Shown piece by piece: positions 1 through 33,502 of a stretch of 33,502 nucleotides of DNA. Under the pieces are notes generated by a model. The model made no database searches, was not told the origin of the DNA, and worked only from the letters and a program-made list of their open reading frames with translations. Each line of letters begins with the position of its first letter. Within the stretch, counting starts at the first letter, position 1. The DNA is from an uncultured Planctomycetota bacterium. GTDB lineage: Bacteria; Planctomycetota; Planctomycetia; Pirellulales; Thermoguttaceae. The DNA lies in contig CACXFR010000162.1 of the NCBI GenBank assembly GCA_902766935.1, positions 1 to 33,502 of the forward strand, in the 5' to 3' direction. Made by a program: the position numbers and the translations under genes.

Positions 1-1
1 A

Positions 2-433
2 AAAGAGGGATACGAGCAGATTTCGGCTCTCTTCCAGAAGAACGCCGACAACGAAAAAGAGCACGCGAAGATGTGGTTCAAGGAGCTGGAAGGGATCGGC
101 GACACCCCGGCCAACCTTGCCGCCGCCGCCGACGGTGAAAACTACGAATGGACCGATATGTACGAGGGATTCGCCAAGACCGCGGAAGAAGAAGGCTTCA
201 AGGCGCTGGCGGTGAAGTTCCGTCTGGTCGCGGCGATCGAAAAGCGCCACGAAGAGAGATACCGCGCTCTTCTGAAGAACATCGAAACGAGCCAGGTCTT
301 CGAAAAGAGCGAGGTCAAAATCTGGGAATGCCGCAACTGCGGACACATCGTGATCGGCACCAAAGCTCCGCAGGTCTGCCCGGCGTGCGCCCATCCGCAG
401 AGCTACTTTGAAATCTGCGCCGAGAACTTCTGA
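2..433 (+). CDS. rbr: Rubrerythrin, C-terminal part (5' end outside window)
   Basis: Rubrerythrins are non-haem di-iron peroxidases that protect anaerobes by reducing hydrogen peroxide, with electrons passing through a rubredoxin domain. The open frame runs in from the left edge, so the start lies upstream; 143 residues are visible. Two ExxH di-iron motifs can be seen, EKEH near the edge and EKRH about 55 residues on, which are ligands of the second half of the four-helix bundle. A C-terminal rubredoxin-like knuckle follows (CRNCGH, then [12 protein letters not shown]), which fits classical rubrerythrin. The stop lies 10 bases before the start of the next gene, which itself begins with a rubredoxin module, so the two are almost certainly co-transcribed and may share an electron-transfer role. 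The family call is firm; the physiological partner is inferred. Confidence 0.95.
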
Positions 434-443
434 GGTTAATCGT

Positions 444-1862
444 ATGGCAAAATACAAATGCGCGATTTGCGGCTACGTCTACGACGAAGAGAAGGAAGGC
501 GTTCCTTTTTCCGAACTCGAGGCGTGTCCCGCCTGCTTTCAGCCGGCGAGTTATTTTGAGAAGATAGACGAGCCCGCTTCGTCCGACGGGAGCGCGCCGG
601 CCGATACCGCAGAAAAGAACTCCCCCGCGGCGGGTCTTCCCCTTGCCTATCCCGAAAAATACGCCAGGCACGACGGCTCGATCCCCCATATGGACGAAAT
701 CCACGAGATGGCGGTTCGCGGCGAATCGATCTCGGCGGCAATGGCGACGACATTGAAGGTTCCCGGCTTCGACGAGATCCTGATTCTTGGCGCCGGACTC
801 GACCCCATGCCGCTCGAAAGCGGCGCGCCCGTCGACACCGCCGCCGTAATCGGTCCGAAGGCCGCCAAGCCGATGATTCTCGAAAATCCGGTCTATGTCT
901 CTCACATGTCGTTCGGCGCGCTGTCGAAGGAAACGAAGATCGCCCTCTCCAAAGGGAGCGCCATGGCGCACTCGGCGACGTGCTCTGGTGAAGGCGGCAT
1001 CCTGCCGGAAGAGATGCGCGCCGCGGAACATTACATCTTCGAATACATCCCGAATCGTTACAGTCTCACCGACGAGAATCTGAAGAACTCTTCCGCGATC
1101 GAAATCAAGATCGGTCAGGGAACCAAACCGGGGATGGGCGGTCATCTTCCGGGAAGCAAGGTCACCGCCGATATCGCCGCGACGCGTTCGAAACCGATCG
1201 GCGAAGATATCCAGAGCCCGTCCCGATTTCCGGGGATCGACACCCCCGAAGATTTAAAGGCGCTGGTCGCGGAACTGAGATCGCGTTCCGAAGGACGTCC
1301 CGTCGGCATTAAACTCGCGGCGGGACACATCGAAAGCGATCTCGCCTTCGCGCTGAAAGCGCAGCCCGACTTCATCACGATCGACGGCCGCGGCGGAGCG
1401 ACGGGATCCAGCCCGAAACTTCTCCGCGACGCGACAAGCGTTCCGACGGTCTACGCGCTCTACCGCGCCCGGAAATACCTCGACGAACACGCCGAAGGGG
1501 TTTCGCTGGTCATCACCGGCGGTTTAAGAGTCTCGTCCGATTTCGCCAAGGCGATCGCCATGGGCGCCGACGCGGTCGCCGTGGCGAGCGCCGCGCTGAT
1601 CGCCGCCGGCTGTCAGCAATACAGGATCTGCGGCAGCGGCAAATGCCCCGTCGGTATCGCCACGCAGGACGAAGAGCTGCGAAAACGGCTCGACGGCGAC
1701 GCCGCCGCCAAACGCGTCGCGAATTTCCTGAACGTCTCGCTCGAAGAGCTTCGAATGTTCGCCCGAATCACGGGACACAAAAAACTTCACGATCTTTCGA
1801 CGGACGACCTGGTCACGATCAGCAGCGAAATCGCCGGCCACACGAACATCAGACACGCGTAA
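444..1862 (+). CDS. Rubredoxin-glutamate synthase domain fusion (FMN-binding GltS-type)
   Basis: A protein of 472 residues. Residues 1-40 form a short rubredoxin-like knuckle (CAICGYVYDEE, then CPACFQPASYFE). From about residue 75 it is the FMN-binding synthase domain of glutamate synthase. Visible hallmarks are HMSFGALS, GEGGILPEE, IGQGTKPGMGGHLPG, GIKLAAGHIESD, TIDGRGGATGSSP, the FMN-phosphate region ITGGLR/GADAVAVAS, and CQQYRICGSGKCPVG, whose cysteines match the 3Fe-4S site. No glutaminase domain is present, as in the stand-alone archaeal-type enzyme. I chose ATG 444 because GAGG lies 6 bases upstream and the protein then starts directly with the rubredoxin fold; an upstream in-frame start would lie inside rbr. 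Known chemistry would be reductive glutamate formation from 2-oxoglutarate. With rubredoxin as built-in donor and rbr as neighbour, another FMN-dependent redox reaction is possible. Confidence 0.88.
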   Translation: MAKYKCAICGYVYDEEKEGVPFSELEACPACFQPASYFEKIDEPASSDGSAPADTAEKNSPAAGLPLAYPEKYARHDGSIPHMDEIHEMAVRGESISAAMATTLKVPGFDEILILGAGLDPMPLESGAPVDTAAVIGPKAAKPMILENPVYVSHMSFGALSKETKIALSKGSAMAHSATCSGEGGILPEEMRAAEHYIFEYIPNRYSLTDENLKNSSAIEIKIGQGTKPGMGGHLPGSKVTADIAATRSKPIGEDIQSPSRFPGIDTPEDLKALVAELRSRSEGRPVGIKLAAGHIESDLAFALKAQPDFITIDGRGGATGSSPKLLRDATSVPTVYALYRARKYLDEHAEGVSLVITGGLRVSSDFAKAIAMGADAVAVASAALIAAGCQQYRICGSGKCPVGIATQDEELRKRLDGDAAAKRVANFLNVSLEELRMFARITGHKKLHDLSTDDLVTISSEIAGHTNIRHA

Positions 1863-1882
1863 TAACCAACCGCGCCCCTCGC

Positions 1883-1910
1883 GCCGGCGGCATTGCCGCC
1901 GGCTTTTTTT
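1883..1910 (+). terminator. Rho-independent terminator after the rubredoxin-GltS gene
   Basis: An 8-bp GC-only stem (GCCGGCGG with CCGCCGGC) around a 5-base loop is followed directly by seven T. It sits 20 bases after the stop and ends the rbr transcript. There is no T run on the opposite strand, so it does not obviously serve the convergent HIRAN gene. Confidence 0.9.
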
Positions 1911-1930
1911 CGTCTCTTTCCGCCGTTTTC

Positions 1931-2326
1931 TCAAAGATCAACGAGATAAATACCCACGTCGATTCGGGTCCAGGAACCTTTCTGAGTGATTTTCGTGATC
2001 TTTGCCTTCAGAATTTTGCCGGCGTCCATCAGCCGGGCGAAGACGAGATTGTCCCTCTCGGGAACGTAGCCCAGCTTCTTTTTCTCTTCGTTCAGGACAA
2101 GAATCGCGTGACGGTCATGCTCGTTGGTTCCCTCCCGCTGCAGAATAAGGGTATCGCCGACTTTAATCGTTTCGAGAACCGATTGATCCTCCAGGTACGT
2201 GGTTCCCGCGACATGAGAGTCGAACAGGTGAATTTCCCGAATGAGCGGCTGAATGAGTTCGCCGAGATTATGCTGCTGAATTACGGCAATGGTATTCTCG
2301 TCCGCTTTCTTCAGTTCATGAGCCAT
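1931..2326 (-). CDS. HIRAN-domain protein
   Basis: A 131-residue protein. The central and C-terminal part has the HIRAN pattern: HVAGTTYLED, then a buried GDTLILQREGTNEHDRHAI segment, then KKLGYVPERDNLVFARLMD. HIRAN modules (known from HLTF/Rad5 helicases, and also as small bacterial proteins) bind DNA, often free 3' ends, in damage-response contexts. Here the domain stands almost alone after about 35 N-terminal residues, with no helicase attached. Its ATG overlaps the last 16 bases of the upstream J-domain gene, so translation is probably coupled. This makes it the last gene of the operon that starts with the ADP-ribosylglycohydrolase. The domain call is good; any function beyond ligand binding is not visible. 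Confidence 0.85.
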   Translation of the reverse strand: MAHELKKADENTIAVIQQHNLGELIQPLIREIHLFDSHVAGTTYLEDQSVLETIKVGDTLILQREGTNEHDRHAILVLNEEKKKLGYVPERDNLVFARLMDAGKILKAKITKITQKGSWTRIDVGIYLVDL

Positions 2327-3096
2327 TTGATATCCGCTCCGCTTGAAAGATAATCCGCCAGTATTCCGTCCAGATGCCTGCCGTATTCCTGAAATGCCTT
2401 AAGTTCCTGCGAAAGGGACGCCTTTTTCGCCTCGACGGCGTCGCTGTCGGCCAACAGGAACTTGTACTGATAGGGATCGGTTTCGATCAACGTCCGGATC
2501 TCTTCTTCAAGATCCGCGATTTTCCTCTCGATATCGGGGATCTCGATTTCGATCGGCTTTCCGTCATTGAGGCGGTCGACCGCCTTAACGGTCAGGACTT
2601 CCATCTCCTGCAGCATTTTCAGGTCGTTGTTGTTATAGGCGGTCACAATACGATTCCAAAGCTCCTTCAGCTCCTTCGAATCCCCGACCTTCGGATTAAT
2701 GTCCGGATGAATCAGCTTGACCAGTTTATGATAGATCTTCTTAATCCGGAGCAAATCCAGTTCCGTCACCATTCCGGTCTCCTTGGAACTTTTATAGTCC
2801 TCCACCATCCTATCGAGATGAGCGTGGAGCTTCCCGGTCGCCTCATCGACAAACATCCGGACCCCCTCCTCCTCGACGGCCCTTCCGTGATTCACCGCGG
2901 CCTGGCAGAATTCGATCGCCTTTTTCTTCTTAGCGCATTTCAGCTGTTCCCGAAAAACCGCGATGATCAGTTCCCCGAAAACTCGGTGATACTCGATTTC
3001 ATACGCGTATCCCGCTTTTCTGACGGCGTCGCGCCGCAGAAGGAGCTCCTCGTATCTGCCGTAAGGACCGTTTCCGACCTTAATCATTTCGTTCAT
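2311..3096 (-). CDS. J-domain (DnaJ-like) protein with coiled-coil tail
   Basis: A 261-residue protein with an internal J-domain at about residues 112-165: helix II (IKKIYHKLVKLI), the diagnostic HPD tripeptide at 130-132, and a following helix with LWNRIVTAYNNND. J-domains stimulate the ATPase of Hsp70 (DnaK) and bring it to clients. The N-terminal 100 residues are mainly helical and charged, and residues 185-250 look like a coiled coil (repeated E/K/L pattern). It lacks the G/F and zinc-finger regions of DnaJ, so it is a specialised co-chaperone. The start at 3096 has AAAGG 9 bases upstream; a second ATG three codons later is possible. The stop overlaps the HIRAN start and it lies 45 bases behind the ADP-ribosylglycohydrolase gene. 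Confidence 0.85.
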   Translation of the reverse strand: MNEMIKVGNGPYGRYEELLLRRDAVRKAGYAYEIEYHRVFGELIIAVFREQLKCAKKKKAIEFCQAAVNHGRAVEEEGVRMFVDEATGKLHAHLDRMVEDYKSSKETGMVTELDLLRIKKIYHKLVKLIHPDINPKVGDSKELKELWNRIVTAYNNNDLKMLQEMEVLTVKAVDRLNDGKPIEIEIPDIERKIADLEEEIRTLIETDPYQYKFLLADSDAVEAKKASLSQELKAFQEYGRHLDGILADYLSSGADIKWLMN

Positions 3097-3141
3097 GGAC
3101 TGTTACCTTTCCCGTAAAAACACGATCGGACGCACGGTCGT

Positions 3142-3957
3142 TCACATTTCGCCGCGTCCGGGACGCCGCCGTTCGTTAAACCGCGCGAGAACCGCCCTCA
3201 GATCGCCGTTGATCCGCTTTTCGCACTCCGCCATCAGCGCCTCCGGCACCCCATAGAATGCTTCCGCCATACTTCCCGCGATGCAGGTCAGCGTATCGCA
3301 GTCGCCGCCGAGCGAGACCGCCGTTCGGATCACGTCTTCGAAATCGTTTCCTTCCAGAAACGCAGTGATCGCCTCCGGAACCGTTTCCTGGCACGACTCC
3401 ACGTGACGATAGGTCGGTCTGATTTCATCACAGGTGCGGGAAAGGTCGTACTCAAACTGTCCAGCGACGTATTCCCTAATCTGTTCCTTCGAACTCCCGG
3501 TTCGGGAAAGGAAAATAACGCTCGCCGTCGCTTCCGCCCCTTTGATTCCTTCCGGGTGGTTGTGGGAGACGTCCGCGGTCAGTCTCGCCATACGGCGCGT
3601 CCGGTCGAGGGAATCATACAGCCAGCCGGCGGCGGAACATCGCATCGCCGAACCGTTGCCGAAACTCCCGTAAGGCTTGGGGTGATCGAGATGAATCCAC
3701 CCGATGAAACGGGCACCGTATCCGGCGTCCGGATATTTTCTGCCCCACTTCTTGAGCGATTCCACCAGCGCGGCGCGAACCTCGTCGTCGGCGGCGTCCT
3801 TCCCGATGTCCAGAAGCGCCTCGGCGACCGCAACGGTCATGACCGTATCGTCCGTGAAATAACTTTCCCGCGAAAAGAGCGGAAAGTCCTTCGTCTTACC
3901 GCCCATATCGAATTCGTAGGGACTCCCGATAATATCCCCAAGTATCGCACCATACAT
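3142..3957 (-). CDS. ADP-ribosylglycohydrolase (DraG/ARH family)
   Basis: A 271-residue enzyme of about the usual family length. It removes ADP-ribose from modified proteins or small molecules using a binuclear Mg site. Visible family features: GAILGDIIGSPYEF at the N-terminus, the metal-binding TDDT motif at residues 35-38, the GNGSAMR segment at about 101-107, NHPEGIKGAEA at 133-142, and GGDCDT at 217-222, which supplies the C-terminal metal ligands (D219, D221, T222). All expected acidic ligands are present, so it should be active. AGGAGAGGT lies just upstream of the ATG. It is the first gene of a three-gene minus-strand run with the J-domain and HIRAN genes. Such hydrolases often occur in stress, toxin-antitoxin or defence settings, but no ADP-ribosyltransferase partner is visible here. 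Confidence 0.92.
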   Translation of the reverse strand: MYGAILGDIIGSPYEFDMGGKTKDFPLFSRESYFTDDTVMTVAVAEALLDIGKDAADDEVRAALVESLKKWGRKYPDAGYGARFIGWIHLDHPKPYGSFGNGSAMRCSAAGWLYDSLDRTRRMARLTADVSHNHPEGIKGAEATASVIFLSRTGSSKEQIREYVAGQFEYDLSRTCDEIRPTYRHVESCQETVPEAITAFLEGNDFEDVIRTAVSLGGDCDTLTCIAGSMAEAFYGVPEALMAECEKRINGDLRAVLARFNERRRPGRGEM

Positions 3958-4149
3958 AGACTTACCTCTCCTTACAACCTTCAGAAAATTTCCGCCGGAT
4001 CGGTGGTAACCGAGACCCGGATCGTTCTTGAAAAAGAGATCGGCGGCAACTCAAATCGGATCCGCCCTTCCGAAAATACCGGCCGAAAGAATCTTCCGCA
4101 GCGCAGCAGCTGAACCTGTTCCTCGCCGCGCGGCCGCGGCCGCACTTCG

Positions 4150-4178
4150 ATTTTAAACGAAGATCAAGTTTCAATCAA
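4150..4178 (-). promoter_or_regulatory. Sigma70-type promoter for the ADP-ribosylglycohydrolase operon
   Basis: On the minus strand TTGATT (4173-4178) and TAAAAT (4150-4155) are separated by exactly 17 bases, matching the housekeeping consensus at 4/6 and 5/6 positions. The start of transcription would be near 4143, leaving a leader of about 185 bases. The -10 box lies inside the CTTCG/CGAAG inverted repeat, a possible operator. Confidence 0.6.
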
Positions 4179-4277
4179 CGCCGCTTAGCACAAGAAATCG
4201 TCAAAAAGACAAAAAAAGACCGGCGGCGCCCCCTATCGCTTTTCCGAAAAATTTTCTCCGAATCCCCCTTCTTTCGC

Positions 4278-4306
4278 TTGAAAACAGATTTCCTTTCCGT
4301 TAAACT
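4278..4306 (+). promoter_or_regulatory. Possible promoter for the 4524 oxidoreductase gene
   Basis: TTGAAA (4278-4283) and TAAACT (4301-4306) lie 17 bases apart. The -10 box is only a moderate match. Nothing better is visible between here and the gene start, about 215 bases downstream. Confidence 0.35.
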
Positions 4307-4523
4307 GGATAATGTGGCCTTTGTCAGATAAAAAGAGGCTCTTTCCGCGCGCCCTGCCGACCGATTTCGGCGGCGGGTTCCGCCCGGGAGCTTTTCCGAT
4401 CGACAAACGGGTTTCGTCCTTAACCGATTAGTCCGCGTCCGAAACGTCGGGCCGGAAACACTATCTGCGGGGCGCGTCTTCCGTTTTCGGGCGTGTTCCG
4501 CGCTAACCAGAAGAGGTATTATA

Positions 4524-5897
4524 ATGAAACGACGTGATTTCCTGAAAGCCAGCGGTCTTGCGGCCGCCGGTTTGAGTGTGGCCCGCGGCGCCCAGGCTGC
4601 CGGCGATGATTGTATCAAGATCGGTCTGGTCGGCTGCGGCGGCCGTGCCCGCGGCGCGGTTCAAAACCGTCTCTCCTTTGAGGACAACTGCAAAGTCGTC
4701 GCCATCTGCGACGCGTTCGAACAGAACGCCAAGAGTGCCGCCGAAGCGTTCCGCGCCACCGAAGACGAGCGCTACACTTTCGACGACGATCATGTTTTCT
4801 GGGGTTTCGAAGCCTATAAGAAGGTCATTGACGAATGCGATCAGGTTCTGATCGTCACGACCCCGGCGTTCCGCCCGATCCACTACCTGTATGCCGCCAA
4901 AGCCGGCAAGCACATCTTTATGGAAAAACCGTGCGCGGTCGACGTCGGCGGGTACAAACTCGCGATGGAGGCAAACAAGATCGCCGACGAAAAAGGCCTG
5001 GTCGTCGTGGTCGGTTATCAGCGCCATTACGCTCCCAGCTATCAGCAGATGATGGAAAAGATCGCCGAAGGCGCGATCGGCGACATCATCTACACCCGCG
5101 TTTACTGGAACGACGGCGGGATCTGGGAACGCGGCCGTCAGGCGGGCGATACCGAAATGCAGTATCAGATGCGCAACTGGTATCATTTCAACTGGCTCTG
5201 CGGCGACGGCATCGTCGAACAGCACTGCCACAACATCGACGTCTCGAACTGGATCCACTGCAAGGGCGATTTCAAGGGGCCTCTCTCCCACCCGGTCAAA
5301 GTCAACGCGATGGGCGGCCGTCAGGTTCGCCGGTTCCCGCGGTTCCAGAATTCCGGCTACCGTTATGACCACTACTTCTGCGAATTCACCTATGCCGACG
5401 GTTCGCAGATGTTCAGCCAGTGCCGTCACCAGGGGAACACCTGGAGCAACGTTTCCGAATTCGTTTACGGAACCAAGGGCAAAGGGAACTCCGGCGGTCT
5501 CTATGACAACGACGGCAACGCCATCTGGACGTTCCAGGGGCCGGACTGCAACCCCTACGACGAAGAACATCGTAAGCAGGTCGAATGGATCCGCAAGGGC
5601 GAGGCTCACAACGACGGCTGGTTCGCCGCCTATTCGAGTATGACCAGCGCGTTCGGGCGCATGGCCGGCTGCTCGGGCCAGGAACTGAACTGGGACGACG
5701 CCGTCGAAAACGGCCGCAGCGAGTTCCCCTACGAAGAGGCGCTCGCCGGAACGATGGACTGGGATACCCTCCCGCCGGTCCTCCCCGATACCGAACCTCC
5801 GGCGCAGCCCGCCGAAGGCCAGCTCATTTATGAAAACTCCGTCCCGGTTCCGGGCGAGTGGAAATGGGCGAAAGAAGCGCCCGCCGCAGAAGCCTGA
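4524..5897 (+). CDS. Gfo/Idh/MocA family oxidoreductase, Tat-exported
   Basis: A 457-residue NAD(P)-dependent oxidoreductase of the family that acts on sugars and cyclitols. The N-terminus is a twin-arginine signal (KRRDFLKASG, then an Ala/Gly-rich stretch ending AQA at residue 26), so it is probably exported folded with its cofactor. The Rossmann fold follows (KIGLVGCGGRARG), and the conserved MEKPCAVD segment carries the EKP lysine. The C-terminal half contains EQHCHNIDVSNW, matching the substrate-site His region. AGAGG lies 7 bases before the ATG. Planctomycetes carry many such exported oxidoreductases, thought to serve periplasmic sugar oxidation. The two CE15 genes downstream fit a polysaccharide role, although a terminator separates them. 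The exact substrate cannot be read from sequence. Confidence 0.93.
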   Translation: MKRRDFLKASGLAAAGLSVARGAQAAGDDCIKIGLVGCGGRARGAVQNRLSFEDNCKVVAICDAFEQNAKSAAEAFRATEDERYTFDDDHVFWGFEAYKKVIDECDQVLIVTTPAFRPIHYLYAAKAGKHIFMEKPCAVDVGGYKLAMEANKIADEKGLVVVVGYQRHYAPSYQQMMEKIAEGAIGDIIYTRVYWNDGGIWERGRQAGDTEMQYQMRNWYHFNWLCGDGIVEQHCHNIDVSNWIHCKGDFKGPLSHPVKVNAMGGRQVRRFPRFQNSGYRYDHYFCEFTYADGSQMFSQCRHQGNTWSNVSEFVYGTKGKGNSGGLYDNDGNAIWTFQGPDCNPYDEEHRKQVEWIRKGEAHNDGWFAAYSSMTSAFGRMAGCSGQELNWDDAVENGRSEFPYEEALAGTMDWDTLPPVLPDTEPPAQPAEGQLIYENSVPVPGEWKWAKEAPAAEA

Positions 5898-5921
5898 TAC
5901 GCTTAATCACGGTTGATCCGC

Positions 5922-5951
5922 AAAAAGGCGCGCGCGAAGCGCGCCTTTTTT
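5922..5951 (+). terminator. Rho-independent terminator
   Basis: A 7-bp GC-only stem (GGCGCGC with GCGCGCC) and a GCGAA loop, flanked by five A before and six T after. It lies 24 bases past the oxidoreductase stop and isolates it from the CE15 genes. Confidence 0.9.
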
Positions 5952-6032
5952 AGTCTTCCGTAGCAAGACGCGGAAAGGCGCGACGGCACAAATTGATACA
6001 CAAGACTGGCACCATTCAGATTTTCGGGCACG

Positions 6033-7307
6033 ATGATGATACTGATCTTTCTGCTGACGTTCTTCGCGACGGCCGCAGTCTTCGGTTTCGATGAGGAACG
6101 GAACGAAAACTTCGACGAGTCGAAAGTCGTCCCCTACACTCTTCCCGACCCGCTGATTTGCAGCGACGGCACTCCAGTAACCTCGCCCGAACTCTGGACA
6201 GAAAGACGTCGGCAAGAGATTCTCGATCTTTTCGCGACGCAGATGTACGGAGTCATGCCGCAGTGCGACCATTCAAAACTGCGGTGGGAAACACGGCGCG
6301 TAAACCCATCGGCTCTCGGTGGAAAAGCCGTTTTCAAAGAGGTTCGGATTTGGTTTGACGCACCGAACCCATATCCGAAAATCGATATTCTTGTCTGTCT
6401 TCCCCGCAATTCGGAACGGCCGGTTCCCGCATTTCTGGGTCTCAATTTCAACGGGAATCACACGATTAGCGACGACGCGTGGATCTCCCCGCCCGACGGT
6501 TGCGATGGGGTTCATCTTCGCGGCAAAGATCCGCAAACCGAACGGGGAACGATGAAACACCGCTGGCCGATTGAAAAGATCGTCGACCGGGGCTACGCGC
6601 TCGTCACCGGCTACTATGAGGAGATCGATCCGGATTTTGACGACGGGCGCCAAAACGGGGTTCATCCCCTTTTTGCCCCTTTCGAAGCCGATATTCCGGA
6701 ACCTTCCCGCGCGGCAACGTTCACCGCCTGGGGGTGGGGACTCTCGCGTATTCTTGATTGTCTCGAAGAGATGCCTGAAATCGACGCCAGGCGCGTCGCG
6801 CTCGTGGGACATTCGCGGCTCGGAAAGACCGTTCTCTGGACGGGCGCCGGCGACCAGCGGTTCGCGATGGTCATTTCAAACGATTCCGGCTGCGGTGGCG
6901 CGGCGCTTTCGCGGCGCAATTTCGGGGAGACGCCGAAACTACTCGTGACGGTGCGCCCCCATTGGTTCTGTCCCTATTTCCGCCGTTACACCGACGACCC
7001 GCAACAGATCCCGTTCGACCAGCATGAACTGATCGCGCTCATCGCGCCGCGGCCGGTCTATATCGCCAGCGCCGGCGACGACCTTCCGGCCGACCCGAAA
7101 GGAGAATATCTCGCGGCTCTCGCCGCCGATCCGGTCTATCGGCTCCTTGGCACGGACGGAATCGGCGGCGCGACCGACACCCCGCCGGAGGCGGACCGTC
7201 CGGTCGGCGCAACGATCCGTTATCACCGCCGAAGCGGAAAACACGACCTCACCGCATACGACTGGGAACAGTACATTAGTTTTGCCGACATGTATATAAA
7301 ACAGTAG
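6033..7307 (+). CDS. Secreted CE15-type glucuronoyl esterase (first tandem copy)
   Basis: A 424-residue alpha/beta-hydrolase of carbohydrate esterase family 15, which cleaves ester links between lignin alcohols and glucuronic acid side chains of xylan; relatives are often labelled acetylxylan esterase. The nucleophile motif GHSRLGK carries Ser261, followed by the conserved SNDSGCGGAALSRRNFGE segment. The catalytic His is likely H404 in GKHDLTAYDW near the C-terminus. The first 18 residues are a hydrophobic signal peptide, so the enzyme is exported. No clear ribosome binding site precedes the tandem ATGs at 6033/6036, unlike the second copy. The next gene, 34 bases on, is a close paralogue with the same length and collinear sequence, pointing to a local duplication. 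Confidence 0.87.
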   Translation: MMILIFLLTFFATAAVFGFDEERNENFDESKVVPYTLPDPLICSDGTPVTSPELWTERRRQEILDLFATQMYGVMPQCDHSKLRWETRRVNPSALGGKAVFKEVRIWFDAPNPYPKIDILVCLPRNSERPVPAFLGLNFNGNHTISDDAWISPPDGCDGVHLRGKDPQTERGTMKHRWPIEKIVDRGYALVTGYYEEIDPDFDDGRQNGVHPLFAPFEADIPEPSRAATFTAWGWGLSRILDCLEEMPEIDARRVALVGHSRLGKTVLWTGAGDQRFAMVISNDSGCGGAALSRRNFGETPKLLVTVRPHWFCPYFRRYTDDPQQIPFDQHELIALIAPRPVYIASAGDDLPADPKGEYLAALAADPVYRLLGTDGIGGATDTPPEADRPVGATIRYHRRSGKHDLTAYDWEQYISFADMYIKQ

Positions 7308-7341
7308 AAAACACAGTTTCCGTTAAAAAGGAGTCACGCCA

Positions 7342-8616
7342 ATGAAAAACTTATTCATCGTGTCTGTTCTGGCCGCCTGCGCCTGGACCGCCGCCGTCTG
7401 CTCGGACGAGTGGAAAGAAAACGAAGACGAGTCGAAGGTCGTTTCCTACCCCCTTCCCGATCCGCTTCTCTGTCAAGACGGCACTCCCGTAACCACCCCC
7501 GAACTCTGGACCGAAAAACGGCGCGGTGAAATTCTCGAGATGTTCCGTATGCAGATGTACGGGATGATGCCCGATTACGACAAATCGAAATTCCGTTGGG
7601 AAACTCTGCGTGTCAATCCGGTTGCCCTGAACGGGAAAGCGGTCTTTAAGGAGATCCGCATTTGGTTCGATGCGCCGAACGCCAGACCCAAAGTCGATAT
7701 CCTCGTCTGTATTCCCCGCAGCGCGGCCGGACCGGTTCCCGCTTTCCTGGGCTTTAATTTTTATGGGAATCACGCCGTGAGTGACGATCGATGGATATCA
7801 CTTGCCGATTGTCCCGACGGAACCCGTGTACAGGGAAAAGATCTCGAAACACAGCGGGGACGCTCGAAAACCCGTTGGCCGATTGAGACGATCATCGATC
7901 GGGGATACGCCCTTGTTACCGCCTACTACGAAGAGATTGTGCCGGACTGCAACAACGAACGTTCTCTCGGAGTCTATCCTCTTTTTGCCTCATTTGAAGA
8001 GAATCTTCCCGAACCTTCGCGCGCCGGAGCGATCACCGCCTGGGCATGGGGACTTTCGCGGATTCTTGACTGCCTTGAAAACATTCCCGAAATTGACGCA
8101 AAACGCGTTGCCGTGATGGGGCATTCACGGCTTGGGAAGACCGCGCTCTGGGCGGGAGCGAATGACCCGCGGTTCGCCCTGGTGATCTCAAATGATTCCG
8201 GCTGCGGCGGGGCAGCCCTTTCACGCCGAAATTTCGGAGAGACGCCGGAATTTATGGATCAGGTCATACCGTACTGGTTCTGTCAGTATTACAGCCGCTA
8301 CGCAAAAGATCCGACGCAAATTCCGTTCGATCAGCATGAGCTGATCACCTTAATCGCACCGCGTCCGGTTTACGTCGCCAGCGCCGACGAAGACCTCTGG
8401 GCTGACCCGAAGGGTGAATTCCTCTCCGCGTGGAATGCCGATCCGGTCTACCGTCTTCTCGGAACCGCGGGAATCGGCGGCATCGCCGACGTTCCGCCCG
8501 AAACGAACGTTCCGGTCGGCGAGGTGATCCGTTACCACCGCCGAAGCGGCAAACACGACGTAACGGATTTCGATTGGAACGAATATCTCAATTTCGCCGA
8601 CAAGTACATGAAGTAA
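7342..8616 (+). CDS. Secreted CE15-type glucuronoyl esterase (second tandem copy)
   Basis: A 424-residue paralogue of the preceding gene; by eye most positions are identical and there are almost no gaps. The catalytic Ser is S262 in MGHSRLGK and the likely catalytic His is H405 in GKHDVTDFDW. The N-terminus is a signal peptide; LAAC at residues 10-13 could be a lipobox, although it is unusually close to the start, so secretion versus lipid anchoring is open. A strong AAGGAG lies 8 bases before the ATG, so this copy may be translated better than the first. Divergence is concentrated at the surface segments and the signal, which could reflect different substrate preference. A bidirectional terminator ends the pair. 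Confidence 0.87.
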   Translation: MKNLFIVSVLAACAWTAAVCSDEWKENEDESKVVSYPLPDPLLCQDGTPVTTPELWTEKRRGEILEMFRMQMYGMMPDYDKSKFRWETLRVNPVALNGKAVFKEIRIWFDAPNARPKVDILVCIPRSAAGPVPAFLGFNFYGNHAVSDDRWISLADCPDGTRVQGKDLETQRGRSKTRWPIETIIDRGYALVTAYYEEIVPDCNNERSLGVYPLFASFEENLPEPSRAGAITAWAWGLSRILDCLENIPEIDAKRVAVMGHSRLGKTALWAGANDPRFALVISNDSGCGGAALSRRNFGETPEFMDQVIPYWFCQYYSRYAKDPTQIPFDQHELITLIAPRPVYVASADEDLWADPKGEFLSAWNADPVYRLLGTAGIGGIADVPPETNVPVGEVIRYHRRSGKHDVTDFDWNEYLNFADKYMK

Positions 8617-8627
8617 CACAACATTTT

Positions 8628-8670
8628 CCCAATAAAAAAGCCCGCCGTAAAGCGGGCCTTTTTTATTGGG
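8628..8670. terminator. Bidirectional terminator between convergent genes
   Basis: A long near-palindrome: a GCCCGC/GCGGGC core with CGTAAA loop, extended by an A-rich arm before it and a T-rich arm after it, with one bulged C. Poly-T follows the core on both strands, so it can end both the CE15 pair and the EF-G-like gene, whose stop is 20 bases away. Confidence 0.92.
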
Positions 8671-8689
8671 ACACTCTTGAAAGAGGTGA

Positions 8690-10789
8690 TTACTCTTCGT
8701 CTTCCTGCAAGTCGGCGGCGGCGATCACCTGCGCCTGGACGTTCCCCGGAACGACGTCGTAGCGATTGAACTCGATGACGTAGCTCCCCTGACCCCCCGT
8801 CATACTGGCGAGCGAACGACTGTAGGTCATCACTTCGGCAAGCGGAATTTCCGCCTTAATGATTTGCATACCGCCGCCGGCGGATTCGCTTCCGGTCTGA
8901 CGGCCGCGGCGGGTCGAAAGATCCGAGCAGATATCGCCGACTTTGTCGTCCGGAACCGTGACTTCGAGGTTCACGATCGGCTCGAGGAGCGAAGGACGCG
9001 CGTCCTGGAAGACATTTTTAAACACGTTCGACGCGGCGGTCTTGAACGCCTGCTCGTTACTGTCGACCGGGTGATACTTCCCGAAGTGGACTTCGACGCA
9101 GATATCCTGAACGTGGTAACCGGCGATGACGCCCTTTTCCATCCGTTCCTTGAACCCCTTTTCGATAGCGGGCATAAAGTTGGCGGGAATCGTGCCGCCG
9201 ACGACCGAGTCGATCCAGAGGAAGTTGTTTTCGGGGAAATGCTTGAACTCCTTCATCGACGGGAACCGTTCTTTGTTCGTCGCGAACTCTTCGGGATCGG
9301 TTCCGCCCGGGAACGGATACATGCGGATATGGACTTCGCCGAACTGACCGGCGCCGCCCGACTGTTTCTTATGACGATACATCCCGCTCGCTTCGGCCTG
9401 AATCGTTTCGCGATACGGGATCTTCGGTTCTTTGGTTTCCAGTTCCACCTTGTCGCGCCGCTTCAGACGTTCCTGGAGAACCTGGAGGTGAAGTTCGCTC
9501 ATCCCGGTGATGATCAGCTGTTTGGTCTGATCGTTTCGTTCGACCAGGAAGGTGTTGTCTTCTTCGGCGAGCTTGGTCAGCGCGCCGCTGACTTTCGCTT
9601 CGTCGCCGCGGCTCTTCGGCGAGGCGGCCAGACCGACCATCGGGGTCGGAAACGCGAATTCGGGGAAGATCAGTTCGCCGAGCGAGGTGCCGGTGTGGAG
9701 TTCTTCGCTCTTGGTCACCGCGACGATCGAGCCGGGTCCGGCTTCGTCGACCGGCTGAAGCTGATCGGCCTGAATTTCGAACAGCTGGGCGATTTTCAGC
9801 CCGCGGCGCGACGACGAAGCGGCGATCTGCATCCCGGTCTTGAGCGTACCGTTAAAGACGCGCATATAGTTGATCTTCTGAACGAACGGGTCGATCCGGG
9901 TCTTGAAGACGTGCGCGGCGACCGGACCGGCAGGGTCGGAGTTCAGTTCGACGTCGTTGCCGGCGGCGTCTTTCACCGTACGAGTCAGGAAATTGGCCGG
10001 AAGCGCATAGGCGGCCAGGGCGTCCATCAGCTCGTTGAGCCCGACTTTCGTCTTCGACGAGACGCAGAACATCGGGATCAGCGAACCTTCAACCATCCCC
10101 TTGGCGATCAGGGCCGACATCTGAGCTTCGTCGGGAAGTTCCCCTTCGAAGTATTTTTCCATCGCGGCGTCGTCAACCGAAACGATCGACTCGATGAGGG
10201 ATTCGTGAATCTGAGCCGGATCGATCAGCGCGCCGGCGGCGTCGGCCGGAGGATTGAGCGTGCTGACCACGCCCGAGAACTCGTGGCCGTGTCCGACCGG
10301 GACGTTGAACAGAACCGCTTCCTGACCGAAGACGTCCTGAATGTTGGCGATGAGGGTTTCGAAATCGATATTGTCGCCGTCCATCTTGTTGATGATCACC
10401 AGACGGCCGAGCCCGGCTTTCTTCGATTCGGCGAAGACGCGGCGGGTATTGACTTCAATTCCGGACTGCGCGTTGATCACGATCGCGGCGGTGTCGACGC
10501 CGCCGAACGAACCGATCGTCGCGCCGATGAAATCGGGGTAACCGGGATTGTCAACGATATTGAACCGTTTGCCGGCATGGTCAAAGTGGATAATACTCGA
10601 TTCGATCGAGTACTTATGGGCTTTTTCTTCATCGTCAAAGTCACAGATGCTCGAACCGTCGTCAACACTGGCGTTCTTGTTCACCGTCCCCGTCACGCAG
10701 AGGAGAGTATCGGCAAGAGTCGTCTTTCCCGAACCGCCGTGACCGCAGAAGGCAATGTTACGAATATTCTCGGCTGTGAATTTAGACAT
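8690..10789 (-). CDS. fusA: Elongation factor G-like GTPase (FusA2/EF-G2 type)
   Basis: A 699-residue translational GTPase with the five-domain EF-G layout. G1 is GHGGSGKT (residues 16-23) and G4 is NKMD (134-137). Domain IV contains HKKQSGGAGQFGEV, aligned with the tip region of EF-G. The G3 motif reads DNPGYPDF (80-87) where canonical EF-G has DTPGHVDF, so the catalytic His is Tyr84; G2 is also divergent (EEKAHKYSIESS). These changes mark the EF-G2/FusA2 side of the family; the mycobacterial member of that group binds GTP but lacks normal ribosome-dependent GTPase activity. This is probably not the housekeeping EF-G, which usually sits with rpsL/rpsG/tuf, genes absent here. GAGGAAA precedes the ATG. 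Its promoter is back-to-back with that of the 10974 gene. Confidence 0.88.
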   Translation of the reverse strand: MSKFTAENIRNIAFCGHGGSGKTTLADTLLCVTGTVNKNASVDDGSSICDFDDEEKAHKYSIESSIIHFDHAGKRFNIVDNPGYPDFIGATIGSFGGVDTAAIVINAQSGIEVNTRRVFAESKKAGLGRLVIINKMDGDNIDFETLIANIQDVFGQEAVLFNVPVGHGHEFSGVVSTLNPPADAAGALIDPAQIHESLIESIVSVDDAAMEKYFEGELPDEAQMSALIAKGMVEGSLIPMFCVSSKTKVGLNELMDALAAYALPANFLTRTVKDAAGNDVELNSDPAGPVAAHVFKTRIDPFVQKINYMRVFNGTLKTGMQIAASSSRRGLKIAQLFEIQADQLQPVDEAGPGSIVAVTKSEELHTGTSLGELIFPEFAFPTPMVGLAASPKSRGDEAKVSGALTKLAEEDNTFLVERNDQTKQLIITGMSELHLQVLQERLKRRDKVELETKEPKIPYRETIQAEASGMYRHKKQSGGAGQFGEVHIRMYPFPGGTDPEEFATNKERFPSMKEFKHFPENNFLWIDSVVGGTIPANFMPAIEKGFKERMEKGVIAGYHVQDICVEVHFGKYHPVDSNEQAFKTAASNVFKNVFQDARPSLLEPIVNLEVTVPDDKVGDICSDLSTRRGRQTGSESAGGGMQIIKAEIPLAEVMTYSRSLASMTGGQGSYVIEFNRYDVVPGNVQAQVIAAADLQEDEE

Positions 10790-10898
10790 CTGTTGGTTTC
10801 CTCACTTTAAAAAATCTTAATGACGGTTCCAGGAAGAAATAATCCGGCGAGAGACACCTCTGACCTAAAGGGATCTTCCCACAAAATGACTTCCTATA

Positions 10899-10926
10899 TT
10901 TATACCTTTTAAACGGCAATCGACAA
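10899..10926 (-). promoter_or_regulatory. Promoter of the EF-G-like gene
   Basis: On the minus strand TTGTCG (10921-10926) and TATAAA (10899-10904) are 16 bases apart. Transcription would start near 10892, giving a leader of about 100 bases. The -35 box is only 9 bases from the -35 box of the divergent promoter. Confidence 0.6.
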
Positions 10927-10935
10927 GGGGATATA

Positions 10936-10964
10936 TTGAACCGAATCCCCTTTTCCCCTATAAT
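10936..10964 (+). promoter_or_regulatory. Strong sigma70-type promoter giving a leaderless mRNA
   Basis: TTGAAC (10936-10941) and a perfect TATAAT (10959-10964) are separated by exactly 17 bases. The expected transcription start (about 10971) is within 3-5 bases of the ATG at 10974, so the message should have essentially no leader and no Shine-Dalgarno. Confidence 0.8.
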
Positions 10965-10973
10965 AGCGGGGCT

Positions 10974-11540
10974 ATGGAATACTCTCCTCAAATTCCCATC
11001 GTCTTCGACACCCGCGAAAGCTGGGCCTATCAGCCGGGCGATTCGCTCTCCGGAAATTTCTATCTCGACGGAATCAACGGCGACGCGATCTCCGCGGTGG
11101 AGCTTTCGGTTCTCTGGCAGACCGAGGGGAAAGGAAACGTCGATTACGGGATTCATCACATCGAACGGCGGGCCGTCCGTAAAAACGATCGGAGCGGCGA
11201 CAAGGAAACCCGCTGGTTCGACGACAGCAGGGGAAACAGTTTCAACGTCCGCCTCCCCTCCTCCCCCCTGTCGTACGACGGGGAACTGATCAAAATCTAC
11301 TGGCTCGTTCGAGTCCGCGTCTTTATGGAAGACGGCCGCGTCTACGTCGACGAACACGTCTTTCGGCTCGGGGATCTGACCAGCCTCCCCCTCCTGCGCA
11401 AAGGGCTCGAAAAGACCGAATCGGCTTCCAACGGAAACGGCGCTCCCGCCGATCCGGAACCGCCTTCCGAGCCGGCCGACGCCCCCGCCGCCGATTCCGC
11501 CGCCCCCCCGCCCGAAATGGAGTCGCCGGCGAATGATTAA
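10974..11540 (+). CDS. Unknown protein, arrestin-like beta-sandwich suspected
   Basis: A 188-residue protein without signal peptide or membrane segments. Residues 1-145 are rich in alternating hydrophobic strands; the pattern YQPGDSLSGNFYLDG, then VELSVLWQTEGKG, then IKIYWLVRVRVFMEDGR resembles arrestin/Spo0M-like beta-sandwich proteins (weak, by pattern only). Residues 150-188 form a disordered Pro/Ala/Glu tail. The start is fixed by a very strong promoter that leaves no leader, and translation must therefore begin on a leaderless mRNA. The gene overlaps the next one by 8 bases, so the two proteins are coupled and probably work together. I do not recognise a specific function. Confidence 0.75.
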   Translation: MEYSPQIPIVFDTRESWAYQPGDSLSGNFYLDGINGDAISAVELSVLWQTEGKGNVDYGIHHIERRAVRKNDRSGDKETRWFDDSRGNSFNVRLPSSPLSYDGELIKIYWLVRVRVFMEDGRVYVDEHVFRLGDLTSLPLLRKGLEKTESASNGNGAPADPEPPSEPADAPAADSAAPPPEMESPAND

Positions 11541-12270
11541 GGCCAACACCCCCTCGTCTGTTTCAGGAGTCTCGTTAAATCCTTTTTCCGTCGGCTACGT
11601 TCAACCCGGTTCCATCCCATACTTTTTTGAACCGGAGTTCATCGAACGAATCCGCCAGTCCGCCCCGTACACCTATGCCCAGGCGTTCACCGAGGCGTTC
11701 CAAAAGAAAACGGATCTTACCACTTGGATCGGATGCCGCTTCCTGGGCGAAAAGTTCGCCGCCGCGCACTATCGCGCTCAGGTGGTCGGTCCGCACGGAA
11801 GCGGGAAGTCGACGATGACCGAATCGTTCGCCAAATATCTGAAACTGACCGGAATCGACGCGGTAAAGTCGACGATCCATTCCGGCACGCATACCCTCCC
11901 GAACGAACTTTGCGCCGAACTCGAACGGCGTCCCGCCGACAACTCGGTAAAATGCGCGGTCGTCTTCGACGGCTACGAACAGCTAAGCGCGCTTAACAAG
12001 CTCCGCCTGCGTCGGCTCTGCCAATCGAAGAATTTCGGGCTTCTGGTCACGACACACAAACGGCAATGGTTCGTCGGACCGGTTCTCTATCGAACGGCGA
12101 CGTCGGATGAAACGCTCGAAAAGATCATCTCTTATCTGCTCGACGATTCCCGGCGTTATCCGGGCGAGTCGATTCTGCGCGAACTTCGCCTCCGCCATAA
12201 GAACAACGTCCGCGCCATTCTCGACGGTCTCTACGACTGGTGGAACGCCGCGCGCCGCGGGACCGTTTAA
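11533..12270 (+). CDS. P-loop NTPase of unknown role
   Basis: A 245-residue protein with a clear Walker A motif, GPHGSGKST (residues 86-94), and a likely Walker B, CAVVFDGYEQ (141-150, D146). A sensor-like LLVTTHK follows about 30 residues later. The N-terminal 80 residues carry no motif I recognise and include a Pro/Tyr/Phe-rich part. The protein is small for an AAA+ ATPase and lacks a transposase or helicase partner; it has the look of a stand-alone ATPase of the type that handles a bound ligand or membrane cargo. Its ATG lies in the tail of the arrestin-like gene (8-base overlap). The gene converges on the GIDE-LemA gene with only 8 bases between the stops and no terminator. Confidence 0.8.
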   Translation: MIKANTPSSVSGVSLNPFSVGYVQPGSIPYFFEPEFIERIRQSAPYTYAQAFTEAFQKKTDLTTWIGCRFLGEKFAAAHYRAQVVGPHGSGKSTMTESFAKYLKLTGIDAVKSTIHSGTHTLPNELCAELERRPADNSVKCAVVFDGYEQLSALNKLRLRRLCQSKNFGLLVTTHKRQWFVGPVLYRTATSDETLEKIISYLLDDSRRYPGESILRELRLRHKNNVRAILDGLYDWWNAARRGTV

Positions 12271-12278
12271 GAATCTCT

Positions 12279-13571
12279 CTACACCTCTATCTGAACCGGC
12301 GGGCGTTCAAACTCCTCGGCGTGGAAATAGTCCAGTCTCTCGACGCCGCTCAGCCGGGCGACGAGCCCTTCGGGAAACGCCTCGCGCCGACTGTTCACAT
12401 ATTCCACCGTGTCGTTGTAATACTGCCGCGCCAGCGCGATCCGGTCTTCGGTTTGAGTAAGGTTCCTCTGCAGGTTCAAAAAGAGCTCGCTGCTTTTCAG
12501 GTCAGGATACTTTTCCATAACCGCCAGAACTTTGCCGGCGACGGGAGTAATCCCACCCCCTTGACGGACATCGTCGACGGAGCTGATGCCAAGCTGGCCG
12601 CGGAGAACCGCCAATTCCGCCTGCGTTTGGGCTTCGTAGTCCCGAAACCCCTTCACGGTCTCCAGAAGCGAACCGATCAGCGAGTGCCGGCGCTTTAACT
12701 CGACATCCACATTCGACTTGGCCTGTTTGGAACGGTTTTTCAGGTTCACCATCGAAAGATGAACAATCCAAACCCAGCCGAGCAAAACAATCAGCAATCC
12801 AGCCAGCGCTCCCCAGACCGCCTTCTGCTTATCCGAAAAGAGTGCGCCGAAAAAGATCGCCGAAAGGGCAATGCAAAAGAGACGGCAGACTATCGACGCG
12901 GCTCTCTGGCCGGACACATGTTTTTTTTCAGGTTTCGTCGAAATCAGGTAATCCCGAAAACGCTCGTCCCACGCCAATTCGGCGGCAGCGGCGTCATCGC
13001 GAACACGGGCACGTCCGTTAACGAAGATCTCCTGATGAACGGGAATGGCCGTTTCGCTAAACCTGCGGTTGCCGGTCGAGTCGCTGATCGGCAACTGGGG
13101 ACCTTTCGCATAGTAGAGAGAATCGCCTGGAGTGCAGCTGCGGTAATAGGTCGTTATCGGCTCAACCCGCGCCTTAACGGGATCGATGCGTACAACCCCG
13201 CTGTCATCCTGCAAGTAGAAAGGAAGAACTGAGGTTCCCCCGCCAACCGTCGTCCAGCCCGAGGTCTCCTGATCCTCGTACTCCTGATGGATGACCTTTG
13301 CCCGCTCTTCGGAAACTTTCACCTTTTCGACCCGGCGCCACTCCTCTTCCACTTTCCAGTCGTACCAGACGACCTCCTTTCCGGAAAGGGGCGCTCGGAG
13401 CGGAGATGCCGTTTCGGCGGTCCCCGCAACTTCAACATCACCGATAAAGACGCCGACCGCTTTCGACGTCGGCGTATCTTCAAAACGGCGGCGGCGCCTC
13501 TCCGCTTTCAGGAACCCCCAAAAACCGAGAAGGAAAAGAATTGCGGCAACGACGATAAAAAACGGATGCAT
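12279..13571 (-). CDS. GIDE-LemA fusion membrane protein
   Basis: A 430-residue membrane protein. A single hydrophobic helix (residues 4-21) opens it. Residues 40-220 match the GIDE module (the intermembrane part of mitochondrial MUL1/MAPL-type ligases): VEVAGTAE, PLSGKEVVWYDWKVEEEW, PFYLQDDSGVVRIDP, LYYAKGP and STGNRRFSE. Two further membrane helices follow at about 227-245 and 252-274. Residues 275-430 are a LemA domain (MVNLKNRSKQAKSNVDVEL at its start; LARQYYNDTVEYVNSRREAF near the end). No RING finger is present, so ubiquitin ligase activity is not implied. LemA is normally an independent membrane protein; joining it to GIDE puts both in one envelope-associated protein, probably for membrane stress or quality control. 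It lies 29 bases after yqhD on the same transcript. Confidence 0.88.
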   Translation of the reverse strand: MHPFFIVVAAILFLLGFWGFLKAERRRRRFEDTPTSKAVGVFIGDVEVAGTAETASPLRAPLSGKEVVWYDWKVEEEWRRVEKVKVSEERAKVIHQEYEDQETSGWTTVGGGTSVLPFYLQDDSGVVRIDPVKARVEPITTYYRSCTPGDSLYYAKGPQLPISDSTGNRRFSETAIPVHQEIFVNGRARVRDDAAAAELAWDERFRDYLISTKPEKKHVSGQRAASIVCRLFCIALSAIFFGALFSDKQKAVWGALAGLLIVLLGWVWIVHLSMVNLKNRSKQAKSNVDVELKRRHSLIGSLLETVKGFRDYEAQTQAELAVLRGQLGISSVDDVRQGGGITPVAGKVLAVMEKYPDLKSSELFLNLQRNLTQTEDRIALARQYYNDTVEYVNSRREAFPEGLVARLSGVERLDYFHAEEFERPPVQIEV

Positions 13572-13600
13572 GTCAGAAAGCCGGGCCTTATCGGGAGAAA

Positions 13601-14761
13601 TTACTCAGCGGTATCGTTCAGGATTTCAATGATCTCCTTCCCGCCGATATTGGCGCGGTCGCCGAACTTCACGCCGCGCGCATCGACCGCCGCAGCGACC
13701 GACTTGATCACCTCGTCGGTGATCCCGTATTCCTTGCGGGACGGGGTGATCCCGGCCTCGGCGAAGAAGTCGACCGTCTTTTGAATCGCTTCGTCGATGA
13801 CCTTGTCTTTATCGGATCCGGTGATCCCCCAGACGCGTTCGGCGTATTGCAGGAGCTTCTCTTCCTTCTGCCGGCGCTGATGACGGTACGCGGCGGGAAG
13901 AACCAACGCCAGCGTTTTGGCGTGGTCGGTATTGGTGCGCGCGGTCAGTTCGTGCCCGATCATATGGATCATCCAGCACTGCGCCGTTCCCACGTTGATC
14001 CAGCCGTTTTCGGCCAGCGTCGCCAGCCAGCAGAGATTGGCGCGCGCGTCGTAACTCTGCGGGTCTTTTTTGATCCAGCGCGCGGTTTCGATCAGAGCGA
14101 GCATCAGCGCCTCGGCCTGTCGATCCTGGGCGACGGCTCCCATCGGATGGGTGGCGTACTGTTCGATGATGTGGACGAAGATGTCGACGATCCCGTTCGA
14201 GATCTGCCGCGGGGGAAGAGAAAAGGTCGTCGTCGGATCGATGATCGAAAATCGGCAGAAAACCTTTTCCGACCAGAGACAGAGTTTCTGATCCTTTTCG
14301 CGGCGCGAGACGACCGCGTAGGCGTTCATCTCGGATCCCGTCGCCGGCAGAGTGATCACCGAGGCGATCGGAACGGCCTCTTTGATCGGTGCCCCTTTTT
14401 CGAGAATGTCCCACGGATCTTCCCCTTCGGGGTATTTGATCGCCGCGGCGATAAACTTGCTCCCGTCGAGGGTCGAACCGCCGCCGACCGAAAGAATGAA
14501 ATCGATTTTCTCTTTTTTGGCCAGCTCGACAGCCTTCATACAGGTGGCGTATTCCGGGTTCGGCTCGATTCCGCCGAACTCGACGACCTGACGGCCGCCG
14601 AGCGCTTTTTTCACCTGGTCATAGACCCCGTTCTTAAAGATCGAGCCGCCGCCGTAGGTCAGAAGGATCTTCGCGTCGGCGGGGAGGAGTTCCCCGAGTT
14701 TGGCGATCTGACCGTTTCCGAAAACAATTTGAACCGGATTCCTGTATTGAAAATTATCCAT
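13601..14761 (-). CDS. yqhD: YqhD-like iron-containing aldehyde reductase/alcohol dehydrogenase
   Basis: A 386-residue group III metal-dependent alcohol dehydrogenase, almost collinear with E. coli YqhD (387 residues), which reduces short-chain and toxic aldehydes with NADPH. Nucleotide-binding GGGS motifs are seen at 37-40 and 93-96. The metal ligands are D193, H197, H266 and H280, each one less than in E. coli YqhD. ATG 14761 is chosen because GGGAGAA lies 6 bases upstream and the protein then starts like YqhD; a frame extending to 14824 would lack a ribosome site and pass through the promoter leader. It likely removes aldehydes or balances NAD(P)H during sugar fermentation. It is the first gene of a transcript that continues into the GIDE-LemA gene. 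Confidence 0.9.
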   Translation of the reverse strand: MDNFQYRNPVQIVFGNGQIAKLGELLPADAKILLTYGGGSIFKNGVYDQVKKALGGRQVVEFGGIEPNPEYATCMKAVELAKKEKIDFILSVGGGSTLDGSKFIAAAIKYPEGEDPWDILEKGAPIKEAVPIASVITLPATGSEMNAYAVVSRREKDQKLCLWSEKVFCRFSIIDPTTTFSLPPRQISNGIVDIFVHIIEQYATHPMGAVAQDRQAEALMLALIETARWIKKDPQSYDARANLCWLATLAENGWINVGTAQCWMIHMIGHELTARTNTDHAKTLALVLPAAYRHQRRQKEEKLLQYAERVWGITGSDKDKVIDEAIQKTVDFFAEAGITPSRKEYGITDEVIKSVAAAVDARGVKFGDRANIGGKEIIEILNDTAE

Positions 14762-14842
14762 CGACTTCTCCCTGTTACCATTCCCGCCGCGCGGAAAATT
14801 GAATTGAAACGGACCGCGGCGCACTTCCCGCGCCGCCCTCTG

Positions 14843-14871
14843 ATTATAGGGGGAAAGAAAATTCCGGTCAA
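14843..14871 (-). promoter_or_regulatory. Strong promoter of yqhD
   Basis: On the minus strand TTGACC (14866-14871) and a perfect TATAAT (14843-14848) are 17 bases apart. Transcription would start near 14836, 75 bases before the ATG. Confidence 0.8.
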
Positions 14872-14917
14872 CAGATGCGGGGTACTTTTCATAAGACGCT
14901 CCGCACCACTTTTAAAA

Positions 14918-14944
14918 AAACCGCGGTTTCGCTATATTTATAAA
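14918..14944 (+). promoter_or_regulatory. Palindrome and AT-rich box before the CE7 gene
   Basis: A perfect 12-base palindrome AAACCGCGGTTT (14918-14929) is followed by TATATT (14933-14938) and TATAAA (14939-14944). No good -35 box is visible, so this could be a regulated promoter with an operator placed at -35. The gene start is 60 bases on. Confidence 0.35.
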
Positions 14945-15004
14945 TTAAGGTCGTTTTAATCGAAAACCGCGCCCGACGGCGTACTTTGGAAACGAGGTCA
15001 ACCC

Positions 15005-16297
15005 ATGTTTACTCCGAATCGAATCACGGCATCCCCGATCCGCGTTCCGCGTCTTCTCGCGGCGGGGGCGTTTCTCCTCTTCGCCCTTCTTCCGGCGGTC
15101 CTTCGGGCCGGCGAGATTTCCTTTTACGGGGAAACCGAAAAAAATCCGCTCGCCTACGAGCCGGGGGAGGAGATCGTCTTTAACGTTCAGCTCCTCGACG
15201 ACGGAGTCCCCTGCGGCGGAAAGACGGTTCGCTGGCTCCGCACCGGCGACGACGGCAAGACCGAAGAGGGAGAGGCGGTTACCGACGCCGACCGTCCGCT
15301 TGCGATCCGCACGTCGATCGAGACCCCCGGCTTCGTCTGGCTCAAAGTCATCGCGCTCGACGAGGCGGGGAACAATATCCCCGGCGAAAACCACGAGTTT
15401 AACGGCGGCGCCGGCGTACTCCTCGATCGGCTCGGAAGCGCTCCCGAACCGGACGATTTCGACGCGTTCTGGGCGCGGCAGAAGGAACGTCTCGCCGAAG
15501 TCCCTCTTAAAGCGCACCTAACCGAAGTCGATTCGCCCGACAAAAACGTCAAATGCTACGATCTGCGGGTCGACTGCGTCGGCGCGCCCGTTTCCGGCTA
15601 CTTCTGCCTCCCGGCCGAAGCGAAAGAAAAATCGCTCCCGGCGCTTTTGGTTCTTCAGGGATACGGCGTCGCCTCGGCGAGCAAAGAAGCCGCCGCCGGA
15701 AAGACGCACCTGGCGCTCTGCATCAACGCGCACGGTATCGAAAACGGCCGGGACGCGGAATTCTATAAGAACCTGTTCGACACGACGCTGAAAAGCTACG
15801 GTCTTCCCTCCGCGTCGAATACCGATCCGGAAACCTCGTATTGGAACGGGGTGGCGATGCGCGTCATGCGCGCGCTCGAGTTCCTAAAATCGCGCCCCGA
15901 ATGGGACGGAAAGCATATCACTGTTACCGGAGGGAGCCAGGGGGGATTCCAGTCGATCCTCGCCGCCGCGCTCGACGGCGACGTGACCGCGTGCCATCTG
16001 AACGTCCCATGGTTCTGCGACGTTTCGGGAACCGCGCTCCAGGCGCGGAACCACTCGATCTTCCGCCCCGAATGGACCGAGGCGCTCGCATACTACGACG
16101 GGGTGAACCACGCCAAGCGGATCAAATGCCCCGTTACGATTTCCGCCGGGCTGGGCGACTACGTCTGCCCCCCCTCGGGCGTGATGACCCTCTACAACAA
16201 CCTGAATGTTCCGGTCAAGCTGACGTTCATTCAGGGGAACACTCACGGCCACACGATGAAGAACGGCGGAAAATACTCGATCGAAAAGAATCAATAG
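15005..16297 (+). CDS. Secreted CE7-type acetyl esterase (AXE1 family) with N-terminal domain
   Basis: A 430-residue exported protein. Residues 1-36 are a signal peptide with a long n-region and a hydrophobic core ending LPAVLRAG. Residues 38-135 resemble an Ig-like beta domain. From about 145 (FDAFWARQKERL) it is a carbohydrate esterase family 7 hydrolase, which removes acetyl groups from xylan fragments and other sugars. The catalytic triad is visible: Ser311 in GGSQGG, Asp in GLGDYVCPP, and His in NTHGHTM. The preceding VTGGSQGGFQ context matches AXE1 closely. GAGGT lies just before the ATG. It is probably co-transcribed with the Nudix gene 64 bases downstream. With the CE15 pair and GH39 protein it fits hemicellulose breakdown. 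Confidence 0.87.
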   Translation: MFTPNRITASPIRVPRLLAAGAFLLFALLPAVLRAGEISFYGETEKNPLAYEPGEEIVFNVQLLDDGVPCGGKTVRWLRTGDDGKTEEGEAVTDADRPLAIRTSIETPGFVWLKVIALDEAGNNIPGENHEFNGGAGVLLDRLGSAPEPDDFDAFWARQKERLAEVPLKAHLTEVDSPDKNVKCYDLRVDCVGAPVSGYFCLPAEAKEKSLPALLVLQGYGVASASKEAAAGKTHLALCINAHGIENGRDAEFYKNLFDTTLKSYGLPSASNTDPETSYWNGVAMRVMRALEFLKSRPEWDGKHITVTGGSQGGFQSILAAALDGDVTACHLNVPWFCDVSGTALQARNHSIFRPEWTEALAYYDGVNHAKRIKCPVTISAGLGDYVCPPSGVMTLYNNLNVPVKLTFIQGNTHGHTMKNGGKYSIEKNQ

Positions 16298-16361
16298 TCC
16301 GCCGTGCCCGGCAGGGCGCGGTCGGCATCCGCCACGTGCCCCGTGAAGAAAGGGAGTCTCG

Positions 16362-16895
16362 ATGTCTCAGGACGAAAACGAAATCATCTTCTCCTGCCCC
16401 ATATTCAAACTCGAAAAGACCTGGCAGATCGGCCGCAGTGGGAAGAAGCATACCCGCTATGTGGTTCGGCACCCCGGCGGGGTCGGGATCCTCCCGATCC
16501 TCCCCGGCGGCGAAATCCTTCTGGTGAAACAGTTCCGCGTCGCGGTCGGCCGATACATCTACGAGATCCCCGCCGGGATGCGCGAGCCGGGAGAAGAGCC
16601 CCTCACGACCGCCCGGCGCGAACTAAAAGAGGAGACCGGGTACACCGCCGAAAAATGGACGCCCTATCCCTCCTTCTACGCCTCGCCCGGCTACCTCGAC
16701 GAGAAGCTCTTCCTCTTCCTGGCCGAAGGCCTGATCCCGGGCGAAAGCGCTCTGGAAGACGGCGAGAACCTTTCGCTCATTACCGTTTCGCTCGAAAAAG
16801 CGCTCGAAATGATCGATTCGGGCGAAATCGAAGACGGAAAGACCGTCGGCGCGATTCTCCGCTACGCGATCGATACCCCATCCGGAAAAAAGTGA
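16362..16895 (+). CDS. Nudix hydrolase, ADP-ribose pyrophosphatase-like
   Basis: A 177-residue protein with a complete Nudix box, from Gly in AGMREPGEEP through RRELKEETGY (pattern Gx5Ex7REUxEExGU), which binds Mg and positions the hydrolysed pyrophosphate. The upstream EIPAG and the downstream ASPGYLDEKLFLFLA segments are typical of the NudF/ADP-ribose pyrophosphatase branch, whose product is AMP and ribose 5-phosphate. Length is normal for that group. AAGGGAG stands 7 bases before the ATG. It follows the CE7 gene on the same strand with no terminator between. Its TGA stop is part of an extended -10 promoter for the next gene. Confidence 0.9.
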   Translation: MSQDENEIIFSCPIFKLEKTWQIGRSGKKHTRYVVRHPGGVGILPILPGGEILLVKQFRVAVGRYIYEIPAGMREPGEEPLTTARRELKEETGYTAEKWTPYPSFYASPGYLDEKLFLFLAEGLIPGESALEDGENLSLITVSLEKALEMIDSGEIEDGKTVGAILRYAIDTPSGKK

Positions 16896-16901
16896 TATAA
16901 T
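16893..16901 (+). promoter_or_regulatory. Extended -10 promoter of the dockerin-tailed gene
   Basis: TGATATAAT is a perfect extended -10 element (TGnTATAAT); its TGA is also the stop codon of the Nudix gene. No -35 match is seen 17 bases upstream, which is usual for extended -10 promoters. Transcription would start near 16908, about 48 bases before the ATG. Confidence 0.6.
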
Positions 16902-16955
16902 CCAAGTGTCGAAGGCCCGTATTTTTATCCTCAGACGAACAGAAAGAGGACTCCG

Positions 16956-18854
16956 ATGAATCGACCATCCCTGAAATCCCGTAAACTTCGCCTGGAATCG
17001 CTCGAAGAGCGGCGGCTTCTCTCGGTCAACTGGGTCGTCACAACGAACACCGACTACTCGGCGTGGGCTGAAGATGACTCGATTATCTGTCTGCGCGAAG
17101 CGCTCAGCCGCGCCGGGGACGACGATCTGATCACGTTCAGTCCGAACCTTCCGGGGACCACGTTTACGCTGAAATACGGCGAACTGCCGGTCAACTCGGC
17201 CGTCACCATCGACGGCGACAGTCTCCGCGCCGCCAGCGGAACCAACCGTCTTGTCATCAACGCCAACAGCAGGAGCCGGATCTTCAATGTTGCCGAAGGC
17301 GCTTCGCTCACCCTTCGTTCGGCGAACATGACAAACGGCTACTCGTCCGGCGACGGCGGCGCCATCTACAACAAGGGAACGCTCATACTCGAAAACTGCA
17401 ACATTACCGCCTCACGGGCTAAGGAGGGCGGCGGGATATTCTCGTTCCATGCCGACGTTTCTATGAACGGCGGATCCGTCATCAATTGTTCCGTCTCCGA
17501 ATTTGGCGGGGGTCTGTACATCTATTGGGGGTCCCTCACCCTGGACGGTGTTTCGGTCAGCAACTGTTCGTCAGATATGTCGGGAGCCGGAATCGACGTC
17601 AGCGACGCCGAAACCTATATTACCCGTTCGACCATTTCGAATAACCGAATCACCAATTCCTACTATTTCGCCGCGGGGATCTACGCTCACGGGGGGTACA
17701 TGTCGATCTCCGACAGTAAAATCGTCGGAAACGTCAGTTACAACTACGGCGGCGGTATCTACATTCACGATATGGAAGCGGTCATTACCAACTCGCTCAT
17801 CGCCGGCAACAAGTCGACCTACACGGGGGCGGGAATCGAGAACTTCGGACAGCTGACCCTGCGTCAATGCACGATCACCGGAAACCACACGACCGGGGAC
17901 TATTCCGGCGGCGCCGGAATCTTCAACTACTACGGCTCGGGAATGTACGTCGACGCTTACAACTGCATTATCGCCGGAAACACCAGCGCCTCGGGGAAGG
18001 TAACCTGCGATTACGAAGGAAACGGTTACGGATACGCCTACAACATCCTGACGGGGAACATTGACGACTGGAATTATACCGAACTCTTCTTCGAATACGA
18101 TCCGGCTCTCCCGCTCTTTACCAATCCCGATGAAGGAATCTACACGCTCGCCGAAGGGTCTCAGGCAATCGACCTGGGCGAAGACGCCTACGTATTCTAC
18201 GATGACGGTTCCGACATTGAATACGACCTTGCGGGGAAAGACCGTTTCTACGGCCTTAGCGTCGACCTGGGCGCGTATGAATATTCCCCCTTAACCCCTC
18301 TGGACGCGCCGACCGGGGTTACCGTCACCGCCGCCGGGGCGAATCGCATGCGCGTCACATGGAACGAGGCCGCTGATAACAGCGGGTACAAAGTAGCGTG
18401 GTCCGACGACCAGATCACCTGGAACGAGGCCTTCTGCGCAGAAAACACCATCCGCGTCACCGGACTTGCGTACGGCGAGACGTACTACTTCAAAGTGATG
18501 GCGTTGGGGGACGGCGTCACGTATGCAAATTCCGACTACTCGGCCTCCGTCGCCGGTCTGGTCTGCCCCGTCGATATCGACGGGGACGGGTTCATCGGAC
18601 CGGGCGACAACTCGATCCTTTCGGCGGCCTGGTTTACCCTCGAGGGAAGCGGCAACTGGGACGAGCGGTGTGATATCGACGGCGACGGATTTATCGGGCC
18701 GGGCGACCGTTCCTTCCTTTCGGTCAACTGGTTCAAGACGACAGACCAGGGAACGATCGTCTATCCCCCCGCGCTGGCCGCGGCAGTCAGTTCCGAAAAC
18801 ATTTTTGCCTCCCTCGACGACGAACTCGAAGAGATTTTAGAGGGAATGTTCTGA
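16956..18854 (+). CDS. Secreted beta-helix protein with LEPR-xLL motif, Fn3 domain and dockerin-like repeats
   Basis: A 632-residue exported protein. Residues 1-24 carry the planctomycete LEPR-xLL type motif (LESLEERRLLSV) in place of a classical signal peptide. Residues 25-70 include ICLREALSRAGDDD, a form of the CSLREA motif found at the start of exported right-handed beta-helix proteins. Residues 70-440 are a parallel beta-helix with repeated GGGIY/GAGI turns and Ser/Asn-rich strands. Residues 449-536 form a fibronectin type III domain. Then come two EF-hand loops, DIDGDGFIGPGD at 540-551 and 573-584, each followed by SxxWF, as in type I dockerins. A 28-residue acidic tail follows. AGAGGA precedes the ATG. 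It probably binds or cleaves polysaccharide, or docks on a surface partner. No catalytic residues could be assigned. Confidence 0.85.
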   Translation: MNRPSLKSRKLRLESLEERRLLSVNWVVTTNTDYSAWAEDDSIICLREALSRAGDDDLITFSPNLPGTTFTLKYGELPVNSAVTIDGDSLRAASGTNRLVINANSRSRIFNVAEGASLTLRSANMTNGYSSGDGGAIYNKGTLILENCNITASRAKEGGGIFSFHADVSMNGGSVINCSVSEFGGGLYIYWGSLTLDGVSVSNCSSDMSGAGIDVSDAETYITRSTISNNRITNSYYFAAGIYAHGGYMSISDSKIVGNVSYNYGGGIYIHDMEAVITNSLIAGNKSTYTGAGIENFGQLTLRQCTITGNHTTGDYSGGAGIFNYYGSGMYVDAYNCIIAGNTSASGKVTCDYEGNGYGYAYNILTGNIDDWNYTELFFEYDPALPLFTNPDEGIYTLAEGSQAIDLGEDAYVFYDDGSDIEYDLAGKDRFYGLSVDLGAYEYSPLTPLDAPTGVTVTAAGANRMRVTWNEAADNSGYKVAWSDDQITWNEAFCAENTIRVTGLAYGETYYFKVMALGDGVTYANSDYSASVAGLVCPVDIDGDGFIGPGDNSILSAAWFTLEGSGNWDERCDIDGDGFIGPGDRSFLSVNWFKTTDQGTIVYPPALAAAVSSENIFASLDDELEEILEGMF

Positions 18855-18888
18855 AACCGCCCGAGGGGTCTTTCGGCACCGTACGTCA

Positions 18889-18929
18889 AAGGAGGCTTTC
18901 GCCGCGAGGCGAAAGCCTCCTTCTTTTTT
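18889..18929 (+). terminator. Rho-independent terminator
   Basis: A perfect 15-bp stem (AAGGAGGCTTTCGCC and its complement) capped by a GCGA tetraloop and followed by C then six T. It ends the 16956 gene 35 bases past its stop and separates it from the convergent oxidoreductase. Confidence 0.93.
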
Positions 18930-18948
18930 ATCCCTCGCCGAAACCGTT

Positions 18949-20376
18949 TCAGACCTCGGGCAGAGCGAACTCTTTCCGCTGCTCGCGGTGCATGAACGAA
19001 GCGGCCTGATCGTCGCCGACGATTCTCTCCTGAACCGGATCCCACTGAATGACCCGCCCCAGACGCGCGGCAATCCCGCTCAGGTGGCACATATTCGCTG
19101 TCAGCACATGGCTGTCGACGTCCGAAATCGGCTTGCCGCCGCTTTGAATGCAGCGGATAAAATTGTATTTGTGTTCATAGAACGCGCGGTCCTGACTGGT
19201 GCGGGTCTCCGACTCGGGACTGAACGGAACGCCGTTGTTCAGCGCGATATAATCTTCTTCCTTGAACTGCTCCGCGATACCGTCTTCAATCAGTTTGCCG
19301 ACGACGCGGCCGCGGCTGACGTGAATCCGGCCTTTGGTTCCTTCGAAGAGAATGCCGTTCCCGTCTTTCGAGCTGTCGCAGACGTTGAACACCAGACCGT
19401 CGGCGAATTTATGATAGACGTTGAACCGTATCGCCGTGTTGAACTGATCGTCGACCGTCGGATAACCGTCTTTAAACGGAACGGGGTGTTCGGCGTCCCG
19501 CCCGTCGATTTCGACCGGGCCGTCGCCGGCGTTCTGCCGGCCGAGCGCCCAAAGGGCGATATCGATATGGTGCGCGCCCCAGTCGGTAAACTTCCCGCCG
19601 CTGTACTCGTACCACCAGCGGAACTGATAGTGGCACCGGCTGAACGCCGGGAATTCCGCCTGCGCCGGTTCCCACGGGGTGTTCGAATTCCCGTCGGAGG
19701 CGATGTAATCGACATAGGGGGTCTGACCGAGCCACATGTTCCAGTCGAGCGACGCGGGAATCTCCGCTTTCGGAATCGCCGGTGAGGAAGGGCTGCCGCC
19801 GATATCGACGGTCACCTTCTTCACCTCCCCCAAATAGCCGCCGCGTATGATGAGCGCGGCGAGCATGAACTCGTCACGGAAACAGCGCTGCATCGTTCCG
19901 ACCTGGAAGACGCGGTTGTATTTATGCACCGCTTCGCGGATCAGCCGGTTCTCTTCGAGGGTCAGGGTCAGCGGTTTTTCGCAGAAGACGTGTTTACCCG
20001 CCTGCATCGCCTCGATGGCGATCTTGGTATGCCAGTGATCCGGCGTGGCGACCAGAACCGCGTCGATATCGTCCCGATCGAGAACGCGGCGGTAGTCGGA
20101 ATAGGTATCGGGAGCGATCACTTTATCCCCCTCCTTCCGGCCGTACCCGCATTCCAGCGTGTTCGCCAGCCCGAACTTCAAATCGACGTCGCACAGGGCG
20201 ACAAGATCAACGAGTTTGTCGAAGTACGACATATCGAGCCGACCCTGTCCGCCGCATCCGATCGCCGCCATACGAAGGCGCCCGGTATCACTTTCGGCCC
20301 GCGCTTTCGGCAGCGCGAAATAGGGAGTAACCGCCGCGGCGGCCGCGGCTTTGAGAAAATTTCGACGTGTGGTCAT
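18949..20376 (-). CDS. Gfo/Idh/MocA family oxidoreductase, Tat-exported (second)
   Basis: A 475-residue NAD(P)-dependent oxidoreductase. It begins with a twin-arginine signal (TTRRNFLKA followed by an Ala stretch and ALPKARA). The Rossmann motif is AAIGCGGQGR, the conserved lysine is in FCEKPLTLT, and TDWGAHHIDIALWALG supplies the His of the active site. These match the bacterial-type secreted dehydrogenases common in planctomycetes. I placed the start at 20376 because the Tat signal begins exactly there and GAAAGGG lies upstream; a frame extending to 20460 adds a Cys-rich stretch without a ribosome site. It differs clearly from the 4524 gene, so the two are not recent duplicates. The substrate is unknown, probably a sugar or sugar acid. 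Confidence 0.93.
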   Translation of the reverse strand: MTTRRNFLKAAAAAAVTPYFALPKARAESDTGRLRMAAIGCGGQGRLDMSYFDKLVDLVALCDVDLKFGLANTLECGYGRKEGDKVIAPDTYSDYRRVLDRDDIDAVLVATPDHWHTKIAIEAMQAGKHVFCEKPLTLTLEENRLIREAVHKYNRVFQVGTMQRCFRDEFMLAALIIRGGYLGEVKKVTVDIGGSPSSPAIPKAEIPASLDWNMWLGQTPYVDYIASDGNSNTPWEPAQAEFPAFSRCHYQFRWWYEYSGGKFTDWGAHHIDIALWALGRQNAGDGPVEIDGRDAEHPVPFKDGYPTVDDQFNTAIRFNVYHKFADGLVFNVCDSSKDGNGILFEGTKGRIHVSRGRVVGKLIEDGIAEQFKEEDYIALNNGVPFSPESETRTSQDRAFYEHKYNFIRCIQSGGKPISDVDSHVLTANMCHLSGIAARLGRVIQWDPVQERIVGDDQAASFMHREQRKEFALPEV

Positions 20377-20469
20377 TGTTCCGATACCCTTTCTCGATAT
20401 ATCGTAGCTCTGAAGAACAACTCTGCACGGACAAGTTGCAGCTCTTCTTCCGTTTTTCATCTTTCCCCA

Positions 20470-20489
20470 TTTTAGCGATTATGCTAAAA
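20470..20489. repeat. Short inverted repeat upstream of the tRNA and oxidoreductase
   Basis: TTTTAGC and GCTAAAA face each other around six bases in the 215-base divergent spacer. There is no T run beyond the stem, so an operator is more likely than a terminator. No other feature is visible in 20377-20550. Confidence 0.3.
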
Positions 20490-20550
20490 AGAAGCAAGCA
20501 AGCGGAGGAAAAGGCACTGCGCAAGAAAGCCGCGGCGGGACCGCCCCCCC

Positions 20551-20578
20551 TGGACGATTCCCCGAATCACGCTAGAAT
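20551..20578 (+). promoter_or_regulatory. Likely promoter of the initiator tRNA
   Basis: TGGACG (20551-20556) and TAGAAT (20573-20578) are 16 bases apart; transcription would start near 20585, seven bases before the mature tRNA. The short leader is usual for single tRNA genes. Confidence 0.55.
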
Positions 20579-20591
20579 GACGGCATATTGA

Positions 20592-20664
20592 CGCGGGGTG
20601 GAGCAGTTGGTAGCTCGCGAGGCTCATAACCTTGAGGTCAAGGGTTCAAGTCCCTTCCCCGCCA
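20592..20664 (+). tRNA. Initiator tRNA-fMet (CAT anticodon)
   Basis: All 73 bases fold as a standard cloverleaf: acceptor CGCGGGG/CCCCGCC with a C1 x C72 mismatch, D stem GAGC/GCTC, anticodon loop CTCATAA, T stem AAGGG/CCCTT with TTCAAGT loop, A73. The unpaired 1-72 position and the A11-U24 pair are hallmarks of bacterial initiator tRNA and exclude elongator Met or Ile (CAT) tRNA. The anticodon stem reads C27 G28 A29 G30 G31 opposite C39 C40 T41 T42 G43. The usual run of three G-C pairs is therefore reduced to two, with A29-U41 in place of G29-C41. CCA is not encoded. A terminator follows at once. Confidence 0.97.
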
Positions 20665-20668
20665 CTAG

Positions 20669-20707
20669 CGCGCAAACCCCTTAAAGACAGGTGTTTGCGC
20701 GTTTTTT
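20669..20707 (+). terminator. Rho-independent terminator of the tRNA
   Basis: A 9-bp stem (CGCGCAAAC with GTTTGCGCG) around a 15-base loop, followed by six T. It begins five bases after the tRNA. Confidence 0.9.
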
Positions 20708-20746
20708 GTTGTTTCAAAAAGAGGTCAGCGGTTCGATGATTATCCG

Positions 20747-20780
20747 CGAAAATGCCCCCCATTTTTCGAAAAATGCCCCC
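20747..20780. repeat. Tandem direct repeat before nth
   Basis: CGAAAATGCCCCC and CGAAAAATGCCCCC recur with a 20-base period just upstream of nth. The spacing of about two helical turns would suit a regulator binding one DNA face, but it may be chance. Confidence 0.35.
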
Positions 20781-20805
20781 GATTTGTCCCCGTTGGGAGG
20801 GTGAA

Positions 20806-21498
20806 ATGGCCGTCAAAAAGTTTCCGAACCTGACCGCTTCCCACAATAAGACCGCCGCCGTCGAACCCGAAGAACTCCGGCGGCGCAGACGGATTCTCCG
20901 AAAGCTGAACGCGGCGTATCCGCAGGTCGGCTGCACCCTGGATCATTTCAATCCGTTCCAGCTTCTGATCGCGACGATCCTTTCGGCGCAGTGTACCGAC
21001 AAGCGGGTCAACGAAGTGACCCCGGGTCTTTTCAGGCGGTTCAAGACCCCCGACGACTTTCTGCGGGCGGGAATCCCGGAAATCGAAGACGCGATCCGGT
21101 CGACCGGCTTCTATCACAACAAGGCGAAAAACATCTACGCGCTCTGTAAAAGGCTGAAAGAGGATTTTCACAGCGAAGTCCCCCATACGATCGACGAACT
21201 GGTCAATCTGCCCGGCGTCGGCCGAAAGACCGCCAACGTCGTCCTGGGCAACGCGTTCGGGATCGTCGAGGGGATCGTCGTCGACACCCACGTCGGGCGG
21301 CTGAGTCGTAAACTCGGACTCACCGACGCGACCGATCCCGGAAAAGTCGAACGCGACCTCGTCTCGTTCGTGCCGAAAAAGGAATGGGTCGATTTCAGCC
21401 ACCGCCTCATCACCCACGGAAGGCAGGTCTGCCGCGCCCGCCGCCCCCTGTGCGAAAAGTGCCCCCTGGCCGAAGAGTGCCCGAGCGCGGGGAAATAA
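20806..21498 (+). CDS. nth: Endonuclease III (DNA glycosylase/AP lyase)
   Basis: A 230-residue base-excision repair enzyme that removes oxidised pyrimidines and cuts at abasic sites. The helix-hairpin-helix LPGVGRKTA carries the catalytic Lys, and the catalytic Asp is in VDTHVGRLS about 20 residues later. The C-terminal iron-sulphur motif is complete, C-x6-C-x2-C-x5-C (CRARRPLCEKCPLAEEC). ATG 20806 is chosen for its GGGAGGGTG ribosome site and because the protein then has normal family length; an in-frame start at 20752 would add a Met/Pro/Arg-rich leader overlapping the direct repeat. It stands alone after the tRNA terminator. A role in repair of oxidative damage suits an anaerobe facing oxygen. 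Confidence 0.96.
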   Translation: MAVKKFPNLTASHNKTAAVEPEELRRRRRILRKLNAAYPQVGCTLDHFNPFQLLIATILSAQCTDKRVNEVTPGLFRRFKTPDDFLRAGIPEIEDAIRSTGFYHNKAKNIYALCKRLKEDFHSEVPHTIDELVNLPGVGRKTANVVLGNAFGIVEGIVVDTHVGRLSRKLGLTDATDPGKVERDLVSFVPKKEWVDFSHRLITHGRQVCRARRPLCEKCPLAEECPSAGK

Positions 21499-21519
21499 AA
21501 CCGCTTTTCCGAAACGGCT

Positions 21520-23145
21520 CTACGGCTTTTCCAAAACCTGCCCGTCTTGTCGGAGGCGCCTTTCAAGAGACTCGTACGACAGATCGGCGGGATCGACTCC
21601 CGCGTCGATCGAAAGAACCGCCGCCGCCGCGGCCGACTGGCCGAGGATCATAAAGACCGGTTCCATGCGAATGGAGCCGTAGGCGATATGGCTGCAGCTG
21701 ACGCAGACCGGTACAAGAAGATTTGAACATTCCTCTTTTTTCGGCAGAAGCGCGCGATAGCCGATCGGATACGCCCCGCCGGTCGGCACCTGGACGTCCC
21801 CCTCGTTCCGAACCACCGCGCGCCCGTCTTCGTCGATCGCGACGTACCGCTGAATATTATGGGAGTCCATTCCGTACGACCCCATACCGACCGGATCGGG
21901 AACGGGGATTCGCCGGCGGAGATGGTTTTCCGTTTCGACGAAATCCGAAACCATCCGCCGCCCTTCCCGAACATAGAGCTGTCCGGGCCAGTTCCCGGAA
22001 TCGGCGAACTCGTCTTTGGCGAGCCCCCACTCCGAAAATTCACGGCGCAGTTCTTCCGGCACGCGCGGGTGATTCGCCATCGTCCAGTAGAATCCTTTCT
22101 GCCATCGGACGTGGCGGGCGATAATCTCTTCGCGCCGTTCGTAGCTCGCTTCGGGATACTCGTAGTTCGCGCCGATATCGTCGGTCGAAACCGACCCATT
22201 GTTGTTCGTATCGGTCTTGCGGTTCGGAACCCTGCCGGGGTCGTGATAATGAATCTGCCCCGCCTGAATATCGCGGAAAAGAAGCTCGTAGTCCGCCTCG
22301 TCGTAGTCGGCGGGCTTTTCAAAAGGAACGCGGTTTTCCGGAACGCGCGTCATACAGAGGCGGAAGCAGTACGCCTGCACCCCCCCGTCGGCATCGCCGT
22401 CGCGTCCTCCCGCGTCGGGGTTCACGCCGGGCAGAATTCCGCTGTCCGGGTTCCCCGGCTCAACGTACGGATCGACCGGACCGGCGAACTGATGATAAAC
22501 CGCGTTGGCGGTCTGAATCCCGTTGAGCGTCTCGCCGTATCGGGCGTTGCTCTCGCGGCCGACGGTGTACGAAACTCCGGCGGCGGCGAACAGATCGCCT
22601 TCATACGTCGCGTCCAAAAAGACCCTCCCCGTAAAGACGCGCCCCGAAAGGGTCTCAATCGACTTAATCGCCGCCCCATCTTTGACCACCCCTTTTTCGC
22701 GGTCGAGCCGCTCGCCGCGATAGACGGGAATACCGTATTCGGCGACGAATCCGTCCATCACCTTTTCGGCGGCGGAAGGCTCGAACTTCCACATCGTTTG
22801 GGTCTGATTGTCCATTCCCGAAAACTCGGCGGGCTTCGGTTCCCACTTCCACGCCTCGTCGTCCTGATAATAGAGCCAGATGCGATGATAAAATTCGCGG
22901 GCGATCCCGCCGATCACCCGTTTATCCCCCGAATCGGTCCGTCCGAGCCCCGAAACGGTCAATCCGCCGAGATGCCGATCGGGCATAACGATCACCGCTG
23001 TCTTCCCCATCCGTCTGACCTGAACCGCCGCCGAGACCGCCGCCGACGCGCCCCCGTAAATCACGACGTCGGCGTCAACCGTCTCGGCACAAAGCGCGGG
23101 AACCGACGCGCAAAACGCCAGGAAAAGAGCGATCAGTTTTTTCAT
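21520..23145 (-). CDS. Secreted FAD-dependent oxidoreductase
   Basis: A 541-residue exported flavoprotein. The first 20 residues are a signal peptide (MKKLIALFLAFCASVPALCA). The dinucleotide fold follows with a variant glycine motif, VVIYGGASAAVSAA, then GGLTVSGLGRTDSG and GGIAREFY, features of the FAD_oxidored group common in planctomycetes and Bacteroidetes. A second FAD contact is the FLDATYEGDL segment at about 188-200. The C-terminus ends with GQSAAAAAVLSIDAGV, the flavin-closing region. The substrate is unknown, but such genes usually lie near polysaccharide enzymes. AAAGG precedes the ATG. It is the last gene of a four-gene minus-strand run beginning at 26754. Confidence 0.88.
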   Translation of the reverse strand: MKKLIALFLAFCASVPALCAETVDADVVIYGGASAAVSAAVQVRRMGKTAVIVMPDRHLGGLTVSGLGRTDSGDKRVIGGIAREFYHRIWLYYQDDEAWKWEPKPAEFSGMDNQTQTMWKFEPSAAEKVMDGFVAEYGIPVYRGERLDREKGVVKDGAAIKSIETLSGRVFTGRVFLDATYEGDLFAAAGVSYTVGRESNARYGETLNGIQTANAVYHQFAGPVDPYVEPGNPDSGILPGVNPDAGGRDGDADGGVQAYCFRLCMTRVPENRVPFEKPADYDEADYELLFRDIQAGQIHYHDPGRVPNRKTDTNNNGSVSTDDIGANYEYPEASYERREEIIARHVRWQKGFYWTMANHPRVPEELRREFSEWGLAKDEFADSGNWPGQLYVREGRRMVSDFVETENHLRRRIPVPDPVGMGSYGMDSHNIQRYVAIDEDGRAVVRNEGDVQVPTGGAYPIGYRALLPKKEECSNLLVPVCVSCSHIAYGSIRMEPVFMILGQSAAAAAVLSIDAGVDPADLSYESLERRLRQDGQVLEKP

Positions 23146-23193
23146 CGGAAAACCTTTCTTCGATAAAAAGGGGGAATAACCGCGGCTTCGTCG

Positions 23194-24318
23194 TCAGGCC
23201 CGCGATCGAAGCTCTTCCAGCAGGGCGGGAATCCACGAGGCATTATCGGCCGACGTGTACGTCATACGTCCGCCCATGCGGCTGAACGTCTTGCAGAAAC
23301 GCAGATAATAGGCGGGATTGTCGGCCGGAGGTTCCCCCGCGCCGTTCCAGTCCCAGCGGGAAGGCGCCAGATCAAGAACGTGTATATCAAAGTCGCCGAT
23401 CGTCTCGTTTCGCTGCGCGGCCGCGTTCCGCGCCATCGAAAGCGCCTTTTCAAAGATCATCGGCGACATCACCGCCGAACCGACCGAAAGGTAGATTCCC
23501 CCTTTCAGGTTCGCCACCGAACGGACGAAAGCCAGAAAATCGCGTTCGGCGCACCGACCGATCGCCGCCGGATAATTGACCGGATGGGTGTAGATAATAT
23601 CGTGCCCGATCATCGGATGACAGGTCTGCGTCACGCCCGCGCGGCGGAGCCGCCAGACCAGGGAATAATCCCGGTACGGATGGGGAATGTCGTAGACGAT
23701 TCCCTCTTTCGGCAGATTCCCGCGGGCGGCCATCGTCATCAAATCGAGCGCGGCGGCGCCTCGTTCGAGCGCGGCGGGATCGTCCGAGCGCGCCGACTCT
23801 TCCGCCGCGGCGCGGAGTCTGTCGAAGGAAGGAACGGTAATCTTCCCGCGGTCAATCGTCGCGGCGATCGATTCGGCGTACCCCAGTCCTTCCATCGCGC
23901 CGACCAGGAAGGAGAGGTTCATATAGCGGCCCGTCTCTTCCCAGATCCCGAACTGTCCTTCCATAACATAGCGATGAACGTCTTCCCCCGACTCGGCCTG
24001 AAGAGCGAACTCCCAGTCGTGAATGATCCCCGCACCGTTGGTCGCGAAATGGGTGATCCATCCCTCATCGGCCAGGGCGGCCATCGTCGGACCGAGTCCG
24101 TTTTTGATCGAGTGAGCGCCGTAGGTCAGAATCCGAGCCGCGCCGAGTTTCCGGGCGCGTCGGATCGCTTCGGCCGCCCTTTCGACCGACTCGCGCGCCT
24201 CGTCCGAAAGTTCGATCGGTCCCTTCTCAATTTTTTCGGCGAGTTTCAGCACCTTGAGTTTGTTAACCCGCTCGGCCAGCGGTTTGGGTCTGATCTCGTT
24301 CCGGTTAAAGAGGTTCAT
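23194..24318 (-). CDS. Deoxyhypusine synthase-like conserved protein
   Basis: A 374-residue protein without signal peptide. The pattern ILTYGAHSIKNGLGPTMAAL, then THFATNGAGIIHDWEFAL, then GQFGIWEETGRYMN resembles the NAD-binding half of deoxyhypusine synthase-like proteins. The C-terminal part (LKGGIYLSVGSAVMSPMIFEKALSMAR) shows no match to the lysine-bearing region of the true enzyme as I remember it, and bacteria generally lack eIF5A, so this is likely a different enzyme with the same fold. I chose ATG 24318 with GGAAAG upstream over a TTG at 24339. It follows the TPR gene and precedes the FAD oxidoreductase. Function cannot be stated; the family link is an inference. Confidence 0.65.
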   Translation of the reverse strand: MNLFNRNEIRPKPLAERVNKLKVLKLAEKIEKGPIELSDEARESVERAAEAIRRARKLGAARILTYGAHSIKNGLGPTMAALADEGWITHFATNGAGIIHDWEFALQAESGEDVHRYVMEGQFGIWEETGRYMNLSFLVGAMEGLGYAESIAATIDRGKITVPSFDRLRAAAEESARSDDPAALERGAAALDLMTMAARGNLPKEGIVYDIPHPYRDYSLVWRLRRAGVTQTCHPMIGHDIIYTHPVNYPAAIGRCAERDFLAFVRSVANLKGGIYLSVGSAVMSPMIFEKALSMARNAAAQRNETIGDFDIHVLDLAPSRWDWNGAGEPPADNPAYYLRFCKTFSRMGGRMTYTSADNASWIPALLEELRSRA

Positions 24319-24387
24319 CGCCGTTTCTTTCCGTCTCAAATTACCGGGAGGCTCGCTTCCGAACGCCGCCGGCGCCGCCCGCCGAAC

Positions 24388-25767
24388 CTAGCGGTCCAGC
24401 GACTTGGCCAGTGCCTCGTAAATGTCCAGGTACCCCTGAAAGTCGTCTTCGAGGTACTCCTTCACCCGGGGAAGGATCGCGCCGGCCTGAGCGCAGTCGT
24501 TTTTCGCCTCGCCGGCGCGTCCTAAAATGTTAAGCGTCTTGGCGCGGTTCACATAGACCGAAAAGAGCTTCAAAAGCCCTTCGGCGCGCAGCACGTTCAC
24601 GTGTCCGCACCCGCAGTCGCACCCGTCGTGATGGTCATGCTCCTTCTCATCGGCGTCTCCGGCAAAGAAGTCGGCCGACAGGCCCGAGGCGGTTTCCGCC
24701 GCCGTATTGAAATCGGAGAGCGCCTCGTCGTACCGCTGCTGCGCATAGCGCGATTTTCCCCGTTCGTCAAAGAGCATCATCAGCGCCAGGAGCGCTTCCG
24801 GATCGTCGGTGTCGCGGATCCCGTCGAAAATTTCGGCGGTTTCGGTCAAGAGTTCTTCCGCTTCGCTCCACCGATCCAGGTAGTTGAGAAGCCGCCCGTC
24901 CATCACCGAAACGTTCAACAGTTCCGGACAGACGTCGGCGCGTCCGGCAGCAACTCCGTCGCGCAGACGCGCGACCGCCTCTTCCACATAGGAGAGAATC
25001 TCCTCGGGCGTCTTCCGCCCGGAACATTCGAGCGTTTGGGCGTAAACCGCCAGCGCTTCGGCCAGGTCGACGCTCTGTTCGGCGTCCCCCCGTTCGATCA
25101 TCTTCCGATAGAGCGCGATCACTTCTTCCAGCCGCTGCAGACTCTTTTCGTCTTCTCCCATTTCGCGGTAGATCGCGGCTTCCTGCATATACGTCTTGGC
25201 GAGATAGTAATACGCCTCATCCTCTTTCGACGTGCCGAAGAGCGAGGCGAACTCGCTTTTCACCCGTTCGAACGCGGCGATCGCGTCGGAATATTTTCCC
25301 TGCTCGAACCGGATCGTGGCGATATTCAGACGGATCCCCGCCAGGTCGAGCCGCGCGTCGAGATTTCCGACTTCGGAGAGTTTCTCCAAAAGCGCCTCGG
25401 CGGCGTCGTATTCGGCCAGCGCGTCGGACCAGACTCCCTGGTCGTTGAGCGTAACACCGTAGGTCAGGTGCGCCTGAGCGAGAATCATGATCATATCGTC
25501 GGACGGAAACGGAACCGATTCAAGGAGCTTAATCGTCTTTCCGAGCCATTTCCCCGTGGTTTCGAAATCGTCGTCTTCCTGAGCCTCGAGCGCCAGGGCC
25601 AGGTAATCGTGGGCGAGCGAAACGGGGTCGATCTCGCCGCCCGCCTCGCGCGTCTTTTCTGCGGCGGTGATCCGTTCGACCAGCTCGCGGCGCGCTTTCG
25701 CCTCGTCTTCGAAGGCTCGTTTCAGATCCAGTTCAATATCGGCGCGAGAATCGTCATGTTCTTCCAT
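24388..25767 (-). CDS. TPR-repeat protein with His/Cys-rich loop
   Basis: A 459-residue cytoplasmic protein made of helical hairpins of the tetratricopeptide type: residues 60-370 contain repeated patterns such as LAQAHLTYGVTLNDQGVWSD, RLNIATIRFEQGKYSDAI and EAAIYREMGEDEKSLQ. Such arrays bind other proteins. Residues 376-389 read EHDHHDGCDCGCGH, a compact set of His and Cys that looks like a metal site inserted between two TPR hairpins. The last 70 residues resume helices. GGAGGAGGA lies just before the ATG, a strong site. It is the second gene of the minus-strand run. The loop is not part of the usual TPR consensus, and no enzymatic domain is visible. Confidence 0.82.
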   Translation of the reverse strand: MEEHDDSRADIELDLKRAFEDEAKARRELVERITAAEKTREAGGEIDPVSLAHDYLALALEAQEDDDFETTGKWLGKTIKLLESVPFPSDDMIMILAQAHLTYGVTLNDQGVWSDALAEYDAAEALLEKLSEVGNLDARLDLAGIRLNIATIRFEQGKYSDAIAAFERVKSEFASLFGTSKEDEAYYYLAKTYMQEAAIYREMGEDEKSLQRLEEVIALYRKMIERGDAEQSVDLAEALAVYAQTLECSGRKTPEEILSYVEEAVARLRDGVAAGRADVCPELLNVSVMDGRLLNYLDRWSEAEELLTETAEIFDGIRDTDDPEALLALMMLFDERGKSRYAQQRYDEALSDFNTAAETASGLSADFFAGDADEKEHDHHDGCDCGCGHVNVLRAEGLLKLFSVYVNRAKTLNILGRAGEAKNDCAQAGAILPRVKEYLEDDFQGYLDIYEALAKSLDR

Positions 25768-25848
25768 TGTTCCTCCTCCGGAAGGACCGATCGGCCCCTT
25801 TCGATTCTGTCAATGTTCGGAAATACTTCCTTATCGAAAAAACAAACA

Positions 25849-26754
25849 CTACAGCGGGTCTTCTTCCCGAAGACCGTCCAGCGCTTTAATGAGCGCCTGC
25901 GTTCCGAGCCGTGCGCCCCCCTGCGCGGCGAGCCGTTCGTAGAGACGGCGGACCAAATCGAGCGCGGGAAGTCTCAAATTCATCCGCGCCGCCTCGTCGA
26001 GCGCGATCTTCATATCCTTAATAAAATGTTCCACGAAGAAACCGGGCGCAAAATCGCCGCGCAGAATCCGAGGTCCCAGATTCGAAAGGGACCAGCTCCC
26101 CGCCGCCCCGGCGGCGACCGAGTTCATCACCTTTTCCGTATCGAGTCCCGCGCGCCGCGCGTAGAGGAGCGCCTCGCACATCCCCGCCATATTCCCGGCA
26201 ATCAAAATCTGGTTCACCATTTTGGTATGCTGACCCGATCCCGCTTCCCCCTGATAGACGATCTTCGAGCCCAGAACTTCGAAGAGAGGGAACACGCGCC
26301 GAAAGGCCGTCTCGTCTCCGCCGACCATAATCGAGAGAGTTCCCTCCCGGGCGCCGATATCGCCGCCCGAAACGGGGGCGTCCAGCGCGTCGGCCCCCTG
26401 AGCCTGCGCCGCGCCGAAGATCTCCGCCGCCAGCGCCGGGGAACTCGTCGTCATATCGACCACGATCGGCGGCTCCGAGCGATCGGAGCTTTCGCGGAAT
26501 CCGGTCAGAACGCCCTCTCCGCCCAAAACCACATCGCGCACGTCGGCGGGATATCCGACCATCAGAAAGACGATATCCGACGCCGCGGCAACCCGCGCGG
26601 GGGACTCCGCCCAGACCGCGCCCAGGTCGAAAAGCGGCGCCGCTTTCTCTTTGGTCCGCGTAAAGACCGTCAGCGGATACCCCGCCTTTAAGAGGTTCGC
26701 CGACATACTCCGGCCCATCACGCCGGTACCGATCCATCCGATTCGCAGTTTCAT
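25849..26754 (-). CDS. Beta-hydroxyacid dehydrogenase (3-hydroxyisobutyrate/tartronate semialdehyde reductase type)
   Basis: A 301-residue NAD(P)-dependent dehydrogenase. The Rossmann motif is IGWIGTGVMGRSM at the N-terminus; the substrate-binding DAPVSGGDIGAREGTL segment and the catalytic-lysine region GSGQHTKMVNQ, each read in family order, follow at about 123 and 170. Length is normal. Members reduce tartronate semialdehyde or oxidise hydroxyisobutyrate; the C-terminal half is too divergent to choose. GGGAG lies 6 bases before the ATG and a good promoter sits 69-97 bases upstream. It starts the four-gene run with the TPR, deoxyhypusine-synthase-like and FAD oxidoreductase genes, whose shared theme is NAD/FAD redox chemistry. 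Confidence 0.92.
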   Translation of the reverse strand: MKLRIGWIGTGVMGRSMSANLLKAGYPLTVFTRTKEKAAPLFDLGAVWAESPARVAAASDIVFLMVGYPADVRDVVLGGEGVLTGFRESSDRSEPPIVVDMTTSSPALAAEIFGAAQAQGADALDAPVSGGDIGAREGTLSIMVGGDETAFRRVFPLFEVLGSKIVYQGEAGSGQHTKMVNQILIAGNMAGMCEALLYARRAGLDTEKVMNSVAAGAAGSWSLSNLGPRILRGDFAPGFFVEHFIKDMKIALDEAARMNLRLPALDLVRRLYERLAAQGGARLGTQALIKALDGLREEDPL

Positions 26755-26822
26755 CGATCGCTCCCAACAAGGCGGATTAACCGCCCGCCGCGGCTCGCCC
26801 GAAACGATCCTCGGGCACCTTC

Positions 26823-26851
26823 AGTATACCGAGATTCCTGAACAACTTCAA
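26823..26851 (-). promoter_or_regulatory. Promoter of the 26754-21520 run
   Basis: On the minus strand TTGAAG (26846-26851) and TATACT (26823-26828) are 17 bases apart. Transcription would start near 26816, about 60 bases before the dehydrogenase ATG. Confidence 0.65.
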
Positions 26852-26870
26852 CTGAGCCGTTACGCCGCCC

Positions 26871-26920
26871 GGCGGGGGGAACCCTCCCCCAGTCAGAACT
26901 GGGGGAGGGTTCCCCCCGCC
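26871..26920. repeat. REP-like perfect hairpin, 23-bp arms
   Basis: Two 23-base arms (26871-26893 and 26898-26920) are perfect inverted copies around CAGA. The arms are G/C blocks: GGCGGGGGG, AACCCTCCCCC, AGT. It lies between divergent genes and has no T run, so it is not a terminator. The centre, CCCCCAGTC-N2-AACTGGGGG, recurs 67 bases further on with a 3-base spacer, suggesting a mobile or dispersed repeat family. Confidence 0.85.
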
Positions 26921-26951
26921 CACGCAAGGCTGAGATTTCACCTCACCCAAC

Positions 26952-26975
26952 CCCCCAGTCTACAACTGGGGGTAG
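26952..26975. repeat. REP-like hairpin, second unit, with GTAG at its foot
   Basis: CCCCCAGT (26952-26959) and ACTGGGGG (26965-26972) pair perfectly around CTACA. The core, CCCCCAGTC-N3-AACTGGGGG, is the same as in the 26871 hairpin. GTAG (26972-26975) stands at the foot; REP elements handled by RAYT transposases carry a GTAG-type tetranucleotide next to the hairpin, though usually on the 5' side. Confidence 0.75.
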
Positions 26976-27019
26976 CAAACCGCGCCGCAGCGAATTTCAC
27001 CACACGCCCCACCCATCCC

Positions 27020-27045
27020 GTATCCGTATCGGGTATAATGGATAC
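27020..27045 (+). promoter_or_regulatory. TATAAT box inside an inverted repeat
   Basis: A perfect -10 box TATAAT (27034-27039) lies between GTATCC (27020-27025) and its complement GGATAC (27040-27045). No -35 match is seen, so an activator or an operator may act here. Transcription would start near 27046, about 39 bases before the ATG at 27085. Confidence 0.5.
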
Positions 27046-27084
27046 GTCAGACCGAACCGAACCCCTCCCCTTCAGAGAAACGCC

Positions 27085-27744
27085 ATGGAAACAACCCGCG
27101 TCTTTTACGACGATATCTACATCTACCAGGAGTTCTCCCAGCCGATCGAAGGCCAGGCCAAACCGGTCACTTTTAAAATCGCCGTCGGCCCGAAACCGGA
27201 ATACGCGTCTCTGGCGGCGGTGATCGAAGAGACCTACGCCAATGCGTACGGCAAACCGTCGGCAGAAGGCGCCTCGGAAACGGACGACCCGTCGGCGGCG
27301 CTCCGCCCAAGCCCGGAACTTCCCGCCGAATACTACGCCGAGCATATTCTCTACATCTCCCGTCTGGGAACGGTCTGGCACATCGAGTACCATTTCCATC
27401 CCGAACCGGAAGTCTGGATTCTCCCGGAACCGGAAAAAGCCGAGCGGCGCGAAAAGGGATTCTTTACCCGGGCGATCCTCTACGACCAGGTCTATCGCGT
27501 TGGCGGCCGGGAATACATCGTGACCTCGCTTCGCGGCAACTACGCCGACTTCCCCGGTTATTCCCCCTTCCTTCTCGAAAAGGCGCAAGAAAGAATGCGC
27601 CGTCTCGGCAGAGAGCAGCTCCTCGCTTCCGGCGCGCGTTTCGAAAACGCGGACCGCGGCCGGGGAATCCGTTTCAACGCCGACGAGTGGTTTCTTAAGC
27701 AGTTCGTCCCGCGCCTTTTGCTCGGCATCTTTGAGAAGAATTAA
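27085..27744 (+). CDS. Unknown cytoplasmic protein
   Basis: A 219-residue protein with no signal peptide or membrane segment. I do not recognise it. Residues 1-40 and 88-150 are predicted strands with many aromatics (YDDIYIYQEF, YYAEHILYISRLGTVWHIEY), and residues 55-80 are a Gly/Ser/Asp/Pro linker. The C-terminal 70 residues look helical (EKAQERMRRLGREQLL). The composition is typical of real coding sequence (strong GC bias at third positions), and it lies 32 bases before the GH39 gene, so the two are probably one transcript. Ribosome site is weak (GAGAAA at 11 bases), although the promoter-like box upstream supports the start. Confidence 0.72.
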   Translation: METTRVFYDDIYIYQEFSQPIEGQAKPVTFKIAVGPKPEYASLAAVIEETYANAYGKPSAEGASETDDPSAALRPSPELPAEYYAEHILYISRLGTVWHIEYHFHPEPEVWILPEPEKAERREKGFFTRAILYDQVYRVGGREYIVTSLRGNYADFPGYSPFLLEKAQERMRRLGREQLLASGARFENADRGRGIRFNADEWFLKQFVPRLLLGIFEKN

Positions 27745-27776
27745 ATACGACACCCCTTACCGAAAGTTCAGAACCG

Positions 27777-29237
27777 ATGAAAAAACAGACTCCGTTCGCC
27801 GATTTCTTCCGAATCGCGGCAATCGTCATTTCCGCCGCGATCCTTTCGAATATCGGACCGCTTCCGCGTCCGGCATTCTCTCAAGAAGGGAAACAGGTCG
27901 CGCTTTCCGCCGATTTTTCGAAAACGGTCGGAAAGATCAAGCCGGTCAACGGAACCAACCTCGGTCCCCGTCTGATCACCAGTAAATACAACGCTCACCG
28001 AGAGCTCTTTAAAAACGCGCGGTTCGGTCTGGTCCGGCTCCACGACGCGCCCTGGGACAACCCCACTCTCCGACTGGTCGATATGCACATGATCTTCGGG
28101 AATATGAACGACGATCCCGCCGACCCGGCGAACTACTATTTCGACGCGACCGACGACTACGTCAAGTCGATTCTCGACGCCGGCGCGCCGATTATGTACC
28201 GTTTGGGGGTCAGTATCGAACACACGGCACCGCGTACCTATTTCGCGAAAGAGCCGAAAGATATCGAAAAGGCGGCGGAAATCTTCGCCGGGATCGTCCG
28301 CCACTACAACCGCGGCTGGGGAAACGGATTCAACTACGGCATCAAGTACTGGGAAATCTGGAACGAACCGAACATCATTCCCATGATGTGGGACAACGCC
28401 GATTTCACGGCCTACTGCCGCTTCTACGTCTGTGTGGCGAAACGGCTGAAACGGGAATTCCCCGAAATCAAGGTCGGAGGGCCCGCTTTGGCCGGAAGCA
28501 GCGAAGAGACGCTCGCCCGATTCGTCGATTACTGCCGAAAGGAAGACGCGCCGCTCGATTTTTGCAGCTGGCACACCTACTCGTCTTCGCTCGCCGACCT
28601 GCTCGACCCGCCCGACGCGATACGGCGTCTTCTCGACGAGCGCGGATATACAGAAACCGAACTGCATCTCGACGAATGGCACTACATCAATCTCCCCTGG
28701 AGCGTCGTCCAGGGAACCGACGGAGACCGCCGGATGCACCGGGAGATGGCCGACGGCGACGGCGGCATTAACGGGATCGACGCGGCGGCGTTCATCGCCT
28801 GCGTTCTGGCGCTCTGGCAGGAGACGCCGATCGACAGCGCCAATTACTACGCCACTTCGCTGATGGAAGAGGAATGGGGACTGATCGACAACTTCGGGTA
28901 TCCGTATAAGACGTATTACGTGTTTCAGGGATTCGGCGAAATGCTCGCTTCCGCGCCGAACCGCGTTCGGTGCGAAAGCGCCTTGCGGAATTTCGTCATA
29001 TTGGGCGGCGCGTCGGACGCGGGAGCCGTGCGGCTGATGGTCGCTTCGTTCAAGGAAACCGCCGACTCGCTCAAAGTCCGCGTATCCGGAGTTCCCGAGT
29101 CGGGAACCGTCCGCATCCGCTCGATCGAGCCGGGGGACCGTGTCGAACCGGCCGAATCGACGCTCGACTACGCCGACGGCATACTCGACCTCGGGCCGAT
29201 CTCCGGCTCGATGGTAAAATTCATCGAATTCCCGTGA
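27777..29237 (+). CDS. Secreted GH39-type glycoside hydrolase
   Basis: A 486-residue exported enzyme. Residues 1-36 form a signal peptide with a long hydrophobic helix. The rest is a (beta/alpha)8 fold of clan GH-A, closest by motif to family 39 (beta-xylosidase or alpha-L-iduronidase-like). The acid/base Glu is E197 in WEIWNEPN; the nucleophile is E300 in LHLDEWHY. SWHTYS and the C-terminal beta-rich segment (about 400-486) also match that family. It would cleave xylose or uronic acid residues, in keeping with the CE15 and CE7 esterases. No clear Shine-Dalgarno precedes the ATG. The MFS gene downstream has its own promoter. Confidence 0.85.
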   Translation: MKKQTPFADFFRIAAIVISAAILSNIGPLPRPAFSQEGKQVALSADFSKTVGKIKPVNGTNLGPRLITSKYNAHRELFKNARFGLVRLHDAPWDNPTLRLVDMHMIFGNMNDDPADPANYYFDATDDYVKSILDAGAPIMYRLGVSIEHTAPRTYFAKEPKDIEKAAEIFAGIVRHYNRGWGNGFNYGIKYWEIWNEPNIIPMMWDNADFTAYCRFYVCVAKRLKREFPEIKVGGPALAGSSEETLARFVDYCRKEDAPLDFCSWHTYSSSLADLLDPPDAIRRLLDERGYTETELHLDEWHYINLPWSVVQGTDGDRRMHREMADGDGGINGIDAAAFIACVLALWQETPIDSANYYATSLMEEEWGLIDNFGYPYKTYYVFQGFGEMLASAPNRVRCESALRNFVILGGASDAGAVRLMVASFKETADSLKVRVSGVPESGTVRIRSIEPGDRVEPAESTLDYADGILDLGPISGSMVKFIEFP

Positions 29238-29282
29238 GAGAAAATATCCGTTCGGATTCCGCGTCCGTTTCGGGTCGATTCA

Positions 29283-29310
29283 TTGACAGATCCCCGTTTT
29301 GCGCCATAAT
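29283..29310 (+). promoter_or_regulatory. Promoter of the MFS gene
   Basis: A perfect TTGACA (29283-29288) and CATAAT (29305-29310) are 16 bases apart. Transcription would start near 29317, about 32 bases before the GTG start. Confidence 0.78.
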
Positions 29311-29348
29311 GCCCTTTTGGTTTCCCCGAAGCGAATGAGGATTAGGAA

Positions 29349-30563
29349 GTGACAGAATCCCGGGATCCGTTGAATCCGGCCGTCTCGAGCGCCGGAGCCT
29401 TCTTTACGAGTATCGCCGTCTGGGGCGTCGGGGTCGGTTGTTTCGCCGCCGCGCTGAACAACTACCTTTCCGACATTCACGGTATCACCATCTTTCAGCG
29501 GGGAGTGGTCGAGTTCTTTCGGGAACTCCCCGGATTCGCCCTCGTCTTTATCCTGGCGCTGATGCATCGGCTGAGCGACTGGCGCGTACTCCGCCTGGGA
29601 ACCGCGATTTCCCTTCTGGCGGCGCTTCTCCTCCTGGCGCCCACCAACAAGGCGGGGCTGACCGCGCTGGTCATGCTCTTCAGCACGGGGGAGCATCTGG
29701 TCATGCCGGCGCGTCAGTCACTGGCGATGCAGGTCGCCCGACCCGGCCGCGAGGGGTCGTCGCTCGGACTGATGACCTGCGTGATGAGCGGCGGAACGAT
29801 CCTGGGAAGTCTTCTGGTTGCGGTCGTCTTCTGGATCGGCACGCGGCTGTTCGGAATCGACGACGCGAAAGTCCTTTTCCGCGTCGTCTGGATTCTGATC
29901 GCACTTTTGCTTTCGGGAAGCGTTCTGTCGACCTACACCAAAAAAGCGCCGAACCGCGTCACCAAACGGCCCCGGCTTTACTTCAGTCGGAAATTTAACA
30001 AGTTCTATATTCTGGAGCTCTTCTACGGCGCGCGTAAACAGATTTTCCTGACCTTCGCGCCGTACGTACTGATCAAGATCTACCACCTCACCACGCCGCA
30101 GGTGGCGGTCCTGATGGGAGCGAGCGCGCTGATCAATATGCTCGGCGCGCCGACGGTCGGGCGGATCACCGACCGATTCGGATACCGCGCGGTCATGATC
30201 TGGGACACGCTGATCCTCTTCTGGGTCGCTCTGGCCTACGGATACGCCGGGAGTCTCTTTCCGATGCGTATCGCCGTTTGGGTCGTCTGCGGCAACTACC
30301 TTCTGGACGGTCTGATCAGCACCGCCTCCCTGGCGACGAACATCTACGTCCGCCGGATCGCGGCCGACCCGAACGAACTGACAAGCACCCTTTCGACCGG
30401 CATCTCGATCAACCACCTCATCTCGATCCTGATCGCCCTGGTCGGCGGCTGGATTTGGGCGGCGCTGGGCGTCAGCTGGCTCTTCACCTTCTCGGCGCTG
30501 ATGGCGCTGGCCAACTCGGCGTTCGCCTGGTCCCTCCCCCGGCACGAAGAGACCGCCGCGTAA
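29349..30563 (+). CDS. Major facilitator superfamily transporter
   Basis: A 404-residue integral membrane protein with about 12 hydrophobic segments, first at residues 15-37 and last near 380-395, interrupted by a charged central loop (about 195-225) that separates the two six-helix halves. The second half contains GRITDRFGYR between helices, the sugar/MFS signature G-x-x-x-D-R-x-G-x-R. The start is GTG at 29349, with GAGG nine bases upstream; the ATG at 29335 is out of frame and closes after five codons. It resembles small-molecule or sugar exporters/importers; substrate is unknown. The gene follows the GH39 gene but has its own promoter with a perfect -35 box, so it need not share its regulation. 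Confidence 0.9.
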   Translation: MTESRDPLNPAVSSAGAFFTSIAVWGVGVGCFAAALNNYLSDIHGITIFQRGVVEFFRELPGFALVFILALMHRLSDWRVLRLGTAISLLAALLLLAPTNKAGLTALVMLFSTGEHLVMPARQSLAMQVARPGREGSSLGLMTCVMSGGTILGSLLVAVVFWIGTRLFGIDDAKVLFRVVWILIALLLSGSVLSTYTKKAPNRVTKRPRLYFSRKFNKFYILELFYGARKQIFLTFAPYVLIKIYHLTTPQVAVLMGASALINMLGAPTVGRITDRFGYRAVMIWDTLILFWVALAYGYAGSLFPMRIAVWVVCGNYLLDGLISTASLATNIYVRRIAADPNELTSTLSTGISINHLISILIALVGGWIWAALGVSWLFTFSALMALANSAFAWSLPRHEETAA

Positions 30564-30587
30564 AACGAAAAGTTTTGAGATAAGTTT

Positions 30588-30623
30588 AAAAAAGGGGTTC
30601 GAGTCGAAATCGACCCGAACCCC
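30588..30623 (-). terminator. Rho-independent terminator of the hydrogenase operon
   Basis: GGGGTTCG and CGAACCCC (30594-30623) form a stem that continues as GTCGA/TCGAC after one mismatch. On the minus strand it is followed by six T (30588-30593). It ends the hndC-hndD-receiver run 50 bases after its last stop; the MFS gene on the plus strand has no T run after it. Confidence 0.85.
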
Positions 30624-30673
30624 GTCAATGCGCGCCGCGGAATCGCGCGGCGGAGCGAGGCATTAATCTTTGA

Positions 30674-31054
30674 TTACAGCCGTTCGATCACCGTGCGGAG
30701 CTGTTCGTAGCGATACGGCTTGTCAAGGAAAGCGTCGGCCTTAATCCAGGCGCGTTCGTCTTCGCTGTCGACCGAGAACTTCACGCCGTGGCGGCTGTTC
30801 ACGTCGGTGGCGATAATGACTTTGGTTTCCGGGGCGTCCTTTTTGATGTGGAACGCGAGCGAGAAACCGCTGTCGGCCTTTTCCATCACCAGATCGGTGA
30901 TCACAATGTCGTACTTGTCGGCGGCGAGCGCTTTCTCAGCCTCGGCGCGGTTCTCAACCACGGTGACGGCGCTGCCGTCGGCTTTCAGAGCTTCGCTGAT
31001 CTCACCCGTGTAAACAGGATCGCCGTCCACCAGAAGAATCTTGCAGTTTTTCAT
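30674..31054 (-). CDS. Stand-alone response-regulator receiver domain, atypical acidic pocket
   Basis: A 126-residue single receiver domain (CheY-like) with no output domain. The phospho-acceptor is D54 (VITDLVM), followed by T83 (IIATDV) and K112 (LDKPYR), all in place. The N-terminal acidic pocket reads VDGDP: D10 is kept, but the next position, which coordinates Mg in CheY (D13), is Gly11. Phosphorylation may therefore be weak or metal-independent, or the fold may act as a docking module. AAAGG lies nine bases before the ATG. It is the last gene after hndC and hndD, 110 bases on, so it probably relates to control of the hydrogenase. No histidine kinase is seen in the window. Confidence 0.93.
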   Translation of the reverse strand: MKNCKILLVDGDPVYTGEISEALKADGSAVTVVENRAEAEKALAADKYDIVITDLVMEKADSGFSLAFHIKKDAPETKVIIATDVNSRHGVKFSVDSEDERAWIKADAFLDKPYRYEQLRTVIERL

Positions 31055-31117
31055 TATGATGAACCTTTATATCTCTTTCGTTTGAATTGGAATGATCGGG
31101 GTAAAACATCGCGGACG

Positions 31118-31151
31118 GCCGGTTCGGAAGAGCGAGGTTTTCCGAACCGGC
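31118..31151 (-). other. Perfect stem-loop between hndD and the receiver gene
   Basis: GCCGGTTCGGAA and TTCCGAACCGGC form a 12-bp stem with a 10-base loop, 13 bases after the hndD stop. There is no immediate T run on the minus strand, so partial termination or mRNA protection is more likely than full termination. Confidence 0.6.
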
Positions 31152-31164
31152 GCGCAAAAACCTA

Positions 31165-32892
31165 TCAGGTGAGCGGGGTCCGCTCATGATAGTGGGTGTG
31201 AAGCAGATGATGCGCTTTCTCGCTGTTCGGTTTTCCGAGATACTCATCATAGAGACGCTGAAGCTCTTTGTTCTCGTGGCAGAGACGGAGCGATTCGGTC
31301 GCGTCCAGATCGTAGAGCTTCTTCATACGGGCGGTTACGCGCTCGACCGTCGCGCCGTAAGGCTGACCGCCGCCGTTGATGCACCCGCCCGGGCAGGTCA
31401 TCACTTCGATGAACTGGATATCTTTCAGTTCGCCCTTCTTGATCATTTCGATGATACGGCGGGCGTTGCCGAGCGAGTTGACGACGGCGACGCCGACTTT
31501 CAGACCGTTGATATCGAGATGCGCTTCTTTCCCCCACCCTTCCAGGCCGCGGAGAGCCTCCAGCTTGAGCTCTTTGAGATTCTCGCCGGTGATCAGGTAG
31601 TAAGCGGTACGAACCGCCGCTTCCATCACGCCGCCGCTGGCGCCGAAGAGTTTCCCGGCGGTACTCCGTTCGCCGAACGGCGAATCGGCCGCTTCCGGTT
31701 CGAGTTTGCCGAGGTCGATGCCGAACATCTTGAACAGCTGGGCGGCCTCGCGGGTCGTCAGAACCGCGTCGATATCCTGGTAGCCGTCGCGGCCGAGTTC
31801 CGGACGCGACGCTTCGAACTTCTTGGCGGTACACGGCATAATCGAAACGCTGAAGATCTTCTTCGGCTCGATCCCGGCCTTTTCTGCGTAGCACGACTTA
31901 ATGACCGCGCCGAGCATCCCCTGCGGGGACTTGCAGCTCGAAAGGTGCGGAAGCATTTCGGGATAGAACGTTTCGATGAACTTGATCCACCCGGGCGAGC
32001 AGCTGGTGAACATCGGCAGAACGCCGCCATTTGTCACGCGGCCGACCAGTTCGGTCGCCTCTTCCATAATGGTGAGGTCGGCGCTGAACGAGGTGTCGAA
32101 GACGGCATCGAAACCGACTTTGCGGAGCGCGGCGTGGAGTTTACCCATCACGTCGGTACCGAGCGGAAGACCGAATTCTTCGCCGAGCGAAACCGAAACC
32201 GCCGGCGCGTGCTGAACGACGACGTGCAGGTTCGGGTCTTTCAGGGCGGCGACGACTTTACCGATATCGTTCTTGCCGGTAAGCGCGCCCGTCGGGCAGG
32301 CGGCGACGCACTGGCCGCAGGCAATACAGCTGGCGACGTTCATCCCCTCGTTGAACGCGTTGCCGATGAACGCTTTCGAACCCCGGCGGATGTAGTCGAG
32401 GCACGAGACCGTCTGGATATTTTCGCAGACGCGCACGCAGCGGCCGCAGAGGATGCACTTGCTCGAGTCGCGGACGATCGCCGGGCTCGACTCGTCGATC
32501 GGGCGGTTGTCCTTCTGCCCCGTGTAGCGGTGGCTCCGAACGCCCAGCTCGACCGAAAGGTGCTGCAGTTTGCAGCTGCCGTTCCGTTCGCAGTAGAAGC
32601 AGTCGGTCGGGTGGTTCGCCAGGAGGAGTTCAAGGATGGTGCGGCGCGCTTCGATCACGCGCTGCGAGTGGGTCTTGACTTTCATGCCGTCGGCGATCGG
32701 AAACGCGCAGGCGGGCACCAGCGCGCGCTGACCTTCGACTTCACAGACACACATACGACAGGCTCCGGTAGCCGGAAGGCCTTCCATGTTGCAGAGGGTC
32801 GGAACTTCGATCCCCGCACGATTCAATGCCGTCAGAAGCATTTCGCCGGCTTCGGCCTGAACCGTTTTTCCGTTGACTTCAATATTAATCAT
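31165..32892 (-). CDS. hndD: [FeFe]-hydrogenase catalytic subunit, NAD(P)-linked multimeric type (HndD)
   Basis: A 575-residue hydrogenase catalytic subunit. Domain order: 2Fe-2S ferredoxin (C34, C45, C48, C62), a His-ligated 4Fe-4S site (H94, C98, C101, C107), two 4Fe-4S sites (C146/149/152/156 and C189/192/195/199), then the H-cluster domain. H-cluster motifs are L1 TSCSPGW (296-302), L2 MPCTAKKFE (C354) and L3 EVMTCPGGCINGGGQP (C500, C504). L1 has Ser299 where TSCCPxW has its second Cys. The enzyme evolves or takes up H2 with NAD(P)H, possibly with electron bifurcation through HndC. AAGGAA precedes the ATG, 37 bases after hndC. The maturation genes hydEFG are not in the window. Alternative name: HydA of the trimeric hydrogenase. 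Confidence 0.95.
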   Translation of the reverse strand: MINIEVNGKTVQAEAGEMLLTALNRAGIEVPTLCNMEGLPATGACRMCVCEVEGQRALVPACAFPIADGMKVKTHSQRVIEARRTILELLLANHPTDCFYCERNGSCKLQHLSVELGVRSHRYTGQKDNRPIDESSPAIVRDSSKCILCGRCVRVCENIQTVSCLDYIRRGSKAFIGNAFNEGMNVASCIACGQCVAACPTGALTGKNDIGKVVAALKDPNLHVVVQHAPAVSVSLGEEFGLPLGTDVMGKLHAALRKVGFDAVFDTSFSADLTIMEEATELVGRVTNGGVLPMFTSCSPGWIKFIETFYPEMLPHLSSCKSPQGMLGAVIKSCYAEKAGIEPKKIFSVSIMPCTAKKFEASRPELGRDGYQDIDAVLTTREAAQLFKMFGIDLGKLEPEAADSPFGERSTAGKLFGASGGVMEAAVRTAYYLITGENLKELKLEALRGLEGWGKEAHLDINGLKVGVAVVNSLGNARRIIEMIKKGELKDIQFIEVMTCPGGCINGGGQPYGATVERVTARMKKLYDLDATESLRLCHENKELQRLYDEYLGKPNSEKAHHLLHTHYHERTPLT

Positions 32893-32929
32893 GGTTCTTG
32901 TTCCTTATCTTGCGAAAGTTGTTTCGATT

Positions 32930-33502
32930 TTACTTCTTAAGAATGGCGTTGAATTTGCAGTTGCTCATGCACAGACCGCACGAGATGCACTTCTCGGGAT
33001 CGATGACGTGAGGCTGCTTGACCGTTCCGGTAATCGCGCCGACCGGGCAGTTCTTGGCGCAGAGGGTGCACCCCTTGCACTTGTCGGCGATGATTTCAAA
33101 TTTCAGCAGTTCACTGCAGACTTTCGCGGGACACTTACGGTCGAAGATGTGCGCTTCGTATTCGTCGCGGAACCAGCGGATCGTCGAAAGAACCGGGTTC
33201 GGCGCCGTCTGACCGAGGGCGCAGAGGCTCGTGTCCTGAATGATCTTGCCGAGTTTTTCCATATGGACGACGCTCTGGAACCGTTCGAGGGTTTCCTGCT
33301 CGGTTTCGTTGCGGTCGCTGCGCGTGATCCGGTTGAGGATCTCGAGCATCCGGCGCGTGCCTTCGCGGCACGGGGTGCACTTCCCGCAGCTTTCGCGCTG
33401 AATGAAGTCCATGAAGAACTTGGCCACGTCGACCATGCAGTTGTCTTCGTCCATCACCACCAGACCGCCGGACCCCATGATGGCGCCGACCGTCTTGAGC
33501 GA
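32930..33502 (-). CDS. hndC: NADH-binding hydrogenase subunit HndC (NuoF-like), C-terminal part
   Basis: The reading frame runs off the right edge (no start seen); about 190 C-terminal residues are visible. They contain the NuoF-type 4Fe-4S site ([12 protein letters not shown] and the later [12 protein letters not shown], cysteines in the family order), then two 4Fe-4S ferredoxin motifs ([12 protein letters not shown] and [12 protein letters not shown]). The N-terminal FMN/NADH domains lie outside. This layout is that of HndC/HydB, which passes electrons between NAD(P)H and the HndD clusters. The stop lies 37 bases before the hndD start. An internal ATG at 33478 is part of GAIMGSGGL, a normal family segment, and not the true start. 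Confidence 0.93.

Follow-up and report, generated by a model that had tools for sequence, protein, structure and literature searches.

A predicted dockerin on a LEPR-xLL protein of a ruminant-gut planctomycete and its candidate cohesin-like partners

Cohesin-dockerin assembly is best known from clostridial cellulosomes. The locus described here raises the question of what a pair of EF-hand loops, of the kind from which dockerins are built, is doing near the C-terminus of a planctomycete LEPR-xLL protein, and onto what, if anything, it docks. The gene lies in a stretch of 33,502 nucleotides, hereafter the window, from a ruminant-gut Thermoguttaceae-type metagenome-assembled genome (MAG) of 2.21 Mb in 267 contigs that is 83% complete. 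Its named relatives are likewise ruminant MAGs, namely RUG14216, RUG695, RGIG9609 (yak duodenum) and RGIG2308 (goat duodenum), the latter two labelled Thermoguttaceae. An initial annotation had described the protein as a LEPR-xLL beta-helix protein with a terminal double dockerin-like module, possibly part of a scaffold or surface docking system. What it observed in the gene was confirmed, and its interpretation was supported in part. The features of the gene are as follows.

16956..18854, plus strand: whole gene; LEPR-xLL protein with probable beta-helix, Fn3, dockerin and acidic tail; 632 aa, ATG start
16977..17027, plus strand: LEPR-xLL / Planc_extracel N-terminal motif, residues 8-24; PF07595 just below cut-off
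17241..18296, plus strand: probable right-handed beta-helix with a choice-of-anchor-Q-like segment at its end, residues 96-447 (approximate limits; repeats by eye)
18303..18515, plus strand: fibronectin type III (Fn3) domain, residues 450-520; PF00041, E 1.6e-8
18555..18749, plus strand: dockerin module, residues 534-598, predicted from paralogue spacing and the fold match to 2y3n_B
18573..18608, plus strand: EF-hand loop 1, DIDGDGFIGPGD, residues 540-551, then a helix to SAAWF (sequence and model)
18672..18707, plus strand: EF-hand loop 2, DIDGDGFIGPGD, residues 573-584, then a helix to SVNWF (sequence and model)
18768..18851, plus strand: acidic C-terminal tail, with a predicted helix at the end; common to cohesin-bearing proteins of the genus

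The LEPR-xLL N-terminus that had been reported is present, with LESLEERRLLSV occupying residues 13-24. The PF07595 (Planc_extracel) model scored 20 bits on the protein alone and 24.8 bits when the genome was scanned, short of its cut-off of 25.5, which some paralogues exceeded in the same scan. Despite this sub-threshold score the motif is easily recognised by eye, and it probably directs export of the protein. The Fn3 domain was borne out by the PF00041 match. For the beta-helix the claim held in part: the repeats and a choice_anch_Q match (NF041518, NCBIfam; residues 397-443, 23.4 bits, just below the cut-off of 25) speak for it, but Pfam Beta_helix gave no match on the window protein. The central region is thus likely a beta-helix. 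The two 12-residue loops are identical and each is followed by an SxxWF motif, as had been noted. At the DNA level the two copies show four synonymous differences, suggesting that the identity of the loops has been kept by selection rather than by very recent copying.

The surroundings of the gene are conserved in relatives. Genes for an AXE1-type esterase, a NUDIX protein and a GFO/IDH/MocA protein flank the orthologue in two of them (L036 and L038), and in a third (L037) the NUDIX and GFO genes are present. The esterase of the window (15005-16297), an AXE1-type acetyl xylan esterase close to the gene, carries no dockerin, and its synteny is kept in two of the three relatives. A gene on the minus strand (12279-13571) encodes one protein that matched both the LemA and the GIDE (E3 ligase-like) models.

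We examined the double EF-hand with an AlphaFold2 model built from a 30-row alignment, in which helices follow both loops and the pLDDT exceeded 90 for residues 11-70 of the modelled segment (means of ten-residue blocks). The best VIA-align match was a type II dockerin, 2y3n_B (Z 8.8, rmsd 2.0 A, 60 of 60 residues aligned), and all 18 rows returned by this search were dockerin-containing chains. In a Foldseek search against the PDB, the best 16 rows were also dockerin-containing chains, at weak E-values (best 6e-3). The Dockerin_1 model (PF00404) scored 18.5 bits on the module and 14 bits in the whole protein, below its cut-off of 22.9, and it passed the cut-off in the relatives L034 (32.7 bits), L052 (47.1 bits) and L161 (40.4 bits), which places the sequence of the window module at the edge of the Pfam dockerin family. 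From the model we consider it very likely that the double EF-hand has a dockerin fold, and the two loops presumably bind calcium. The term "double dockerin" needs correction, since the two loops together build a single dockerin. A calmodulin-type EF-hand was considered and set aside, as calmodulins fill the PDB sequence search yet rank after the dockerins in Foldseek and are absent from VIA-align. A disulfide between the cysteines preceding each loop was also discarded, because these residues are not paired: some modules have both, others one or none.

A search for further EF-hand pairs, which the initial annotation had proposed, revealed 18 dockerin modules in the same genome. The distance from loop to loop is exactly 33 residues in all 18, so that the pair is not a chance occurrence, and Dockerin_1 matched 17 of the 18 at E <=1 (best 6.6e-10). 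The modules are mostly preceded by an Fn3 domain. They lie close behind the LEPR-xLL motif in GDSL and other hydrolases and in an endonuclease/exonuclease/phosphatase, and at the C-terminal end in beta-helix and C39-like peptidase proteins. Five genomes of the genus contain 18 (the genome of the window), 33, 22, 47 and 25 dockerins, and two others (G002 and G005) contain 0 and 1. Beyond the genus, no match had an E-value below 9.9e-11; matches at E <=1e-3 occurred in 21 of the 40 genomes searched. The LEPR-xLL motif is found on nearly all dockerin and cohesin-like frames with a complete N-terminus. In several loci (L023, L040, L043 and L044) at least two neighbouring genes form a tandem array in which every gene is closed by a dockerin, and one member of the L023 array scored 23.8 bits with Peptidase_C39_2 (cut-off 24). 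No relatives of the dockerin or cohesin-like modules were found in viral contigs.

A search of the genome for cohesins had likewise been suggested. Pfam Cohesin (PF00963) gave scores of 17.6 and 14.1 bits there, below its cut-off. With a model built from three related domains, we detected three cohesin-like domains in this genome and 9, 6, 13 and 8 in the other four dockerin-rich genomes of the genus, and no match in G002 and G005. A broader model added a second, truncated cohesin-like domain in tandem where contig C83 of the window's genome ends, so that the search yielded three domains and a fourth cut by the contig end. The outcomes that the initial annotation had named as speaking against it, namely a genome with neither a cohesin-like partner nor another protein bearing the repeat, or a predicted fold other than the dockerin, did not occur. 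Both module types thus occur in numbers in five of the seven genus genomes (18-47 dockerins and 3-13 cohesin-like domains). Among the 40 genomes, cohesin-like matches were found in 12, all of which also had dockerin matches, 9 had dockerin matches only and 19 had neither (Fisher p 6e-5, uncorrected for kinship). G002 and G005 still have some LEPR-xLL matches, and they offer a natural loss or gain for comparison.

Several comparisons bear on whether these domains are cohesins. PF00963 exceeded its cut-off in two of the seven genus genomes (28.4 and 24.8 bits, or 28.8 and 25.0 when the domains were scored by themselves), was sub-threshold in three and gave nothing in two. One of its matches spans positions 7-137 of 139, and it matched 11 of the 34 cohesin-like domains at E <=1, with a best value of 1.6e-6. 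An hhalign comparison of the family with 14 cohesins, seven from a rumen Ruminococcus and seven Pfam-called ones from planctomycetes, gave an E-value of 1.2e-5 over just 42 columns; the Fn3 control reached 0.099. In a PDB sequence search with a cohesin-like domain, PLK4 (E 0.14) ranked above the cohesins (0.18 and 0.25), and the NCBIfam search of these domains returned nothing relevant. We regard the domains as putative cohesins and as candidate partners of the dockerins. Support from other genera was sought and abandoned, because the cohesin-like model and PF00963 matched there at different places; outside the genus, the two sets of matches may represent different domains. Proteins of L032 (4440-5873) and L052 (2880-4436) have a divergent cohesin-like domain in the middle, flanked on both sides by a dockerin; Pfam Cohesin gave this domain 14.1 bits in the genome of the window and no row in L052, where a single-sequence fold reached a pLDDT of 34.9. 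A scaffold-type cohesin fragment of the same genome (G000:C120:8877-9065) contains two TGA stops, probably because the copy has decayed or was misassembled.

If the cohesin-like domains are indeed cohesins, their arrangement resembles that of scaffolds. The clearest one, L153 on contig G004:C22, has a LEPR-xLL motif followed by four cohesin-like domains in an 859-aa frame that reaches the contig end; scanned whole with Pfam, it gave no Cohesin row. At the end of another contig, L161 (G004:C8) has a cohesin-like domain nearly identical to these together with an Fn3-like stretch, a dockerin and the tail, and the near-identical repeats at the two contig ends suggest that L153 may continue in L161. 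L133 (2418 aa) and L164 have two cohesin-like domains each, and L182, in the genome of the window, has one and a truncated second. A scaffold-type model matched 7 of 119 genomes of the family, the strong matches being the same five genomes of genus g1. We counted 31 cohesin-bearing frames, leaving out cohesin places at the ends of contigs G006:C73 and G001:C264; 17 of the 31 run off a contig end, which would fit repeats breaking the assemblies. Two very long frames were also noticed. L176:1434-17636 (G006:C159) is a 5,401-aa LEPR-xLL frame with a C-terminal dockerin and tail, adjoining a cohesin-plus-dockerin frame, and G004:C11 holds, at about 5656-50820, a single frame of 15,097 residues that matches LEPR-xLL close to its start and the tail model (E 9e-4) close to its end.

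Of the 31 cohesin-bearing frames, 19 include a dockerin as well, so that chains could in principle grow, and such hybrids could polymerise into fibres or a surface layer that the window protein caps or decorates. We regard this lattice as unlikely to be the main explanation, as neither the window protein nor most dockerin proteins of G004 carry a cohesin, and it would supplement docking rather than replace it. A more serious alternative is that the module no longer docks and acts as a calcium-stabilised cap or spacer, the cohesin-like domains being unrelated beta-sandwich repeats. The assignment of these domains as cohesins is weak and partial, one genome (G032) has 28 dockerin matches and no match to the cohesin-like model, and the position of the dockerins within their frames varies from N-terminal to central to terminal, all of which would suit a cap, although G032 does have one PF00963 match. 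Nevertheless, PF00963 passes its cut-off in two genomes, in one case with nearly the full-length match given above, the two modules are absent together from G002 and, bar one weak dockerin match, from G005, and tandem cohesin-like domains in a single frame would otherwise be hard to explain. We therefore give the cap roughly one chance in a handful.

A third possibility is that the partner is foreign, for example the cellulosome scaffold of a rumen Ruminococcus. The relatives of the organism are ruminant-gut MAGs, and canonical cohesins occur in that habitat too, with 7 PF00963 places over the cut-off in one Ruminococcus genome (G041, locus L061). On the other hand, the same planctomycete genomes have cohesin-like domains of their own, which makes a foreign scaffold unnecessary, and the window dockerin is only 30% identical to the Ruminococcus dockerin found (L061); we consider this explanation very improbable. 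Overall, we prefer the hypothesis that the window dockerin docks onto the cohesin-like domains of its own genome, which are assigned by sequence; this docking is probable though well short of assured.

The cargo of such a system was surveyed in G004, where 44 dockerin proteins from 47 frames were scanned after omission of two 79-aa end fragments and one overlapping duplicate. Among the 25 families listed of 33, the matches included Dockerin_1 (25 proteins), Planc_extracel (8), DUF5123 (7), Chlam_PMP (6), Beta_helix (4), Peptidase_S9 (3), Lipase_GDSL_2 (2), Exo_endo_phos (2), BNR_2 (2) and Phage_lysozyme2 (1). No cellulase or xylanase family was found among these 25 of 33, nor was any plant cell wall glycoside hydrolase in ten dockerin proteins of the window's genome at E <=1e-3. 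In view of the lack of cellulases and xylanases among the listed families, we would call the system cellulosome-like in its proposed mechanism rather than a cellulosome.

The acidic tail had been singled out as odd for a terminal dockerin. It is real and conserved, but appears to be a separate C-terminal element. Over the last 19 residues, three orthologues show 63, 79 and 79% identity, as compared with 66, 68 and 87% for the rest of the protein, so it is about as well conserved as the remainder. In the AlphaFold2 module model it is predicted to be helical, at lower confidence. The pattern is roughly [DE]x[IVA]FAx[FLY] followed by about ten residues and a final F, and was found only in genomes with docking modules: a model of the 27-residue tail matched, at E <=0.1, 7, 16, 7, 28 and 14 places in the five docking genomes and nothing in G002 or G005, while the 33 other genomes gave a single weak match (E 0.06). 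A similar tail closes the three cohesin-only proteins with known ends (L133, L164 and L174), which indicates that the tail does not belong to the dockerin. Most enzymes with an N-terminal dockerin lack it, as do the C39-like proteins, so export seems not to require it. The likeliest role for the tail is that of a C-terminal sorting or anchoring signal.

On these grounds, we propose the following mechanism. The window protein would be exported and probably surface-bound, and its calcium-loaded C-terminal dockerin would plug into the cohesin-like domains of further LEPR-xLL proteins that the same cell makes. These scaffolds, with a LEPR-xLL motif, one to at least four cohesins and in some cases a terminal dockerin of their own, would gather cargo that bears a dockerin, namely beta-helix proteins, esterases, peptidases, sialidase-like proteins and nucleases, on the cell surface or close to it. 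The acidic tail would act outside docking, as a separate signal or anchor at the C-terminus. A wider proposal, which we put forward only tentatively and hold to be less probable than not, is that ruminant-gut Thermoguttaceae possess a surface system of cohesins and dockerins that is not tied to the degradation of plant cell walls, with mainly beta-helix, adhesin-like cargo and a two-part tag, LEPR-xLL plus the new acidic tail, on scaffold and cargo.

Type II cellulosome pairs (Bacteroides cellulosolvens 2y3n; Clostridium thermocellum 2b59 and 3kcp) share with this system the two calcium-loop-helix repeats, the same predicted fold, tandem cohesins (here cohesin-like domains) on a scaffold and, in some cohesin proteins, a terminal dockerin. 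The genus differs from them in its GPGD loop ends and SxxW(F/L) helices, in the Fn3 domain, instead of an X module, that usually precedes the dockerin, in cohesins that mostly score below the Pfam cut-off, in the LEPR-xLL N-terminus and in the cargo, with no cellulase or xylanase among the 25 of 33 families listed. The LEPR-xLL family itself (PF07595), which matches residues 8-24 of the window protein, is silent on docking.

A docking system had been thought new to the phylum, but earlier proposals exist. In the accessible text of PMC6461901, a "planctosome" cohesin/dockerin system was proposed in 2019 for freshwater Planctomycetes (Nemodlikiaceae), and going by that text it is the closest precedent: planctomycete cohesin and dockerin proteins, a proposed non-cellulosic role and evidence from genomes only. 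Its described features are a lamin-tail anchor, P-domains, M12B and M14 peptidases and one cohesin per scaffold. The lamin-tail anchor, P-domain, M12B and M14 are absent among the 25 of 33 families listed for G004, and here we instead find LEPR-xLL proteins, putative scaffolds with up to at least four cohesin-like domains, cargo of the beta-helix, esterase and C39-like kinds and a shared C-terminal tail. Limihaloglobus sulfuriphilus, a PVC bacterium compared here by description rather than by sequence, also has multi-cohesin proteins; the sections consulted of PMC11557425 describe scaffoldins with at most two cohesins, and its authors judge conventional cellulosomes unlikely. Ca. Stygibacter (Cloacimonadota), as far as described in the available portion of PMC8542988, shares a tandem-cohesin scaffold, dockerin-bearing peptidases and a C-terminal attachment domain, but belongs to another phylum, has glycoside hydrolases and carbohydrate-binding domains and differs in the C-terminal domain. 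A study of the camel rumen, with two Planctomycetota MAGs in its data, reported cohesins from Firmicutes_A alone, according to the part available (PMC9177762), and a Japanese cattle-rumen paper, in its accessible part, counted Pfam cohesins and dockerins in MAGs, one planctomycete among them. No account of the docking system of this genus was found in our literature search, which relied partly on incomplete texts and covered subscription journals poorly.

What is new here is the combination of LEPR-xLL-borne, divergent putative cohesins, mostly non-cellulase cargo and a shared C-terminal tail. Because most of the domains score below the Pfam cut-off, surveys of cohesins can miss such a system. 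If docking is true, protein engineering would gain new orthogonal pairs. With the shared C-terminal tail, the arrival and retention of LEPR-xLL proteins at the surface become testable, and ruminant-gut planctomycetes would, if the docking hypothesis is correct, display mostly non-cellulase surface proteins by a plug-and-socket arrangement.
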